Below, one piece after another: positions 1 to 64,000 of a DNA stretch of 64,000 bases. This stretch comes from Asticcacaulis sp. ZE23SCel15 (lineage in GTDB: Bacteria; Pseudomonadota; Alphaproteobacteria; Caulobacterales; Caulobacteraceae), in the NCBI RefSeq assembly GCF_030505395.1, contig NZ_CP130044.1, positions 1,473,001 to 1,537,000 on the forward strand, read 5' to 3'. Numbering within the stretch: the first letter of the stretch is position 1; every line of letters starts with the position of its first letter. The notes under the pieces are model-generated. The model saw only the letters and a program-made list of their open reading frames with translations, ran no database searches and had not been told where the DNA came from. A program made the position numbers and the translations under genes.

Positions 1-133
1 GAGCGGCTCTATGCGTCTGGATGGCGCCGCCAGACAGGCCGTAAAAACCTGGAAGTTTACCCCCGCCCGCCGCAACGGGCAGGCTGTCGAGTTGTGGGTC
101 AATGTACCCATTCGTTTTAATCTGAAATCGTAG
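1..133 (+). CDS. TonB-family energy transducer, C-terminal end (partial)
   Basis: The window opens inside a reading frame that encodes 43 residues and ends with TAG at 131-133. The visible part contains AVKTWKFTPARRNGQ and ends WVNVPIRFNL, which is the typical last strand-helix-strand of the TonB C-terminal domain. That domain sits in the periplasm and contacts the TonB box of outer-membrane receptors to pass on energy from ExbBD. The N-terminal anchor and proline-rich spacer lie outside the window. The next gene starts only 23 bases later, so the two are probably co-transcribed, and a TonB-dependent receptor follows at 1306. The family call is firm, but which TonB paralogue it is cannot be told. 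Confidence 0.85.
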   Translation, partial: SGSMRLDGAARQAVKTWKFTPARRNGQAVELWVNVPIRFNLKS

Positions 134-156
134 TCTTCATCGGGAACCTTAACGAC

Positions 157-1047
157 ATGAAATTCACCAAAGGTCTTATCAGTTCGCTGGCGCTTCTGGC
201 CGCACTCGGTCCGGTCAGCGCTGTGGCCCACAGCCAATGGCTGCTGCCATCAGCCACTCAGGTTGAGGTCTCGACCAATCCGCAGCGCCCGACCTATGTG
301 ACGGTTGATGCGGCGTCGTCTAACGGCCTGTTCTACGCCGACCACAACGCCATGCGCCTGACCGGCCTGCAAATCACCGGCCCTGATGGTGCGGCGGTTG
401 AGCCTGAGAACGTCTCAACGGGTAAGCTGCGCTCGACCTTTGATGTTAAGCTGCTTAAGCCCGGCACTTACCGCATCGCGTCGGTCAATAATTCGGTCAT
501 GGCCCGCTACAAAAAGGACGGCCAGGACGTTAACTTTCGCGGCACCGAAGAGGCCTTCGCCAAGGACGTCCCGGCAAATGCCGAAGGGCTGACCGTTTCG
601 CGCAATTTTGGCCGGGTTGAGACCTTTGTGACATCAGGCGCGCCGACCGACATCAAGGCGATCGGTAAGGGCCTTGAGATTCTGCCGCTACAACCGACCA
701 CCGATCTGGTGCTGGGGGAGTCCGCCAAATTCCGCGTGCTGGTTGACGGCAAGCCGACGTCTGGCCTGTCGATCAAGATCGTTCCCGGCGGGGTACGCTA
801 CCGCGGCGCGCTTAAGGATCAGGTTCTGAAAACCGATGCCAACGGTGAGTTTTCGATCAAGTGGGAACTGGCCGGCGCCTATTGGGTCAACACCAGCTAT
901 CCGCCGCGTCCGGAAGCCGACGATGATGACGCGCCCGCCGGTGGTCCGGCGGCGGGTGGCCAAGGTGGTGGTATGGGTGCGCCGCGTGGCCCGATGGCTC
1001 CGCTTCGCATGTCCTATTCGGTCACGCTTGAGGTCATGCCTCAGTAG
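157..1047 (+). CDS. DUF4198-family periplasmic protein
   Basis: This encodes 296 residues with a Sec signal peptide (about 1-24, cleavage near AVAHS). After it comes the HSQWLLPS start typical of DUF4198 proteins, a family often found with metal (nickel or cobalt) uptake genes and TonB receptors. Two beta-rich parts follow, the second (about 180-245) resembling an Ig-like or carboxypeptidase-regulatory fold with a TDANGEFSIKW motif. Near the C-terminus is an unusual acidic and glycine/proline-rich insert (about 250-280, starting with four aspartates), which might bind metal. It follows a tonB gene by 23 bases and precedes a siderophore receptor, so a role in metal uptake is likely but unproven. 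A hairpin terminator follows. Confidence 0.75.
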   Translation: MKFTKGLISSLALLAALGPVSAVAHSQWLLPSATQVEVSTNPQRPTYVTVDAASSNGLFYADHNAMRLTGLQITGPDGAAVEPENVSTGKLRSTFDVKLLKPGTYRIASVNNSVMARYKKDGQDVNFRGTEEAFAKDVPANAEGLTVSRNFGRVETFVTSGAPTDIKAIGKGLEILPLQPTTDLVLGESAKFRVLVDGKPTSGLSIKIVPGGVRYRGALKDQVLKTDANGEFSIKWELAGAYWVNTSYPPRPEADDDDAPAGGPAAGGQGGGMGAPRGPMAPLRMSYSVTLEVMPQ

Positions 1048-1069
1048 TTAAGGCGGTAAATTGAACGGT

Positions 1070-1107
1070 AAAGGGCTGCTCATTTCGCGATGAGTGGCCC
1101 TTTTCTT
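1070..1107 (+). terminator. Intrinsic terminator after the DUF4198 gene
   Basis: AAAGGGC (1070-1076) pairs with GCCCTTT (1097-1103), and CTCAT pairs with ATGAG inside the same stem. A T-rich stretch (TTTTCTT) follows. Confidence 0.7.
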
Positions 1108-1168
1108 TACGCGTGCATTTGTATCGGCTGTGAAATGTGTTGGTTTTTTGCCACAATTTTTACAAGTT

Positions 1169-1253
1169 GATAATGAAAGTCAAAAACCGGTCGTTTTGCA
1201 CTTGCAAAAGACGGGATTAGGTTTAATCGGGCTTGCGAATGATTATTAACTGC
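1169..1253 (+). promoter_or_regulatory. Candidate Fur-binding region upstream of the siderophore receptor
   Basis: The 198-base leader of the receptor gene holds two AT-rich stretches that resemble the 19-base Fur box. By eye, bases 1169-1187 (beginning GATAATGAAAGTC) match the E. coli consensus at about 14 of 19 positions, and bases 1235-1253 match at about 11 of 19. Iron control is expected for a Fiu-like receptor, but these matches are imperfect and were made without a scoring matrix. Confidence 0.4.
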
Positions 1254-1305
1254 GGGATGCGGTTGGTGATCTCTCGATATTCACAAGTACGGAAAACCAA
1301 AACCC

Positions 1306-3627
1306 ATGACCAAAATTCGCAGCCGTAAACACAGCGTCAATCGCTATCTGGCCACCGTCGCCGCCGTAGCCCTTCCGGCCATGCCCCTCATCGCCCATGC
1401 TCAGGCCGCCGAAGAAAAGACCCTGAAAGAAGTCACGGTCACGGCCACGGTTGATAAGTATAAGCGCGAAGTCACCAACCCCAAGAACACGCAGCCGCTG
1501 CTTGATACGCCGCAAACCATTTCGGTCATCGGCAGAGAACTGATTGAAGAGCAGGGTGCTGTGTCGCTGGTCGAAGCCCTGCGCAACACGCCGGGCATCA
1601 CCCTGCAAATGGGTGAAAACGGCAACTCCTCAACGGGCGACACCTTCCAGATGCGCGGTTTCTCGATGCAGAATTCGCTCTATCAGGACGGCATCCGCGA
1701 CGTCGGCGCTATCACGCGCGACACCTTTAACGTCGAGCAGATCGAAATCGCTAAGGGCCCTGCGGGTTCGGATGCTGGTCGCGGTGCCTCGGCCGGTTTC
1801 ATCAACACGGTCACCAAGCTGCCGCAACTGGGCACGCTCTATTCCGGCACGGCCGCTGTCACGACCGAAGAAGGCTATCGCCTCACGGCTGATGGTAATG
1901 TTCAACTCAGCGACACTATCGCGTTTCGTCTGAACGCCATGGTTCAGGATCTGCCGGCTGTGGATCGTGATCAGGTTGAAAACACTGGTCATGGTATTGC
2001 GCCGTCGATCGCCTTTGGTTTGGGCACCAGAAGCCGGTTCTACGTTTTTGCGCAGCACGTGAAGGCCGACAATGTCCCCGACGGCGGTATTCCGGCCATT
2101 GGTTATGAGGGCTTTGTCTATGTGGCTCCGGCGACTAATCCGCCGTCTTCGGCTGTGGTCGATGCCATCAACAGCGCACCGCGCGTCAGCAACTCCAACT
2201 ATTACGGCAGCCGCAATGACTTCGAAAAGACCGAAGCCAATATGCTGACCGGTAAGTTTGAATATGATCTGGGCGAAAACACCTTCCTGACCAGCATTGT
2301 GCGTTATGGTAAGAATTCTCAGCGCCGTGATCAGACTGGCACCGTCGGAATTTCCTATGGCGGCGCAACCGCTCCGGCTTGGAACACGAACCGCGACACA
2401 TGGACGGTGTCTCGCTCGCGTCAGGGCACTAACAACGAAAACGAAGTCTTTGTAGCTCAGACCAACCTGACGACCTCGTTCATGACCGGTTCGATCCAGC
2501 ATGATCTGGCCGCCGGTATCGAGCTGTCGAAAGAAGACTTCCGCACGGACACGCTTCGGGTCGTTACCGGCACCTCAACGACTGCCGCCAACCTCTATAA
2601 CCCCAGCGTGAATGATACCTTCGCGCCTTTGGAGCATAGTGGTGCCTTTAATGAGGGTGAAACTACTACGGCGGCGCTGTATGCGTTTGATACGATCAAG
2701 TTCAATGACCAGTGGATGGTTAATCTTAGCGCTCGCGTTGAAAGCTATGATATCGAAGCCAATGGTGCGGTTCGTTCTACGGCCACAAGCCATCCGACTC
2801 TGCCGGTCGATACACTGGTGGTGTCACCTGAAATTTCCGCCGACGGTACGCTGTTTAGCTGGAAAATCGGTGGCGTCTATAAGCCTGTGCCTAACGCCTC
2901 GATCTATGCGGCTGTGGCCAATTCCAAGACCCCTCCGGGCAGCCTGAACGGTCAGTTGAATGCCGGTGCTACCAACATCAACAACCCGAACCTCGACCCG
3001 CAGGAAACCCTGAACTACGAAATCGGCACAAAGTGGGACCTGTTTGAGGCCCGTCTGGGGCTGACGGCAGCGTTCTACCGCTCTGAAAACGAGAATGAGA
3101 TCGTTGTCGATATCGACCCAAGTCTTACCGGCGTAATTGCCGAACAGATCGGCAAGCGCGTGGTCGAAGGTATTGAACTCAGCGCGGTCGGTAAGATCAC
3201 CGACAAATGGTCGATCACTGCGGGCATTCAGACCATGAACACCGAATATGAAGAAGGCTCCGGCACGGGCACGACCGCCAACGGCGCGGGTGTACGCTGG
3301 TCGCCGGAACTGACCGGTACTGTGTGGACGACCTATGCTGACCTCATTCCGGGTCTGACCATTGGCGGTGGGGCGCGCTACACCAGCGAGCAGATCCGTT
3401 CGACTACACCGGGCACAAATTTTGCGGTGACAACCTTGCCTGAAATCCCCGCCTATTGGGTGTGGGACGGTATGGCCAGCTACGACCTGACCGATAAGGT
3501 CACGGTGCAACTGAACGTCTATAACCTGTTCGACGAAGACTATCTGTCCACCCTGAACAATGGTGGCAGCCGGATCATGATCGGTACGCCGCGTTATGCC
3601 AAGCTGACCGCCAGCATGAAGTTCTAA
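1306..3627 (+). CDS. TonB-dependent siderophore receptor (Fiu/catecholate type)
   Basis: This 773-residue outer-membrane receptor has a signal peptide (about 1-35, ending AHAQA) and a TonB box-like LKEVTVTAT just after it. The plug domain (about 50-165) carries TPQTISVIG, ALRNTPGITL, MRGFSMQ and VEQIEIAKGPAG, and a 22-strand barrel runs to the terminal aromatic residue of ASMKF. The plug reads very like the Fiu/PiuA group, which import monomeric catechol siderophores and catechol antibiotics. The gene just downstream encodes PiuC, the usual partner of Fiu/PiuA receptors, which strengthens the call. A terminator-like hairpin separates them. The start fits the signal peptide, and Fur-like sequences lie upstream. 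Confidence 0.9.
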   Translation: MTKIRSRKHSVNRYLATVAAVALPAMPLIAHAQAAEEKTLKEVTVTATVDKYKREVTNPKNTQPLLDTPQTISVIGRELIEEQGAVSLVEALRNTPGITLQMGENGNSSTGDTFQMRGFSMQNSLYQDGIRDVGAITRDTFNVEQIEIAKGPAGSDAGRGASAGFINTVTKLPQLGTLYSGTAAVTTEEGYRLTADGNVQLSDTIAFRLNAMVQDLPAVDRDQVENTGHGIAPSIAFGLGTRSRFYVFAQHVKADNVPDGGIPAIGYEGFVYVAPATNPPSSAVVDAINSAPRVSNSNYYGSRNDFEKTEANMLTGKFEYDLGENTFLTSIVRYGKNSQRRDQTGTVGISYGGATAPAWNTNRDTWTVSRSRQGTNNENEVFVAQTNLTTSFMTGSIQHDLAAGIELSKEDFRTDTLRVVTGTSTTAANLYNPSVNDTFAPLEHSGAFNEGETTTAALYAFDTIKFNDQWMVNLSARVESYDIEANGAVRSTATSHPTLPVDTLVVSPEISADGTLFSWKIGGVYKPVPNASIYAAVANSKTPPGSLNGQLNAGATNINNPNLDPQETLNYEIGTKWDLFEARLGLTAAFYRSENENEIVVDIDPSLTGVIAEQIGKRVVEGIELSAVGKITDKWSITAGIQTMNTEYEEGSGTGTTANGAGVRWSPELTGTVWTTYADLIPGLTIGGGARYTSEQIRSTTPGTNFAVTTLPEIPAYWVWDGMASYDLTDKVTVQLNVYNLFDEDYLSTLNNGGSRIMIGTPRYAKLTASMKF

Positions 3628-3650
3628 TCCATAGGACTGCGACAAAAAGA

Positions 3651-3685
3651 ACGGCCCCCGTTGTCATGACGGGGGCTGTTTTTAT
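3651..3685 (+). terminator. Intrinsic terminator between receptor gene and piuC
   Basis: GGCCCCCGT (from 3653) pairs with ACGGGGGC (from 3669), and TGTTTTTATT follows. The stem lies only about 40 bases before piuC, so it may act as a partial terminator that lowers piuC expression relative to the receptor. Confidence 0.7.
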
Positions 3686-3723
3686 TGGGAAAACCTGTAA
3701 AACGGTATCAGGAGGCGACCGCT

Positions 3724-4404
3724 ATGATGCTGCATATCCCTGAAATTCTGACCCGTGATCAGGTGGCGGATATCCGCGTAACGCTTGAAGGCGCCAACTG
3801 GCATGACGGAGCGGCCACAGCGGGGCCGCAGGCGGTACAGGTCAAGCAGAACCGGCAATTACCCGCCGATGCCCCTCAGTCCCAGATCCTGGCCGATATG
3901 GTCACAAAGGCGCTCAAAGCCCACCCGCTGTTTATATCGGCCGCCCTGCCGCACATTATCCTGACGCCGCGCTTTAATGCCTACGAAAGCGGCGGGCATT
4001 ACGGCAACCATGTCGACAGTGCCATCCATTTCGATCCGCTCAAACAGATCAGCGTGCGCACCGATGTGTCCTGCACAGTGTTTCTGAACGATCCCACGGA
4101 CTATGACGGCGGCGAATTGATCATTGAAGATACTTACGGCGCCCATGAGGTGAAACTTAAGTCCGGTGATGCCATACTCTATCCATCGACCTCCCTGCAC
4201 CGGGTCGAGCCGGTCACGCGCGGCGTGCGCTTGGCGTCGTTTCTGTGGGTGCAAAGCATGGTCAGGGACGATACCCGCCGTCAGATGTTATTCGATTTGG
4301 ATATGACCATTCTGAGACTGCGCCAGACCCTCGGCGACAGTGCCGAAGTGGTGACGCTGACGGCGCATTATCATAACCTTCTGCGGCAATGGGCGGATTT
4401 ATGA
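3724..4404 (+). CDS. piuC: Fe(II)/2-oxoglutarate dioxygenase, PKHD-type (PiuC/YbiX)
   Basis: The 226-residue protein matches the PiuC/YbiX family in length and in its opening [16 protein letters not shown]. The iron-binding facial triad is visible as H96-x-D98 (GNHVDSAIH) and H159 ([10 protein letters not shown]). The protein is cytoplasmic and belongs to the 2-oxoglutarate-dependent oxygenases. In other bacteria piuC pairs with Fiu/PiuA catechol-siderophore receptors, as here, but its substrate is not settled. The reading frame is open back to 3685. The ATG at 3724 was chosen because GGAGG at 3711-3715 lies 8 bases upstream and the resulting length matches the family. The next gene starts 10 bases later. 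Confidence 0.88.
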
Positions 4405-4414
4405 GGGCTGGCCT

Positions 4415-5506
4415 GTGACCATACTGACCGCCATTCCGCGCGATATCGTCAGCCTCAGCGACTATGAGCGCTATGCCCGCGCGCGGCTGGATGACAATGC
4501 CTGGGTCTATCTGATGAGCGGGGCGGGTGATGAACTGACCGTGACTGATAATACGCAGGCCTATCAGCGCATTAAACTGGCGGGCCATGTGCTGGGGGAG
4601 GTGGCGGGCGGCCATACCCGGCTTGAGATTTTCGGGCGCACCCTGCCGCATCCGATATGTGTGGCGCCTATGGCCTATCATAAACTGTTCCATCCGGACG
4701 GGGAGGCGGCGACGGCCATGGGCGCTGGCGCGGTCGGGGCGGGCATGGTCATAAGCTCGCTGGCGTCGGTGTCGTTTGAGGAGATTGCGGCCAAGGCCAC
4801 AGGCCCGTTATGGCTGCAGCTTTATTTGCAACCGGATCGGGGCGCGGTGCTTGAGATGGTGCGCCGGGCGGAAGCGTTAGGGTTTGCGGGGCTGATGGTC
4901 ACGGTCGATGCGCCGCTGGCGGGTCTGCGCAATCGCGAACAGCGGGCTGGATTCGCGCTGCCCGACGGGGTGCGAGCGGTTAATGTCACGCCGCCGTCCG
5001 CGCCCTTGCCGTCGCTTTCTGCCGGTCAGAGCGTGGTGTTTGATGGCCTGATGGCGCAGGCACCGACCTGGGCCGATATGGAATGGCTGGTTGGGCAAAC
5101 CTCCCTGCCGGTTGTTCTTAAGGGCATACTGACGCCCACGGATGCCGTGCGGGCTTTTGAGGTCGGGGCGGCGGGTGTGGTTATATCCAATCATGGCGGG
5201 CGTATTCTTGACGGCCTGCCCGCAACAATAGACGTGCTACCCGCCATAGTCGCCGCTACCCAAGGACGTGGGCCGGTGCTGATCGATGGTGGTATCCGGC
5301 GCGGCAGTGACATTTTTAAGGCGCTGGCGCTGGGGGCGTCTGCGGTGATGATTGGACGTCCGGTGATGTACGCGCTCGCCACCGCCGGGGCTTTAGGGGT
5401 GGCGCACGCCATTCGCACCCTGCACGAAGAACTGGAAGTGGTTATGGCCTTAAGTGGCTGCGCGACCTTAGACGATATCGGGCCGCAGCATGTGCTTACC
5501 GCCTGA
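4415..5506 (+). CDS. FMN-dependent alpha-hydroxy-acid oxidase/dehydrogenase
   Basis: This encodes a 363-residue TIM-barrel flavoenzyme of the glycolate oxidase/lactate dehydrogenase (LldD) family. Visible signatures are the N-terminal DYERYARARLDDNAWVYL, PICVAPMAYHKLFHPDGE, LWLQLYLQPDR, the lysine of VVLKGILT, the catalytic SNHGGR (H260, R263) and the FMN phosphate loop DGGIRRGSDIFKALALGA. Such enzymes oxidise an L-2-hydroxy acid to a 2-oxo acid and pass electrons to oxygen or a carrier. There is no signal peptide. It starts with GTG 10 bases after piuC and probably shares its transcript, so the substrate may relate to siderophore or iron metabolism, but the sequence does not show this. Confidence 0.85.
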   Translation: MTILTAIPRDIVSLSDYERYARARLDDNAWVYLMSGAGDELTVTDNTQAYQRIKLAGHVLGEVAGGHTRLEIFGRTLPHPICVAPMAYHKLFHPDGEAATAMGAGAVGAGMVISSLASVSFEEIAAKATGPLWLQLYLQPDRGAVLEMVRRAEALGFAGLMVTVDAPLAGLRNREQRAGFALPDGVRAVNVTPPSAPLPSLSAGQSVVFDGLMAQAPTWADMEWLVGQTSLPVVLKGILTPTDAVRAFEVGAAGVVISNHGGRILDGLPATIDVLPAIVAATQGRGPVLIDGGIRRGSDIFKALALGASAVMIGRPVMYALATAGALGVAHAIRTLHEELEVVMALSGCATLDDIGPQHVLTA

Positions 5507-5589
5507 CCTGACGTGTCATTCGAATGACATTGTAAATAATTTGTAAAGCGATTGGTTGCCTAAGTCTGAAATCGGTCTTAACGTGGTCT

Positions 5590-5700
5590 TGTCCGGCGAC
5601 TTTGACCTATCGACCTCCCTCAATAGGCCAAGGCTTGCGCCCAAACTGGCCACAGCATAAGGCACCCGTCAGGACGCACACGCCTGACGGGTTTATTTTA
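5590..5700 (+). ncRNA. Candidate small RNA with a CCTCCC loop and terminator
   Basis: The 271-base gap between two genes contains a possible sRNA unit. TTGACCTAT (5602-5610) pairs with ATAGGCCAA (5623-5631), with one mismatch, and presents a loop with CCTCCC at 5614-5619. A perfect 10-base terminator stem follows (ACCCGTCAGG 5664-5673 with CCTGACGGGT 5683-5692), then TTATTTTA. A weak promoter (TTGCCT 5556-5561, 17 bases, TAACGT 5579-5584) would start transcription near 5591. Loops complementary to the Shine-Dalgarno sequence are a known feature of alphaproteobacterial trans-acting sRNAs. The terminator could instead simply end the upstream operon. Confidence 0.4.
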
Positions 5701-5777
5701 TACTTAAACTAAACTTAAAATTATTCTTGCTCATAAAATTTTGTTGGCTTGGAGTGCACGACTATCTGGAAACCGCT

Positions 5778-6035
5778 TTAATTGCGGCGGCCCGGGATGT
5801 GTGCTTTCAGCCCCATGTCGTGTTCTATCTGCTCGCGCAACTGCATCCGTTTGGCTAGGGAATAGGTATTGAGGCAAATGGTAAAAGTGGCGCCAATCAA
5901 CTCGGCCACCTCGGTTTCGCCTTCGGCCTCGGCGATCGATTTGATGTAGTCGAGAGCTGCAATCACATTATGAATGGTTTGCTCGCTGTTATCGAGATCT
6001 TCCAGTGAAAACACACCCGTATCTGTCTGGCTCAT
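5778..6035 (-). CDS. Hypothetical small acidic helical protein
   Basis: This encodes 85 residues. I do not recognise the family. The protein is rich in Glu, Ala, Ile and Leu, looks entirely alpha-helical and has no signal peptide or membrane segment. The C-terminal tail is basic (IPGRRN). The second ATG (6035) was chosen because AGGGA lies 8 bases before it but only 2 bases before the first ATG at 6041. Its genomic partner is the downstream LuxR-type gene on the other side of a 120-base gap, in the opposite order of transcription flow. No function can be assigned. Confidence 0.5.
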   Translation of the reverse strand: MSQTDTGVFSLEDLDNSEQTIHNVIAALDYIKSIAEAEGETEVAELIGATFTICLNTYSLAKRMQLREQIEHDMGLKAHIPGRRN

Positions 6036-6161
6036 ACGCATATTCCCTGACCCGTAGTGAACGAAAGCCCCCGCCCTCGAAACCGCAGATATCAGCCTAA
6101 TCGAAAAATCTATGCGTGGGCATCACGAGAATACGTGATGCGGACATGTATATTTGCGGAA

Positions 6162-6902
6162 TCAAGGATGAATTATGCCGGCCATGACGGCTTTAACGAC
6201 CGCCTGAACGCGGTTGGTGACGTCAAGCTTGCGGAAAATGTGGCGCATATGGGTATCGACGGTATTGCGGCTAATGGTCAGGATGGAGGCAATATCCTCA
6301 TCAGTCTTGCCGGCCGCGACCCATAGCAGGATTTCCTCTTCCTTGGGCGTCAGGACGGTGAAGGTCTGCGATGCCGGACGGACGTACAGGCGTTTATAGG
6401 CGGCGTAAAACTGGGTGCAATAGGCGCTGATCAGATCAAGGTTTCCAAGACAGGCATCCGTGCGTTCAGTGCTGGCCAGAGCCACACCGGCGATCTGGGC
6501 GCGGCGACCTTTGAACGGGACGCCAATGCCGTTATTCAACCCGGCTTCTTCGGCCAGCCGCATCAGGCTTATTTGAACCTTATCCAGCGATTGCTGTTTT
6601 TCGAGATCCGACCACAAAAACCCCCAGTGATGTGTGGCCGCGGCGCGCAGTACAGGGTCAAAGCGCGCCAGCCCTTTTTCTTCATAATGTTTTTGCCAGT
6701 CTTCGGGATAATTGACCAGCAAGCCTGTGCGATTAAATTCGGCCGGTATATCCAGATCGCGCGGCACCGAAAAATTAATCAGATCGTAGCCAAACCTGTT
6801 CATGGCAGTGGTAAAGGTGCCAAACAGGTCATCCGCCGTTGCGGCGCGTGCCGTATCCGTAATAAAATCTTCGAAGCGATGTGTACCTGGTGTATGCAGC
6901 AT
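6162..6902 (-). CDS. LuxR-family regulator with autoinducer-binding domain (solo)
   Basis: The 246 residues combine an N-terminal autoinducer-binding domain (about 10-165) with a C-terminal LuxR helix-turn-helix (about 178-240: LTPKEEEILLWVAAGKTDED, ISRNTVDTHMRHIFRKL). In the sensor domain the residues known to line the acyl-homoserine lactone pocket look preserved: W and Y in EDWQKHYEEKG, D-P in RFDPVL, a Trp in GFLWSDL and G in NGIGVPF. This suggests it can bind a lactone-like signal. No luxI-type synthase gene is present in the window, so it is a solo or orphan receptor. The divergent neighbour is an M14 carboxypeptidase, a possible target. Confidence 0.85.
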   Translation of the reverse strand: MLHTPGTHRFEDFITDTARAATADDLFGTFTTAMNRFGYDLINFSVPRDLDIPAEFNRTGLLVNYPEDWQKHYEEKGLARFDPVLRAAATHHWGFLWSDLEKQQSLDKVQISLMRLAEEAGLNNGIGVPFKGRRAQIAGVALASTERTDACLGNLDLISAYCTQFYAAYKRLYVRPASQTFTVLTPKEEEILLWVAAGKTDEDIASILTISRNTVDTHMRHIFRKLDVTNRVQAVVKAVMAGIIHP

Positions 6903-6984
6903 GACTTGAATTAAGGCTTTGTTGGGGTCACGCTACACGGCAATTGTGATCACGACAACGACTAAGGTTATAAGGTAGATAATA

Positions 6985-8088
6985 ATGGCTTTGGCAGTGT
7001 CTTCTGATTTCGATGGCGGTAATATTGAGGTCATCACCACGTCCGGCACGCAGGCCGATCTGCGCATCCGTAAAGACAGCCGCGCGGGCTGGAGCCAGTG
7101 GTTTTATTTTCGCGTGGACTGTGAGGCGGGCCAGCCGCTGGCTCTGACCCTCAAAGATGTTGACCAGTGTTCATACCCCGGTGGCTGGGAGAATTACCGC
7201 GCCCGTGTCTCAGAAGATGGGCAGGTTTGGCGTCAATGCGACACCGACTATGACAACGGTGACCTGATCATCAGCTATACCCCGAAAACACCGGTCGTTT
7301 GGTTTGCCTATTTCGCGCCCTATGGCCTGAACCGCCATGAGGAACTGCTGCACCGGGCGGTGGGCGCAGGCGCCAAGCTCGATATCATCGGTCATTCGAC
7401 TGAGGGGCGTCCCATTTCCCGCCTGCGGTTCGGCAGTGGCCGCAAAAAAGTGTGGTTTCTGGGGCGGCAGCATTCTGGCGAGACTATGGCGAGCTGGTGG
7501 ATGGAAGGGGCGGTCGCAAACCTGATGAAAACCGATGACCCGGCCGTGACGGAACTGCTGTCGAAAGCGACCGTCTATCTGGTGCCACTGGTTAATATCG
7601 ACGGCGCGTTCCACGGCAATCTGCGCGCCAATGCCGCAGGCCTCGATCTGAACCGGCAATGGCATATTCCGCCTGACAATGCGCCCGAAGTCGCAGCTAT
7701 CCTTAAGGCCATGGACGATACCGGCGTGGACTTCATGATGGATGTCCATGGCGATGAAGCGATCCCGCATGTCTTCATTGATGGCTGCGATATCGATGTG
7801 AAATCGACCCCGGCCCAAAAGACAGGCTGTCAGGACTATTACGCCGCCCTGCTGAAGGCCTCACCGGCCTTTCAGATCACCTATGGTTATCCACCCAACT
7901 TTGGGGGGGATGACGCCCCGACCATCTGCGCGCGTGCCGTGCCCCGCCGTTATGGCTGTGTCGGCATGACGCTGGAGATGCCGTTCAAGGACAGCCTTGA
8001 TGCGCCCGATCCTGAACAGGGTTGGTCGCCGCAGGCCAGTGCCGATCTGGGTGTAGCCTGTCTGAAAGCCCTTAATGGGGTAATATAA
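6985..8088 (+). CDS. M14-type zinc carboxypeptidase (cytosolic carboxypeptidase-like)
   Basis: The 367 residues have the two-part build of bacterial cytosolic carboxypeptidases. An N-terminal beta-rich domain (about 1-130, with WSQWFYFRV and YTPKTPVVWFAYFAPY) is followed by the metallopeptidase domain. The zinc ligands are visible as H163 and E166 (GRQHSGET) and H255 (MDVHGDE). Substrate contacts are in GLDLNRQW, and the catalytic glutamate is E331 in MTLEMPF. There is no signal peptide, so it acts in the cytoplasm. The substrate is unknown; relatives trim C-terminal residues from proteins or peptides. It ends 3 bases before the convergent GGDEF-EAL gene and is divergent from a LuxR-type regulator. 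Confidence 0.85.
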   Translation: MALAVSSDFDGGNIEVITTSGTQADLRIRKDSRAGWSQWFYFRVDCEAGQPLALTLKDVDQCSYPGGWENYRARVSEDGQVWRQCDTDYDNGDLIISYTPKTPVVWFAYFAPYGLNRHEELLHRAVGAGAKLDIIGHSTEGRPISRLRFGSGRKKVWFLGRQHSGETMASWWMEGAVANLMKTDDPAVTELLSKATVYLVPLVNIDGAFHGNLRANAAGLDLNRQWHIPPDNAPEVAAILKAMDDTGVDFMMDVHGDEAIPHVFIDGCDIDVKSTPAQKTGCQDYYAALLKASPAFQITYGYPPNFGGDDAPTICARAVPRRYGCVGMTLEMPFKDSLDAPDPEQGWSPQASADLGVACLKALNGVI

Positions 8089-8091
8089 CGA

Positions 8092-10101
8092 TCAGGCCTT
8101 TTGGCGGCGCGCGGGCTGATCCTGTTCCATGTAGCGCAGGACCAGATCGCCGGACATCGGCTTTGAGAAATACCAGCCCTGAATATAGTCGCCGCCCAGT
8201 TCGCTCAATATTTCATACTGGGCTTCGGTCTCGACACCTTCCATCACACAGGTCAGGCCCATGTCCTGACACAGCACGATCAACGAGCGTACGATCTTAA
8301 AGCTGGCCGGATTGGTGTCGATGTCCGAGATAAAGCTCTTGTCGACCTTGATCTTATCGAGCGGCAAGCGGTGGACGTGGCTGAGCGAAGAATAGCCGGT
8401 GCCAAAGTCATCAAGCGAAATCCCGCAGCCCAGCGCCTTGAGGGCATCAATCGCCCGGCGGGCCTGCGCGAAATCGCTGGTGATCGAGGTTTCGGTGATC
8501 TCGAAATCGATGCGTTTAGGGTCAACTCCGCTCTGGTTGACGCAGGCGATGATCTGTACCACGCCTTCGGCCACGGAGATATCCTGCGCCGACAGATTGA
8601 TCGAAATGCGCACATGATCGGGCCATGAGGCCGCGGCTTTGAGCGCCTTTTGGATGAGCACCTTCGTCATGGGCCGGATCAGGCCGGCGCGTTCGGCAAT
8701 GGGGATAAACCGGTCCGGGCCAATGGCCCCCAGGAATGGGCTTTGCCAGCGAGCCAGCGCCTCAAAAGCGGCGATGCGGCCCGTGCGGGCATCGACGATC
8801 GGCTGATAGACCACGGACAATTCGCAGTCCAGATCGGCAACCTGCAAGGCCTGCTCGACCACGCTGTGCTCATGGATCAGTTTCTCATGGGCCTGCGAGA
8901 ACAGCACGGTCTGACCGCGCAGATGGCGCTTGGCGTAGTAAAGCGCATAGTCGGCCCGCTCAAACAAACCGTCGGGCGTGTTGGCGGAATCGGGGAAGGT
9001 GGCAAAGCCGATGCAGGCCGAAATCTGAGCGTGCGAGGCCCCAATGTCATAGGGCAGGCGCACGATGTCGCCCAGCTTTTGCCCCAGAGCCATCAGGTCT
9101 GAGTCGCTGGGGTTGCCGGTGACGACCAGCCCGAACTCATCACCGCCCAGCCGCGACAGGATGACATTGGCTCCGCACAGGCTTTGCAGGCGGCGTCCGG
9201 CTTCGATCAGAACCCGGTCGCCGGTCGCGTGGCCATAGGTGTCGTTGACCGGCTTAAACCCGTCCAGATCGACAATGCCAATGGCAAAGCGGTCGCCGCT
9301 TTTGTGGCAGATTTCAAACGTCAGGTTAAGTGCGGCAAAGAACCGTCGGCGGTTCGGCAGGTCAGTCAGGCTGTCGAGATTGGCGATACGAAAATTATCG
9401 TCGCTTAAGCGTTCGGTCTCTTCCTGCTTGACGATCAGATCTTTGCGTGATTGCACCAGATTGGCAAAATCGCGGTAATAGACCATCAGGATGAAGATCA
9501 TGGCAATCGACACCAGCGCCAGATTGACCGCCACCGCCCGTAAGGCGGCGTGGCCCTCAAGCATAAAAAAGATGATGAACGGCGTGTTGACGATCAGGGT
9601 CACCAGCAAGGCGGCCGAGCGCACATGCATCAGGCAGAAAATACAGCCAATGACCGTCAGGGCCATGAAAAACGCAATAAGCCCCTGGGCATAGGGATCG
9701 CCGTAGGGGTAAAGCGACAAACTCCAGGTCGTGTAGCCGATCGCCAGTCCAACGGCCATCTTATGGGTCAGGCGCAGTTGTTTTAAAATCTGTGCATCGT
9801 CATATTTGACATGACGCCTTTGCCACCACACCTTGAGGCGCACGACGCACAATATGCCAAAGCTGACGGGGACATATAGGGCCAGCCAGACCGGGGCTTC
9901 GCCATAATAGGTATATGAGACCGTCAGCGCATTGGTGGTCAGGATAAAATAGAGAATAGGGGCCTGTTTTGTGAAGGCCTCAAACTGTGCACGCACCAGC
10001 GCGGGATTGTCCGACTGGACACGGAAAAGATTTATCAAGCGCATAAAGGGCGACGGGGACAAGGGCTCAACCTGCGGACGGCGGACAAAACGTCCGTTCA
10101 C
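8092..10101 (-). CDS. Membrane-bound GGDEF-EAL protein (cyclic-di-GMP turnover)
   Basis: The 669-residue protein has an N-terminal membrane part with about six helices (about 45-215), a short linker helix, a GGDEF domain (about 240-400) and an EAL domain (about 415-660). The cyclase signature is an intact GGDEF (SRLGGDEFGLV). The residues expected for the inhibitory RxxD site just upstream are absent. The phosphodiesterase part keeps FEALARW, INLSAQD, FEITETS, DDFGTGYSS, KVDKSFI and EGVETEAQ, so both activities are possible. It faces the M14 gene end to end and is transcribed alone. The membrane sensor type is not one I can name. Confidence 0.88.
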   Translation of the reverse strand: MNGRFVRRPQVEPLSPSPFMRLINLFRVQSDNPALVRAQFEAFTKQAPILYFILTTNALTVSYTYYGEAPVWLALYVPVSFGILCVVRLKVWWQRRHVKYDDAQILKQLRLTHKMAVGLAIGYTTWSLSLYPYGDPYAQGLIAFFMALTVIGCIFCLMHVRSAALLVTLIVNTPFIIFFMLEGHAALRAVAVNLALVSIAMIFILMVYYRDFANLVQSRKDLIVKQEETERLSDDNFRIANLDSLTDLPNRRRFFAALNLTFEICHKSGDRFAIGIVDLDGFKPVNDTYGHATGDRVLIEAGRRLQSLCGANVILSRLGGDEFGLVVTGNPSDSDLMALGQKLGDIVRLPYDIGASHAQISACIGFATFPDSANTPDGLFERADYALYYAKRHLRGQTVLFSQAHEKLIHEHSVVEQALQVADLDCELSVVYQPIVDARTGRIAAFEALARWQSPFLGAIGPDRFIPIAERAGLIRPMTKVLIQKALKAAASWPDHVRISINLSAQDISVAEGVVQIIACVNQSGVDPKRIDFEITETSITSDFAQARRAIDALKALGCGISLDDFGTGYSSLSHVHRLPLDKIKVDKSFISDIDTNPASFKIVRSLIVLCQDMGLTCVMEGVETEAQYEILSELGGDYIQGWYFSKPMSGDLVLRYMEQDQPARRQKA

Positions 10102-10188
10102 GAATTCTTCGATTGAGGGAATTCTAGCAGGCTTAGATAAATAAACCTTTACAAAGGCGGGCGGTATTTTTAAGGTCTGTATCGGCGG

Positions 10189-10434
10189 TTAACCGCCTGA
10201 AAAAACTGAGAAAAATGCCACTTCATCGGTATCGTTCAAGGCGATGTCATCGCGCGCCTTGGTCTGGTTGACGCTCATGTGAATATCGGATGGTTTCAGG
10301 GCGTGCGCGGCCATGAGGTCTGAAAATACCGTATCGCGTAGCCGGTGGAGTGTCAGCTCTGCCTCATGCGGCACGGTGATTTCGCGCTGACCAATCAGGT
10401 CGGATATTTTTCCGAAAAATAAAATGCGGATCAT
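10189..10434 (-). CDS. moaD: MoaD, small subunit of molybdopterin synthase
   Basis: The 81-residue ubiquitin-like protein begins MIRILFFGKISDLIG and ends with the essential Gly-Gly (FFSVFSGG). In the cell this tail is adenylated and then carries the sulfur that MoaE uses to turn cyclic pyranopterin into molybdopterin. The open frame continues upstream, but ATG 10434 was chosen because AGGAAA lies just before it and the length fits MoaD. It is divergent from moaA, sharing a gap of about 117 bases. moaE and moaC are not in the window. Confidence 0.85.
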   Translation of the reverse strand: MIRILFFGKISDLIGQREITVPHEAELTLHRLRDTVFSDLMAAHALKPSDIHMSVNQTKARDDIALNDTDEVAFFSVFSGG

Positions 10435-10551
10435 GTGGTTTCCTAATGATGGCCCTGTAACCATATAGTCAGATAAGACGAATTTACAGTCACATTCGCG
10501 CGGTTTTTCTGTTCATCTTCAGGCTTTTGATGTAGCCTGACTAACAGGTTT

Positions 10552-11592
10552 ATGATGACGTTTTTGCCCCACAATATCCCTTTGGTTTCGCCCCTTACGG
10601 CCCGCGCCGATGTTCATGGCCGCCGCATTTCCTATGTGCGGATTTCGGTGACGGATCGGTGCGACCTGCGCTGCACCTACTGCATGAGCGAGCGCCAGAC
10701 CTTTTTGCCCAAATCGGCCCTGCTGTCATACGAAGAACTGGAGCGCTTAAGCCTGTTTCTGATGGATCAGGGGGTGAAAACCCTGCGTATAACCGGCGGC
10801 GAACCGCTGGTGCGTAAAGGCATATTGGGGTTTCTGAAACGCATCGGCGACCATGTTGAGGCGGGCCGCCTGAAAGAGCTGACCCTGACCACCAATGGCA
10901 CCTTGCTTAAGGACGCCGTACCCGATCTGGTGGCGGCCAATATCAAACGCATCAATGTGTCGATGGATAGCCTGAACCCCGATGTGTTCCGGCGCATTAC
11001 CCGCGGCGGCGATATCACCAAGGTGATCGAGGGTATTGAGGCCGCGCAAGGTGCAGGCATCAAAATCAAACTCAATGTCGTAGCGCTTGCTCGCGATAAC
11101 CGTGCGGAAATTTCGGATATCATCACCTGGGCGCATGGCCGCGGGATAGATGTTTCGCTGATTGAGACCATGCCGCTGGGCGACGATATTGCGGGCCGTG
11201 AGGATCAGTTTGTATCGTTGCGCGATGTCGTACGCGACCTGTCGTCGTTCTGGAGCCTTGAGCCGCTGACGGAAAAAACCGCCGGGCCCGCGCGCTATTA
11301 CCGTGTGGCGGAAACCGGCGGTAAGCTGGGGCTGATCACGCCGCTTAGTCACAATTTCTGCGACGACTGCAACCGGGTGCGGGTGACCGCAACGGGTAAG
11401 CTTTATATGTGTCTGGGTCAGGACGACCATGTCGATCTGGCCGCCGCGCTGCGGGCTGATCCGACCGATGCTGGCCTTGATGCCGCCTATACCGAAGCCC
11501 TCAGTCACAAGCCCCGCCGCCATGAATTCCTGATCGAATCGGGTACAGTGCGCGGCGTAGGCTCCCGTACCATGTCCGTCACCGGAGGATAG
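10552..11592 (+). CDS. moaA: GTP 3',8-cyclase MoaA
   Basis: This encodes a 346-residue radical-SAM enzyme for the first step of molybdenum cofactor synthesis, converting GTP to 3',8-cyclo-GTP. The SAM-cluster cysteines are C37, C41 and C44 in CDLRCTYC. The second, substrate-binding 4Fe-4S site is visible as NFCDDCNRVR with a further Cys in KLYMCLG. RITGGEPLVRKG and LTLTTNGTLL are standard MoaA signatures, and the catalytic C-terminal Gly-Gly is present. It heads a moaA-moaB-moeA operon and supplies cofactor to the nitrate reductase encoded downstream on the other strand. Confidence 0.95.
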   Translation: MMTFLPHNIPLVSPLTARADVHGRRISYVRISVTDRCDLRCTYCMSERQTFLPKSALLSYEELERLSLFLMDQGVKTLRITGGEPLVRKGILGFLKRIGDHVEAGRLKELTLTTNGTLLKDAVPDLVAANIKRINVSMDSLNPDVFRRITRGGDITKVIEGIEAAQGAGIKIKLNVVALARDNRAEISDIITWAHGRGIDVSLIETMPLGDDIAGREDQFVSLRDVVRDLSSFWSLEPLTEKTAGPARYYRVAETGGKLGLITPLSHNFCDDCNRVRVTATGKLYMCLGQDDHVDLAAALRADPTDAGLDAAYTEALSHKPRRHEFLIESGTVRGVGSRTMSVTGG

Positions 11593-11595
11593 ATT

Positions 11596-12162
11596 TTGCT
11601 GCCCCTTACCGACACTGATCGCGCCTATATCGGGGCCGGTCGTATCCACGAAGACCGCGGGTTTCACCCTGTTAATATCGCCGTCCTGACCGTTTCCGAT
11701 ACGCGCACGGCGGACAATGACACTTCCGGCGATGTGCTGGCGCGGCGGATTACGGACGCCGGTCATCATCTGGCGGCGCGCAATATTGTGCGCGATGACA
11801 TTGAGCATATTCGCACCATCATCGGCAACTTGGTGAAATCGAAGGAGATCGAGGTCATTATCACGACCGGCGGCACTGGCATTACTGGCCGCGATGTCAC
11901 TCCCGAAGCGGTCGAGCCGATGTTTGATAAGCGCATCGAAGGCTTTTCGACCATCTTTCATATGGTGAGTTTCCAGACGGTCGGCCTGTCGACCCTGCAA
12001 TCGCGGGCCCTGGCGGGGCTGATCGACGGGGTATTTGTGTTCTGCCTGCCGGGCTCAAACGGCGCCTGCAAAGATGGCTGGGATAAGGTCATCCGCTGGC
12101 AATTGGATAGCCGTCACGGGCCGTGCAATATGGTCGAACTGATGCCCAGACTTAAAGAATAA
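11596..12162 (+). CDS. moaB: MoaB/MogA-family molybdopterin adenylyltransferase-like protein
   Basis: The 188-residue protein has the MoaB/MogA fold with VLTVSDTRTADNDTSGD, VIITTGGTGITGRDVTPEA and CLPGSNGACKDGWD. Proteins of this family bind molybdopterin and, in many organisms, adenylate it before metal insertion by MoeA. The start is a TTG 3 bases after the moaA stop codon, with GGAGG at 11584-11588 inside the end of moaA. This implies translational coupling. The next gene, moeA, starts 19 bases later. Calling it MoaB rather than MogA is based on length and motif pattern. Confidence 0.9.
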   Translation: MLPLTDTDRAYIGAGRIHEDRGFHPVNIAVLTVSDTRTADNDTSGDVLARRITDAGHHLAARNIVRDDIEHIRTIIGNLVKSKEIEVIITTGGTGITGRDVTPEAVEPMFDKRIEGFSTIFHMVSFQTVGLSTLQSRALAGLIDGVFVFCLPGSNGACKDGWDKVIRWQLDSRHGPCNMVELMPRLKE

Positions 12163-12181
12163 TCATTAAAAGAGAAATAGA

Positions 12182-13411
12182 ATGGCTGCGCTCAAAGGGA
12201 TATCCGTCGATCAGGCTGCCGACTTTCTGCGCATGGTGGCCCCAAAACCGCGCCCCCAAAAAGTGAAGCTGGAAAAAGCGCGGGGTCGGGTGCTGGCCGA
12301 AGACGTGCTGGCCGCCCGCGATCAGCCGCCGTTCAACGCCTCGGCCATGGATGGCTATGCGGTGGTGGATTTAATCACCGATGAGGCCTTGCAAAATGAG
12401 CCGCTGTCGGTCATCGGTGAAAGTCTGGCCGGTCGGCGCTTTAAAGGCGATCTGATAGCAGGCGAAGCGGTACGCATCTTTACCGGCGCGCCTGTGCCCG
12501 CGGCGGCAAACGCGGTTATCATTCAGGAAAATGTCGACAGGCAGGGTGACCTGATTTTTGTGCAGCCCGACGGATGGGCCTCGAAAAGCGATAATATCCG
12601 TCCGCGCGGCGGGGATTTCAAAGCCGGTGAGGTCTTGCTTGAGGCCGGGCAGATGCTTGATCCGTGGGCGCTGTCGCTGGTCGCGGCGGCAGGTTATGAT
12701 AAGGTTGTTGTGCGCAAAAAACCGGTGATCGCGATCCTCTCTAATGGCGACGAACTGGTGCGGGTGGGTGACAAACCGAAATCCGATCAGATTTTTGAAT
12801 CCGGCTCCCACGCCCTGATCGGCCTGATCGAACAGTGGGGCGGTAAGGCGAAATTTTTAGGCGCGGCGGGCGACAGTATCAAGGCGATCCACAAAGCGCT
12901 AAAAAACGTGAAAGCCGATCTGATTGTCACCATCGGCGGGGCCAGTGTCGGCGATTACGATCTGGTCAAACCGGCGCTGGAACAGTTGGGTCTTCAGGTC
13001 GATTTCGCCAGCGTCAATATTCGGCCCGGTAAACCGACTTGGCTGGGTAATCTCGAAGATGGCACGCGCGTTTTGGGTTTGCCCGGTAATCCGGCCTCAG
13101 CCATGGTGTGTGCTCAGTTGTTTTTGCGGCCCTATATCGAAGCAGCTTTGGGCCGGTATGAGCCGCGTCCGCTGCTTACCGCCAAACTGACCGTTGCACT
13201 TCCCGCCAATGGCCCGCGTGAAAGCTGGCTGCGGGCAGTGATAACCCATGATGACAAGGGTCAGCTTAAGGTTACCGCCCTGCGCGATCAGGACTCATCG
13301 TTGGTGACGGTATTTGCCAAATCCAATGCCTTGCTGCGCCGCCCTTTCGACGCCCCGGCCGCGAAGACCGGCGATCTGGTGTCGGTTTTGCCGTTAGATC
13401 GGCTGGTGTAA
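12182..13411 (+). CDS. moeA: Molybdopterin molybdenumtransferase MoeA
   Basis: The 409 residues match MoeA throughout: FNASAMDGYAV near the N-terminus, the IFTGAPVP and ADAVI-like (ANAVIIQE) stretch, RPRGGDFKAGE, LSNGDELV, the MoaB-like domain with VTIGGASVGDYD, and PGKPTWLG with LPGNPASAM. MoeA inserts molybdate into adenylated molybdopterin to give active cofactor in the cytoplasm. It is the last gene of the moaA-moaB-moeA operon. Its 3' end overlaps the convergent mobA gene by 18 bases. Confidence 0.94.
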   Translation: MAALKGISVDQAADFLRMVAPKPRPQKVKLEKARGRVLAEDVLAARDQPPFNASAMDGYAVVDLITDEALQNEPLSVIGESLAGRRFKGDLIAGEAVRIFTGAPVPAAANAVIIQENVDRQGDLIFVQPDGWASKSDNIRPRGGDFKAGEVLLEAGQMLDPWALSLVAAAGYDKVVVRKKPVIAILSNGDELVRVGDKPKSDQIFESGSHALIGLIEQWGGKAKFLGAAGDSIKAIHKALKNVKADLIVTIGGASVGDYDLVKPALEQLGLQVDFASVNIRPGKPTWLGNLEDGTRVLGLPGNPASAMVCAQLFLRPYIEAALGRYEPRPLLTAKLTVALPANGPRESWLRAVITHDDKGQLKVTALRDQDSSLVTVFAKSNALLRRPFDAPAAKTGDLVSVLPLDRLV

Positions 13412-13987
13412 ACCCAGATCGGCCAGACGGTTGATATTGGTATAGGCGCGCTCATCAGTGGGGGTGAGGGTGCTGATCTTTTGCGTGCTCAAAAACCGCA
13501 AAACGCCCAAACCGCCATCCGCCTGACGCAAAGCGCTATCCAAAGCGGCGAACATCTGCGGCTGCCACAGGGCGCACAACGGATGATCGCGCTGACCCTT
13601 GATGTAAATAATATCCGCGCCCGACACCATCTGGGCCGTGACCAGTGATTTGACCATTGTGACCGGAATATGCGGCATGTCGCACGGCAGGCTGATCAGG
13701 GACTTGGCCTTAAGCCGGATCGCCGCTTTCAGACCGGTGTGGATGCCGCTTAAAGGCCCCAGATTAGCGATGGCCGGATCATCATAGATCAGCGGCGTTT
13801 TCAGGGTGCGCAACTGCGCCGCCACTGGCGATATCGGCTCACCGGCATTGACCAGAAGCTGCGATACTTGCGGGGTCAGGGCGGCTATAGCATGGCTGAT
13901 CAGGGGCGCGTGATCATAGATGGCAAACGGCTTATTGCCGCCCATCCGCTGGCCCTGCCCCCCCGCCAGGATCACGCCCACAATCAT
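13394..13987 (-). CDS. mobA: Molybdenum cofactor guanylyltransferase MobA
   Basis: The 197-residue protein starts MIVGVILAGGQGQRMGGNKP, the nucleotide-binding loop of MobA, and carries LISLPCDMPHIP and the NINRLADL ending motif. MobA joins GMP to molybdenum cofactor to make the bis-MGD form used by NasA-type nitrate reductases. The frame is open to 14008, but ATG 13987 was chosen because it overlaps the cobA stop codon as ATGA, the usual sign of translational coupling. It is the last gene of the nirB-nirD-nasA-cobA-mobA operon, which makes functional sense. Confidence 0.9.
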   Translation of the reverse strand: MIVGVILAGGQGQRMGGNKPFAIYDHAPLISHAIAALTPQVSQLLVNAGEPISPVAAQLRTLKTPLIYDDPAIANLGPLSGIHTGLKAAIRLKAKSLISLPCDMPHIPVTMVKSLVTAQMVSGADIIYIKGQRDHPLCALWQPQMFAALDSALRQADGGLGVLRFLSTQKISTLTPTDERAYTNINRLADLGLHQPI

Positions 13988-14754
13988 GCTGTCTGCACTT
14001 TCGGCCATTCGGCCACTGTAGCCGCCGCGGTCAGCCGTGCAAAGCGGAAAGCCTCACCGGCGCCGATCAGTACTGGCCCGCTAAAGGCTGCTTCCGCGAC
14101 CCGTGCGGCCAGTTCTTTCAAACGTCCCTTGATGGCGCGGGCGTGAGCGCGACCGGCATTTTCGACGATGATGATCGGTGTGTCACCGCTGCGGCCTGCC
14201 GCGATTAACCGCGCTTCGATATGAGCCGCATTGTGCGACGACATGTAAAACACCAGCGAGGTTTGCGGATCGCAGACGGTGGTTTCCTTCAGGTCGATCG
14301 AGCCGTCCTTGGTGCGGCCGGTCAGAAAGGTGACCGAACGCGCTTCGCCGCGGTGGGTGAGCGGGAAGGAAAACTGGGCCGCCGCCGCCGAAGCCGCCGT
14401 CACACCGGGCAGGGTTTTGTGCGCAATATGGTGGGCCTCAAGGTAATCGCGTTCCTCTTCGACCCTGCCAAATACTGACGGATCGCCGCCTTTGAGGCGC
14501 ACCACATGCAGGCCTTTTTTCGCCAACCGCACCATCAGGGCATTAGTCTTATCCTGCGGCACCGACAGGCGATCCCCGCGTTTACCGACGCAGATTTTTA
14601 CGCACTTGGTCGGGGCCAGAGCGATGATGTCTTCGCTGACGAGGGCATCATAAAGCATCGCCTGCGCCGATTGCAGGGCTTTCAGCGCGCCCAGCGTCAG
14701 GTGATCGGCATCGCCGGGGCCTGCGCCGACTAAGGATACAAAACCGTCACGCAT
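13984..14754 (-). CDS. cobA: Uroporphyrinogen-III C-methyltransferase
   Basis: The 256-residue methyltransferase has the SUMT signatures SLVGAGPGDADHLTLGA, YDALVSEDI, VRLKGGDPSVFGR, LPGVTAASAAAA and LTHRG. It adds two methyl groups from S-adenosylmethionine to uroporphyrinogen III to give precorrin-2, the precursor of siroheme. The length corresponds to the single-domain CobA form rather than the CysG fusion, so the dehydrogenase/ferrochelatase step must come from another gene. It overlaps the end of nasA by 8 bases and mobA by 4 bases, so it belongs to the nitrate operon and supplies siroheme for NirB. Confidence 0.93.
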   Translation of the reverse strand: MRDGFVSLVGAGPGDADHLTLGALKALQSAQAMLYDALVSEDIIALAPTKCVKICVGKRGDRLSVPQDKTNALMVRLAKKGLHVVRLKGGDPSVFGRVEEERDYLEAHHIAHKTLPGVTAASAAAAQFSFPLTHRGEARSVTFLTGRTKDGSIDLKETTVCDPQTSLVFYMSSHNAAHIEARLIAAGRSGDTPIIIVENAGRAHARAIKGRLKELAARVAEAAFSGPVLIGAGEAFRFARLTAAATVAEWPKVQTA

Positions 14755-17404
14755 GAACCGGCTCCTTTGTGATCGCCTGTTTCAGCAGGCACTGTTTCAG
14801 TTCACCCTTGCACGACCCGCACGACGTGCCCGCGGTGGTGACTTCACCGATTTCTTCGACAGTCTTGGCCCCGTCATCGATGGCGGCATTGATGGCTTTT
14901 TCGCCAACGCCGCGGCAGGCGCAGATGATCCGGCCTTTGTCGGCCATCCCCGGCAGACGCCCGATCAGCAAAGCGGCGCGGTCGGCAGGGTTAAGTTCGG
15001 CATCGCCAAACCGTTCCAGCAGCCAGTCGCGCGGGGGCAATTTTTTATGAATGGGGGCCAGAAACATCGCCCTCGTCATCCGCCCGTCCTCAACCCGCAC
15101 CCGTCGCGTCAGGCCGGTGGTCGCGTCTTCTAATATCAGGTTGGCCTCGACCATCGGCATATCGACCGGCGCAATGCCAGCGATCTCGAAACAGTCGGCA
15201 TGGGTGTGGGTGGTGCGCCGCCAGATAGTATCCTCAGACCATGTCGGTAACTCACCGTCGAAATCACGCGGGGCCATGACAAAGCCGTGCCAGGCTTCGT
15301 TATAGGCGCGAACATTGGCCGGGGTGTGCTTGAATTCCGGCTGGCCCGATATCGGATCCACAGCGGGGTTGATGAGCTGGTTTGAGCGGCCAAACGGCGC
15401 GAACTGCTTGGTCCAGTGCATCGGAATATGGAGGCTGCCCTCGCGCACATCATCAGTCACGCGGGCCTTCAAAATGGCCTCACCATAGGCCGTGGTCACG
15501 ACCGCCAGCCGTCCGTCCTTGATATGCAGACGGCGGGCATCCTTGGGGTGGATATCCAGCAGCGGCTCGGTGATGTGGCGGTTCAGTTCCGGTGCCAAAG
15601 CCGTGCGGGTCAGGGTATGCCAATGGTCGCGCACGCGGGCCGAATTGAGATGGAACGGGAAATCGTCTGTGGTCTGATTGGCGGGGCTGCGTACAATTGG
15701 CGGCACCAGACGGGCGCGGCCATTGGGTGTGTTGAACGTGCCATCGGTAAACAGACGATCTCCCGGCAGGCCGTCAGCTTTAAACGGCCAGCGCACCGGC
15801 TGAAGGGCGTTATACTCGGCCTTCGACATACCCGTCAGGCCGCCCAGATCAAGGAAGCGTTTGCCATCATTTTCAAAGGCGGTCAGGCCGGCGTGTTCGG
15901 CAAAGACCTCATCCGGGCCGGCCCAATTGAATGCCGATGCCCAGTCAGGATTCATGCGGCGGGCGACCTCAGACACAATCGCCCAGTCGGACCGCACCGA
16001 ACCGGGCAGGGGCGCCAGATTACGCTGACGCGAAATGACGCGTTCACTGTTGGTGACCGTGCCGTCCTTTTCGCCCCATGCCGCGGCAGGCAATTGGATG
16101 TGCGCCATGTTCATAGTGTCGGTGCGCGCGATGACGTCCGACACGACCACCAGTTCGCAGTTCGTCAGGGCCTCATGAATCTTATTGGTATCGGGCATGG
16201 ACACCATCGGGTTGGTCGCCATGATCCAGATCGCTTTGACCTTACCCGAACGCACCGCCTCGAACATATCGACGGCTTTTAACCCGGCTTTGGGGGCAAT
16301 GGTTGGCGATCCCCAATAACGCTGGACGAGGGCTTTCGACGCCTCATCAAAATCCATATGAGCGGCCAGCATGTTAGCGAGGCCCCCGACTTCGCGCCCG
16401 CCCATGGCGTTGGGCTGGCCGGTAATCGAAAACGGTGCGGCCCCCGGCTTGCCGATCTTGCCCGACAACAGGTGGGCATTGATCAGCGCCAGCCCCTTAT
16501 GTACGCCCTGCGACGACTGGTTTGAGCCCATCGAAAACAGACTGACGACCTTGGGCGTGTGCAGGAAAGCGTCGTAAAATGTTTTGAGATCAGTCACCGA
16601 AATTCCGCAGTCTTCGGCGATAGCATCAAGGCTCTGGTCGTCGGCGCTTAAGGCCGCCATCAGGCGTGAATAGCCCTCAGTATGCTGATCAATAAAATCG
16701 TGGTCGAGCGCGTCGCGGGCGATAAGGTGCGCGCACAATCCGTTCCACAGCCGCACATCGGTTTGCGGCTTGATCATCAGGTGCAGGTCGCAGGCCTTGG
16801 CGGTATCGGTGCGCTTAGGGTCGATGCAGACGCGGAACTGGTTCTCTCTGGTCTCAATCCGGCGGTACAGCACCGGATGTGTCCAGGCGGCGTTGTGACC
16901 TGAGAATACCAGCATGTCGGCTTCGGTCAGGTCATCATAGGTGCCGGGCACCAGATCGGCCCCGAACGCCTGCTTATGGGCCGCGACCGCAGACGACATA
17001 CACAGCCGCGAATTGGTGTCGACATTGGCCGTGCCGATATAGCCCTTGGCCAGTTTGTTGACGGCGTAATAATCCTCAGTAAGAAGTTGACCCGACACAT
17101 AAAACGCCACCGCGTCGGGGCCGTGGTCGCGGATAACCTGCGCAAATTTGGCGGCGACGGTACCCAGCGCATCGTCCCACGATGCGGTTTCCAACTGGCC
17201 ATTACGGCGGATGCGCGGTTCCAGCAACCGGCCCTGTAAACCGAAGGTGTTGCCGAGCGCCGTGCCTTTGGAGCACAGCCGGCCTTGATTGGCGGGATGG
17301 CTCTCATCGCCGGTGACGGTCATCTGACGGTTATTGACGACAGCTTTAACCCCGCAGCCGACGCCGCAGTATGGGCAGGTTGTCGATTGCGGGGAAGGAG
17401 TCAC
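14747..17404 (-). CDS. nasA: Assimilatory nitrate reductase catalytic subunit
   Basis: The 885-residue molybdoenzyme begins with a 4Fe-4S motif (CPYCGVGCGVKA, then RLCSKG) and continues with the bis-MGD-binding domains (MSSAVAAHKQAFG, GGREVGGLANMLAAH, WIMATNPMVSMPD, PAAAWGEKDGTVTNSER). A BFD-like 2Fe-2S domain lies at about 815-875 (CACRGVGEKAINAAI and TSCGSCKGEL). It reduces nitrate to nitrite in the cytoplasm. There is no TAT signal, as expected for an assimilatory enzyme, and the extra C-terminal Fe-S domain is typical of NasA. It lies 6 bases after nirD, and its end overlaps cobA. Confidence 0.95.
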   Translation of the reverse strand: MTPSPQSTTCPYCGVGCGVKAVVNNRQMTVTGDESHPANQGRLCSKGTALGNTFGLQGRLLEPRIRRNGQLETASWDDALGTVAAKFAQVIRDHGPDAVAFYVSGQLLTEDYYAVNKLAKGYIGTANVDTNSRLCMSSAVAAHKQAFGADLVPGTYDDLTEADMLVFSGHNAAWTHPVLYRRIETRENQFRVCIDPKRTDTAKACDLHLMIKPQTDVRLWNGLCAHLIARDALDHDFIDQHTEGYSRLMAALSADDQSLDAIAEDCGISVTDLKTFYDAFLHTPKVVSLFSMGSNQSSQGVHKGLALINAHLLSGKIGKPGAAPFSITGQPNAMGGREVGGLANMLAAHMDFDEASKALVQRYWGSPTIAPKAGLKAVDMFEAVRSGKVKAIWIMATNPMVSMPDTNKIHEALTNCELVVVSDVIARTDTMNMAHIQLPAAAWGEKDGTVTNSERVISRQRNLAPLPGSVRSDWAIVSEVARRMNPDWASAFNWAGPDEVFAEHAGLTAFENDGKRFLDLGGLTGMSKAEYNALQPVRWPFKADGLPGDRLFTDGTFNTPNGRARLVPPIVRSPANQTTDDFPFHLNSARVRDHWHTLTRTALAPELNRHITEPLLDIHPKDARRLHIKDGRLAVVTTAYGEAILKARVTDDVREGSLHIPMHWTKQFAPFGRSNQLINPAVDPISGQPEFKHTPANVRAYNEAWHGFVMAPRDFDGELPTWSEDTIWRRTTHTHADCFEIAGIAPVDMPMVEANLILEDATTGLTRRVRVEDGRMTRAMFLAPIHKKLPPRDWLLERFGDAELNPADRAALLIGRLPGMADKGRIICACRGVGEKAINAAIDDGAKTVEEIGEVTTAGTSCGSCKGELKQCLLKQAITKEPVHA

Positions 17405-17410
17405 GATAAC

Positions 17411-17758
17411 CTATCTCATCCCTAAAAAGATGCGCTCATTTTCAATTTTAAGCGGTACGGTCGGGGTGCAGCCCTTACCCGCATCGGCCCCGACCGCTTC
17501 GCCGGTTTGCAGGCTGAACGACCAGTTATGCAGCGGGCAGGCGATGTGGCGGCCGTGAACAATGCCTTCGGACAAAGGCCCGCCCTTATGCGGGCACTTG
17601 TCCATGACGGCGTAGTATTCGTTATCAACTGTGCGAAAGACCGCGATGGCCCCAAGGTCGGTATCGACGCGGCGCGCGCCCTGATACGGCACGTCAATGG
17701 CCGCACCCACATCTATCCAGTTAAGACTTGGCCAATTCAGCGTAACATTGGCGTTCAT
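17411..17758 (-). CDS. nirD: Nitrite reductase small subunit NirD (Rieske-type)
   Basis: The 115-residue protein has the Rieske fold of NirD and keeps the complete iron-sulfur ligand set, C55-x-H57 (CPH) and C74-x2-H77 (CPLH). Some NirD proteins, such as that of E. coli, are described as lacking these residues, so this one may carry a real 2Fe-2S centre. It partners NirB in reducing nitrite to ammonium. The start at 17758 overlaps the nirB stop codon by one base (TGATG), showing coupling. The frame is open further upstream, but that part lies inside nirB. Confidence 0.92.
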   Translation of the reverse strand: MNANVTLNWPSLNWIDVGAAIDVPYQGARRVDTDLGAIAVFRTVDNEYYAVMDKCPHKGGPLSEGIVHGRHIACPLHNWSFSLQTGEAVGADAGKGCTPTVPLKIENERIFLGMR

Positions 17759-20238
17759 CACGCAGTCTCCGTAATATGATCTTGTGATGTGCCTTCGCGC
17801 AGATCGGCCAGTGGTGAAAAGACCTTGGCGGGTTCTGATTTCGGCGCATGTTCCGCCCACGGATCAACCTGAAATACGGCTTGGGATTCCAGGAATCGAG
17901 CCTTGAGGTCAGCCCGCGTTTCTTCGTCAAACAACTGCGTCTTGACGAACTCCAACCCGACACGCTCGATCCACGGGGCGGTGCGTTCCAGATACCAGGC
18001 GTCTTCGCGGTAAAGCTGAACAAAGGCCATCGAATAGTCACGCGCTTCAGCTTCGGTGGCGACCTTACACAGCAAATCGGTGCCGCGCAGATGGATGCCG
18101 GCATTGCCGCCGACATGCAGTTCGTAGCCGGAGTCCACGCAGACAATACCAAAGTCCTTGATGGTGGCTTCGGCGCAGTTACGCGGGCAACCCGACACGG
18201 CCATCTTGAACTTATGCGGCATCCATGAGCCCCAGGTGTCCTGCTCCAGCTTGATACCCAGCCCGGTCGAGTCCTGAGTTCCAAACCGGCACCATTCCGA
18301 ACCGACGCAGGTCTTGACCGTGCGCAGGGCCTTGGCATAGGCGTGGCCGGAGACCATGCCTGCGGCATTCAAATCCGCCCACACGGCGGGCAGGTCGGCT
18401 TTTTTGATACCAAACAGATCAAGCCGCTGACCGCCGGTGACCTTGACCATCGGCACATCGAACTTGTCGCACACATCGGCAATGGCGCGCAGTTCCTTAG
18501 CCGAAGTCACCCCACCCCACATGCGCGGCACGACTGAATAGGTGCCGTCTTTCTGGATGTTGGCGTGATTGCGTTCATTGACAAACCGTGAGCGCGGATC
18601 GTCCTGATATTCGCGCGGCCAGGCGCACAGCAGGTAATAGTTGAGCGCCGGACGACAGGAGGAACAGCCATCGGGCGTGGTCCACTTCATGGCCTGCATG
18701 ACATCGGGGATGGTTTTTAGACCCTGCTCGATAATCGCTTTGCGAACATGTTGATGGCCATGCTCAGTACATTTGCACATCGGCTTGGGGCCGGTTTGGG
18801 CCTTAAACGCATCACCCAGCGTGACCTTCAGCAGTTGCTCGACGATGCCGGTACAGGAGCCGCAACTTGCCGAAGCCTTCGTGCAGCCGCGCACCTTATC
18901 GAGATTGTCCGCACCGCCGCAGATAGCTTCAACCACCGTACCCTTGGTAACGCCGTTACAGCCGCACACTTCCGTGTCGTCGGGCCATGCTGCAACGGCG
19001 GCATTAGGGTCCACGCCGGCCAAGGCCTCCGTCACCGCCTGACCAAAGATCAGGGTGTCGCGGATATCGGCAATGGTTTCGCCCTTCTTGATCAGGTCGA
19101 AATACCACGCCCCGTCGGCGGCTTCGCCGAACAAAACCGTGCCGACCAGTTTGTTGTCCTTAACGACCACGCGCTTATAGACGCCGCGACCGGGATCACG
19201 GAAAACGATGTCTTCGCAGCCTTCGCCGCCATTGAACTGACCGGCGGAATAAAGATCAACGCCGGAGACTTTCAGGCGCGTCGCCAGTTCTGAGCCGTAA
19301 TAGGCCGCGTCCGGGTTCTTGCCCGTCAGCACATCAGCAAGTGTCCGGCACATATCCCAGATGGGTGCGACCAGACCATAACAGGCCCCGCGATGCTGCA
19401 CGCATTCACCGACCGCGAAAATGCTGGGGTCTGAGGTACGCATCTGGTCATCGACCACAATGCCGCGCTCAACGGTCAGCCCTGCCGATTTAGCGGGTTC
19501 AACATGCGGGCGGATACCGACGGCCATGACCAGCAACGACGCCGGAATGACGCGGCCGTCTTTGAGTTTCAACCCTTCAACATGGGTTTCCCCGACAATG
19601 GCTTCGGACTGCGCGCTGAGGACCGAGATCACGCCGCGCTCCAGCAGCGCTTTTTCCAGCAGGCGACCGGCGGCCTCATCAAGCTGACGCTCCATCAGCA
19701 CATCGACAAGGTGAATGACGGTCGATTTCATGCCGCGCTTGGCCAGACCGTAAGCGGCCTCCAGCCCCAGCAATCCGCCGCCGATTACGACCGCTTCGCC
19801 ACCGGCATTCGCGGCCCTGGTCATCAGGTCGACATCGTGCAAATCGCGGAAGGCGACCACGCCCTGAAGGTCAGACCCCGGCAGGGGCAGGCGGATCGGA
19901 TCGGAGCCGGTCGCCAGAATCAGATGATCGTAGCCGATGGCCTGACCGTCATGGAGGACGACCTGTTTGGCGACGCGATCGATGGATTGCACCCAATAAC
20001 CGAAATGGGTCTTGACGCCATTGGCATCGTACCAGGCGTCAGAGTGGGTGACGATATCGTCAAAGCTTTTCTCACCGGCCAGAACCGGCGACAACTGAAT
20101 ACGGTCATAGGTGGCGCAGGCTTCGGCGCCGATGATCGAAATGTCAAAGCTTGACGAATCTCGCTTTAAGATTTCCTCGACGATGCGGCCACCGGCCATG
20201 CCGGCTCCGATCACCACAATGCGTTGTTTGTTGTCCAT
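17758..20238 (-). CDS. nirB: NAD(P)H-dependent nitrite reductase large subunit NirB
   Basis: The 826-residue protein has an N-terminal FAD/NADH oxidoreductase region (IVVIGAGMAGGRIVEEIL, ILATGSDPIRLPLPG, VVIGGGLLGLEAAYGL). BFD-like 2Fe-2S sites follow in the middle (CGCNGVTKGTVVEAI, ASCGSC, CSSCRPALNYYL). The C-terminal part is a siroheme/4Fe-4S domain with CVGSEWCRFG and SGCPRNCAEATIKD. It reduces nitrite to ammonium with electrons from NAD(P)H in the cytoplasm. ATG 20238 was chosen because the flavoprotein fold starts right there, although the frame is open 12 codons further. It heads the operon, and its leader contains ANTAR-type hairpins and a terminator. Confidence 0.95.
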   Translation of the reverse strand: MDNKQRIVVIGAGMAGGRIVEEILKRDSSSFDISIIGAEACATYDRIQLSPVLAGEKSFDDIVTHSDAWYDANGVKTHFGYWVQSIDRVAKQVVLHDGQAIGYDHLILATGSDPIRLPLPGSDLQGVVAFRDLHDVDLMTRAANAGGEAVVIGGGLLGLEAAYGLAKRGMKSTVIHLVDVLMERQLDEAAGRLLEKALLERGVISVLSAQSEAIVGETHVEGLKLKDGRVIPASLLVMAVGIRPHVEPAKSAGLTVERGIVVDDQMRTSDPSIFAVGECVQHRGACYGLVAPIWDMCRTLADVLTGKNPDAAYYGSELATRLKVSGVDLYSAGQFNGGEGCEDIVFRDPGRGVYKRVVVKDNKLVGTVLFGEAADGAWYFDLIKKGETIADIRDTLIFGQAVTEALAGVDPNAAVAAWPDDTEVCGCNGVTKGTVVEAICGGADNLDKVRGCTKASASCGSCTGIVEQLLKVTLGDAFKAQTGPKPMCKCTEHGHQHVRKAIIEQGLKTIPDVMQAMKWTTPDGCSSCRPALNYYLLCAWPREYQDDPRSRFVNERNHANIQKDGTYSVVPRMWGGVTSAKELRAIADVCDKFDVPMVKVTGGQRLDLFGIKKADLPAVWADLNAAGMVSGHAYAKALRTVKTCVGSEWCRFGTQDSTGLGIKLEQDTWGSWMPHKFKMAVSGCPRNCAEATIKDFGIVCVDSGYELHVGGNAGIHLRGTDLLCKVATEAEARDYSMAFVQLYREDAWYLERTAPWIERVGLEFVKTQLFDEETRADLKARFLESQAVFQVDPWAEHAPKSEPAKVFSPLADLREGTSQDHITETA

Positions 20239-20272
20239 CACGTTCAGCCTGAATAAAGGTTGCGTTTTGGCC

Positions 20273-20321
20273 AAAAAAAATCCCGCAACCCTTGGGGCGC
20301 GGAGCCTTTACGGGTTGCGGG
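20273..20321 (-). terminator. Leader terminator in front of nirB
   Basis: On the minus strand CCCGCAACCC (20321-20312) pairs perfectly with GGGTTGCGGG (20291-20282), and eight U residues follow almost directly (20280-20273). It lies about 35 bases before the nirB start, so it would stop transcription unless an antiterminator acts. Confidence 0.85.
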
Positions 20322-20397
20322 ACATCTTTGTCCTATGGAGCCATCACCTGTCATCGTTGACCGGAAACGGCGAATTTCGATAGACCCTCATTGGTCT
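20312..20397 (-). promoter_or_regulatory. ANTAR-type (NasT) RNA target in the nirB leader
   Basis: On the minus strand three small hairpins carry six-base loops with A at position 1 and G at position 4. AGACC-AATGAG-GGTCT spans 20397-20382, GTC-AACGAT-GAC spans 20361-20350, and GGAC-AAAGAT-GTCC spans 20333-20320. The 3' arm of the last overlaps the first two bases of the terminator's 5' arm, so the two structures exclude each other. This agrees with the known dual-hexaloop RNA motif bound by ANTAR antiterminators. NasT, encoded at 28460-29047, is the obvious ligand. The middle hairpin is the weakest, with 3 base pairs. Confidence 0.8.
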
Positions 20398-20403
20398 GTG
20401 GTT

Positions 20404-20434
20404 TTATTACGCCTGTCTTTTGCAAAAATGTCAA
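20404..20434 (-). promoter_or_regulatory. Likely promoter of the nirB operon
   Basis: On the minus strand TTGACA (20434-20429) is followed after 19 bases by TAATAA (20409-20404). The spacing is longer than usual (GTAATA with 18 is an alternative). Transcription would begin just before the first hexaloop hairpin, as expected if the leader RNA must carry it. Confidence 0.5.
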
Positions 20435-20499
20435 ACTGAAATTGTGCGGCGCGTTGTTTTCAGTTTAGATGGCCAAAACAGAGCGGGGGATATGTCGCT

Positions 20500-22248
20500 A
20501 TGGCCGTTGCCACCACACGATTGAAAGCCGCCATAGGCTATAGCAGCCATATTGGCCGCCGCAGCGATAATCAGGATTTCGCCGCAGCCTGCCTTGCTGA
20601 TGCGCGCTCGCACCATGGGTTGGTGGCGGCTGTGGCGGATGGCGTTGGCTCTCGTAAGGGCGGGCGGGTGGCCGCTGAACTGGCTGTACGCTCGTTCATC
20701 GATGATTATCTCAGCCAATCCGAAGCCCTGTCGCCGCAAAAGACCGCCGGTCGGGCGCTGGAAAGCATCAATCACTGGATTCACCTGCAAGGAATCAAGG
20801 ACGAAAACCTCAAGGGCATGGCCTGTGTCTTTACGGGCATTGTCATCAAGGGGCGCCGGCTGCACAGCTTTCACATTGGGGATACCCGTCTTTATCGCCT
20901 GCGCGAAGGGGCGATGGGGCTTTTGACGCGCGACCATAAGCCGGACGGGGCCGAGGCCTCGAACTTTATCACCCGCGCTATCGGGTTTGATGAGGCGGTG
21001 CGCATTGATTACCGCGTCCACGATGTCATGCCTCATGACCGCTTGCTGCTCTGTTCGGACGGGGTGCATGGTAAGCTCAACGACACCCAGATCGGCAATA
21101 TTCTGGCGCAGCGCTTATCCCCGGATGAGACGGCGAAAAAGCTGATTGATCTGGCGATGGAACTGGGCGGGGATGACAATACGACCGCTTTGATCATTGA
21201 TATTTTCGAACTGCCGCCCGCCACCGTCAAGGATCTCGATGCCTTCATATCGCGCCTGCCCATGCGCGATCCACCGGAAGTGGGGGAGGAGATTGATGGC
21301 TTTAAACTGGAGGCCATGCTGTCGGACGGTATCTATAGCCGCGTGTTCCGCGCCCGCGATTTGAACGAGCCACGCACGGTCATTCTGAAATTCCCTAAGC
21401 CCCATAACCTTCAGGCCGATACCTCGGCGCGTCAGGCCTTTGTGCGTGAAACCTGGGTGGCCAGCCGTGTGCAGCATATCTGGATCGGTTCGGTGTTGTT
21501 ATTGCCGCCCAAGCGCCAGACCTGCCTCTATGTGGCCCAGCCCTATTATGAGGGCGAGACCTTGGAAAAACGCCTGTCGCGCAAGCCTGCGGTGTCACTG
21601 ACCGAAGGGCTCGATATCGCCATAAAACTCGCCAAGGCGCTGGGGTCGCTACACCGCGCGGGCGTCATCCATCGTGATGTCAAACCGGATAATATCATTT
21701 TGCTGCGCGATGGTGGGCTGAAATTGCTTGATCTCGGGTTTGCGCGCTTGCCGCTGCTGGATCAGCCGATCGGGATTATTCCGCCAGGGACGGCCAACTA
21801 TATGTCGCCGGAAATGTTCGATGGCGAATGGGGCAATGAGCAGTCCGATATTTTCGCGCTTGGTGTCACCATCTACCGCATGTTCTCCGGCGGGGCGTTC
21901 CCGTATGGTGAGTCTGAGCCGTTCACCAAGCCCAACCTGACCCGGCCGGATTCGCTGCTGAAAAAGCGTAAAGACCTGCCCGCGTGGCTGGAAAGCCTGA
22001 TCGTGCAGGCCTTGGCACCTGATGCCACTGAGCGTTTTCAGGATGGCTTTGAGATGGCGTTCAAGCTGGAAAGCGGGGCCTATGCGGCGGCCCCGACCTC
22101 GCTCAAGCAGCGCTATTTCGAGCGTTTCCCGCAGCGCTTCTGGCAGTTGACGACCCTGATCCTGTTTATCGTTTTGCTTTTGGTGCTGGGCAGCGGCCTG
22201 CAAATCACGCCGGAACTGATGCGCGGTTTGTTGGATAGGTTGGGGTAG
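20500..22248 (+). CDS. PP2C phosphatase-serine/threonine kinase fusion, membrane-anchored
   Basis: The 582-residue protein joins a PP2C-like phosphatase (about 1-240: SDNQDF, VADGVGSRKGG, FHIGDTRLYRL, DDNTTALI) to a Hanks-type kinase (about 262-525). The kinase shows the ATP lysine in VILKFPKP, HRDVKPDN (catalytic D393), DLG in place of DFG (D411) and a GTANYMSPE activation segment. A single membrane helix (about 548-570) ends the protein. It is divergent from nirB and lies between the nitrate reductase and nitrate uptake operons. Genes of this build recur beside nitrate assimilation genes in other proteobacteria, but their substrate is not established. Position suggests control of nitrate uptake or reduction by phosphorylation. 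Confidence 0.9.
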   Translation: MAVATTRLKAAIGYSSHIGRRSDNQDFAAACLADARSHHGLVAAVADGVGSRKGGRVAAELAVRSFIDDYLSQSEALSPQKTAGRALESINHWIHLQGIKDENLKGMACVFTGIVIKGRRLHSFHIGDTRLYRLREGAMGLLTRDHKPDGAEASNFITRAIGFDEAVRIDYRVHDVMPHDRLLLCSDGVHGKLNDTQIGNILAQRLSPDETAKKLIDLAMELGGDDNTTALIIDIFELPPATVKDLDAFISRLPMRDPPEVGEEIDGFKLEAMLSDGIYSRVFRARDLNEPRTVILKFPKPHNLQADTSARQAFVRETWVASRVQHIWIGSVLLLPPKRQTCLYVAQPYYEGETLEKRLSRKPAVSLTEGLDIAIKLAKALGSLHRAGVIHRDVKPDNIILLRDGGLKLLDLGFARLPLLDQPIGIIPPGTANYMSPEMFDGEWGNEQSDIFALGVTIYRMFSGGAFPYGESEPFTKPNLTRPDSLLKKRKDLPAWLESLIVQALAPDATERFQDGFEMAFKLESGAYAAAPTSLKQRYFERFPQRFWQLTTLILFIVLLLVLGSGLQITPELMRGLLDRLG

Positions 22249-22264
22249 CCAGAAAAAAATATAC

Positions 22265-22401
22265 TCCCCTAGCTTGCTGGGGGAGGTGGCATTGAGCGTA
22301 GCGAAATGACGGAGGGGGGCTTCTTAGAGAAAGAGCCCCCACCACCACATCTCATCGCTTCGCGATTTCGTGCGGTCCCCCTCCCCGGCAAGCCGGGGAG
22401 G
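22265..22401 (+). repeat. Mosaic hairpin repeat downstream of nrtC
   Basis: This stretch between two convergent genes is made of three palindromes: an imperfect one around CCCCTAGC-TT-GCTGGGGG (from 22265), GGGGGCT (22315-22321) with AGCCCCC (22334-22340), and a perfect 10-base pair CCTCCCCGGC (22380-22389) with GCCGGGGAGG (22392-22401). It contains a TTGAGCGTAGCGAAATGACGG-like core seen in intergenic repeats of related genomes. It may also end transcription of both flanking genes. Confidence 0.6.
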
Positions 22402-22408
22402 TATGATT

Positions 22409-23218
22409 CTATGCCGGAACCGGCTCGAACTTGACCACGCGGTCGTGTTCCTCAAGGAAGCTGACGATCTCCTGACGGCAACTCATGAAGCTGCGGTCAT
22501 TGTAAAGGTCTCGGCGCACACGCGGACGCGGTGAAGTCACATCAACAATCTTACCAATGGTCGCCTTGGGGCCGTTCGACATCATCACCACCCGATCCGC
22601 CAGCAGCACGGCTTCATCGACATCGTGGGTAATCATCAAAACCGTGGCCTTGATGCGGTCGTGCAGTTCCATGACCGTGTCCTGAAGATGGCCGCGGGTC
22701 AGGGCATCGAGCGCACCGAACGGTTCATCCAGCAGCAGCACCTTCGGCTCCATGCTGAGGGCGCGGGCAATGCCGACGCGCTGTTTCATACCGCCGGAAA
22801 TCTCGCCGGGCCGCTTATCCCTGGCGTGGGTCATCTTGACCAGATCGAGATTGTTCATGACGCGCTCATGAACCTTTTTCATGCTCTCAGAGTGGCCATA
22901 AAGTTTGTTGACCGCCAGTTTGACGTTCTCATAGACCGTCATCCACGGCAGCAGGGAGTGGTTCTGAAACACCACGGCCCGCTCCGGGCCGGGGCCGGTG
23001 ATTTCCTTGTTTTCCAATAATGCTGCGCCCATGGTGACGGGCACCAGCCCCGCCACCACGTTCAGCAAGGTCGATTTCCCGCAGCCGGAATGGCCGATGA
23101 TTGAGATAAATTCGCCCGTGTGAACGCTTAGGGACACATTGTCGAGCACATGGGAAATCACCCCGTCGCGCTCAAAATCGACATAGATATTTTCAAGAGA
23201 AAGAATGGGTTTTTGCAT
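22409..23218 (-). CDS. nrtC: Nitrate ABC transporter ATP-binding protein
   Basis: The 269-residue ATPase has Walker [11 protein letters not shown]-loop QNHSLLPW, signature SGGMKQR, Walker [13 protein letters not shown] and the switch histidine in [10 protein letters not shown]. It belongs to the nitrate/sulfonate/taurine importer group and, from its place after nrtA and nrtB, drives nitrate uptake. It has the short single-ATPase form (NrtD-like) without the fused solute-binding domain of cyanobacterial NrtC. Start 23218 was chosen because AGGAG lies about 9 bases upstream and the family start ([13 protein letters not shown]) fits. A 180-base run of hairpins separates it from nrtB, which may lower its expression. 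Confidence 0.9.
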
Positions 23219-23244
23219 GAGGAGGGCTCCTGTTTTCTTGAGAA

Positions 23245-23387
23245 CTCCCCCTGATGCAGGGGGAGCTTGAGGCAAAGATTTCAATCTGCGCCTCAAGAGG
23301 GGGTTAAAGTCCCGCCCGGCTGCAAACCGAACGGGCGGTTACCCCACCACCCCCCTTCGGGGGTATCCTCCCCTCCAAGAGGGGAGG
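23245..23387 (-). repeat. Cluster of palindromes between nrtB and nrtC
   Basis: Five hairpins stand in a row within the operon: CTCCCCCTG/CAGGGGGAG (23245-23253/23257-23265), CTTGAGGC/GCCTCAAG (23266-23273/23290-23297), CCGCCCG/CGGGCGG (23312-23318/23332-23338), CCCCC/GGGGG around 23351-23363, and CCTCCCCTC/GAGGGGAGG (23367-23375/23379-23387). No U-run follows on the coding strand, so it is more like a mobile intergenic repeat or mRNA-stabilising element than a terminator. Confidence 0.6.
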
Positions 23388-23398
23388 TTCTAACTGCG

Positions 23399-24331
23399 TT
23401 AATCCGCTGTGGTACCACGCGACACATACTGACCCAGCATGGCCACCAGACGGTCCAGAATAAACCCGACCATGCCGACCCACATCAGGGCGACGATGAT
23501 GTCGGACATGCGCGACGAATTATACTGATCCCAGATGAAGAAGCCGATCCCGACCCCGCCCAGCAGCATTTCCGACGCGACAATGGCCAGCCAGCTCATA
23601 CCCACACCGATGCGCAGACCCGTGAAGATATGCGGGGTGGCGGCAGGCAGCATGATCTGGAAAAAGAACTCAACCGGATGCAGACGTAACACCTTGGCGA
23701 CATTGAGATAGTCCTGCGGGATATTGCGCACACCGACCGCCGTATTGATCACGATCGGCCAGATCGAGGTGATGAAAATCACAAACAAGGCCGAAGGTTC
23801 GGCTTCACGCAGGGCGGCGAGCGAGATCGGCAGCCACGCCAGCGGTGGCACGGTGCGAAAGACCTGAAAGATCGGATCAAGGCCCTTCCGCGCCAGGTCG
23901 ACTGTGCCGATAAACGCACCCAACAGCACGCCCGCAATGGCCGCCAGACCAAAGCCGATCCCAACCCGGCTGAGCGAGGTCATGACATGCCAGAACAGAC
24001 CTTTGTCCACCCCGCCGCGATCATAGAACGGGTTGAAAATCAGTTCCTGCAATTCCATCAGCACCATAGATGGCGCCGGCAGACCGCCCGGAAAGGCGTT
24101 GGCAATCACTTCCCAGATCAGCAGGAACGCAGCGATGGTCAGGGCCGGCATCAGCCAGGTCGAGACCTTATCCGCAAACTTACGCAGCTTGGCGGCATTG
24201 ATCTGCTTTTGCTGGGCGAGCGCGATCGGGTCACGTGGGGTGGCACGCGCGGGTACAGGCGAGGCCTCTTTCGTTTGAGTTTCAAGCACAGATGCCTCCC
24301 CGGTTACCAGTTTAGGTGTATCGAAAGCCAT
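23399..24331 (-). CDS. nrtB: Nitrate ABC transporter permease
   Basis: The 310-residue inner-membrane protein has a long cytoplasmic N-terminal tail (about 1-55), unusually rich in charged residues, and six or so membrane helices starting with LMPALTIAAFLLIWEVIANAF. The coupling-helix EAA-type region is at RNIPQDYLNVAKVLRLHPVE. It forms the channel of the NrtABC importer. It starts 14 bases after the nrtA stop codon, so the two are translated from one message. The call as nitrate rather than sulfonate rests on the adjacent NrtA and the nitrate gene context. Confidence 0.9.
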   Translation of the reverse strand: MAFDTPKLVTGEASVLETQTKEASPVPARATPRDPIALAQQKQINAAKLRKFADKVSTWLMPALTIAAFLLIWEVIANAFPGGLPAPSMVLMELQELIFNPFYDRGGVDKGLFWHVMTSLSRVGIGFGLAAIAGVLLGAFIGTVDLARKGLDPIFQVFRTVPPLAWLPISLAALREAEPSALFVIFITSIWPIVINTAVGVRNIPQDYLNVAKVLRLHPVEFFFQIMLPAATPHIFTGLRIGVGMSWLAIVASEMLLGGVGIGFFIWDQYNSSRMSDIIVALMWVGMVGFILDRLVAMLGQYVSRGTTAD

Positions 24332-24345
24332 GTCAGGTCTCCGCG

Positions 24346-25644
24346 TTAAGCCAGTTTCTTGATCGGCTGGCTGTTGAGGTAAGCTGCCGGGTTGGCCGGA
24401 TCGAAGACCTTGCCATCGAAGAATTTCTCAACACCGCGTGAGTTTGAGGCCGGGGTCTTGATGCCGTATTGCTTAGCCACTTCGCGCCACAGGTCGGCAC
24501 GGTTGACCTTGTTGACCAAAGCCTGGGTATTCACCGCATCATCGATAATGCCCCAGCGCTTGTTCTCAGTGACAAACCAGGCGTCGTGCGACTTAAACGG
24601 GAAGGCGGCGAAATCGGCCCAGAACTTCATCAGGTGCGGGGAGCCGGTAACATTGCGGCCATCGCCGTAATTGATCTTGCCCTGCAGGCGCGGGACAATG
24701 TCGTTGATCGGCACATTGATGTACTGACGGCCTGCCGCGATAGCGCACATGGCCTGACGGTTGGCATCGCACCATTGGGCCGCTTCCATGCAGGCGGCGA
24801 TCAAAGCCTTGGCAGCGTTAGGATATTTATCCACCCAGTCGGCGCGCATCCCCAAAGCTTTTTCCGGATGGTTCATCCAGATTTCAGACGTTGTGGTGGC
24901 GGTATAGCCGATCTTTTGATTGACCAGTTGACCGTTCCACGGCTCACCCACGCAGAAGGCATCTTGCGTGCCAGCCTTCATATTAGCGACCATCTGGGGC
25001 GGTGGGATGACGATGGTCGAGCAATCGGTATCCGGGTTCACGCCCGCCGCCGCCAGCCAGTACCGCAGCCACAGGTCGTGGGTGCCGCCGCGGTAGGTCA
25101 TGGCGACCTTGGCCATATTGCCCGCAGCCTTCATCTGGGCGAACTTGGCCTTAAGGCCAGATGCGTTCAGGCCGACGGAGACGCTTTTCAGGTCGTTGCC
25201 GACGCTGATGCCCTGACCATTGGTGTTGAGGCGGGCCAGAATATACATCGGGGTCGGTCGGGCACCGACACCGAGCGTAAACTGGTATGGCATGGGCGAC
25301 AGGATATGCGCCCCATCGATGCCGCCGCCCTTGGAGCCCAGCACAATATTGTCGCGTGTGGCACCCCATGAGGCCTGTTTCAGTACCTCAACATCGGGCA
25401 TGCCGTACTTGGCGAACAGGCCGCGTTCCTTAGCGATGATGAGCGGGGAAGCGTCGGTAAGCGCAATAAAGCCCAGACGGGCCGAGGCGACTTCCGGCCC
25501 CTTTCCGGCGGCCCAGGCCCCTGACGGCAGGGCCAGCTTGGCGGCGGCCAGCGTCAGCGCCGCGCCGGTCAGGAGCGTACGGCGTGAGGGCTGGGTATCG
25601 GCGGAAAGTGCGCTGGAGACCGTTTTAGATTTTATATCAGTCAC
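24346..25644 (-). CDS. nrtA: Nitrate-binding protein of ABC transporter (TAT-exported)
   Basis: The 432-residue solute-binding protein has a twin-arginine signal (SRRTLLTGAALTLAAAKLALP, about residues 20-45). It carries the NrtA-type sequence LGFIALTDASPLIIAKERGLFAKYG, MTYRGGTHDLWLRYWLAAAG and AFCVGEPWN, the last of which belongs to the nitrate pocket in the family. It captures nitrate in the periplasm for NrtB and NrtC. The start is GTG 25644, with AGAGGAA 8 bases before it. A 81-base gap separates it from the porin gene upstream in the same operon. NasS downstream is a related protein without an export signal. Confidence 0.93.
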   Translation of the reverse strand: MTDIKSKTVSSALSADTQPSRRTLLTGAALTLAAAKLALPSGAWAAGKGPEVASARLGFIALTDASPLIIAKERGLFAKYGMPDVEVLKQASWGATRDNIVLGSKGGGIDGAHILSPMPYQFTLGVGARPTPMYILARLNTNGQGISVGNDLKSVSVGLNASGLKAKFAQMKAAGNMAKVAMTYRGGTHDLWLRYWLAAAGVNPDTDCSTIVIPPPQMVANMKAGTQDAFCVGEPWNGQLVNQKIGYTATTTSEIWMNHPEKALGMRADWVDKYPNAAKALIAACMEAAQWCDANRQAMCAIAAGRQYINVPINDIVPRLQGKINYGDGRNVTGSPHLMKFWADFAAFPFKSHDAWFVTENKRWGIIDDAVNTQALVNKVNRADLWREVAKQYGIKTPASNSRGVEKFFDGKVFDPANPAAYLNSQPIKKLA

Positions 25645-25725
25645 GTGTTCAATTCCTCTTAAATCTTAATGAAATCAGCATGAAAAATGTATTCGACGCA
25701 TCGCGGCGAAACTTTTTCATGAGCT

Positions 25726-26973
25726 CTAAAGCTTATATTCGAGGCCGACCCATAGCTTGGTGCGGGAGGCGGGTGCTAAGGTATTGGCGCGCTCAAAATC
25801 GGCATACTTCAGCACCAGGCTGAGGTTTTTGGTCAGGCCGGCAGTCGCCAGCGCATCCCATTCCGTGCCCAATGCCTGACCCGTGCGTTCGGTTTCAAGG
25901 TCGCGGTAAATGACCGTAAAGGTCGGGTTCATCAGCCACGGCACCTTGGTGTGAGTGGCGGCGATCAGGCTGAAATTCATGTCCTTGATGCCATTGACGT
26001 GGGTCTTGTTGCCGCCATTGGCCGAGAACACATCCGACCAGCCCTGAAACGCATGGACCATCCCCAGCGGTGTTATGAAGCCCTGTGTGCCGTTACCTTC
26101 CAGCACTTCGTAGTTCAGTTTGGCGGTGAAAATGTCATAGGTCGCGCTGACATCGGCCGAATACTGCGCCAGTTTGAAATCGGCCGGATTGTTGGCGTAG
26201 TCCTTTTGTTCGGCATATTGCGCCGCATAGGCCAGCTTGAACATTGACGCCCACAGGCTGCCGGTCGCGCGCACCCCGTAGGTATTGGTCGAAGAGGCGG
26301 CGGCATTGTCGAACTCAAGCGCATAGTCAAAAGCCTGCAGTTTCAGGGCTTCTGAGATCGAATAGGTGGCGTTCAGGACATGCGACTGCGAATCCCAGTC
26401 GCGGTCTTCGGCCAGCACCCGGTTGACCTGCGTGATATAGGCATAGGTCAGTTTCAGCTTGCCAATCGCGGTATCGATGCGCGCGGCGTCAAAGGTCTGC
26501 TCATCCTGACGCCAGCCGACTGTGCCGATAAAGCGCTGATCATCAAGGGCAATGCGCTGACGCCCAACGGTGATGGTCGTGTAGGCCGTCGGCGTCCAGG
26601 TCAGTTGCAGGCGGTTGACCTCGGTCACTTCAGGGTCAGCTACAACCGCAAATGCGGTTTTACCGTTCAGGTTTGAGTTATAATCGCCGTCAAGGGCGCG
26701 GACATCTTCGATTTCGACCAGCAGTTTCAGGCCCTTAAATTCACCGGACTGAAAACCGGCGCGGTTGCGCCAGGTTAAGGCACCGGTTTCACGTAAGCCT
26801 GCTTGCGTGACGTTCTCAAATCTCAGACGGGATTCGAGTATAGGCTTTGAGGTCTGTAATGCCTCAGCAATCGTATCCTCAGCGAAAGATGAGTTTGAGA
26901 TTCCGGCGCATGTTAATGCAGTGGTCGCGCAGAAAAAAAGGCGCAGGTTTCCGATAGGCTTAAGTTTTGCCAC
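25726..26973 (-). CDS. Alginate-export-type outer-membrane porin of the nitrate operon
   Basis: The 415-residue protein has a signal peptide (about 1-31, ending SSFAED) and a run of amphipathic beta strands resembling the alginate-export/OprB-like porin domain (ESRLRFENVTQ, TWRNRAGFQSGEFKG, TTITVGRQRIALDDQRFIG, WVGLEYKL at the end). It should form an outer-membrane channel. As the first gene after the ANTAR-controlled leader and just ahead of nrtABC, it is likely to let nitrate into the periplasm. The substrate is inferred from position only. Confidence 0.8.
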   Translation of the reverse strand: MAKLKPIGNLRLFFCATTALTCAGISNSSFAEDTIAEALQTSKPILESRLRFENVTQAGLRETGALTWRNRAGFQSGEFKGLKLLVEIEDVRALDGDYNSNLNGKTAFAVVADPEVTEVNRLQLTWTPTAYTTITVGRQRIALDDQRFIGTVGWRQDEQTFDAARIDTAIGKLKLTYAYITQVNRVLAEDRDWDSQSHVLNATYSISEALKLQAFDYALEFDNAAASSTNTYGVRATGSLWASMFKLAYAAQYAEQKDYANNPADFKLAQYSADVSATYDIFTAKLNYEVLEGNGTQGFITPLGMVHAFQGWSDVFSANGGNKTHVNGIKDMNFSLIAATHTKVPWLMNPTFTVIYRDLETERTGQALGTEWDALATAGLTKNLSLVLKYADFERANTLAPASRTKLWVGLEYKL

Positions 26974-26997
26974 TTTTAATATCCCCAGATTGTGAGC

Positions 26998-27057
26998 AAA
27001 AAAAAACGCCTCAAGAATTTTTCACACCGAAAACCGATGCGATCAAAACTTGAGACG
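26998..27057 (-). terminator. Leader terminator in front of the porin-nrt operon
   Basis: On the minus strand CGTCTCAAG (27057-27049) pairs with CTTGAGGCG (27015-27007), with one G-U pair, and nine U residues follow (27006-26998). The loop is long (33 bases). It lies 24 bases before the porin start codon. Confidence 0.8.
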
Positions 27058-27126
27058 TCACTGTCTTTATGATGGAGGTTTAAACGCCGTCCTTGGCGAA
27101 TAAAAATGCTTTAGCCGTCCTTGGCT
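27053..27126 (-). promoter_or_regulatory. ANTAR-type (NasT) RNA target in the porin-nrt leader
   Basis: Three hairpins with six-base A1/G4 loops lie in a row on the minus strand: AGCC-AAGGAC-GGCT (27126-27113), CGCC-AAGGAC-GGCG (27098-27085) and AGAC-AGTGAC-GTCT (27066-27053). The first two share an identical loop. The last overlaps the 5' arm of the leader terminator by four bases, so its formation would block termination. The layout parallels the nirB leader, which supports common control by NasT. A TTGACG box further upstream (minus strand, near 27162-27157) could be part of the promoter. Confidence 0.8.
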
Positions 27127-27320
27127 ATACTCTAAGCCTCATCCTGAATTTATATTTCGTCAATGGAAATTCGTGCATTTGCGAAATATTTTTCATATGG
27201 GACGATGCAGTGCAGCAAAAATGTCACGAAAGGGTCATCAAAACCGCCATTCGCAAGGCTTTGCGACCCTTGCGAACGTGCCGCTCAAATGGTTTCGTTT
27301 GAAATTAACGCCGTGATCTG

Positions 27321-28460
27321 TCAGGCGCTGCGGAAAATGCCGCCGTCAAACAGCTCATTGGCGGGCATTAAAATGGGGTTAGGTGTGGCGTCCAGCGTCC
27401 ACGGCGCGGGCTCACCGCCTTCGGTTTTTTCATCGGTGAGGGGAATATCGAGCCCCAGAGACGCCGCCGCCTGCCGCCACAGGTCTGGGCGGTAGATCTG
27501 GCGGGCAATGGCGTCAAAGTCGTGTTCCGGTGTTGTCAGCCCCCAGCGTACAAACTGGCCCATGAACCATTTGGCGTGGCTGATCCACGGGAAGGTCGTG
27601 GTTTGCGGGTCAAGTAGCAGGCCCGCCCCTTCGGTTGACAGAGCCAGTTCAATGGCCTCTAACGGCGCCCCGACATAGCCCGGTTGCGCCAGAATTTTGG
27701 CCAGATCGGCAGTGTCGGCATCCTTGGCCCACTGCGCAGCTTTGAGCAGCGCGCGTACAAGTGCAATCACCCCGTCAGGGTTCTCATTGGCCCACGGTTC
27801 GCGCACCCCCAGAACCTTTTCGGGTTTGAGCGTCCAGAAATCGGGGTCGGAAAACAGTACCTGCCCGTCGCCGTTAAGCTGCGCCATCTGTGGCCAGGGC
27901 GAGCCGGAGCAAAACCCGTCGATCACCCCATCGCGCAGGGCGTCGGCCATACGCGATGGCGGCAGAACCACCCACTGCACCTGACGGTCAGGATCAATGC
28001 CACCGGCGGCGACCCAGTGGCGCAGCACGAAATGGTGGGGCGAATAGGCAAAGGGCATGGCCAGAACGACCTTTGGCGCACCGGCGGCACGGCGTCTCGA
28101 AATCTCGTCGCGCAGGGCGCGGGCGGTATCCAGCAGCTTGGCCTTATCGTCATGAATAAGCGCGGTCATCAGGCGGGATGACACGACCACGCTGTTGCCA
28201 TTAGCCCCCAACGCCATCGGGGCAATGATCTTACCAAGCGTTGGCCCCAAACCAAGCCCACGCGATAACGGCATGGGCGCCAGTACATGAGCCGCATCCA
28301 GCAAACCATACGACATCTTATCGCGAATGTTTGACCAGTTGGCCTCCCGGCTTAAGGTCACATCCAGTCCTTCGGCGGTGTAATAGCCAAGCGCCTCGCC
28401 CAGCAGCACAAGGGCCGAGTTGTTGAGCGGGCTGAAACCGATTTTCAGGCTTAGAACCAT
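27321..28460 (-). CDS. nasS: Nitrate sensor NasS
   Basis: The 379-residue protein resembles NrtA (LKIGFSPLNNSALVLLGEALGYY, YGLLDAAHVLAPMPLSRGLG, FCSGSPWP) but has no export signal, so it stays in the cytoplasm. In studied bacteria NasS holds NasT when nitrate is absent and releases it when nitrate or nitrite binds. The gene overlaps nasT by one base (TAATG), so the two are made in fixed proportion. Together they should control the two leaders with ANTAR-type hairpins on either side. The gap of about 194 bases up to the nrt leader holds only that operon's promoter region. Confidence 0.92.
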   Translation of the reverse strand: MVLSLKIGFSPLNNSALVLLGEALGYYTAEGLDVTLSREANWSNIRDKMSYGLLDAAHVLAPMPLSRGLGLGPTLGKIIAPMALGANGNSVVVSSRLMTALIHDDKAKLLDTARALRDEISRRRAAGAPKVVLAMPFAYSPHHFVLRHWVAAGGIDPDRQVQWVVLPPSRMADALRDGVIDGFCSGSPWPQMAQLNGDGQVLFSDPDFWTLKPEKVLGVREPWANENPDGVIALVRALLKAAQWAKDADTADLAKILAQPGYVGAPLEAIELALSTEGAGLLLDPQTTTFPWISHAKWFMGQFVRWGLTTPEHDFDAIARQIYRPDLWRQAAASLGLDIPLTDEKTEGGEPAPWTLDATPNPILMPANELFDGGIFRSA

Positions 28461-29047
28461 TATCCTTCTCCCGGTTTCAAAAGGCCGGATATAGCCAGAA
28501 TATCGGCGGCGACGGCAGCCATCGGCCGGCCGGTATCCATGGCGTGCTTGCGCAAAATCTTATAGGCGTCGTCTTCGCTGATCCCGCGTGAGGTCATCAG
28601 AACACCCTTGGCACGGTCAATGCTCTTGCGCGCCGCAAGGTCAGCCTTGGCCTTGGATAGATCGGCCCGCAGGGTCTGCATCAGGTTAAAACGGTGGGTC
28701 GCCACCGTCAGGATCGAGGCGACCCGGTTTGGCGAATAGCCATCGACGATATAGGCGGCGACCCCGGCCTCCAGCGCTTCGGCCGTCGTGTTGGCGTCGG
28801 ATCGGTCAACAAACATGGCCACCGGTCGCGGGGCCTGTTCATGGGCGATCTGAAGGGCATCGAGCGTATCGCGATCCGGGCTTTCGCAGGCGATGATCAC
28901 CATCTCAGGATTAATATCCTTAAGCCGTGCCAGCTCGAACCGCGGCCAGTGATGGATGGTCGCGTCCTGATGAGCGCTATCCGCACGTATGCCCTCGGCC
29001 ACAAGGGCCGCGCGGGCATCATCGGGATCGATAATCAGGACGTTCAT
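28460..29047 (-). CDS. nasT: ANTAR-domain antiterminator NasT
   Basis: The 195-residue protein has an N-terminal receiver-like domain (about 1-120: VLIIDPDDARAALVAEGIRA) and a C-terminal ANTAR RNA-binding domain (about 130-185: KSIDRAKGVLMTSRGISEDD, then AYKILRKHAMDTGRPMAAVA). ANTAR proteins bind paired hexaloop hairpins in leader RNA and prevent termination. NasT is normally held inactive by NasS. Candidate targets are visible before nirB, before the porin-nrt operon and, in altered form, before narK. The ATG lacks a clear Shine-Dalgarno sequence and lies 9 bases after a large hairpin, so its own translation may be controlled. Confidence 0.93.
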   Translation of the reverse strand: MNVLIIDPDDARAALVAEGIRADSAHQDATIHHWPRFELARLKDINPEMVIIACESPDRDTLDALQIAHEQAPRPVAMFVDRSDANTTAEALEAGVAAYIVDGYSPNRVASILTVATHRFNLMQTLRADLSKAKADLAARKSIDRAKGVLMTSRGISEDDAYKILRKHAMDTGRPMAAVAADILAISGLLKPGEG

Positions 29048-29056
29048 GCGGGAAAC

Positions 29057-29098
29057 TTTTAGCCGGGCGGTGAATCGCCCCTTACGGCTATGCTAAAA
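29057..29098 (-). promoter_or_regulatory. Long imperfect hairpin in the nasT leader
   Basis: TTTTAGC (29057-29063) pairs with GCTAAAA (29092-29098), with further pairs GCCG/CGGC and GGGCG/CGCCC inside. It ends 9 bases before the nasT ATG and has no U-run toward nasT, so it may hide the ribosome site rather than stop transcription. The inner loop on the minus strand (ATTCAC) lacks the G4 of an ANTAR loop. Confidence 0.45.
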
Positions 29099-29164
29099 AT
29101 GCTGCATCGCGCAAGAGGGCACGTTGCATCAAATGACGCTTAAGTGACAAAAAATCAGGCCATC

Positions 29165-29193
29165 TTGACGCGAGGGGGCCATATCGCTTATGT
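29165..29193 (+). promoter_or_regulatory. Candidate narK promoter
   Basis: TTGACG (29165-29170), 17 bases, then TTATGT (29188-29193). The -10 match is weak. It would give a leader of about 120 bases that includes both narK hairpins. Confidence 0.35.
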
Positions 29194-29215
29194 GTGGGAT
29201 AACAGCGATTGGGGA

Positions 29216-29321
29216 ACTGACCAACGAAGGTCAGTGTTCCGGGACGAACCGGACAGTCGTAACTCAACCTTACATTCCCCCACACGCGTGCTTACGCACG
29301 TCTTGTCATCGCAGGTTCGTC
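29216..29321 (+). promoter_or_regulatory. narK leader: hexaloop hairpins overlapping a start-site-blocking segment
   Basis: ACTGACC-AACGAA-GGTCAGT (29216-29235) is a 7-base-pair hairpin with an A1/G4 six-base loop. A second hairpin, TCCGG-GACGAA-CCGGA (29238-29253), has G at position 1 but keeps G4. Bases GACGAACC (29243-29250), which are the second loop plus two stem bases, are perfectly complementary to GGTTCGTC (29314-29321), the bases just before the narK ATG. Forming the second hairpin would therefore free the ribosome site. A short stem CGTGC/GCACG (29287-29300) with a poor U-run is also present. This is inference from pairing alone. Confidence 0.55.
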
Positions 29322-30533
29322 ATGATCTCCAAAGAGTTCCTTAAGGCCGGGCACGCCCCGACTCTGTTTTCTGCCTTTCTCTATTTCGACATGAGTTTCA
29401 TGGTCTGGGTGCTTTTGGGCGCGCTCGGTGTGCAGATTGCCGCCGATCTGGGCCTGACGCCCGCCGAAAAAGGCTTCATGGTCGCCGTACCTATTCTGAC
29501 CGGCGCTTTGCTGCGCATGGTCAGCGGCGTGCTGGTCGACCGCATCGGCCCGAAAATGACCGGCGCCATCAGCCAGATGATCGTCATTGCCGGTTTGTTG
29601 CTGGCGTGGCTTTTGAACGTCAACAGCTATGAAGGCATTCTGGCACTCGGCGTTGTGCTGGGCGTGGCCGGATCGTCGTTCGCGGTGGCCTTGCCACTGG
29701 CCTCACGCTGGTATCCGCCGCAGTATCAGGGCATTGCACTGGGCATCGCCGGGGCCGGCAATTCAGGGACGGTGTTTGCCTCTTTGTTTGCGCCGTCATT
29801 GGCTAAGGCGTTCGGCTGGTCGACCGTGTTTGGTCTGGCGGCCATCCCGCTGATCATCGCCTTTGTCATCTACATGCTGTTTGCCAAGGACGCACCGGAT
29901 CAGCCGGCACCTAAGAAGCTTGAACAATATTTAAGCATCCTGAAAGAGCCCGATGCGTGGTGGTTCATGCTGTTTTACGGCGTCAGCTTCGGCGGGTTTG
30001 TGGGCTTAAGTTCTTCGCTCAATATCTATTTCAACGTCGAATACGGTCTGGGGCCGGTCATTGCGGGCTTCTTTACGGCGGCGTGCGTCTTTGCAGGCTC
30101 TCTGGTGCGCCCGATCGGCGGCGGTCTGGCCGACAAAATCGGCGGCATCCGTACCCTGTCGATCATGTATGTGGTGGCGGCGATCGCTCTGGTGATCATG
30201 AGCGTCAAACTGCCCAGCGCCTATGCCACGCTGGGCGTGCTGATCGTCGGCATGAGCGCGCTCGGCATGGCCAATGGCGCGGTCTTCCAACTGGTCCCGC
30301 AGCGTTTCCGTAATGAAATCGGCGTCATGACCGGTCTGGTCGGCATGTTCGGTGGCATTGGCGGCTTTTATCTGGCGGCCAGCCTTGGTGTCTCAAAGCA
30401 GGCTCTGGGCAGCTATCAGCCCGGTCTGATCGGCTTTGCGGTGCTGGCGGTGATTGCGTTTGGCGGTCTGACCCTGATCAAGCGGCGGTGGCGCACGACC
30501 TGGGGTGCGGCCATTGCTGACGCGCGGATTTAG
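29322..30533 (+). CDS. NarK-type nitrate/nitrite transporter (MFS, NNP family)
   Basis: The 403-residue membrane protein of about 12 helices has the nitrate-porter signatures GAGNSGTVFASLF in the first half and GMFGGIGGFYL in the second. It imports nitrate, or exchanges nitrate and nitrite, at the inner membrane. The frame is open back to 29190, but ATG 29322 was chosen because the family start (HAPTLFSAFLYFDMSFMVWVL) follows at once and the upstream part is leader RNA. It is divergent from nasT-nasS. Together with NrtABC it gives the cell two nitrate uptake routes. A strong terminator follows at 30665. Confidence 0.9.
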   Translation: MISKEFLKAGHAPTLFSAFLYFDMSFMVWVLLGALGVQIAADLGLTPAEKGFMVAVPILTGALLRMVSGVLVDRIGPKMTGAISQMIVIAGLLLAWLLNVNSYEGILALGVVLGVAGSSFAVALPLASRWYPPQYQGIALGIAGAGNSGTVFASLFAPSLAKAFGWSTVFGLAAIPLIIAFVIYMLFAKDAPDQPAPKKLEQYLSILKEPDAWWFMLFYGVSFGGFVGLSSSLNIYFNVEYGLGPVIAGFFTAACVFAGSLVRPIGGGLADKIGGIRTLSIMYVVAAIALVIMSVKLPSAYATLGVLIVGMSALGMANGAVFQLVPQRFRNEIGVMTGLVGMFGGIGGFYLAASLGVSKQALGSYQPGLIGFAVLAVIAFGGLTLIKRRWRTTWGAAIADARI

Positions 30534-30664
30534 ACTTTCGTCTAAGCCACCATTGCGGTGGCGGCCAAGATGGCGAAGCCATCGCCCGGCGAGGGACTTT
30601 TAAAAGTGTTAGTAAGCGTATGCGTATCTGATCTGAAACTATCTGATATCTTCGGATAAACCTG

Positions 30665-30705
30665 AACAGGATCTGCGTGCCCCCCCTCGCAGATCCTGTT
30701 TTTTT
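30665..30705 (+). terminator. Strong intrinsic terminator of narK
   Basis: ACAGGATCTGCG pairs perfectly with CGCAGATCCTGT around a C-rich loop, followed by seven T residues. The T-tract overlaps the stop codon of the convergent modB. The 130 bases before it hold two further small hairpins (CCACC/GGTGG and GATGGC/GCCATC near 30549-30593) and no gene. Confidence 0.9.
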
Positions 30706-31381
30706 ATGACTTCGCCCTATGCCGGTCCATCCACAGCAGGGTCATGATGATCACAAAGGCAAATAGCGCAAGGCCGGCCGCCAGTTGATGGGCCTCGCCC
30801 CAGCGCAGTTGTTCGACCAGTTGATAGATGCGGATCGAGATGACTTCGGTCTTACCCGGAATAGAGCCGCCGATCATCAGCACGACGCCGAACTCACCGA
30901 TGGTGTGGGCAAACACCAAAAGAGCCGCGGTCACAAACCCTCTGCGTGACTGCGGCATGACCACGTCAAAAAAGGTGCGCAGACGTGACGCACTCAAAGA
31001 TGAGGCGACATCCAGTTGCTTAGGGTCAATGGCGGCAAAGGCGTTACGAATTGGCTGCACCGCAAAAGGCAGAGAATAAAATACTGACCCTATGACCAGC
31101 CCGGTGAAGGTGAAATTCAGGGTGCGGATGCCGAACGGTTCAAACAGTACCATCAGCGGGCTGTTAGGGCCCATCGCCACCAGCAGGTAAAACCCAAGCA
31201 CGGTCGGCGGCAGGACGATGGGCAGTGTGGTGATCGCCGTCACCACATCCTTAAAGACGCTGTGGCCGCGCGCCAGCCACCAGGCCAGCGGGGTGGCGAT
31301 CAGCAGCAGCAGAACCGTCGTCACCGCTGCCAGCGACAGCGTGATGTGGATCGCGTCTCCAAGGCCTTCGGAACTTACCAC
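30704..31381 (-). CDS. modB: Molybdate ABC transporter permease
   Basis: The 225-residue permease has about five membrane helices and the ModB motif HTIGEFGVVLMIGGSIPGKT, with LDVASSLSASRLRTFFDVVMP as the coupling region. It forms the inner-membrane channel for molybdate. The start is a GTG 2 bases after the modA stop codon (TGAGGGTG), so translation is coupled. Normally modC, the ATPase, follows, but here the gene ends on the narK terminator and no modC is nearby. The ATPase must be encoded elsewhere or borrowed from another importer. Confidence 0.9.
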   Translation of the reverse strand: MVSSEGLGDAIHITLSLAAVTTVLLLLIATPLAWWLARGHSVFKDVVTAITTLPIVLPPTVLGFYLLVAMGPNSPLMVLFEPFGIRTLNFTFTGLVIGSVFYSLPFAVQPIRNAFAAIDPKQLDVASSLSASRLRTFFDVVMPQSRRGFVTAALLVFAHTIGEFGVVLMIGGSIPGKTEVISIRIYQLVEQLRWGEAHQLAAGLALFAFVIIMTLLWMDRHRAKS

Positions 31382-31383
31382 CC

Positions 31384-32127
31384 TCAGCGAACCTCATAAC
31401 CGTATGAGCGGATAATTCTGACCGCTTCGGGTGATTTTAAAAATGTCAGCCACGCCCGCGCGGCCGGATTTTTATCGCCGGTTTTGAGCAGGATGACTTG
31501 CTGATCTATGGGGGTATAATAGGATTTAGGAACAACCCAGCGCGATCCGGTTTTAGAGCGATGAACCTGCGATGCCGCCACAAACCCAAGCTCCGCCGAT
31601 CCGGTCGAGACGAAGTTATAGGTCTGGGCGATCGAGGTGCCTTTAACGATTTTAGGAGCTGCCGCTTCATAAATGCCCAGTTTTTTAAGCGTTTCAACGG
31701 CGGCCACGCCGTAAGGCGCCGTGCCCGGATCGGCGATGGCGATTTTGCTGAACTTAGCCCTTTTCAGAACGGCGCCTTTTGTGTCGACCAGCTTCGGATC
31801 AGCGCTCCACAGCACCAGCGCCCCGTAGGCATAGATAAAGCGCGTGCCTTTGACCCCAAGTCCTTCGGCTTCGGCCTTAAGCGGGCGCTCGGCGTCGGCG
31901 GACATAAATACCTCATAGGGCGCGCCGTTCATGATCTGGGTGTAGAACTGACCTGACGGCCCAAAGCTCAGACTTGCCTCATGGCCGGTGCGCGCCTTGA
32001 ACGCGGCGGCGATATCTTTGGCGGGCTCCGTGAAGTTGGCAGCCACCGCCACCTTGACCTCACCGGCATGGCTTGCCGCCGTTATGGGCAGGAGCCACAT
32101 CAGGCATATGAGCAGGCGTAAGAACAT
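31384..32127 (-). CDS. modA: Molybdate-binding periplasmic protein
   Basis: The 247-residue protein has a signal peptide (about 1-21, ending ASHAG) and the ModA pattern VKVAVAANFTEPAKDIAAAF, SFGPSGQFYTQI, APYEVFMSADAERP, AIADPGTAPYGVAA and GSAELGFVAASQV. It captures molybdate or tungstate in the periplasm for ModB. It lies directly beyond the nitrate genes, matching the molybdenum demand of NasA. No ModE-type operator could be recognised in the 260 bases upstream. Confidence 0.93.
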   Translation of the reverse strand: MFLRLLICLMWLLPITAASHAGEVKVAVAANFTEPAKDIAAAFKARTGHEASLSFGPSGQFYTQIMNGAPYEVFMSADAERPLKAEAEGLGVKGTRFIYAYGALVLWSADPKLVDTKGAVLKRAKFSKIAIADPGTAPYGVAAVETLKKLGIYEAAAPKIVKGTSIAQTYNFVSTGSAELGFVAASQVHRSKTGSRWVVPKSYYTPIDQQVILLKTGDKNPAARAWLTFLKSPEAVRIIRSYGYEVR

Positions 32128-32391
32128 GACAGCCCCTTAAATAGCGCGGCTTCAATTCCTAAAGGTCATGAGCCGTCAGGGCAAACGAATATCATTTTTG
32201 TGCGCTGCAATAAGTATAAATGCTTACGTAAGGTAAGCTTAGAAGTATTTTTAAACAACGCCAGCCAGTTAACTCCAAAAAAATCATTATTTCATAAAAA
32301 GACCAATGAATTCGGGCCTGTGGCGGCATTATTCGCCGCTTGGTTGCGATTTGAGTTGATGAATTCAACTTATGGATTTTTTGGAGCCAGA

Positions 32392-35178
32392 ATGTTCCGC
32401 GTTATTTCCTGTCTGACCGATCAACACGATTGGGTTTTGGTCGCATTGGCCGCCATAGTCTGCCTTGTATCGTCCTTTGCTGCGGTGAACCTGATGCAGC
32501 GCGCCAAGGCGACGGATGGTGCCTCGCGTCTGAAATGGCTGCTGACCGCAGGTATAGCGACCGGCTTTGGCATCTGGGCCACGCATTTTATTGCCATGCT
32601 GGCCTATGATCCGGGTGTGGCAACGGGGTATGATCTCAATCTAACCGTCTTATCTCTGGTGATGGCGATTGTCGTGACCGGGGCCGGGATAGCGCTTGCC
32701 GTGACCGCGGATTTCAAGGGCGCGCAGGCTGCGGGTGGCGCTCTGGTTGGCGCAGGTATCGGCTGCATGCACTATATGGGCATGACGGCCATGCAGATGC
32801 CGGGCTATATTTCCTGGCAACTGGATCTGGTTCTGGCCTCGATCGTTCTGGGCATGGCGTTTGGGGCTGTGGCCCTGATGGTGGCGGCACGCGCCAAGAC
32901 CTGGAAGGGGATTGTGGCCGCGACGGGTCTTTTGGTTCTGGCGATTGTGTCTCACCATTTTACCGCTATGGGTGGTGTGGTCATTACCCCCGACCCGACG
33001 CGAGTTATTGGCGGGCTGATGCTCAAACCGGACAGCATGTCGCTGGCGATTGCCGTAGCGGCCATGTCTGTACTGACAATCTGTTTGTCGGCGGCGGTTC
33101 AGGGGCGGCGCATGGAAGCGGCTGTGGCCGCATCGGAGCGCACCTTTAAAATTCTGGTCGAAGGGGTCAAGGACTATGCCATCTACATGCTGGATGAGCA
33201 TGGCCATGTAAACAACTGGAATGCCGGTGCTGAACGGATCAAGGGCTTTAAGGCCACTGAGATCGTGGGCAGGCACTTCTCCTGTTTCTACCTACCCGAA
33301 GCGCGCGAGGCCGGGGCGCCGGCGCGGGCGTTGCAGATCGCACTGGAAACCGGACGCTACGAAGAAGAAGGTCGGCGTTTGCGTAAAAACGGTGAGCCGT
33401 TCTGGGCGCACGTCATTATTACACCGGTGCGTGATGAACAAAATAATCTGATGGGCTTTGCTAAGATTACCCGTGACGTCACGGCGCGGCGGGCCGATCG
33501 TGAACACCTGATTAATATGTCGGCCAATCTCGACATGGCGCTCAGTCATATGTCGCACGGCCTGTGCCTGTTCGACAAAAATGAGCGGCTGGTGCTGAGC
33601 AATCAGCGCTTTACCGAGATTTTCAATCTGCCGCCCGAAGCGGTCTTTGAGGGTGCCCGTTTTCGTCATCTGATTGAGCAGGGCCTTGCGGCTCGTGACG
33701 GGAAGGTGCCCGATGACGCGACCGTGCGTGAGGCCTATTCCAGACACAAGGCGGCTCTTTATCAGCCGGGTGGCAGTACGATTGTGGCTGAGATGTCGCC
33801 GACCTGTATTATCTCCATGACCTACCGGCCCATGCCGCACGGCGGATGGGTGGCGACCTATGAAGATATCACTGACCGGCGGATGGATGAAGCGCGTATC
33901 GCCCATATGGCGCGGCATGATGGCCTGACCGGCCTGCCCAACCGCGAGCATTTTACCGACTACCTCGATCAGGAACTGGACTGGGCGCGCCGTCATCAGT
34001 CCAAGGTCGCGGTGATTGCTATCGACCTTGACCGCTTCAAGGAAATCAACGACACGCGCGGCCATGCGGCGGGCGATGAGGTGCTGAAAGCCCTGTCGGC
34101 GCGGATGCAGGATGTGCTGCATGGAGATGAGTTCGTAGCCCGGTTTGGCGGTGACGAATTCAGTGCGGCCAAACGCTTTGAGGATGAGACGGAACTGATG
34201 GATTTCATCAGTCGTTTGAACGGGGCCTTAAGCGCGATGATCGATCTGGACGGCTATGAATTGACGCCGGAAGGCAGCCTTGGGGTCGCCATCTTCCCTC
34301 AGGATGCCGAAACGCGCGATCCGCTGATGAACAATGCTGATCTGGCGCTGTACCGTGCTAAGGCCACGCACGGTGAGCGCTTCTGTTTCTACGAAGCGCG
34401 CATGGATGAGGCGGCCCGCGACCGCCGCGCCATCGCCAAGGATCTGTGGGAAGCCATCAAGAACGATGAATTCCAAGTCTACTACCAAATACAGAAATCC
34501 GTCATGACGGGTGAAACGACCGGCTATGAAGCCCTGCTGCGCTGGATACACCCGACGCGTGGATTTGTGTCTCCGGTCGATTTCATCCCCGTGGCCGAAG
34601 AGTGCGGCGCGATCCTTGATATCGGGGAATGGGTCTTGAGAAACGCCTGCCGTGAGGCCGCGAGCTGGGACACTGATGCTAAGATCGCCGTCAATCTGTC
34701 ACCGGTGCAATTGGGCAATGTCAATCTGGTGCAGGTGGTGCATGAAATTCTGATCGAGACCGGCCTGTCACCCAAACGGCTTGAGCTGGAGATCACGGAG
34801 TCGACCATTATCGGTGATAAGGTTCGCGCCCTGCATATCCTGCGTCAGATCAAGGCGCTGGGCGTGACCATCGCCATCGATGATTTCGGCACCGGCTATT
34901 CGTCGCTCGATACGCTCAATTCCTTCCCGTTCGATAAGATCAAGATCGACCGGTCGTTCCTGATGGAAGCCGAGCAGAGCCCGCAATCGCTGGCGATCAT
35001 CAAGGCCATTCTGGCGCTCGGCAAAAGCTTGAACGTGCCAGTGCTGGCCGAAGGGGTGGAAACTGAAACCCAGCTTAGTTTGCTGCGCACAGAAGGTTGC
35101 GATGAGGCGCAAGGGTACCTGCTGGGCCGTCCGGCGCCCATGTCAGGGGAAGAGATTAGAAGAGCTAAATCGGCTTAA
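32392..35178 (+). CDS. MHYT-PAS-GGDEF-EAL sensor protein
   Basis: The 928-residue protein starts with a seven-helix MHYT sensor domain (about 1-240). Its metal-binding motifs appear as THFIAML, MHYMGMTAM and HHFTAMGG, thought to sense a gas such as oxygen, CO or NO through copper. Then follow a PAS domain (about 245-370), a second PAS-like domain (about 375-495), GGDEF (RFGGDEFSAA) and EAL (GYEALLRW, DDFGTGYSS, EGVETETQ). Both catalytic motifs are intact, while the RxxD inhibitory site is absent. ATG 32392 was chosen because GGAG lies 6 bases upstream and the domain begins there. The open frame extends to 32200. The upstream 260 bases hold no other gene. Confidence 0.9.
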   Translation: MFRVISCLTDQHDWVLVALAAIVCLVSSFAAVNLMQRAKATDGASRLKWLLTAGIATGFGIWATHFIAMLAYDPGVATGYDLNLTVLSLVMAIVVTGAGIALAVTADFKGAQAAGGALVGAGIGCMHYMGMTAMQMPGYISWQLDLVLASIVLGMAFGAVALMVAARAKTWKGIVAATGLLVLAIVSHHFTAMGGVVITPDPTRVIGGLMLKPDSMSLAIAVAAMSVLTICLSAAVQGRRMEAAVAASERTFKILVEGVKDYAIYMLDEHGHVNNWNAGAERIKGFKATEIVGRHFSCFYLPEAREAGAPARALQIALETGRYEEEGRRLRKNGEPFWAHVIITPVRDEQNNLMGFAKITRDVTARRADREHLINMSANLDMALSHMSHGLCLFDKNERLVLSNQRFTEIFNLPPEAVFEGARFRHLIEQGLAARDGKVPDDATVREAYSRHKAALYQPGGSTIVAEMSPTCIISMTYRPMPHGGWVATYEDITDRRMDEARIAHMARHDGLTGLPNREHFTDYLDQELDWARRHQSKVAVIAIDLDRFKEINDTRGHAAGDEVLKALSARMQDVLHGDEFVARFGGDEFSAAKRFEDETELMDFISRLNGALSAMIDLDGYELTPEGSLGVAIFPQDAETRDPLMNNADLALYRAKATHGERFCFYEARMDEAARDRRAIAKDLWEAIKNDEFQVYYQIQKSVMTGETTGYEALLRWIHPTRGFVSPVDFIPVAEECGAILDIGEWVLRNACREAASWDTDAKIAVNLSPVQLGNVNLVQVVHEILIETGLSPKRLELEITESTIIGDKVRALHILRQIKALGVTIAIDDFGTGYSSLDTLNSFPFDKIKIDRSFLMEAEQSPQSLAIIKAILALGKSLNVPVLAEGVETETQLSLLRTEGCDEAQGYLLGRPAPMSGEEIRRAKSA

Positions 35179-36331
35179 ATACGGCGGTTTGGGCGGCCTT
35201 GATCAGGCCGTCGATCCCCTTATCGAGCGTGGCCAGCGACTTGGCAAAGCACAGCCGCAGGATCGGCAGTTCGCGGCCTGTCGGGCAAAAGGCCTGAAGT
35301 GGAATGGTCGCCACGCCGCCGGTCTCCAGCGCATGGTGTGCAAAGGCCAGCCCGTCAATCTTAAGGTTCAGCGGCGTCAGGTCGATGTTCAGGAAATAGC
35401 TGCCGTCAGCGGGCAAAATCTCAAACCCGGCATCACCCAAGCGCGTCGCCATATAATCGCGGGCGATGCGCAGTTCCGTGCGCGCCTCATCGAAATTCGC
35501 GGCGGGCAGACCAAGGCCGTAAGCCACGCCATGTTGCAGATTTGGCGGGGTGGTGAAGGTGATGAACTGATGGGCGCGGGCGACCTGATCAATCAGGTGA
35601 CTGGCTCCACACACAAAACCCACTTTCCAACCCGTCAGGGCAAACAGTTTGCCCGCCGATCCGATTTTCAGTGCCCGGTCTTTGAGGCTGTCGATATGCA
35701 GAACGCTTAAGTGCTGCTGGTCAAAGACCACATTTTCCCAGACCTCATCGCTGATGACGACGGCATTATACCTCGCACAAAACCGGCCAAGGCTTTCCAG
35801 CTCATCGTGCGTCAGGGCGTGGGTTGTCGGATTGTTGGGCGTGGTGATCATGACCAACTTGGTGCGATCCGAAAAGGCGGCTTTCAGATCATCATCGTCA
35901 AAGCGCCAGTGCGGCGGTTTAAGCTGCACAACTCTGGGCACACCGCCCGCGCGCTCAATCAGCGGGATATAGGCATCGTACATCGGCTCAAACACCACCA
36001 CCTCATCGCCGGGGGTGATCAACGACAACAGGGCGGCACAAATCGCCTCCGTCGCCCCGGAGGTGATCAGCACATTACCTGTGGTGTCGAGTGTAAGGTT
36101 TTGCGTGCGGCCATAAAACGCCGCGACCGCGTGGCGCAATTCCATCAGCCCGCGCATGGGCGGATACTGGTTTGACTGGTGGATCAGCGCGTTGGCGGCC
36201 GCCCGGCGGACATCTTCAAATCCGTCGCTTTCTGGAAAACCCTGCCCCAGATTGACGGCGCCCAATTCCCGCGCCCGCAACGACATGGTTTCAAAGATCG
36301 AGGTCTTCAGATCAAGAAAGATGGGGTTCAT
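35165..36331 (-). CDS. PLP-dependent aminotransferase (methionine/kynurenine-type, class I)
   Basis: The 388-residue enzyme belongs to fold-type I aminotransferases near the YbdL/methionine aminotransferase and kynurenine aminotransferase group. Visible motifs are NLGQGFPESDGF, QYPPMRGLMELR, ITSGATEAICAAL, VVFEPMYDAY, ITTPNNPTTHAL and the PLP lysine in SAGKLFALTGWKVGF. It probably transfers the amino group of methionine, aromatic or other amino acids to a 2-oxo acid. Start 36331 has GGAG 5 bases upstream. Its end overlaps the MHYT gene by 14 bases on the opposite strand. The exact substrate cannot be read from sequence. Confidence 0.87.
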   Translation of the reverse strand: MNPIFLDLKTSIFETMSLRARELGAVNLGQGFPESDGFEDVRRAAANALIHQSNQYPPMRGLMELRHAVAAFYGRTQNLTLDTTGNVLITSGATEAICAALLSLITPGDEVVVFEPMYDAYIPLIERAGGVPRVVQLKPPHWRFDDDDLKAAFSDRTKLVMITTPNNPTTHALTHDELESLGRFCARYNAVVISDEVWENVVFDQQHLSVLHIDSLKDRALKIGSAGKLFALTGWKVGFVCGASHLIDQVARAHQFITFTTPPNLQHGVAYGLGLPAANFDEARTELRIARDYMATRLGDAGFEILPADGSYFLNIDLTPLNLKIDGLAFAHHALETGGVATIPLQAFCPTGRELPILRLCFAKSLATLDKGIDGLIKAAQTAVFKPI

Positions 36332-36349
36332 ACGGGCTCCGGCAGGCAA

Positions 36350-36441
36350 GCGCATTCCGAAAAGTGTGAAGCGGTTTTCGGAATGCGCGTTAAACAAAAA
36401 AACTAGAGCAAAATTACAATCCATTGGTCGGAATTTTGCTC
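36350..36441. repeat. Composite palindromic intergenic repeat
   Basis: Two long inverted repeats lie back to back: GCGCATTCCGAAAA (36350-36363) with TTTTCGGAATGCGC (36375-36388), a perfect 14-base pair, and GAGCAAAATT (36406-36415) with AATTTTGCTC (36432-36441), a perfect 10-base pair. The first strongly resembles an interspersed palindrome I recall from several alphaproteobacteria. The remaining bases up to the GNAT gene (36442-36576) are AT-rich and hold nothing recognisable beyond a likely promoter. Confidence 0.65.
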
Positions 36442-36576
36442 AAGCGCTTACGCTGTTTTTATTTATGGGTCGCGGTTAATTTAAAGTGTTAAATTTTACC
36501 GCATCGATGGCTGTTGGTAACTTTTTGCTAACCCTTTTTTAGTCAGTATCGGCCCTTCATAAAGGGTCTTTACAAC

Positions 36577-37074
36577 ATGCTCGCGCGTTTTAAAACAAAA
36601 CCCGCCGAGATCAGCTTACGCGACGTCGGTCACAGCGATCTCAATGTCTTTTTCGCGCAGCAGCAGGATGCCGAGGCCAATCATATGGCCGCTTTCACGC
36701 CGCGTAATCCGTCCGACCGTATCGCGTTTGATAAGTTTTGGACCCATATCCGCACTGACCCAACCATCCTTCGCCGCACCATTCTTTGGGAAGGCCAGAT
36801 CGCGGGCAGCATCGTCAGTTTTGACTGCATGGGCGTGCGCTGCGTCGGCTACTGGCTGGGGCGGGAGTTCTGGGGGCATGGGATTGCGACCGAGGCTTTG
36901 ATACAGTTTCTGGAGGTCGAGCCGAAACGCCCGCTATTTGCACGCATTGCCTTTGACAATCTGGCCTCCCAGCGCGTGCTGGAAAAATGCGGGTTTAGCC
37001 TGATCGGTCATGACCGCTACTATGCCGAAGCGCGCAAAACGGCGATCCGCGAAAACGTGCTGCGGCTTACCTGA
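36577..37074 (+). CDS. GNAT-family N-acetyltransferase (RimJ/RimL-like)
   Basis: The 165-residue protein has the GNAT fold with the acetyl-CoA loop in GYWLGREFWGHGIATEAL and the FDNLASQRVLEKCGF motif common to RimJ/RimL-type enzymes. It should transfer an acetyl group from acetyl-CoA to a protein N-terminus or a small amine in the cytoplasm. It ends within the stop region of the convergent symporter gene (8-base overlap). The substrate is unknown. Confidence 0.85.
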   Translation: MLARFKTKPAEISLRDVGHSDLNVFFAQQQDAEANHMAAFTPRNPSDRIAFDKFWTHIRTDPTILRRTILWEGQIAGSIVSFDCMGVRCVGYWLGREFWGHGIATEALIQFLEVEPKRPLFARIAFDNLASQRVLEKCGFSLIGHDRYYAEARKTAIRENVLRLT

Positions 37075-38662
37075 ACATCCACACCACTGCGGCGGTGACG
37101 GCAATTAAAGCCACCGACAGGATGCGGTAGTTCTGCCACCATGGCACGGACCTTAACGCCTGCGTTTCCCGGTGCCACAGATCGCCGGAAAAGGTCAGCG
37201 GGTTGACGCGCTCAGCCTCCGGTGGGGCCGTCATCAGGCTGGTGATGGCAGTCGCAACCAAACTGACCATAAAGATGACGAATGCTGATTTCAGGAAATG
37301 CAGATCAATAATGTGCGCGATTTCCACGCCGATGAAAAACACTACGCTCAATAGGGTGCCAAGGATCAGTCCCACCTTGGCCCCAGCATCATTAGCCCTG
37401 CGCCAAAACAGGCCCGCAAAAAATACCGCAGCGACCGGCGGCACGAAATAGCTTAAAATCGCCTGCAAATATTGCCACAGACTGTCGCGCATCGCCCCGA
37501 TCATCGGCACCCATAACATCGACAGCAGCATGAGAATAACGACCGTAATCCGGCCGGAGCGGATCAGCGCCGCATCGCTCATATCCGGCCGGAACCTTCT
37601 CACAAAATCCATAGTAACCAAAGTCGACGCTGCATTATAATTGGCCGCCAAGGTTGAGATAATGGTGGCCAGAAAGGCGGCGATCAGTATGCCCAAAATG
37701 CCGGTCGGCAGCAGGGTCAGGATCAAACTGGGGAAGACCTGATCGGGGCGCTCAAGGCTCGGAAAAATCAGCAGGGCCGCCACACCGGGGATGCACAACA
37801 AAAACAAAGAACTTAACTTAAGCAACCCCGCAAACAGGCCGCCCCAGCGCCCGTGATCGAGCGACCGTGCTGCCAGCATTCGCTGCACCATAAACTGATT
37901 GGTGCACCAGAAATAAAAGCCGATGATCAGCCCGCCAGTAACCAGCCCCGTCCACGGCATGACCGGATCGCTGTCTGGCCGGATCAGGCTGAGGTGAGAA
38001 GCGGGCACGCCGTTTTTGATGGCTTCCCAACCGCCCGCCGCATTGACGGTCAAAACTGCGACAATCACGCCACCGATCAGCAGAATGACCGCCTGAATCG
38101 CTTCGGTGACCATGACCGCACGAAGGCCGCCGATGATCAGGAATATGCCCGCACACAGGGCCAGCACACACGATATCTGCCACAGGGCGACACCGGGCAA
38201 CAGGATTTGCAGCAGCACCCCGCCCGCGAACAACGCCCCTGCCGTATCGGCCAGCACACACAGAAAAATGGTCAGACCCGACAGATAGGTGCGCGCAAAC
38301 CGCGAATAGCGCCGCTCAAGAAACTCCGGCACGGTGAACACATTCGAGGACAGATAGGTCGGCAGCACAAACGCACAAAACAGCGGCAGGACCAGCGTGC
38401 CCATCCACTCATAATTATGGACATTAATCCCGTGCGCATAGGCTGATCCCGGCAGGCCAATCATACCGACGGCGGTCATGTTGGAGGCAAACAGCGCAAA
38501 GCCGATCATGTACCACGGGGCCGATCGCCCAGCCAGAAAATGATCGCGGGCCTTGTCGGCGTTTAGCGCACCGCGGCGCGCCATCAGCGCCAGCGTGACC
38601 AACCCGATTAGATAGGCCGCGATGATAACACTATCGACCCAAGATAACTGAAACCCTGCCAT
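37067..38662 (-). CDS. Sodium/solute symporter (SSS family, SGLT-like)
   Basis: The 531-residue inner-membrane protein has about 13-14 helices and SSS-family features: DHFLAGRSAPWYMIGFALFA with SNMTAVGMIGLPG, YWWCTNQ-like FYFWCTNQFMVQRMLAARS, and ATIISTLAANYNAASTLVTMDF. It imports a sugar or related solute with sodium. The neighbouring GH97 glycosidase and MipA genes suggest a sugar, but this is inference. It is separated from the mipA-type gene by 50 bases on the same strand. Confidence 0.88.
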   Translation of the reverse strand: MAGFQLSWVDSVIIAAYLIGLVTLALMARRGALNADKARDHFLAGRSAPWYMIGFALFASNMTAVGMIGLPGSAYAHGINVHNYEWMGTLVLPLFCAFVLPTYLSSNVFTVPEFLERRYSRFARTYLSGLTIFLCVLADTAGALFAGGVLLQILLPGVALWQISCVLALCAGIFLIIGGLRAVMVTEAIQAVILLIGGVIVAVLTVNAAGGWEAIKNGVPASHLSLIRPDSDPVMPWTGLVTGGLIIGFYFWCTNQFMVQRMLAARSLDHGRWGGLFAGLLKLSSLFLLCIPGVAALLIFPSLERPDQVFPSLILTLLPTGILGILIAAFLATIISTLAANYNAASTLVTMDFVRRFRPDMSDAALIRSGRITVVILMLLSMLWVPMIGAMRDSLWQYLQAILSYFVPPVAAVFFAGLFWRRANDAGAKVGLILGTLLSVVFFIGVEIAHIIDLHFLKSAFVIFMVSLVATAITSLMTAPPEAERVNPLTFSGDLWHRETQALRSVPWWQNYRILSVALIAVTAAVVWMFR

Positions 38663-38712
38663 ATCGTCCCTGCGGTTTTTTCAGGGAACATGACAGGGTT
38701 TGGGGCTGTGCG

Positions 38713-39510
38713 CTAGTTGTCAGAATGGAAGCGACGCACCACGACAATGCCCCAACGATAGGCCATGTCTTTGTTTTCTCGCGCTTGAATGAGGGGGCTG
38801 TCGGCCACGTCCCCAAGCGCTTTTTCCGCGTTCACAAAGGTGCCAATGCCGTATTGCCTGATCGGCGTCATCATCAGGAACGCGACGCCCACGTTCTGCA
38901 CCCCGCCACCCAGATTATAGGGGGCAATGCCGGTGGCGGCGGATTCTTCAGGGTCGATCCCGAAAAAGGCCTGATTGGTTTTTTTATTGCCACCGCGCAC
39001 ATAGGCCAGGCTTTGCAGCAGACCGACCTTGGTGATGTCCTGCCGGGAGGCCGACACCTGCCAGGCCGACCCTTCGGATTGGCCGCTGATGTCCTGACCG
39101 ATCCGGCCGCCGATCGAGACATTATCGAGCACCCGCACATAGGCATAGGTGGCCGCGTCCCAGCCACGTTCAGGCAAGACGAGGCCTTCAACATTTGATT
39201 GTCCGGCATAGCGTGGGCGCAACTGAAACCCGGCGCGGACCTTGTCGCGCAAAATGGCATTATAGCCCAGACCATCAAGGCCGTTGGCATAGAGGCGGTT
39301 CTTATAGTTGAACGATCCCCACGCCGTGACGCGCACCTGATTAGGGTCTTTGCCACTGGGGCTAAAGCCATAGACGGGGCCTGCGCCGACATCGAGCGTC
39401 CAGGTTTTTGGCGCTTCGACGGCCTTAAACGGCTGGGCCTGAGCGTGGGCCATCTGGGCCGTGGTCATCATGGCCAGCGGAGCGAGCAGGGCGGCGGCAA
39501 TTTTCAACAT
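38713..39510 (-). CDS. MipA/OmpV-family outer-membrane protein
   Basis: The 265-residue protein has a signal peptide (about 1-23, ending MAHAQ) and the MipA/OmpV pattern: VGAGPVYGFSPSGKD near the start, RAGFQLRPRYAG, and the family hallmark FFGIDPEESAATGIAPYNLG, ending with strand-like IVVVRRFHSDN. Members form small outer-membrane barrels, some described as scaffolds for murein enzymes. The function here is unknown. It may be co-transcribed with the SSS symporter that follows. Confidence 0.8.
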   Translation of the reverse strand: MLKIAAALLAPLAMMTTAQMAHAQAQPFKAVEAPKTWTLDVGAGPVYGFSPSGKDPNQVRVTAWGSFNYKNRLYANGLDGLGYNAILRDKVRAGFQLRPRYAGQSNVEGLVLPERGWDAATYAYVRVLDNVSIGGRIGQDISGQSEGSAWQVSASRQDITKVGLLQSLAYVRGGNKKTNQAFFGIDPEESAATGIAPYNLGGGVQNVGVAFLMMTPIRQYGIGTFVNAEKALGDVADSPLIQARENKDMAYRWGIVVVRRFHSDN

Positions 39511-39604
39511 GGAGTCTCTCTTATTAGATGGTTGCCGCCCACATAGGATGTTACCGGCTTAGATCAACCCTTTAGCACCTGCAAAAACAAAGTATCTATA
39601 GGTT

Positions 39605-41632
39605 TTACGGTGCAAATCTGATCGCCCGAAACCTTATAGCTGCGCCGCCGCCGGGGGCGAGGTTCAGGGTAATAGTGTCGTGAGCCGTCAGGGTATGCGT
39701 ATCGATGACAAAGTGGTGGCGAGTATCGGTGCGGTAATCGGTATCGTCCGCGTCGCGATAAATGGTCGCCTGATAGGCCATGCCCGGATCGAGAAAATCA
39801 AGCGCGACGTCAAGCTTACGCGGTTGCGCATTGGTGGCGGCCCCCAGATACCAGTCATCTGACCCGCGGCCTTTGCGCGCAATCGTCACAAATTCTCCGA
39901 CCTCACCATTCAGCACGCGCGTGTCCGACCAGTCCGTAGGGACGTCCTTGATAAACTGAAACGCCTCCATATGTCTTTGGTAGTTCTCGATCGTATCGGC
40001 GGCCATCTGCACCGGCGAATAGATGACGACATAAAGCGCCAGTTGCTTAGCGATCGTCGAATTGAGCGGCTGATTCACGCCCTCTAAGCTCAATATCCCC
40101 GGCGTGAAATCCATCGGGCCGGACAGAAGGCGCGTGAACACCAGATTAAGCTCATGTTCTGGCGGATTGGGCGGATTACCCCAGGCATTATATTCCATAC
40201 CGCGGGCCCCTTCGCGGGCGACCCAGTTGGGATAGGTGCGGCGCAGACCCGTATCTTTGATCGGCTCATGGGCGTTGATGCTGATCCGGCGTTTGGCGGC
40301 TTCCGTCACGACCTTGAGGTGATGACGTGACGCGGCCTGACCGTCGTGCCAGGCGTAATGGTCGCGGCCTTGGTCATCAATTGTGCGGAATCCGCCCGCA
40401 TCCGACACATAGCCGGTTTTGACGGAGTCGACACCTAGCCCCCGATAGAGATCAAGGGCGGCCTCAAGTTGAGATTCATAAAGCGCAGCATTGCCCGCCG
40501 TTTCATGATGTCCAACGATGCGCACGCCTTTGGATTTGGCGTATGCCGCCACGGCCTCCAGATCAAAATCAGGGTAGGCGGTGGTGAAGTCAAAGGTGCT
40601 GCCGTCCGCAAACCATTCCGCGTCCCAGCTGGTGTTCCAGCCTTCGATCAGCACACCGCGGATGTCATGCTCTGCCGCAAAATCGATGTAGGCTTTGGCG
40701 CGCTGCGTCGTCGCGCCATGTTTGTCACCTGATCCCCATGTCGCCAGCCCTAGATGCATTTCCCACCAGATGCCGATGAATTTGTGGGGCACAACCCATG
40801 ACACTTCGCCCAGCGCGTTGGGTTCATTGAGGTTGAGGATAAGATCGTTTTCAACAAGCCCACCTGCGGTACCCGCGATCTGCACCGTCCGCCAAGGTGT
40901 CTTGAATGGCGCCGTGCGCACCACCTTGGGGCCGATGCCGGACGGCGACAGATTGGCCTTTAAGACCTGCCCGGTAGATCTGCGTAGCCACATGGCCGAA
41001 TAATCAACGAGCGCGGCTTCGTGCAGGGCCAGATGCAGGCCAGAAGCTGTGCGCAGGGTGATCGGGGTGTGGGCCTGAGACACCTCGGCCAGCGGAGTCT
41101 TGTTGTAAAGAAATTCGTACCGGCTCCACTCTCCCGCCGGAATCCACCAGGCGGTGGCGGGTTCGGTGATGGCAAACTCGGTCTGTTCCTCGACTATATT
41201 GACGGCTTTAAGCTGCGGCTGATCGGGGAACTCATAACGAAAGCCAAAGCCGTTATCGAACAGGCGGAACACCACAGTAATTTGGCGCAAAAGCCGGTTA
41301 CGCTCGGTCAGGTCGATGCGCAGTTCGGTGTAATTATTGCGCACAAATTGGCGCTCCCCCCACGGCAGCTCCCACGTCTCATCGTGCTGGGATTGCGACT
41401 GCCCGGTCAGGGTCAGGTTGCGCTCCCACTTCGGCTGATCGGCAAACAGGAAACCCAGTTTCGACGGGGAGATAATCTCCTGACCGTGGCGCGAAATAGA
41501 ATATGTCGCGTGGCCTTCGTTGCCTATACGGATTTGCACGGTGATTGAGCCATCGGGTGAGGAGCTTTGCGCCACCACCTCACCGGCGCGCGCCGACGGA
41601 ACGGCAAAGGCGGTGGTTGCAGAGTCGGTCAT
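39605..41632 (-). CDS. Glycoside hydrolase family 97 (alpha-glucosidase/galactosidase type)
   Basis: The 675-residue enzyme has the GH97 plan: N-terminal beta-sandwich (about 20-270; GFGFRYEFPDQP, WWIPAGEWSRYE), a TIM barrel (about 275-575; FIGIWWEMHLG, RGVLIEGWNTSWDAEWF, VRIVGHHETAGN, VDSVKTGYVSDAGG, SINAHEPIKDTGLRRTYPN) and a C-terminal beta domain. The glutamates and the DSVKTGY aspartate fit the family's catalytic region. Such enzymes release glucose or galactose from oligosaccharides. Unusually it has no clear signal peptide (the N-terminus MTDSATTAFAVPSARAG lacks charges and a hydrophobic core) and starts as an ATGA overlap with ohrR. An in-frame stop lies just upstream. Confidence 0.88.
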   Translation of the reverse strand: MTDSATTAFAVPSARAGEVVAQSSSPDGSITVQIRIGNEGHATYSISRHGQEIISPSKLGFLFADQPKWERNLTLTGQSQSQHDETWELPWGERQFVRNNYTELRIDLTERNRLLRQITVVFRLFDNGFGFRYEFPDQPQLKAVNIVEEQTEFAITEPATAWWIPAGEWSRYEFLYNKTPLAEVSQAHTPITLRTASGLHLALHEAALVDYSAMWLRRSTGQVLKANLSPSGIGPKVVRTAPFKTPWRTVQIAGTAGGLVENDLILNLNEPNALGEVSWVVPHKFIGIWWEMHLGLATWGSGDKHGATTQRAKAYIDFAAEHDIRGVLIEGWNTSWDAEWFADGSTFDFTTAYPDFDLEAVAAYAKSKGVRIVGHHETAGNAALYESQLEAALDLYRGLGVDSVKTGYVSDAGGFRTIDDQGRDHYAWHDGQAASRHHLKVVTEAAKRRISINAHEPIKDTGLRRTYPNWVAREGARGMEYNAWGNPPNPPEHELNLVFTRLLSGPMDFTPGILSLEGVNQPLNSTIAKQLALYVVIYSPVQMAADTIENYQRHMEAFQFIKDVPTDWSDTRVLNGEVGEFVTIARKGRGSDDWYLGAATNAQPRKLDVALDFLDPGMAYQATIYRDADDTDYRTDTRHHFVIDTHTLTAHDTITLNLAPGGGAAIRFRAIRFAP

Positions 41633-42090
41633 GAGCGGCCACCGGCATCAGAGCGCAGCGCCAGCCCCAGTTTGCGCACATCTTGTCCCAAGGTCATGAC
41701 CTGCTCGACACTCATCCCCATTGCGCCGAGCATCTCATGCGGGATGCAGATCGCCTTTTGCTTAAGCGCTTTACCTGCCTCGGTCAGGGTGATGCGCATG
41801 ACCCGCTCATCGTTGAGGTCACGGGTACGGTTGATATAGCCCGTCGCCTGCAAACGCTTAAGCAGCGGCGTCAGGGTGCCGCTATCGAGAAACAACGGCT
41901 TGCCCAGTTCGCTGACCGACTGATCATTCTTTTCCCACAGCAGGAGCATCACAAGGTACTGCGGATAGGTCAGATTCAGCGGGTCCAGATGCGGCTTATA
42001 GGCCGCCGTGAAGGCATGGGCGGTCGAATGAACCGCAAAACAAATCTGGTTGTGCAGCCATAATTCGGGGGTTTCGCAGGTTTCTGACAT
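41629..42090 (-). CDS. ohrR: MarR-family organic-peroxide sensor OhrR
   Basis: The 153-residue regulator has the OhrR N-terminal region LHNQICFAVHSTAHAF with the peroxide-sensing cysteine C17, the LTYPQYLVMLLLWE helix with conserved tyrosine, and the MarR winged helix (SGTLTPLLKRLQATGYINRT). Oxidation of this cysteine by organic hydroperoxides releases it from DNA and turns on ohr. It is divergent from ohr, and the shared gap holds three matching operators. Its stop overlaps the start of a GH97 gene, an unexpected partner. Confidence 0.92.
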   Translation of the reverse strand: MSETCETPELWLHNQICFAVHSTAHAFTAAYKPHLDPLNLTYPQYLVMLLLWEKNDQSVSELGKPLFLDSGTLTPLLKRLQATGYINRTRDLNDERVMRITLTEAGKALKQKAICIPHEMLGAMGMSVEQVMTLGQDVRKLGLALRSDAGGRS

Positions 42091-42137
42091 TTTTTATCCT
42101 TTAATATCAGATGGGTAGCATATTTTTGCAAAAAAAT

Positions 42138-42189
42138 CAATTAAATTGCACACAATTCAATTGACAAAACATTGCGCACAATTTAATTA
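42138..42189. promoter_or_regulatory. Three OhrR-type operators and the ohr promoter
   Basis: CAATTAAATTG (42138-42148) and CAATTCAATTG (42153-42163) are perfect 11-base palindromes, and CAATTTAATTA (42179-42189) is a near match. All fit the AT-rich OhrR box. The ohr promoter reads TTGACA (42161-42166), 17 bases, TAATTA (42184-42189), so the second operator touches the -35 box and the third covers the -10 box. Confidence 0.8.
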
Positions 42190-42239
42190 TCCATCATCGA
42201 AATGTAACTGCGTTCATATCAAACCTAAAGGAGACTATC

Positions 42240-42668
42240 ATGACCACCAAGATCAACGCTCTTTATACCGCCCATGCCCGCGCTACCGGCGGCCGTGAAG
42301 GCACCGGCTCCACCGACGACGGCAAGGTTGCCGTCAAGCTGTCGACGCCTAAGGAACTGGGCGGCGCCGGCGGCGACGGCACCAATCCGGAACAATTGTT
42401 TGGCATAGGCTATGCCGCCTGTTTCATCGGTGCTTTGAAATTTGTCGGTGGCCGCGATAAGGTGGCCGTGCCTGCTGACACCACCATCAACTCTTCGGTC
42501 GGTATCGGGCAAATCCCCGGCGGGTTCGGCCTTGAGGTCACGCTGAAGATTTCCCTGCCGGGCGTTGAGGCCGATGTGGCCGACCGCCTGATCGCGGAAG
42601 CCCATAAGGTCTGCCCGTATTCCAACGCCACGCGCGGTAATATCGAAGTGACGTTGGTTAGGGTTTAA
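42240..42668 (+). CDS. ohr: Organic hydroperoxide resistance protein Ohr
   Basis: The 142-residue thiol peroxidase has both active cysteines, C61 (GYAACFIG) and C125 (KVCPYSNATRGN), and the conserved GTNPEQLFG. It reduces organic and fatty-acid hydroperoxides in the cytoplasm, usually with lipoylated proteins as reductant. It has a good Shine-Dalgarno sequence (AAAGGAGA) about 7 bases before the ATG. OhrR is encoded divergently. The 3' end overlaps the convergent symporter gene by 11 bases. Confidence 0.95.
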   Translation: MTTKINALYTAHARATGGREGTGSTDDGKVAVKLSTPKELGGAGGDGTNPEQLFGIGYAACFIGALKFVGGRDKVAVPADTTINSSVGIGQIPGGFGLEVTLKISLPGVEADVADRLIAEAHKVCPYSNATRGNIEVTLVRV

Positions 42669-43917
42669 TCACGCTAACTTCCGGCCTGATCAGCAGGGGA
42701 CTTTCCTTGTCGATCAGGCCGTTTTCGCGTGCTACCAGCGTTGGGATCAGGATCTGACCCGTCACATTGGTGGCCGTTCTGACCATGTCGATGATGCGGT
42801 CAATCGCTGCCAGCAGCGCCAGCCCCTCAATTGGTAATCCTACCGTTACCAGAGTGATCGTCAGCATGACAGTGGCCACGCCCGGTACACCCGCCGTGGC
42901 CAGAGATCCCAAGACCGAACTGAAATAGATCAAAACGATCTGAGCCGTCGTCAGCTCAATCCCGAAATAGTTGGCGGTGAAGATCGAGGCTATGGCCGGG
43001 TAAATCGCCCCGCAGCCATCCATCTTCATATTCGCCCCCAGCGGCACAGCAAAGCCCGCGTAGGACGGCGAGAGTTTGAGATTATTGATCGCTGAATTGA
43101 GCGACACCGGCAGGGTGCCGAGCGACGAGCAGGTAAAAAACGCCGTCTGCTGGGCCTGAAATACGCCTTTGTAAAACCCGCTCACCCGCAAGCCATGCAG
43201 CTTGAGCAATATCGGGTAGATCACAAATACATGGATCAGGCAGGCGAGGTAAATCGCGCCGATGAAACCCAAAAGGGGCGTCAGGCTTTCCAACCCGTAT
43301 GAGCCGACCACCGACCCGATCAATCCGAACACCCCGATGGGGGTCAGGCGGATGATCCAGCGGGTGATCTGAAACATGACCTGTGAACCCTGATCAACGA
43401 TGCGGCTTAAGGCTTCGGTTTTATCGCGCAAAGCCGCAAGGGCTGCGCCGACAATGATGGCGACAAACACAACGCTTAACACCTGCCCCTTGGCGAAGGC
43501 ATCGATGATATTGGTGGGGACTATGCCTAAGAACACATCGACGACCGGCGGGATGTCCTTGGGTTTAAGCTCGGCCAGCGGCAGGCCGGTCAGGCCAAGC
43601 CCCGGCTGAAACAAGTGGCCAATTCCAAGCCCAAGCGTCACCGCCAGCGCCGAGGTGATCATAAACCACAGGATGGTTTGCACGCCTAACTTAACCGCCT
43701 TGCCGCCGTCCTGATGGCCCAGTTTGGCAATCGATGAGGCTATAGTGAAAAATACCAACGGCACGATCAGCATCTTGATCAGCCGTAAAAACAGATCGCC
43801 GATCGGCTCAACATAGGGCACGGCCCGTTCGCCGAAAATCACTCCGACGGCAATACCGGCCACAAGCCCGATGACGGTGCGCAGCCAGAACGGGATTTTA
43901 TTAAGCAGGCTGAGCAT
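42658..43917 (-). CDS. Dicarboxylate/amino acid:cation symporter (DAACS family)
   Basis: The 419-residue membrane protein has about eight helices and two re-entrant loops with family motifs: FFTCSSLGTLPVSLNSA (the serine-rich loop), GANMKMDGCGAIYPAIASIF, GVPGVATVMLTI and the substrate-binding DRIIDMVRTATNVTGQ. Relatives are GltP/GltT and DctA, which import glutamate, aspartate or C4-dicarboxylates with protons or sodium. The amino-acid substrate cannot be decided. It is transcribed alone. Confidence 0.9.
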   Translation of the reverse strand: MLSLLNKIPFWLRTVIGLVAGIAVGVIFGERAVPYVEPIGDLFLRLIKMLIVPLVFFTIASSIAKLGHQDGGKAVKLGVQTILWFMITSALAVTLGLGIGHLFQPGLGLTGLPLAELKPKDIPPVVDVFLGIVPTNIIDAFAKGQVLSVVFVAIIVGAALAALRDKTEALSRIVDQGSQVMFQITRWIIRLTPIGVFGLIGSVVGSYGLESLTPLLGFIGAIYLACLIHVFVIYPILLKLHGLRVSGFYKGVFQAQQTAFFTCSSLGTLPVSLNSAINNLKLSPSYAGFAVPLGANMKMDGCGAIYPAIASIFTANYFGIELTTAQIVLIYFSSVLGSLATAGVPGVATVMLTITLVTVGLPIEGLALLAAIDRIIDMVRTATNVTGQILIPTLVARENGLIDKESPLLIRPEVSVIKP

Positions 43918-43972
43918 GGAGATTACCAGAGGTGAGCGACCAGACAGACATATAGGGGCTAAGCCTTAGCTG

Positions 43973-44995
43973 TCAAACCGATGACAAGGCGGTCCCCACG
44001 GTATGGCGTGTCCCTGCCGCAGGAGCGGGGAGGAGGCTTTGGATAATATCCGGACGCAGCCAGTCCCCGACAGATAGATCAGATGAAATAAAGCCGCGCG
44101 TTTTCAGCCATTGTTCGAGGTTAGAAAGCTGCTTCAGACGGAACGCTTCCAGCCCGATCTGTGCGCCTTCGACGAACAGATCGCCGTAGGCCTCAGACGC
44201 CAGATCGGCGCTGACCTTGCCTTCGATCGCAATCTGGTTGAGGGCTTCCTTCGGGAACACCTCGGCCCACTGGTGGGCCTGAGATAATTGGCGCAATAGC
44301 CGCGTCACCACATAGGGTTCGGCCTCAAGGAACGGATCGTCGACCGTCACGGCGCGCAGTTCGATCAGTCCGGACAGTCTGTCATCATGACGAATATCGG
44401 CGGCGGAAAAGCGGTGCAGTTCGCGCAAACCGGCGGCCCGCGCCAACTCAATGCCCTTGGCGCCATAAAGAATGGCAGCGTCGGTTTGCCCGCCCAGCAG
44501 GGCTTCGATCTCACGGCGGGCGATGTCGCCAAACGGCACCGACGGATGATCGGAGACGACATTGGTAAATTCCACGGCCTCCGGGCCAGAGCCTGCGAAG
44601 GCAGTTATTGTCTCCCATGCCCGCAAAGCCCGCACCCGCGCCGGCGAAAATGAGCCCGCCTCACGCGGCACCGACAATCGCACCCCTTTGAGATCATGCA
44701 AAGACCGTAACGGGCTTTTCTGAGGCACGACCACGCTCACCGAATGATAAGTTGCCCCCAGCGCCAGCAGACGGCTGCGGCCATTTAGGCCGTAGGCCCA
44801 CAGGGCCGTGGCCGCATCGGCTTCGCGGATCAGGTTAGGCAGGGTGTGATCCAGATGGCCCTGACGCACTGCTGGCGTCGAATTTTCGCGCACCGAAATG
44901 ACATTGATGTTTTCGCGCAAAAACTCACGCTGAAGTATGCCGCGATTGGCGATTAGCCCCAGCGCTGTCAGCGTCGGGCAGCGCGCGTACCACAC
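43973..44995 (-). CDS. Orphan ABC-type solute-binding protein (sulfonate/DszB-like)
   Basis: The 340-residue protein resembles the SsuA/NrtA-type binding proteins and the desulfinase DszB (WYARCPTLTALGLIANRGIL at the N-terminus, LPNLIREADAATALWAYGLN, LKGVRLSVPREAG). No signal peptide or upstream ATG is present; the frame is open for about 25 codons before the GTG at 44995, as is common in this subgroup, until a TAG. It could be a cytoplasmic sulfinate or sulfonate enzyme or a binding protein. No permease or ATPase gene is adjacent. It is divergent from an Rrf2 regulator across a 259-base AT-rich gap. Confidence 0.65.
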   Translation of the reverse strand: MWYARCPTLTALGLIANRGILQREFLRENINVISVRENSTPAVRQGHLDHTLPNLIREADAATALWAYGLNGRSRLLALGATYHSVSVVVPQKSPLRSLHDLKGVRLSVPREAGSFSPARVRALRAWETITAFAGSGPEAVEFTNVVSDHPSVPFGDIARREIEALLGGQTDAAILYGAKGIELARAAGLRELHRFSAADIRHDDRLSGLIELRAVTVDDPFLEAEPYVVTRLLRQLSQAHQWAEVFPKEALNQIAIEGKVSADLASEAYGDLFVEGAQIGLEAFRLKQLSNLEQWLKTRGFISSDLSVGDWLRPDIIQSLLPAPAAGTRHTVGTALSSV

Positions 44996-45254
44996 CAGTT
45001 GGGCGGGACCTGAGTGGGGCTTTGGAGTGCGCGGAGGCGGCGGTGTCGGGGAATGATAAGACTATTCGATGGGCGGCAATCATTATTTCCTATCATATTA
45101 GTTTTAAATTTGATCGCGATAAAAACTCAACCCTAAGCTCAGAAAATTTGAACAATCGCAGGCCTTGCGATCCGGATCTGCGTTAAAACCTTGAGGCGGC
45201 GCAAATTCTGGCTTATGGAACCTAAAGTTCACTCACGGCGTCCGTACTCAGATA

Positions 45255-45680
45255 ATGTTGTCCCAGCGAGCCAAATACACCATCCGCGCCATGCAGGAAT
45301 TGGCCAAGGCGCCAGCCGGTGAGACCTTGCAGGCCGGGGAACTGGCCGAGCGTATCAAGGCCCCGCTGCATTTCCTTGAAGGCATATTGCTGGAACTGCG
45401 CCGCGAAGGGCTGTTGATTTCGCGGCGTGGCCGTTCCGGCGGCTATGCCCTGGCTAAGCCCGCCGATCTGATTTCTATTGCTGATCTCATCCGTCTGGTC
45501 GACGGGCCTCTGGCGCTGACGACCTGCGCCAGCCGCACGGCCTATGCCGAGTGCGAGGATTGCCCGACCCCCGAAGATTGCCAGTTGCGCAATATTCTGG
45601 TCTCTGCCCGTGACGCGGTGGCGCGGGTGCTGGAAGGGGCGACGATTGCCAGACCTATCCCAAATCTACCGGTAACATAA
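45255..45680 (+). CDS. Rrf2-family transcriptional regulator
   Basis: The 141-residue protein has the Rrf2 winged helix (AKYTIRAMQELAKAP, GELAERIKAPLHFLEGILLE, GRSGGYALAKPADLISIADL). Four cysteines lie near the middle of the C-terminal half (C in TTCAS, then ECEDC and EDC), in a spacing unlike IscR but able to hold an iron-sulfur cluster. It lies 19 bases upstream of the L-serine dehydratase gene and probably regulates it and the divergent binding-protein gene. The signal is unknown; iron-sulfur or cysteine status is a fair guess. Confidence 0.85.
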   Translation: MLSQRAKYTIRAMQELAKAPAGETLQAGELAERIKAPLHFLEGILLELRREGLLISRRGRSGGYALAKPADLISIADLIRLVDGPLALTTCASRTAYAECEDCPTPEDCQLRNILVSARDAVARVLEGATIARPIPNLPVT

Positions 45681-45699
45681 GTTTCAATAGGGCCTGTGC

Positions 45700-47094
45700 A
45701 TGTTAAGCGTTCTCGATATCTTCAAGATCGGCATCGGCCCCTCCAGTTCACACACCGTTGGCCCCATGCGCATCGCCACCCGCGCTCTGGCGGATGCGGC
45801 GGCAGCCGGTGTGCTTAGCAAAGCGGCCCGCGTGCGTATCGAGCTTCAGGGATCGCTGGCCCTGACCGGCATAGGCCACGGCTCAGATAAGGCGGCGGTG
45901 CTGGGGCTATTGGGCGCGGAACCCGATACGGTCGATCCTGACTGGGCAGAAGCGACCTTTGTTCAGCTTAAAACCGCCACCGAAATCGCCCTTCACAATG
46001 GGCCGGTGGTGCCGTTTAATTTCCGTCAGGATGTCGATTTTCGCGGCGATATCGTCCCGCGCCTGCATCCCAATGGTTTGTGTGTGCGGCTTTATGATGC
46101 GGGCGGCGTAGTGATCTATGATCGCACCTTTTACTCGGTTGGTGGCGGCTTTATTGCCTCAAGCGAACAGTTATCGCGGCCCCCTGAAAACGACCTGATC
46201 GGGATTGCGGGCAAGGGCGCTTTGCCGTTTGCCTCGGCGGCGCAATTGCTGGAACATTGTGCGCAGCATGGCCTTAATGTCTATGACGTGGTGATGGCTA
46301 ACGAAGACGCCAAACGTCCCCGTGCTGAGACCGATGCCGGGCTTAAGCGCATCTGGGACGCCATGAACGGGGCGATTGATCGTGGCCTGCGGATCGAAGG
46401 TATTTTGCCGGGGGGCCTGAGTGTGAGAAGGCGCGCCTCCAGCCTTTATGAGACGCTGACGAGTGAGAGCCACAATCAGGAATCCGAGCGCCTGTTTGAC
46501 TGGTTGAACGTGTTTGCCATGGCGGTGAATGAGGAAAACGCCGCCGGTGGCAGGGTGGTCACGGCCCCGACCAATGGCGCGGCGGGGATTATTCCGGCCC
46601 TGATCCGATATTACTGTGCTCAGGATGGCTGGACCGATGAGGATACGAAAGCGGGCGGTAAGATCGGACGGTTCCTGCTGACGGCGGCGGGCATCGGCAT
46701 GATCTATAAGCAGCGCGCATCTCTGTCCGGAGCTGAAATGGGCTGTCAGGGCGAGGTCGGTGTCGCCTGTTCCATGGGGGCGGCGGGGCTGTGCGCGGTA
46801 TGGGGCGGCACGGCGGCCCAGATCGAACACGCGGCTGAGATCGGCATGGAGCATAATCTGGGGCTGACCTGCGATCCGGTCGGCGGTCTGGTGCAGATTC
46901 CGTGTATTGAGCGCAATGCTATTGGCTCGGTTAAGGCCGCTAATGCCGCACGCCTGTCTTTACGCGATAGCAGCGAACATAAGGTCACGCTGGATCAGGT
47001 CATTGAAACCATGCGCCAGACCGGCCTTGATATGTCGTCTAAGTATAAGGAAACCTCGCAAGGTGGTTTGGCCGTCAATGTGGTGGAGTGTTGA
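45700..47094 (+). CDS. sdaA: L-serine ammonia-lyase (iron-sulfur type)
   Basis: The 464-residue enzyme deaminates L-serine to pyruvate and ammonia. It has the N-terminal beta domain ([21 protein letters not shown]) and the catalytic alpha domain with [17 protein letters not shown]. The 4Fe-4S ligands are in [16 protein letters not shown] and [16 protein letters not shown]. It ends in Cys464, matching the tail-in-mouth cysteine described for this family. The type is the single-chain form found in many proteobacteria. It is co-transcribed with the Rrf2 regulator in front, which may monitor the enzyme's fragile cluster. Confidence 0.94.
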
Positions 47095-47104
47095 TGCGAT
47101 TGCA

Positions 47105-47980
47105 TCAATATCCCTGACCGCCACCATACTTTTGGATATTTGCGATATCTGCAATACGTTGGCCAATTCCTTGCAGCCCGGGGTATACGAGTGAACTGTC
47201 CACTCCAAGCTCAATTAATTGAAAAAGTATTTGCTGGCGACGTTCTGAAGGTATGATGATTTTTCCTATAGTCATGACTTCGTCATCTGCATGAGTTGAA
47301 TGTTCACATCCAGAAAATTTTAGTTTTCGCTCATCGAGTGGAGTGAAAAATTCTTTTTCACCGAAATTTTGTATAGTAAAGGCGCTTTTTTGAGACCTAA
47401 TTCGTTCGTCAATTATTGGCGGAGGAACCAAAGTAATTTTCTGTCGCCAAGGCAGGTTGATATGACGCATACCTTTGTTTAGACCTGTAAGTGGATTGAG
47501 ATAGAATAGTGCGCAGTCTTTATCAGGGTTGCCGCCATGAACCGCGAAGTACAGAGCTATAAATGGATCAATAGTCCAATCTAGTAGCTGCGTTGGAACA
47601 CCGTAGTGTTGTGCAATTATTCTATCCATGAGCGGGCTGCGTGGAAAGTTTGGGAGTAACATCGCGGCTCGATCAAAGAAAGCTTCGATCATTCTTTGTT
47701 CCGCAATTAGGTATAATTCTTCTTTGGATTTCGCATCATTGAAGATATGAACATCACGACGATATAGTCCTGGCAAAAGTGCCCAATCCGCGTCAGTCTG
47801 TCCTCGGAAAAGGTTGTTCGAACTTACGGCTCTAATTTTAGTCAGATGCGCCACTAAATCCCAAAGCTGCCAACCGTCTTTCCATTCTGAAATTTCCAAT
47901 TTATCCTCGCGTAAACTGACAGAAGAAATGCTTATAAAATCGGCGTGAACGTCAATTAAGCTGCGGTTTAATATAACCAC
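47105..47980 (-). CDS. FRG-domain protein, AT-rich, probably acquired
   Basis: The 291-residue protein carries an FRG domain: FRGQ at residues 58-61 followed by the ADWALLPGLYR context, and QHYGVPTQLLDWT at 124-136, then a region with DCALFYLN. FRG domains occur in scattered bacterial and phage genes with no settled function, and some are found in defence contexts. The base composition is clearly richer in A+T than all its neighbours and rare codons are frequent, which suggests lateral transfer. Its start overlaps the 3' end of the upstream esterase by 29 bases, so insertion may have occurred at that gene's end. No toxin-antitoxin partner is visible. Confidence 0.75.
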   Translation of the reverse strand: MVILNRSLIDVHADFISISSVSLREDKLEISEWKDGWQLWDLVAHLTKIRAVSSNNLFRGQTDADWALLPGLYRRDVHIFNDAKSKEELYLIAEQRMIEAFFDRAAMLLPNFPRSPLMDRIIAQHYGVPTQLLDWTIDPFIALYFAVHGGNPDKDCALFYLNPLTGLNKGMRHINLPWRQKITLVPPPIIDERIRSQKSAFTIQNFGEKEFFTPLDERKLKFSGCEHSTHADDEVMTIGKIIIPSERRQQILFQLIELGVDSSLVYPGLQGIGQRIADIANIQKYGGGQGY

Positions 47981-48812
47981 TGTCGCTTAACCAGTCGCGC
48001 AACCGCGATGGCCAGTCATGGACGGATTTAAGCGATGACCGGTCACCCATATTAAAGGCATGGCCGCCGCGGGCGAAGTAATGCACCTCAACCGGCACAT
48101 CGTAGGGCGCATAAAGATCCAGCAGGGTGTTGAAGGTTTTAACCGGGCCCTTGTCATCATAGGCGGTCAGCAGAAACGCGGGCGGAGGTGGGGTGTCGAA
48201 CTTTGCGGGCAGCCCCAGCGGGCCGGAATAGATTTCGACAATAAAGTCGGGCCGCGCGCTCACCCGCTCCACCGGATCGGCGGATTTAGGATCACCGTCA
48301 AAGCCTGAAAAACTGACCATGTGGACCAGTTCGCCACCAGCGGAAAAGCCCATCACCCCGATGCGGTTGGGGTCAATGCCGTAGTCCGTGGCATGGGCGC
48401 GGACATAGCGTATAGCGCGCCTCAAATCCGCCGCTCCATGGGCCTCGATATCGTAATCGGCCTTGCCGTTATCTTCGCGGCCCAGCCGGTATTTCAACGC
48501 AAAGGCGGTGACGCCCAGTCCTTGCAGGAACTTCGCGGGCTTCACCCCTTCGGAATTGAACACCAGGTTTTCATGGCCACCGCCGGGCACGACAATAATG
48601 GCCGTGGCGCTATGGCGAGCCGGATCGGGAGCATAGACGGTGACCGAAGGATTATGGACGCTGCGCACCCACCAGTCGGCGGCTTTTTCAGGCTCATCTT
48701 TCAGGGTTTCAAGTCCCGGCGCACCGCCTGGCCACAGGTGGGTAACGGCTTGAGCGTGGGCGCTTAAGGCAAGGCCCGCCCACAGGGCGAACGCGATAGC
48801 GGTTCTGAACAT
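47952..48812 (-). CDS. Secreted alpha/beta-hydrolase, acetyl-esterase-like
   Basis: The 286-residue protein has a signal peptide (about 1-21, ending SAHAQ) and an alpha/beta-hydrolase core with IIVVPGGGHENL (oxyanion), the nucleophile serine in GFSAGGEL, the aspartate region DDKGPVKTF and the histidine in GGHAFNMG. It resembles acetyl-xylan and other carbohydrate esterases that remove acetyl groups from plant polysaccharides in the periplasm. The sugar-enzyme neighbourhood agrees with this. The C-terminal residues may have been altered by the adjacent FRG gene. Confidence 0.8.
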   Translation of the reverse strand: MFRTAIAFALWAGLALSAHAQAVTHLWPGGAPGLETLKDEPEKAADWWVRSVHNPSVTVYAPDPARHSATAIIVVPGGGHENLVFNSEGVKPAKFLQGLGVTAFALKYRLGREDNGKADYDIEAHGAADLRRAIRYVRAHATDYGIDPNRIGVMGFSAGGELVHMVSFSGFDGDPKSADPVERVSARPDFIVEIYSGPLGLPAKFDTPPPPAFLLTAYDDKGPVKTFNTLLDLYAPYDVPVEVHYFARGGHAFNMGDRSSLKSVHDWPSRLRDWLSDSGYIKPQLN

Positions 48813-48865
48813 GAATTAAGCTCCCCAAATTATAGTTTTGGGGCAGCTAAAGCGATAAACCGAAT

Positions 48866-49177
48866 TTAAGCAAGCGCCTCAGTGGCGGCATGGGCTGTGT
48901 CGTAGTCGGCGGCGACGCGCAGTTCGCGGATCGGGCGGACGATATCGATGGATTGCTGATAGAGCGGGTCAGCCTTATAGGCATCAAGCGCGGCCTGATC
49001 GGCAAATTCGCCGTAGACCACCACATCGACGACATTGCCAAGCTGATCGACCTTTTCATTGAGGGCGATCTCCAGCTTTGAGGCGTGGGGAATCTGGGTG
49101 AGAATACTCAAACCCTTTTGGACGGTCAGGCGGTCGATCCCGTCCTTACAGCTAAACATGACTATGTGTCTGATCAT
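48866..49177 (-). CDS. Dabb (stress-responsive A/B barrel) domain protein
   Basis: The 103-residue protein begins IRHIVMFSCKDG and carries the Dabb ferredoxin-like fold (VVVYGEFADQAALDAYKADPLYQQ). Such proteins form dimers, and some act as small enzymes or stress proteins; the role here is unknown. ATG 49177 was preferred because the conserved core starts there, but ATG 49189 is possible, and neither has a clear Shine-Dalgarno sequence. Confidence 0.75.
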   Translation of the reverse strand: MIRHIVMFSCKDGIDRLTVQKGLSILTQIPHASKLEIALNEKVDQLGNVVDVVVYGEFADQAALDAYKADPLYQQSIDIVRPIRELRVAADYDTAHAATEALA

Positions 49178-49225
49178 GGCTGAGGTCATAAGGTTTCAGA
49201 CGGCTGAAAACAAGGGTCTGAAACC

Positions 49226-49612
49226 TTAGATCAGGGATTTTTTACGAGTGGCGTTAATCAGGTGTGCGGCCGCCAGCAATAGCGCACCCACTATGCTCAG
49301 TGGCGCTTCATAAGGCAGAAGCGGCGGATAAAAGGCCGCGATCCCAAGCAGGAATATGCCCAGTCCGCCAAAGCCGGAGATGCGGTAATCGCGCCAGCCG
49401 CCGGAGCGCCCAAACGCCCACACACTCAAGGGGGCTGCAATCAGCACCAGTACCTGATGGATCAGCTCGCTTTCGTTGAACTGACCAAACACCGGCAGGC
49501 CCGCCGCCAGAACCGGCAGGATCAGGCAGTGCGCCAGACACAGGCCCGACAGGCCGATGGAGGCGACGTCCAGCATCTGCGTTGACGGTTTATGAAAATG
49601 GCTCTGACCCAT
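49226..49612 (-). CDS. MerC-family membrane protein, probably Zur-regulated
   Basis: The 128-residue protein has four membrane helices and the MerC signature DVASIGLSGLCLAHCLILPVL with its cysteine pair, and an N-terminal SHFHKPS that could bind metal. MerC proteins move mercury in resistance operons, but chromosomal relatives without other mer genes are often tied to zinc supply. No mer genes are nearby. Two palindromes matching Zur boxes lie upstream at 49708-49766. ATG 49612 was chosen for its fit to the family; ATG 49705 is the other option. Confidence 0.8.
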   Translation of the reverse strand: MGQSHFHKPSTQMLDVASIGLSGLCLAHCLILPVLAAGLPVFGQFNESELIHQVLVLIAAPLSVWAFGRSGGWRDYRISGFGGLGIFLLGIAAFYPPLLPYEAPLSIVGALLLAAAHLINATRKKSLI

Positions 49613-49707
49613 GAGGGAGGTGTTTCCTTGACTTATTTTTTGGCGCGCATCTTTGTCCAAAAACCGCAGTACACTTTTTGGGATGCGCTCCGTACCGATG
49701 CACATAT

Positions 49708-49766
49708 GTTATAGCATAACTTTTTTCAAGGGCGGGGCTGCCCTTTGTTTGTGTTATATTATAACA
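49708..49766. promoter_or_regulatory. Two Zur-type operators upstream of the MerC gene
   Basis: TGTTATATTATAACA (49752-49766) is a perfect 15-base palindrome and GTTATAGCATAAC (49708-49720) a perfect 13-base one. Both fit the alphaproteobacterial Zur box pattern GTTAT-ATAAC as I recall it. They lie 31 bases apart between the polysaccharide deacetylase stop and the MerC start. Confidence 0.6.
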
Positions 49767-49803
49767 TATTGACCATGTCCAGACCCAAATACAGATTGTG
49801 CGA

Positions 49804-50532
49804 TTACGGGGCGGGCTCGATGTGAACCACCTTATAACCTTTGTCTTTCAGGGTTTTCAGGATCAGCGGCATGGCCTGAGCGGTAACCTCTTGCGCATCG
49901 TGCAACAAAATAATGCCGCCCTTGCCGTCGAGATTTTTCATCAGGCGGTCGGTGACGGTTTGGGGTGTTTCACCAACTTCCCAGTCATTGGCACCCGCAT
50001 CAATTGAAAAGACCGTGTAGCCGCTGACCTTAAGCGCATTCATAAGATCCGGCGTCTCCCCCAGGTACGGAAACCGGTAAAACGGGGCAGCGGATTTGCC
50101 CAGAACCTTGGCCGCGACAGCGCGAGTGGTATCAAAGTCCTTGACCTGATCAGCGGGGGCAAGCTGATCCATATGGTCATGCTTATAGCTGTGCAGACCG
50201 ACGCTGTGGCCATCCGCGACCACCTGCCGCGCCAGATCGGGATAGGCCGTCAGGTTATTACCCTGCATAAAAAAGGTCGCCTTCACGCATTGCGCTTTCA
50301 ACGCAGCCAGTACACGCGGCGTCGTTTCCGGGCGTGGACCGTCGTCAAAGGTGATGACGACTTCATCCTTGGCCAGAGGCAAGGGCCCATGTTGCGCGGT
50401 GCCATAGACCTGCCCTTTGTCGCCTGAGATGTTAAGCGTGCGGGCGGTGCCCAAAGCGTCAGGCCCACAAGCGTATCCATTGCTGGCACCCGCCATCAGA
50501 GCGACCGCGACCGCAAAGGCTGAACATTTCAT
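49804..50532 (-). CDS. Polysaccharide deacetylase (NodB domain), secreted
   Basis: The 242-residue protein has a signal peptide (about 1-21, ending SNGYA) and a NodB deacetylase fold: VVITFDDGPRPETTPRVLAAL with the catalytic aspartate and metal-binding aspartate, VGLHSYKHDHMDQL with the two metal histidines, FYRFPYLGETPDLM, SIDAGANDWEVGE and GIILLHDAQEVTAQ. It should remove N- or O-acetyl groups from chitin, peptidoglycan or another glycan in the periplasm. Its substrate cannot be told. Confidence 0.88.
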   Translation of the reverse strand: MKCSAFAVAVALMAGASNGYACGPDALGTARTLNISGDKGQVYGTAQHGPLPLAKDEVVITFDDGPRPETTPRVLAALKAQCVKATFFMQGNNLTAYPDLARQVVADGHSVGLHSYKHDHMDQLAPADQVKDFDTTRAVAAKVLGKSAAPFYRFPYLGETPDLMNALKVSGYTVFSIDAGANDWEVGETPQTVTDRLMKNLDGKGGIILLHDAQEVTAQAMPLILKTLKDKGYKVVHIEPAP

Positions 50533-50671
50533 GTGACTTCCCCGTTTTATTTTTATGTGGCCATCTTTATGCCCGCAAAAGCCCCTATCGACCAGAGGAC
50601 ACAGCGAAAATTTGCGTCGTTGACTTGAAGGCGAGGGCCTTTAAAACCAATGGCAAATGTGAGGAAACCGA

Positions 50672-52727
50672 ATGCGCGCGATCCTGCTGGCCCTGATGGC
50701 CGTTTTGACTATCATGGTACCTGCGGCTGAGGCGCGTCAGACCTCTTCGCTCAATGCCGGATGGCTGTTTAAACGCGAAGACGTTCCCGCCGCGTCGGGG
50801 GCCAGTTTTGACGATAAGACATGGCTCAAAGTTACTTTGCCTCACACCTTCAATGCCGGTGATGGTGCTGATGGCGGCAGCTATTACCGCGGGGCTGGGT
50901 GGTATCGCAGAGCGCTTGACCTTAAGGCGTTGGCCGCGCGTGACCGGCTCTATCTTCAATTCGATGGGGCCGCCCTTGTGACCGAAGTGTGGGTTAATGG
51001 CACTCGCATCGGCCGCCATGACGGCGGCTATTCGACCTTCCGCTTTGATATTACGCCTGCGGTCAAGGCCGGTCAGAACCTGATTGCGGTTAAGGTCGAT
51101 AATGCGGCCTGGCCGCATATCGCGCCGCTGGGCGGGGATTCCACCATCTTTGGCGGGCTATATCGCGGTGTGTCGCTGATCCAGACGAGCGATGCCGGAT
51201 TTGACCTGCTTGATCACGGATCGCCGGGGGTGGCGGTGACGGCTACGCTTAATGCGCGCCGTGAGGCCGAACTTAACATCGTCACGTCCTTGCGCAACAG
51301 CCGCAAAGGCACTGCCAATCTGACCATCCGCACTCGTGTCTTTAGTGAAGGCCGTGAGGTGCTGGCGCTATCCAAGGGTGCGCGTTTGCGGGCAGGGCAG
51401 GCCCTGCAACTAACCCAGGCCGGCATCATCGTTAGGCCCAGACTGTGGAACGGCCGCGTCGATCCGCACCTCTATAATGTCGTCACCGAAGTGTCCGAAG
51501 ACCGCGGCCTGCTTGACCGGCTGGTAACGCCATTTGGGGTACGCAAGGTTGAGTTTGATGCAGGTCGGGGGTTGCTGCTGAATGGTCAGCCCTATGCGGT
51601 GCATGGTGTTAATCTTCACGCCAGCCGCGCTGGTGTCGGGGCGGCCATGAGCAACACCGACATTTCCGAAGACTTTGACATGTTGGATGAACTGGGCGTG
51701 ACCGGGGTGCGGCTGGTCCACTATCCGCATGCTCAGCGCGCCTATGAGGAGGCCGACCGGCGCGGGATTTTGATCCTGACCGAAGTGCCGGTGAATGCGA
51801 CTGTGGCCGACACCCAAGCCTTTCGTGCCAATGCCGCCCAGCAGGTGCGTGAACTGATCCGTCAGAACATCAACCATCCTAGCGTCATCGCCTGGGGGCT
51901 TGGCAATGAGGTCTATGCGACCGAACCGTATGTGGCCAATATTCTGATGGAACTGAATAATGTTGCTCTTGAGGAAGATGATAGCCGCCCGACGATCTAT
52001 GCGCACTGCTGTCAGGCCGATAATGACCCCAAGGCGATGCAGAGTCAGTTGATAGGCTTTAACCGCTATTTCGGCTGGTACTCTGATGAGTTTTCAAAAA
52101 TGGGCACCTGGGCCGATGGGTTCCACAAGGCCTTCCCCGAAAAGCCGTTCGCGGTTACCGAATACGGCGCGGGCGGCAGTGCGGGTCATCAGCAGGACCC
52201 GACAGGGCGGACCGATCCCCCCTCCGGCTGGCACCCTGAGCAGTATCAGACCCTGTACCACGAAGCGAATTGGGCCGAAACTGTCACGTCGGCCGTTCAT
52301 ATGGGGTAAGTTTGTCTGGCAGGGCTTTGATGCCGCCTCCGATGGTCGCAACGAAGGCGAGCAGGCGGGCATCAACGATAAGGGCCTGATCACCTATGAT
52401 CGCCGGACCAAAAAGGATGGGTTTTACTTCTATAAAGCCCAGTGGTCGCAGGCCCCGCTGGTCTATATTACCTCGCGCCGCTATACGGATCGTAAAATCG
52501 CCTCGACCGATGTTAAGGTCTATAGCAACCAGCCGAGCGTGACCCTGAAGCTTAACGGCGCGGTCATCGGCACCCAAAAGCCGGTGGGCGGGATCGTGAT
52601 TTTCAAATCAGTGATCCTTAAGGAAGGCATCAACGAAGTCACCGCCGAAAGCCCCAAGACGTCTGATAAGGTCGTCTGGCGTCTGTCAGTGCCGGTGCCG
52701 TCACTGGTACGCACCGACCGGCCCTAG
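50672..52727 (+). pseudogene. Glycoside hydrolase family 2 (beta-galactosidase-like), frameshifted
   Basis: Frame one encodes 545 residues: signal peptide (1-21, VPAAEA), GH2 sugar-binding and Ig-like domains, and the TIM barrel with acid/base E413 (WGLGNEVY) and nucleophile E497 (FAVTEYGAG). It stops at 52307-52309 just after SAVHMG. The next frame continues the family sequence at once as FIWGKFVWQGFD and DGRNEGEQAGINDKGLITYD, up to TAG at 52725-52727. One extra base around 52295-52300 (or a sequencing slip) thus breaks the gene near residue 541 of an expected 680. Both catalytic residues lie in the first part, but the C-terminal piece completes the barrel. The gene is likely inactive unless corrected. 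Confidence 0.85.
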
Positions 52728-53038
52728 GCCTCAAGTTCTCCAGATCTGTAAAGTCGATATGCCAAAGGTGGGATAGATTTTTCGTCTGACAATGACTTTA
52801 GTTTGATGAAATCCTCATCAAGCATTGCATCATAGTAATCAGCGATTATGTAAGCACCAATAAGCCTTAATCTATCTTCCTCGTCTTCAGAGATATCGCT
52901 TTTGACCAATATTTGCAGCTTGACTACATTGTTGGCGAAATCGGCTGTGCATCGCAGTAGGGCGCTGGTGATGCAGCCAAAGTCATAACAGGTATCAACA
53001 AATCTTAGTATTATTCCATTCCTGTGTTCTAATCCCAA
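52724..53038 (-). CDS. Hypothetical AT-rich small protein
   Basis: This encodes 104 residues. I do not recognise the family. It is mostly helical with acidic stretches (SDISEDEEDR, MLDEDFIKL), and has no signal peptide or membrane segment. The base composition is richer in A+T than the flanking genes, like the FRG gene, which suggests a small acquired gene such as an immunity-like protein. Its end overlaps the GH2 stop codon on the opposite strand by 4 bases. Its reality rests only on open-frame length and composition. Confidence 0.5.
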   Translation of the reverse strand: MGLEHRNGIILRFVDTCYDFGCITSALLRCTADFANNVVKLQILVKSDISEDEEDRLRLIGAYIIADYYDAMLDEDFIKLKSLSDEKSIPPLAYRLYRSGELEA

Positions 53039-53107
53039 TTTAAAATCTCCAGATATAATTTATAGCCCCATTCATATAGGGGTGGGAGTTGAAACGAAAG
53101 GTGCCTT

Positions 53108-53806
53108 ATGACCGCTAATCCCCATACCCTGCGCGTTGATATCTGGTCGGATATTATCTGTCCGTTCTGCTGGATCGGTAAGCGCCAGTTCGAGATCGCT
53201 CTGAAAGATTTCGCGGGCCGCGATCAGGTTGAGGTCCATCACCATGCCTTTCGCTTGTCGCCGGATCAGCCGGTGACTCCGGTCATAGACATGCTGCAAC
53301 TGAAATACCGGATGACCCCGGAGCAGGTCGTTCAAAATCAGGCGCGGGTGGTTCAGATGGCGGCCAGCGTAGGGCTTGACTATCATCTCGAAAACACCCT
53401 CAACGGTGATACGTTGAAGGCCCATCGCCTGATCAAGCTGGCTGAAGATCATGGTCTGGCCGCCGAAATGATTGAGCGGCTCTACCGCGCTAATTTTACG
53501 GAAGAACAGTCGTTATTTGACGATGCGGTGCTGGTAGCTTTGGCCGCCGAGGTCGGGCTTGAGGCTGAGGCCGTGACCGCCTTTCTGAAAACCGATCGCT
53601 ATGCCGATACGGTGCGCGAGGAACAGGAGTTTATCACTTCACGCGGGGCGCAGGGCGTGCCGTTCTTTGTGCTCAACAACCGTTATGCCCTGTCGGGAGC
53701 ACAGTCGCCGGAAGCTTTTACGCAGGCGCTGGAGTCCGCATGGAAAGACATCGCGCCTCAAATCACAGAGGGTGAAGTGTGCGGACCGGATGGCTGTGAG
53801 ATATAG
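53108..53806 (+). CDS. FrnE-like DsbA-family oxidoreductase
   Basis: The 232-residue thioredoxin-fold protein has the active site C18-P-F-C21 (DIICPFCWIGKRQFE), the helical insert of the DsbA/FrnE group and a cis-proline region in GAQGVPFFVLNNRYA. It lacks a signal peptide, so it works in the cytoplasm, where FrnE proteins are linked to oxidative stress and disulfide exchange. The C-terminal CGPDGCEI adds two further cysteines. The name FrnE reflects family only. Confidence 0.87.
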   Translation: MTANPHTLRVDIWSDIICPFCWIGKRQFEIALKDFAGRDQVEVHHHAFRLSPDQPVTPVIDMLQLKYRMTPEQVVQNQARVVQMAASVGLDYHLENTLNGDTLKAHRLIKLAEDHGLAAEMIERLYRANFTEEQSLFDDAVLVALAAEVGLEAEAVTAFLKTDRYADTVREEQEFITSRGAQGVPFFVLNNRYALSGAQSPEAFTQALESAWKDIAPQITEGEVCGPDGCEI

Positions 53807-53808
53807 TC

Positions 53809-53837
53809 TGGACAAGTCAGCGTACAGCCTGTAATCA
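53809..53837 (+). promoter_or_regulatory. Candidate promoter of a leaderless attenuator transcript
   Basis: TGGACA (53809-53814), 17 bases, TAATCA (53832-53837). Transcription would begin at or very near the ATG at 53845, giving a leaderless short peptide. The -35 and -10 boxes each match the consensus at four or five of six bases. Confidence 0.45.
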
Positions 53838-53844
53838 GATAGCC

Positions 53845-53910
53845 ATGACCAAGACCGCTTTCATCGTAGCCGCCGCGATTATTATCATCACCGAACCGGT
53901 GGTGGGATAG
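53845..53910 (+). CDS. Attenuator-like leader peptide rich in Ala and Ile
   Basis: A 21-codon frame starts with ATG 53845, reads MTKTAFIV, then Ala-Ala-Ala-Ile-Ile-Ile-Ile, then TEPVVG and TAG. Such runs of branched-chain codons are the hallmark of ilv leader peptides, where ribosome stalling on scarce tRNA controls a following terminator. A terminator follows at 53938. GGTGGG (53901-53906) at the end of this frame can pair with CCCGCC (53940-53945) in the terminator's 5' arm, a possible antiterminator. The gene behind it is not for amino-acid synthesis, so the target is unclear. Too short to be certain. Confidence 0.55.
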   Translation: MTKTAFIVAAAIIIITEPVVG

Positions 53911-53937
53911 CGCGCGTCTGAGGTCAGAACCGTCGCC

Positions 53938-53963
53938 AACCCGCCCAGGAGGCGGGTTTTTTT
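53938..53963 (+). terminator. Terminator/attenuator after the leader peptide
   Basis: AACCCGCC (53938-53945) pairs with GGCGGGTT (53951-53958), followed by seven T residues. It could end the transcript of the FrnE gene as well as serve as an attenuator. Confidence 0.85.
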
Positions 53964-54006
53964 ATGCCGGGCTTCCTGAGTACCAATCTACTTAAAGGAG
54001 CCACTT

Positions 54007-54513
54007 ATGTCGCTAAATTCCCAGCCGAAACTTTATATGCTGTGCGGCAAGATCGCCGCCGGTAAATCGACCCTGTCGACCAAGCTGGCCACCCGGCCTC
54101 ATACGGTGGCGATCAGCGAAGACGCCTGGCTGGCGCGGCTCTATAAGAACCAGATCTCAAGCCTTGATGACTATGTGTTCTATTCGGCCAAGCTGCGTGA
54201 CGTTGTCGGCCCCCATGTCGAGGATATGCTGCGGGCGGGGCTGTCGGTTGTGCTCGATTTTCCGGCCAATACCCGCAATCAGCGCCGCTGGATGCGCCAG
54301 CTTTGCGTCAATGCCAATGCCGGTCACGAACTGCATTTTCTCGACACGCCCGATGAGGTCTGTCGCCAGCGTTTGAAAGCCCGTAACTTAAGCGGCGCGC
54401 ACAACTTCACTGCTACCAGTCGCGATTTCGGCATCGTTAGCGGTTTCTTTGAGCCGCCTCATGCCGATGAAGGCTTTGAGGTGATCCGGCATGAACTGAT
54501 GGCGCTGGCGTGA
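54007..54513 (+). CDS. ATP-binding kinase-like protein (P-loop, AAA_33 type)
   Basis: The 168-residue P-loop protein has Walker A GKIAAGKST (G14-T22), a conserved SEDAWLARL segment after strand 2, a Walker B-like VVLDFPANT and a lid arginine pair (RQRLKARN). It belongs to small kinases related to zeta-toxin/chloramphenicol-phosphotransferase-like proteins, which phosphorylate small molecules or sugars. Its substrate is unknown and no antitoxin is nearby. The start has a strong AAAGGAG about 8 bases upstream, and it follows an attenuator-like leader (53845-53963), possibly its control element. Confidence 0.75.
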   Translation: MSLNSQPKLYMLCGKIAAGKSTLSTKLATRPHTVAISEDAWLARLYKNQISSLDDYVFYSAKLRDVVGPHVEDMLRAGLSVVLDFPANTRNQRRWMRQLCVNANAGHELHFLDTPDEVCRQRLKARNLSGAHNFTATSRDFGIVSGFFEPPHADEGFEVIRHELMALA

Positions 54514-54588
54514 AGGTGTCAATTCAGTGGACGGCGCAGGGCCGGGTAGTTATCGTTCCGGCGTTTTACCACTAAGGGGATGATGTCC

Positions 54589-55245
54589 ATGAAGCTTTAC
54601 GGCATTGCGATTATTTTGGGTCTAATGGCGGCCTCATCCCCGGTATGGGCGCAAACCGCGACGGAGACTAAGCCTGCAGAGGAGGCCAAGGCTCAGGACG
54701 GCACTCAGTCCTCGCAGTGGATGAGCGATGTCAAAGGCGACAATCTGCAATCGGCCGTCATGACGCCGATGACCGATCTTAACCTGCGCAAGCTTGAGAT
54801 ACCGGAGATCTTGCTTAAAGCCTCAGTCAATGCCTATGACCTGACCGGCATGGATACATGTCAGGCTTTAGGGGTCGAAATCAGCCAGTTGAGCGATGTT
54901 CTGGGCATTGATTTCGACGCTCCAGCGCTTAGTGATAGCCGCAGCCTGACGGATAAGGCCAAGCATCTGGCCGGACATGCCACAGTCGGGGCGGTGCGTG
55001 ATGCCAGCGGCAGCCTTGTGCCTTTCCGCGGCATTGTGCGTAAGGTGTCCGGCGCGGATAAATACCAGAACGAGATCGATACGGCGATTGAAGCCGGGCG
55101 GGTGCGCCGCGCCTATCTCAAAGGGGTCGGCATCAACAAAAACTGCGCCCCGCCCGCAGCCCCTTTGTGGTTTGTGCCGGAAAAGGCCACCGCTAAATCT
55201 GCGCCGAAACCCCAGACCAAGCCCAAAGCCAAAACCAAGCGCTAA
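54589..55245 (+). CDS. Hypothetical secreted protein with basic C-terminal tail
   Basis: The 218-residue protein has a signal peptide (about 1-22, ending PVWAQ), a Thr/Glu/Ala-rich linker, a globular part (about 45-170) and a Lys/Pro-rich tail (KSAPKPQTKPKAKTKR). I do not recognise the family. The tail resembles peptidoglycan- or DNA-binding tails. Three Met codons stand in a row; ATG 54589 was chosen since AAGGGG lies 9 bases before it. It may be co-transcribed with the cyclophilin gene that follows after a 65-base gap. Confidence 0.65.
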   Translation: MKLYGIAIILGLMAASSPVWAQTATETKPAEEAKAQDGTQSSQWMSDVKGDNLQSAVMTPMTDLNLRKLEIPEILLKASVNAYDLTGMDTCQALGVEISQLSDVLGIDFDAPALSDSRSLTDKAKHLAGHATVGAVRDASGSLVPFRGIVRKVSGADKYQNEIDTAIEAGRVRRAYLKGVGINKNCAPPAAPLWFVPEKATAKSAPKPQTKPKAKTKR

Positions 55246-55310
55246 TCATTTCGCTTGCGATGGCCGTGGCAGGCGGTAGTCTCATGCCTCCAAACATAAG
55301 GGGTGCTGTC

Positions 55311-56201
55311 ATGACGCTTACCAAAGCCATTAAACTTGCTGGATTGGGTGTGGCGCTGATAGCCCTGACCGCCGCAGACAAACCCGCGCTGTCACCGCAG
55401 GAAATCGTCGATGCCGCCCCGCCTACCGCGTGGAAGGACATCTCGGCCAGCGACATGGTCGTGATCCGCTTTAAGGACGGCACCTCATCGGTTCTGCAAC
55501 TGGCACCGGAGTTCGCGCCGGTTCATGTGGCCAACATCAAGGCGCTCGTGAAAACCGGCTGGCTGAATACCGCCGCTCTGATCCGCGTGCAGGATAACTA
55601 TGTCACCCAGTGGGGCTATCCCGATGCTGAAGAAGCACCTCTGCCCGCCGGCGTGATTAAGACCCCGCCCGCCGAATATGAGCACGCCCCGTCGGCTGGT
55701 TTCAAGCCTTTGAAATATAAGGACAGCTTTGCCGCCAAGGTCGGCCATGTCGCGTCATGGCCTGTGGCGACGGATGGCCAAAGCCAGTGGCTGACCCACT
55801 GCTACGGTATGATCGGTGTGGCGCGCGATGTCGCCCCCGATACCGGCTCAGGCAGCCAGCTATACACGGTCATCGGTCAGGCCCCGCGCGCGCTGGACCG
55901 CAATGTGACACTGGTCGGGCGGGTGATCGCGGGGATGGAAAATCTCAGCGCCCGTCCGCGCGGCACCGAAGAGTTGGGCTTTTATAAAACCCCGCCCGAA
56001 GGGGGCCGGTTTACGTCTGTCACTCTGGTCAGCGACCTGCCCGAAGCGGAGCGCCCAAGGTTTCAGGTCATGGATACCGACAGTGCGACCTTCGCCGACT
56101 GGGTTAAGGCGCGCGCCAATCGTTCCGGCACGTTCTTTGTGAAATCAGCCGGGGCAATAGACATCTGCAACGCTACCGCCCCGATCCGTAAGGTTCCGTA
56201 A
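55311..56201 (+). CDS. Secreted peptidyl-prolyl isomerase of the cyclophilin type
   Basis: The 296-residue protein has a signal peptide (about 1-20, ALTAADK) and a cyclophilin domain: VVIRFKDGTSSVLQLAPEFAPVHV, ALIRVQDNYVTQWGYPDAEE and IGQAPRALDRNVTLVGRVIAGMENL. It should speed proline isomerisation in the periplasm during outer-membrane protein folding. Some catalytic residues of classical cyclophilins are replaced (VQDNYVTQWG in place of the usual FMIQGGD), so activity may be low. ATG 55311 was chosen for AAGGGG just upstream and the signal peptide. Confidence 0.8.
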   Translation: MTLTKAIKLAGLGVALIALTAADKPALSPQEIVDAAPPTAWKDISASDMVVIRFKDGTSSVLQLAPEFAPVHVANIKALVKTGWLNTAALIRVQDNYVTQWGYPDAEEAPLPAGVIKTPPAEYEHAPSAGFKPLKYKDSFAAKVGHVASWPVATDGQSQWLTHCYGMIGVARDVAPDTGSGSQLYTVIGQAPRALDRNVTLVGRVIAGMENLSARPRGTEELGFYKTPPEGGRFTSVTLVSDLPEAERPRFQVMDTDSATFADWVKARANRSGTFFVKSAGAIDICNATAPIRKVP

Positions 56202-56204
56202 TGC

Positions 56205-59200
56205 CTATTCTGCTGGCTGAGTTACCGGATTCGGCTTTTTGCGGCCATGGAACAGACGGTCCAGCGCCAGATAGATGACCGGCGTCGAAAACAGCGTCAG
56301 CACCTGCGACACCAGCAGGCCACCGACCACGGCCACGCCGAGCGGCTGACGTAATTCAGCACCCGTGCCGTGACCGATCATCAGCGGAATGGCCGCCAGC
56401 ATGGCCGCAATCGTGGTCATGATAATTGGCCGGAAGCGGGTGATGGCGGCTTTGTAGATCGCGTCCGCCGCACTCAGGCCGCCGTTTCGCTGGGCATCAA
56501 GCGCGAAATCGACCATCAGGATGCCGTTCTTTTTGACGATCCCGATCAGCAGGATCACCCCGATCAGGGCCATGATCGAAAAATCAAGCTGGAACAGCCA
56601 CAGGAACAGCACGGCACCAATGCCCGCCGACGGCAGGGTCGACAGAATGGTCAGCGGCGTCGAGAAGCTTTCATACAGCACGCCCAGAATGATGTAGACC
56701 GCCAGCACCGCCGCCAGGATCAGCAGAGGCTGGCTCTTGAGCGAGTCCTGAAAGATCAGGGCGGCCCCTTGGGGTTCGCCGGTGATGGTGTCGGGCATAT
56801 TGATTTCACCGCGCAGGCGCTCAATGTCCGCAATGGCATCCCCCAGCGCTACCCCTTTGGGCAGGTTGAAGGAGATGGTCACTGCCGGAAACTGACCGTA
56901 GCGGTTGATCGACACCGGTCCGGAGGTCGGGGCTTCGCGGGTTGTGACTGCCGATAACGGCACCATTTCCTGAGTCAGGGGTGAGCGCAGATAGAAGTAA
57001 TCCATGCTGTCGACGCGCTTGGCCAGTTCGTCATCAATGCCCAGAATGATCTTATACTGATTGATCTGGGTCTGGAATTCATTGACCTGACGCTGGGCAT
57101 AGGCATCGTACAGGGCCTGATCGATATCATCGACGTTAAAGCCATAGCGTGCCGCCGCCACCCGGTCGATGGTCAGGTTCTGCATCCGCGCCCCCAGTTG
57201 CAGGTTATGGCGCACGTCGCGAAAGCCCGGACTGTTGCTCATGGCGTCTGTCATACGCTCCGACCACTGGGCAAGTTCGTTATAGTCCTGCCCCTTAAGC
57301 ACATAAACATACTGGGCTGATCCGCCGCCCGCCGACAGGTTGATATCCTGTGCCGAGCGCAGCGACAGGGTTATGCCGGGGATCTTCGCCGCTTGCGGTC
57401 GTATGCGGTCGATGAACTCTTCGGACGACACATCGCGCTGATCGCGGTCTTTGAGCACGATGAAGAAGCGCCCGTTCGACCAGCCGCCACCGCCGCCGCC
57501 GCCGATGATGTTGTTAAAGCCGGAAACCGCCGGGTCCTTGGCGATAATGTCCTGAAGCAGCTTTTGCTTAACCAGCATGTCTTCGTAGGAAATGTCATCT
57601 GCGGCCTGAGTAGAGCCCTGCACAAAGGCCGTGTCCTGCAGCGGGAAGAAGCCCTTGGGTATCCACATATAGCCCGCAACGGCAATGGCCACGGTGATAA
57701 AGAAGGTGACTAGGGTAAGGCCCTGATGGCGCAGTACGACCTGCAAACTGCGATCATAGAGGTTTTGCAAGCGGGTCGAGAAATCCTTACCCGTATCGCG
57801 GTGTTTCGGAGCCTTCATGAAGCGCGCGGCCAGCATAGGGGCCAGCGTCAGGGACATGACCACCGAAATCAGCAGGGACACCGTGATGGTCACCGCAAAT
57901 TCAAAGAACAGCCGCCCGACAATCCCATCCATGAACAGCAGCGGAATAAAGGCGGCAATCAGCGAGAAGGTGATCGACAAGACCGTAAAGCCGATCTCGC
58001 CCGCCCCTTTCAGGGCCGCGGTCCTGGAATCTTCGCCCAGTTCCATATGGCGGTGGATGTTTTCGACCACGACGATGGCGTCATCGACCACGAAACCAAC
58101 CGCGATCACCAGCGACACAAGGGTCAGGTTATTCAAACTGAAACCCAGCACATACATGGCCGCAAAGGTCGCGACCAGCGATGAGCCCAGCACCGCCGCC
58201 ACAATCAACGTCGCCGACACCTGACGCAGGAACAGGCCCATGACCAGCACGACGAGGATCAGGGTAATGACCAGCGTCAGCTCGACTTCGTGCAGGGAGG
58301 CGCGGATGGTGCGGGTACGGTCGTTGAGCACTTCGACCTTGGTCGTGGCAGGCAGGGCCTTGGTCAGGTTCGGCAGAGAGGCGCGGACGGTATCGGCGAT
58401 CTTGACGACGTTTTCACCGGGCTGACGGGTAATGGCGATGCCTAAGCCGCGCTGACCATTCGGGAAGGCGGCGGAATAGAGATTTTCCGGCCCCAAGGTA
58501 ACGGTTGCCACATCACGCATATAGACCGGCGTTTGGTCGCGATAGGCGATGATGACGTTCTGATAGTCCTCAGCGGAAAAAATCTGGTCGTTGGTGGCAA
58601 AGGTCGACAGGGTATTGCGGCCCGGCACCGTGCCCTTGGCGCGGTTGACCGAGGCTTCCTGCAGGGCGGTGCGCAGATCCTGCATCGTCAAACCGTATGA
58701 GGCCAGCCGGTCAGGCTGAGCGCCAATACGGATGGCCGGTTTCTGGGCACCGAAGATGCGCACTTCGCCCACGCCCGGCAACTGATTGATCTGACGGGCC
58801 AGATTGACATCGGCCATGTCCGAAAGCTGGGTCAGATCCATGTACGGATCATTGATCGTCAGGATCAGCACCGGCGAGTCCGCCGGGTTGAGCTTACGCC
58901 AGGTCGGCAGGTTTGGCATGTCGTCAGGCAAACGCCCGGACACCGAATTGATCGCCGCCTGCACTTCCTGAGCGGCGCTATCGATATCCTTGTTCAGCTC
59001 GAACTGCAGGGTGATATTGGTTGACCCGATCGAGTTGGATGAGGTCATTTCCGTAATGCCGGGAATGGCGGTAAAGGCCGTTTCCAGCGGTGTGGCGATC
59101 GCGGATGCCATAGTGTCGGGCGACGCACCGGGCAGACCTGCGCTGATGCTGATGGTCGGGAAGTCGGCTTGTGGCAAGGGGGCGACCGGCAGACGCGGGA

Positions 59201-59333
59201 AGGCAAACACCCCCAAAAGCACAATGGCAAGCGTCAGAAGGGCCGTCGCCACCGGACGGTTGATGAACCACGATGAAAAGCTGGAATAGCTGGCTTCGCC
59301 CGATTTTTTCTCTTTCGGCTGCGGATGATCCAT
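56205..59333 (-). CDS. RND-family multidrug efflux permease (MdtB/AcrB type)
   Basis: The 1042-residue inner-membrane pump has two repeats of six membrane helices and large periplasmic loops, first helix near FINRPVATALLTLAIVLLGV. The proton-relay aspartates are in GFVVDDAIVVVENIHRHME. It opens with a charged cytoplasmic tail (MDHPQPKEKKSGEAS), longer than in AcrB. A glycine run GGGGGG lies in the central loop. It uses the proton gradient to expel drugs or other toxic molecules through an outer-membrane channel that is not encoded here. It overlaps the adaptor gene by one base (TAATG). Confidence 0.93.
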   Translation of the reverse strand: MDHPQPKEKKSGEASYSSFSSWFINRPVATALLTLAIVLLGVFAFPRLPVAPLPQADFPTISISAGLPGASPDTMASAIATPLETAFTAIPGITEMTSSNSIGSTNITLQFELNKDIDSAAQEVQAAINSVSGRLPDDMPNLPTWRKLNPADSPVLILTINDPYMDLTQLSDMADVNLARQINQLPGVGEVRIFGAQKPAIRIGAQPDRLASYGLTMQDLRTALQEASVNRAKGTVPGRNTLSTFATNDQIFSAEDYQNVIIAYRDQTPVYMRDVATVTLGPENLYSAAFPNGQRGLGIAITRQPGENVVKIADTVRASLPNLTKALPATTKVEVLNDRTRTIRASLHEVELTLVITLILVVLVMGLFLRQVSATLIVAAVLGSSLVATFAAMYVLGFSLNNLTLVSLVIAVGFVVDDAIVVVENIHRHMELGEDSRTAALKGAGEIGFTVLSITFSLIAAFIPLLFMDGIVGRLFFEFAVTITVSLLISVVMSLTLAPMLAARFMKAPKHRDTGKDFSTRLQNLYDRSLQVVLRHQGLTLVTFFITVAIAVAGYMWIPKGFFPLQDTAFVQGSTQAADDISYEDMLVKQKLLQDIIAKDPAVSGFNNIIGGGGGGGWSNGRFFIVLKDRDQRDVSSEEFIDRIRPQAAKIPGITLSLRSAQDINLSAGGGSAQYVYVLKGQDYNELAQWSERMTDAMSNSPGFRDVRHNLQLGARMQNLTIDRVAAARYGFNVDDIDQALYDAYAQRQVNEFQTQINQYKIILGIDDELAKRVDSMDYFYLRSPLTQEMVPLSAVTTREAPTSGPVSINRYGQFPAVTISFNLPKGVALGDAIADIERLRGEINMPDTITGEPQGAALIFQDSLKSQPLLILAAVLAVYIILGVLYESFSTPLTILSTLPSAGIGAVLFLWLFQLDFSIMALIGVILLIGIVKKNGILMVDFALDAQRNGGLSAADAIYKAAITRFRPIIMTTIAAMLAAIPLMIGHGTGAELRQPLGVAVVGGLLVSQVLTLFSTPVIYLALDRLFHGRKKPNPVTQPAE

Positions 59334-60517
59334 TACTTAGCCCCTTGCGCGGGAGCCTTGGCCGCCGGTTTGGCAGCCCCTTTAGAAGCGATATCTTCGC
59401 CGCCGGGCTTGACGCGCTTGACAGCGGCATCCGGTTGCAGGCGGGAATGGCCGTCGGTGACGATCTCGTCGCCCGCCGCCACGCCCTTACTGACCACCAC
59501 ATAGTCATCGTTCTGATAGGCGGTCTCGACCGGCACGATCTGCGCCTTATCGGCCACGATTTTAATGACAAACGGCCCTTCGAGGCCTGGACGGACAGCC
59601 ACGGTCGGCAGGGTCAGGGCATTGGTGCTTTCGTTCAGTGAAATATCGGCAACCACGAACTGGCCCGGCCACAGGGTTTCAGCGGCATTATCAAAGGTGG
59701 CGCGGATCTGCACCGTGCCGGTGCCGGCCTGCACCACATTATCGAGCGCGCTGATTCGGCCGGTCGCCAGAACCTCACCTTTTTCGCGGTCCACGGCCTT
59801 AACGGTGATGCCGCCGGAACGCTTCATGCCCTCAATCAGATCGCCCTGCACCGTCTGCGGCACGGAAAAGACGACCGAAATCGGGTTGATCTGGGTGACG
59901 GTCGCCAGCCCCTCAGTCGATGAGGCGCTGACCAGATTGCCCGGATCAACGCGGCGGATGCCAATGCGGCCGGATACCGGTGAGGTGATGCGAGTAAAGG
60001 ACAGTTGCACACGGGCGTTTTCCACCGCCGCCTCATCCATCTGGACGGCGGCCTTGGCCTGCTCGACCGCCGCCTTTTGCTGATCAAGGGTCTGCTGCGG
60101 GATGGCGTTGATTTCGGCCAGAGACTGATAGCGCTTAAGGTCGGTCTCGGCGACCAGAAGTCGGGATTTATTCGTCGCCAGTTGGGCCTGCGCGCTTTGC
60201 AGAGCGGCCTTGAGGCTGCGGTCATCGATCACCGCCAGTAACTGGCCTTTTTGAACAAACGCGCCTTCATCAAACAGTACCTGAGTGAGCACGCCATCGA
60301 TCTGCGGGCGCAGGGTCACAGAATTGAGCGAGGTCACCGAACCGACCACCTTAAGGTCATGAGCAATGGTGCGGGTTTCCGCCCGAACCGTCACGACCGG
60401 CACCGGCGGACGGCCCTTGCCCTTGTCATCACTCTCCCCCTTGGGCCACAAAAAGAAGGCCGCGGCCGCGACAACAACGACACCGGCAGCAATGGCCAAA
60501 GGGACGGGTTTGATCAT
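59333..60517 (-). CDS. RND periplasmic adaptor (membrane fusion protein, MdtA type)
   Basis: The 394-residue protein has an N-terminal membrane anchor (about 6-24), a lipoyl-like domain (LKVVGSVTSLNSVTLRPQIDGVLTQ), a coiled-coil hairpin (about 95-165: ALQSAQAQLATNKSRLLVAE), a beta-barrel (NPISVVFSVPQTVQGDLIEG) and a membrane-proximal domain. It links the RND pump to the outer-membrane channel. The C-terminal tail (KGAAKPAAKAPAQGAK) is unusually rich in Lys/Ala/Pro. It is the first gene of the two-gene operon. Confidence 0.92.
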   Translation of the reverse strand: MIKPVPLAIAAGVVVVAAAAFFLWPKGESDDKGKGRPPVPVVTVRAETRTIAHDLKVVGSVTSLNSVTLRPQIDGVLTQVLFDEGAFVQKGQLLAVIDDRSLKAALQSAQAQLATNKSRLLVAETDLKRYQSLAEINAIPQQTLDQQKAAVEQAKAAVQMDEAAVENARVQLSFTRITSPVSGRIGIRRVDPGNLVSASSTEGLATVTQINPISVVFSVPQTVQGDLIEGMKRSGGITVKAVDREKGEVLATGRISALDNVVQAGTGTVQIRATFDNAAETLWPGQFVVADISLNESTNALTLPTVAVRPGLEGPFVIKIVADKAQIVPVETAYQNDDYVVVSKGVAAGDEIVTDGHSRLQPDAAVKRVKPGGEDIASKGAAKPAAKAPAQGAK

Positions 60518-60759
60518 AAGGGGCTCTTGAAAATCAGGCTGAACGCAAGGGGAGGTGAAATCGCAACCGAAGTTCTGACAATTTCGCTACCAAGCCTTTA
60601 ACGTGGCACGTCTGAAAATCCTTCGCAAAAAATAAAATTCACCGATGAAAAAGAGTAACAAGCGAATTACGCCACTTATGTTATCGAAATATTGTATCTA
60701 GAGGCTTTCTAACTATCGTCTGATATAGCAACTTTGGGTTAGATTTCATTTCAGGGCGC

Positions 60760-61170
60760 ATGAAAAATTTAGAACAACACATTTGGTTCTGGTCCATAGG
60801 CACAGCTTTTGGCCTATCTATTCTCGGCTATGCCGTTGGAGGATGGATTGTACCTCTGATGTTCATAGGGATAGGTGCTTTGATGTTTATAGCGCCGACT
60901 ATAACGGTATACTTGATGTTTGCCTTAATAATTAATGCACTGATTTCAAAGCAGCACATAGCTTTGAGGGGGCTTATAACTGTCGTTGCTTTATGCGTGA
61001 TCGGCTTTGGAGTTCCAACGCTTTACAGTGCATATTCCGAAAAAAATAATGGCGGATACCACCTTTCAGCGCCTCTGACTCTGACCTTTACGTCTAAGGG
61101 CTCATATTACGGGGAAGGGCCTATAGAACTGACCTTTGCAGGTTATCGCAAACAGCCGGTATCAGAATGA
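60760..61170 (+). CDS. Hypothetical small membrane protein, AT-rich
   Basis: The 136-residue protein has three or four membrane helices (about 8-28, 30-50, 52-65, 70-92) and a soluble C-terminal part with Gly/Tyr-rich YHLSAPLTLTFTSKGSYYG. I do not recognise the family. It is richer in A+T than its neighbours. The 242 bases before it (60518-60759) are AT-rich and hold no recognisable gene, only a likely promoter. The gene is probably real because the frame is long and its hydrophobic pattern is coherent. Confidence 0.6.
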   Translation: MKNLEQHIWFWSIGTAFGLSILGYAVGGWIVPLMFIGIGALMFIAPTITVYLMFALIINALISKQHIALRGLITVVALCVIGFGVPTLYSAYSEKNNGGYHLSAPLTLTFTSKGSYYGEGPIELTFAGYRKQPVSE

Positions 61171-61171
61171 G

Positions 61172-61203
61172 AAAAAAAGCCCCCGGATCGACCGGAGGCT
61201 TTC
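61172..61203 (-). terminator. Terminator for the winged-helix regulator operon
   Basis: On the minus strand AGCCTCCGG pairs with CCGGGGGCT (61200-61192 with 61186-61178, one bulge/mismatch), followed by seven T residues (61178-61172). On the plus strand only TTTC follows, so it mainly stops leftward transcription. Confidence 0.75.
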
Positions 61204-61251
61204 AAGTTTCTGATGATTACAGGGACGCAATGATCAGGGATAAGATTTGGG

Positions 61252-61557
61252 TCAGCCAGATGTCTCATCAATCAGTTTACGCATGGCCTCAAGATAGGCC
61301 ACAAAGGCAGCGCGCCCGGTTTCGGTCAGGATCACGGTCGTTTGCGGTTTCTTACCGACAAAGGCCTTAGATATCTCGACATAACCGGCCTCTTCCAACT
61401 TGCGTAGCTGTACCGACAGGTTGCCATCGCTGGACTGGGTTTTTTGCTTGAGCGTGGTAAAATCAGCCGATCCGGCGGTCGACAGATAGGCCATGACCCC
61501 CAGCCTTAACCGCCCGTGGATAACATCGTCGATACGCTCGATATTAAAATCATCCAT
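61252..61557 (-). CDS. Winged-helix transcriptional regulator (HTH_34-like)
   Basis: The 101-residue DNA-binding protein has RLRLGVMAYLSTAGSADFTTLK, a recognition helix in SSDGNLSVQLRKLEEAGYVE, and a wing in FVGKKPQTTVILTETGRAAF. It resembles the small MarR/PadR-like winged helix domain that pairs with a membrane protein gene, as here. It should repress its own operon. It starts 6 bases after the membrane gene. The ligand is unknown. Confidence 0.85.
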   Translation of the reverse strand: MDDFNIERIDDVIHGRLRLGVMAYLSTAGSADFTTLKQKTQSSDGNLSVQLRKLEEAGYVEISKAFVGKKPQTTVILTETGRAAFVAYLEAMRKLIDETSG

Positions 61558-61563
61558 CAGCGC

Positions 61564-62184
61564 CTACGCCTTTTTCGCCTGTAGCATAATGATCAGACCC
61601 GGCACGGTCGCAAACAGGATCAGGCACGCCGTATAGGCCAGGAACTGCTCAGGCTCACCCGCCATAAAGGATGTGCCCGCCGCACCTAAGAACGCACCGA
61701 AACAGACGAATTTTAGCCAGCCCTGACCGGAAATGGCCGACACGATCCACCAGCCGAGGCCATATAGTACAAGGATCGCCGGGGCCAGCATGGACATGGT
61801 CGCCTCCATCTGCTCCATGTGTGTGCCCGCCACGATCAGGCACATGGCAATAACAAAGATGGCAAAGCCAATGCCTGACCAGATATTGCCGATAGCGACA
61901 TTCATGGAGCCGCCGTGGCCGTATTTTTTGATCGAACCCCGAATACTCAATACGGCCAGAACGGCATAGATCAGACCGGCACCCAGCCAGTTGACGGCAC
62001 TAAACCACGGATTGGGCATAGGGATCATGTGGGTCCAGAAGCCGTAGTGAATAAGACTGGCCGCCCCAAACGTGATGCCCGCCCAGAACAGTGACCCGCC
62101 GTTGATAATCGGGCGACGCCCACCATCCTGAGCCAGGGCCTTCATATAATCGATATCGTTTTTCAGCGTCAAAGGATCTGACAT
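61564..62184 (-). CDS. Hypothetical membrane protein partnered with a winged-helix regulator
   Basis: The 206-residue protein has a short cytoplasmic N-terminus (MSDPLTLKNDIDYMKALAQD) and six membrane helices. It is transcribed together with the winged-helix regulator that follows after 6 bases, an arrangement seen in many bacteria, but its function is not known to me. ATG 62184 was chosen because AAGGAGG lies 9 bases upstream and the open frame before it is poor. Confidence 0.7.
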   Translation of the reverse strand: MSDPLTLKNDIDYMKALAQDGGRRPIINGGSLFWAGITFGAASLIHYGFWTHMIPMPNPWFSAVNWLGAGLIYAVLAVLSIRGSIKKYGHGGSMNVAIGNIWSGIGFAIFVIAMCLIVAGTHMEQMEATMSMLAPAILVLYGLGWWIVSAISGQGWLKFVCFGAFLGAAGTSFMAGEPEQFLAYTACLILFATVPGLIIMLQAKKA

Positions 62185-62409
62185 TTTACGCGGCCTCCTT
62201 GCCGTATGATTATTCCCGCCCATCCTGAGCATGAGCGTATAATTGCAAAAGAACTTTATTTTGTAAAGTGCTTTTTATGGGTCCGAGATTACAGATTTGT
62301 TATCTTGCCAAAACATTGTTTAGCGCTCTAGTTTCATGCCCAACGAACCCTGTCGCATTTCTGCGGATAAGGTTATGGCTTTCATTGTTGTGGGGCGAAG
62401 CTATCCTAT

Positions 62410-64000
62410 ATGACTAAGACCGAACTCCTCTCCGGCGCTCACAAGGGCGCGTTTCTGGGCCTGTGCATGCTGATGGGTGTGCTGTCGCCCGCTATCGTCA
62501 GGGCTGAAATGACCACACAAAATACCACCGCCACTGAAAGTCCTGATCCGCGCCAATATCTGGAAGAAGTTGAGGGCGAAAAAGCGCTCGACTGGGTGCG
62601 CGCCCAAAATGACCGCACCCTGACCCAGTTGATGAAAGACCCGCGCTTTGAGAAAAACCGCGAGGCGGTGCTCAAAATCGTTGAGGCCAAGGACCGTATC
62701 GCCTCCCCCGGTTTTGCCACGGGGGGTAAGGTCGATAACTTCTGGCAGGACACCGACCATGTGCGCGGCATCTGGCGGCGCACGGACTGGAGCGCCTATG
62801 CCGCTGATAAGCCGGTGTGGGAAACCATTCTCGATATCGATGCCCTGTCCAAGGCCGAAGATAAAAACTGGGTCTATAAAGGCTCCAACTGCCTGCCACC
62901 CGATGAAACCCGCTGCCTGATCAGCCTGTCGAACGGCGGCAAGGATGCCGTCACCGTGCGCGAATACGATACGGCGACTAAGTCGTTTGTGAACGGCGGC
63001 TTCGACCTGCCCGAAGGCAAGCAGGTCGTGGTGTGGAAGGACAAGGACACGCTCTATGTCTCGCGCGAATGGACGCCGGGAGAGGTCACACCCTCCGGCT
63101 ATGCCTATGTAACGCGCGAGTTGAAACGCGGCCAAAAGCTTGAGGACGCCAAAGAAATCTTCCGTGGTGATGCGGCCGACATGATGGCCTACCGCTCTGT
63201 GCTGCGTGACATCGACGGCAATTATGTCATGGACATGCAGACGCGCCGCCCGTCATTCTTTGAAGTGATTGATCAGTTTATCACGCCTGATGGCCCGGTC
63301 AGTTTCCCGCTGCCGCTGACATCGGAAATGTCGGCCTATTATGAAGGCCAGGCGGTCTATAGCCTGAAAGATGACTGGACGAGCGCCAAAGGCACCAAAT
63401 TCACCTCCGGCAGCGTGATCGCGTTTGACCTCAAGGCCGGACTGAAGGGCCCGAAAAACATCGAGCCGGTGGCCGTGTTTACGCCGGATGCGCACCAGTC
63501 GGTCGAAGGTGTCGCTCAGACCAAAAACCACATCGTCCTGCAACTGTTGTCCAATGTGACCGGTGAGGTCAGAAGCTATAGCTATAAGGGCGGCGCATGG
63601 TCGTATAAGGCCATCAAACTGCCGGAAAATGCTACCTTATCGGTGTCTTCGGCCGATGACAATTCCGATAAGATTTTCGCATATTCGACCGGCTTCATTC
63701 AGCCCTCAACCCTTTACCGCGCTGATGCCGGCACCGGTGAGGCGGAAAAGATCAAGTCCAGCCCCGCGCGCTTTAACGCTGAGGGCCTTAAGGTCGAGCA
63801 ACGCTGGGCGACCTCCAAAGACGGCACCAAGGTGCCTTACTTTGTCGTGGCGCGCGCAGATACAAAACTCGATGGCAATACGCCGACGCTTCTCTATGCC
63901 TACGGCGGGTTTGAAATCGCCATGACCCCGTCCTATTCCGGCGGCATGGGTAAGCTATGGCTGGAGAATGGCGGCGCCTATGTGCTGGCCAATATCCGTG
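62410..64000 (+). CDS. Prolyl oligopeptidase family (S9A) protease, N-terminal part
   Basis: The gene runs off the window after 530 residues. After a signal peptide (about 1-34, ending AIVRAE) comes DPRQYLEEVEGEKALDWVRAQND, the usual prolyl oligopeptidase start. The seven-bladed beta-propeller follows (WRRTDWSAY-like blades, VTVREYDTAT). At the edge of the window the catalytic domain begins (LLYAYGGFEIAMTPSYS, GGAYVLANIR). The catalytic serine and the rest lie outside. It cleaves peptides after proline in the periplasm. The upstream 220 bases hold its promoter region. Confidence 0.88.
   Translation, partial: MTKTELLSGAHKGAFLGLCMLMGVLSPAIVRAEMTTQNTTATESPDPRQYLEEVEGEKALDWVRAQNDRTLTQLMKDPRFEKNREAVLKIVEAKDRIASPGFATGGKVDNFWQDTDHVRGIWRRTDWSAYAADKPVWETILDIDALSKAEDKNWVYKGSNCLPPDETRCLISLSNGGKDAVTVREYDTATKSFVNGGFDLPEGKQVVVWKDKDTLYVSREWTPGEVTPSGYAYVTRELKRGQKLEDAKEIFRGDAADMMAYRSVLRDIDGNYVMDMQTRRPSFFEVIDQFITPDGPVSFPLPLTSEMSAYYEGQAVYSLKDDWTSAKGTKFTSGSVIAFDLKAGLKGPKNIEPVAVFTPDAHQSVEGVAQTKNHIVLQLLSNVTGEVRSYSYKGGAWSYKAIKLPENATLSVSSADDNSDKIFAYSTGFIQPSTLYRADAGTGEAEKIKSSPARFNAEGLKVEQRWATSKDGTKVPYFVVARADTKLDGNTPTLLYAYGGFEIAMTPSYSGGMGKLWLENGGAYVLANIR

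What the first reader, a model, noticed from the sequence alone, without database searches (positions are those of the whole stretch)
20273..20434. nirB leader carries ANTAR hexaloop hairpins overlapping a terminator
Three hairpins with A1/G4 hexaloops are seen on the minus strand, and the last shares bases with the terminator's 5' arm. This fits NasT-dependent antitermination, and a NasS-NasT pair is encoded 8 kb away. Dual hexaloop motifs are known; a third, weaker hairpin between the usual two is less usual and may widen the binding site or serve another partner.
Basis: partly seen in the sequence, partly recalled or inferred. Interest (0 to 1): 0.7.

Follow-up and report, generated by a model that had tools for sequence, protein, structure and literature searches.

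The report
Three-hairpin nitrate switch before nirB
The RNA in front of an Asticcacaulis nitrite-reductase operon carries a conserved row of three small hairpins, the last overlapping a transcription stop signal, so that the nitrate-responsive protein NasT can very probably switch the operon on; rows of three, rather than the textbook two, turn up in many related leaders.

Summary
Real and conserved. The minus-strand nirB leader has three hairpins with A1/G4 hexaloops; the last (H3) shares 4 nt with the 5' arm of a terminator. H1 and H2 covary on 11 leaders, all three on 30 distinct rows. A hexaloop-on-terminator detector finds 66 of 211 nirB upstream regions with A1/G4 and 0-4 with other letters.

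Correction: the middle hairpin is not weaker. It is the most stable (-14.3 against -5.5 and -4.7 kcal/mol), on a 13-position interrupted stem, and is the likelier partner of H3; H1, at the transcript's 5' end, is the extra one. A third hexaloop is not rare: 36 of 66 leaders have two or more upstream.

The genome has one ANTAR protein, NasT. A model built from nirB leaders finds one other credible site there, a similar leader before the porin-nrtABC operon.

Best reading: NasT antitermination (known) on a three-site variant of the ANTAR target. Binding, read-through and the need for H1 are untested. The original Pseudomonas and Azotobacter papers could not be read, so novelty is provisional.

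The parts
20405..20434 (-). Probable sigma-70-type promoter: TTGACA 20434-20429, -10-like GTAATA about 20410-20405; transcript start expected near 20400
   Evidence: TTGACA stands about 36 nt upstream of H1 in the 12 of 14 Asticcacaulis loci that have the leader directly before nirB, read by eye; the strict promoter scan did not call it
20382..20397 (-). H1: 5-bp hairpin, hexaloop AATGAG, probably at the 5' end of the transcript
   Evidence: helix 100% paired, 3 of 5 pairs change on both sides
20340..20371 (-). H2: composite hairpin, 13 stem positions with two mismatches in this species, hexaloop AACGAT
   Evidence: 81% of cells paired, 10 of 13 pairs with changes on both sides; -14.3 kcal/mol alone
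20320..20333 (-). H3 (antitermination hairpin): 4-bp, hexaloop AAAGAT; its 3' arm overlaps the terminator
   Evidence: invariant, covaries in the wider set
20273..20323 (-). Intrinsic terminator: arms 20323-20312 and 20291-20281, then T8
17758..20241 (-). nirB, the controlled gene; GTG 20241 or ATG 20238 are the likely starts (the listed TTG at 20274 lies at the T-run)
13394..17860 (-). Rest of the likely operon: NirD-like Rieske ORF, nitrate reductase, cobA-like and mobA-like ORFs (named by eye, not scanned)
27321..29047 (-). nasT (28460-29047, ANTAR domain, no phospho-acceptor Asp) and nasS-like NMT1_2 gene (27321-28460)
   Evidence: only ANTAR protein found in the genome
26998..27127 (-). 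Second three-hexaloop terminator leader, before the porin-nrtABC operon (hexaloops AAGGAC, AAGGAC, AGTGAC)
   Evidence: R1 hit at E 0.002 genome-wide, next hit E 2.3
29216..29253 (+). Two hexaloop hairpins before narK (loops AACGAA, GACGAA), no T-run

Best explanation
The leader is a nitrate switch worked by NasT. Without free NasT, RNA polymerase makes H1, H2 and H3 in turn; once the 3' terminator arm emerges, the terminator displaces H3 and transcription stops before nirB. With nitrate or nitrite, NasS releases NasT, which binds the A1/G4 loops, keeps H3 folded, and lets polymerase read on into the operon. H2 and H3 form the usual ANTAR pair (recruitment and antitermination hairpins, 6-nt gap). 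H1, 10 nt upstream of H2 and probably at the 5' end of the transcript, is a third NasT site that loads the protein early. Shown here: anatomy, covariation, competing folds in silico, co-occurrence with ANTAR proteins, recurrence on a second operon. Inferred: NasT binding, read-through, the nitrate response and the role of H1.
For: Three covarying hairpins whose loops keep A1 and G4 while positions 3, 5 and 6 vary. Prefix folding gives H1+H2+H3 up to nt 115 of the 130-nt stretch and the terminator instead of H3 at nt 120; full length -55.3 with terminator, -50.2 with H3 forced. One ANTAR protein found in the genome; it keeps EutV's R142, K143, E160, Y164 and M172 and has Ala for the phospho-Asp, as expected for a NasS-controlled protein (my reading of the alignment; EutV mutants from PMC8934654 passages). 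In two loci (L009, L010) nirB lies behind narK and the leader sits before narK instead. A second operon has the same design, as does a leader about 200 nt from an ANTAR gene in another alphaproteobacterial family (L148).
Against: No binding or expression data. Forcing H3 removes only the lowest pairs of the terminator: the fold keeps an 8-bp upper stem next to the T-run, so how far termination drops is not known. One genus member (G403) has no ANTAR protein found but keeps an intact leader before a secreted-protein gene. One (G404) has a 7-nt H1 loop, so H1 may be dispensable there. EutV's N173, R175 and R177, whose triple mutant lost binding, are not conserved in this NasT. 80 of 108 ANTAR-bearing survey genomes lack a detected leader before nirB.
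Confidence: 0.85

Rival explanations
1. Only H2 and H3 are a working NasT site; H1 is a 5'-end stabilising hairpin, or a leftover, that carries the loop letters.
For: The pair H2-H3 has a gap like the known dual motif; H1's loop is 7 nt in G404; EutV works on two hairpins (PMC3369931).
Against: H1 keeps A1 and G4 in 28 of 28 six-nt loops and its stem covaries; upstream third hexaloops recur in unrelated leaders.
Confidence: 0.3
2. H1 and H3 are the NasT pair and H2 is a spacer stem, or serves another partner.
For: H2's apical stem is only 3 bp next to a mismatch in this species, and its long basal stem would bring H1 and H3 closer.
Against: The H2 loop has G4 in 29 of 29 and A1 in 28 of 29 rows.
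Confidence: 0.1
3. An ordinary constitutive terminator or attenuator without NasT.
For: One leader persists in a genome without an ANTAR protein found.
Against: Loop-letter control 66 against 0-4 of 211; no leader in 21 ANTAR-less survey genomes.
Confidence: 0.04

Closest known systems
ANTAR dual-hexaloop antiterminator RNA (eut leaders with EutV; nasF with NasR; amiE with AmiR)
   Same: Hairpins with A1/G4 hexaloops, the last overlapping an intrinsic terminator; short gaps between neighbours
   Different: Three hexaloops, one on a long interrupted stem; the published description is of two (PMC3369931 passages, sections 7 and 10 part 1; PMC8934654 passages and section 26 part 1; PMC8164766 passages)
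NasS-NasT control of nas and nirBD leaders (Paracoccus denitrificans nasA; Pseudomonas NalA-nirBD; Bradyrhizobium nosR)
   Same: Same regulator pair, same kind of target operon, terminator in the leader (PMC3795266, PMC5424462, PMC6759348, PMC12830290; passages only)
   Different: Two hairpins (HI, HII) were tested in Paracoccus; NalA is sigma-54 dependent according to the review, while here a TTGACA is conserved; the passages seen do not mention a three-hexaloop layout

Membership tests
ANTAR-target antiterminator RNA | Hairpins of 3 bp or more with hexaloops, A at 1 and G at 4, at least two in a row | tested here: met
   three such hairpins
ANTAR-target antiterminator RNA | Short linker between neighbours (5-12 nt in E. 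faecalis eut; 2-25 nt in the actinobacterial curation) | tested here: met
   10 and 6 nt here; in 30 distinct rows 23 have 9-10 and 24 have 6-7; H1 to H3 directly is 48 nt
ANTAR-target antiterminator RNA | Last hairpin overlaps an intrinsic terminator | tested here: met
   T-run in 30 of 31 model matches parsed
ANTAR-target antiterminator RNA | Covariation supports the helices | tested here: met
   (four of five measures exceed the shuffles; further pair types does not)
ANTAR-target antiterminator RNA | Two hairpins, as the motif is described (a description, not a requirement shown by experiment) | tested here: not met
   three here; hence filed as a variant
ANTAR-target antiterminator RNA | Bound by the ANTAR protein; binding causes read-through | not testable with these tools
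   needs binding and reporter work
NasS-NasT system | NasT with ANTAR domain and no phospho-acceptor Asp, next to an NMT1-type NasS | tested here: met
   PF03861 1.9e-20, NMT1_2 1.5e-59; Asp replaced by Ala in the alignment to EutV
NasS-NasT system | Nitrate/nitrite-dependent release of NasT | not testable with these tools
   known for Paracoccus (PMC3795266, passages)

The most novel reading that the evidence does not exclude
NasT targets in proteobacterial nirB and nitrate-transport leaders are arrays of three or four hexaloops, not pairs: NasT loads on the first hairpin as it leaves the polymerase and is handed along the row to the antitermination hairpin, so that the number and spacing of hairpins set the nitrate threshold. 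Released Paracoccus NasT, reported as broadly consistent with a hexamer (PMC3795266, passage), would fit multi-site binding.
Probability: 0.35. Interest if true: 0.65.

Novelty: new variant of a known kind. Interest (0 to 1): 0.5.

Why it matters
How an ANTAR protein uses its two hairpins is an open question: from the EutV-RNA structure its authors argue that a dimer cannot hold both loops of one RNA at once, and they propose a hand-over from a recruitment to an antitermination hairpin (PMC8934654, passages and section 26 part 1). Natural leaders with three or more sites, and a sister species with a degraded H1, give ready substrates to test that model. They also suggest that searches built on the dual motif undercount sites.

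Tried and rejected
Rfam has no matching family for the leader: one gathering-level hit in the whole window, elsewhere (P9), and none in 20200-20520 at E up to 5. The class-wide search with R1 (stricter filters) found 2 of 385 genomes: the model is close to genus-bound, so the wide survey used nirB positions instead. A simple RBS-sequestering model for narK (loop and arm pairing with GGTTCGTC before the start codon) fits the window's close relatives, but most other narK leaders lack that sequence, so it was dropped. H1 and H3 as 'the usual two' was rejected for the 48-nt gap. The R1 match L169 was judged chance (no T-run, hexaloops not in place) and dropped from the loop counts.

Rows dropped or not seen: one search kept the best 80 of 394 relatives. 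Of 67 nirB rows in the class search 60 upstream regions were fetched (the window's own row and 6 others left out). Of 114 in the phylum search 70 were fetched, 8 were already held, 1 was the window, 35 were not fetched (30 of them from one family, f188). Of 41 R1 rows in the genus 30 had loci and were parsed, plus L148 from outside; 11 weaker rows were not read. By the strict rule 9 of 20 clusters have a member with two or more upstream hexaloops; by the relaxed rule 13 of 20, and no letter control was run for the relaxed rule.

Full report
WHAT IS THERE. The window lies in an Asticcacaulis-like genome (closest relatives; G000, one contig of 3.77 Mb).

THE MIDDLE HAIRPIN. The whole hairpin has 13 stem positions. 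In 12 Asticcacaulis nirB leaders 132 of 156 such positions pair, against a mean of 69 and a maximum of 89 in 2,000 shuffles of the 3' arms; swapping arms among six representatives gives at most 54 of 78 pairs against 66 observed (one base per arm left out for L048 and L073). On MAFFT alignment A3 (11 rows; L006 and L007 are off by one in the basal part of H2), 10 of H2's 13 pairs show changes on both sides; H1 is 100% paired, with 3 of 5 pairs changing on both sides; H3 does not vary there. Covariation score 0.429 against 0.193 in shuffles; further pair types, by contrast, are no more than in shuffles (24 against 24.9). Alone, H1, H2 and H3 fold at -5.5, -14.3 and -4.7 kcal/mol.

WIDER SET IN THE GENUS. 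Covariance model R1, built from nirB leaders alone, hits 22 of 25 Asticcacaulis genomes at E up to 0.5 (G405 only at E 0.10, judged chance, and 0.21). NasT is found in 21 of 25. Three genomes lack both; one (G403) has a leader but no ANTAR protein found by Pfam. Of 31 matches parsed (30 of the 41 genus rows, plus L148), 26 have three A1/G4 hexaloops with stems of 3 or more and 30 have a T-run. The five others are L151 (a G-U pair in H2), L166 (7-nt H1 loop), L172 (G1 in H3), L175 (G1 in H2) and L169 (chance). On the model-fitted alignment A4 (30 distinct rows, which include R1's own sequences or near-copies) 93.5% of cells pair, 16 of 20 pairs show changes on both sides, and H3 now covaries too (an alignment fitted to the structure leans towards it). 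Without L169, G4 is kept in 28 of 28, 29 of 29 and 29 of 29 six-nt loops of H1, H2 and H3, and A1 in 28 of 28, 28 of 29 and 28 of 29; positions 3, 5 and 6 vary. Linkers are mostly 9-10 and 6-7 nt.

REGULON. In the window's genome R1's second hit, E 0.002, is before the porin-nrtABC operon, with three hexaloops and a terminator; the next hit is at E 2.3. In L009 and L010, where nirB follows narK, a row of hexaloops and a T-run stands before narK. narK itself in the window has a different, T-run-less pair of hexaloops.

BEYOND THE GENUS. An A1/G4 hexaloop overlapping a terminator is found in 66; with each of the 15 other letter pairs the same detector gives 0 to 4. In the 66 leaders, the number of further A1/G4 hexaloops (stem 4 or more) within 100 nt upstream is 0 in 2, 1 in 28, 2 in 35 and 3 in 1. 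They fall into 20 clusters; with one leader per cluster, 27 such hexaloops lie in 1,901 nt against 9 in 6,000 nt of control DNA further upstream. 9 of 20 clusters have a member with two or more; by a relaxed rule (stem 3 or more, purine at 1; no control run) 13 of 20. One cluster of ten leaders comes from a single family (f194) outside the class: 8 of 10 have hexaloops at about -41 and -18 besides the terminator hairpin; in the three that I folded the -41 hairpin is again on an interrupted stem and a sigma-54-like TGGCAC lies upstream. Of the Sphingomonas leaders folded, L013, L014, L015 and L021 have H1 and a composite H2 whose loop starts with G, and the L025 type has three A1/G4 loops. 80 of 108 ANTAR-bearing genomes have no such leader directly before nirB; this is expected if nirB is not first in its operon, but was not checked.

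MECHANISM. Folding of growing prefixes gives H1, H2 and H3 together at nt 115 of the leader stretch, and the terminator in place of H3 at nt 120. This is the published ANTAR logic: the last hairpin competes with the terminator (PMC3369931 sections 7 and 10 part 1). With H3 forced, however, an 8-bp upper part of the terminator stem remains in the fold, so the drop in termination must be measured. For EutV a 14-nt linker drastically reduced induction in vivo and a 20-nt extension stopped antitermination in vitro, and a hand-over from a recruitment to an antitermination hairpin was proposed (PMC3369931 section 7; PMC8934654 passages and section 26 part 1). H1 to H3 is 48 nt here, so H2 is the likelier recruitment hairpin for H3, and H1 an added site at the 5' end of the transcript. 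NasT keeps five of nine EutV residues tested by mutation (R142, K143, E160, Y164, M172) and has Arg for K147; N173, R175 and R177 are not kept (alignment, numbering offset of 2 inferred by me; residues).

KNOWN OR NEW. NasT antitermination at nirBD and nas leaders is known (passages of PMC3795266, PMC5424462, PMC6759348, PMC12830290). In what I could read the target is a dual hairpin or an unspecified series of hairpins. Searches listed no paper that I could see to describe a three-hexaloop NasT leader, but I read only some of the papers they listed, and the original Pseudomonas papers were not held, nor the Azotobacter one under the DOI that I tried from memory. So 'new variant of a known kind' is provisional.

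Noticed in passing
29216-29253 (+), before narK ATG 29322; relatives L177-L197: 13 of 21 Asticcacaulis narK genes have a conserved pair of hexaloop hairpins 19-20 nt apart (second loop starting with G in the window's closest relatives) with no T-run between the pair and the gene; in two of four folded (L182, L184) the pair sits inside a closing stem. 5 have the terminator type, 3 neither. A NasT target without an intrinsic terminator?
   Followed up: partly
L167 (G403): A genome with no ANTAR protein found by Pfam keeps an intact three-hexaloop terminator leader before a secreted-protein gene: an orphan leader or a gap in the assembly.
   Followed up: partly
53845-53966 (+): The Rfam P9 hit (53875-53960) overlaps a short frame that reads MTKTAFIVAAAIIIITEPVVG-stop (my reading), followed by a GC hairpin and a T-run: it looks like an ilv-type peptide attenuator, before an ORF at 54007 that does not look like an ilv gene.
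   Followed up: no
8092-10101 (-): A GGDEF/EAL-type ORF (by eye) lies near the nitrate genes; c-di-GMP is reported to weaken NasT in Pseudomonas putida (review PMC12830290, passage).
   Followed up: no
20500-22248 (+): A fused PP2C phosphatase and protein kinase gene diverges from nirB, its listed start about 100 nt from the expected 5' end of the nirB leader.
   Followed up: no
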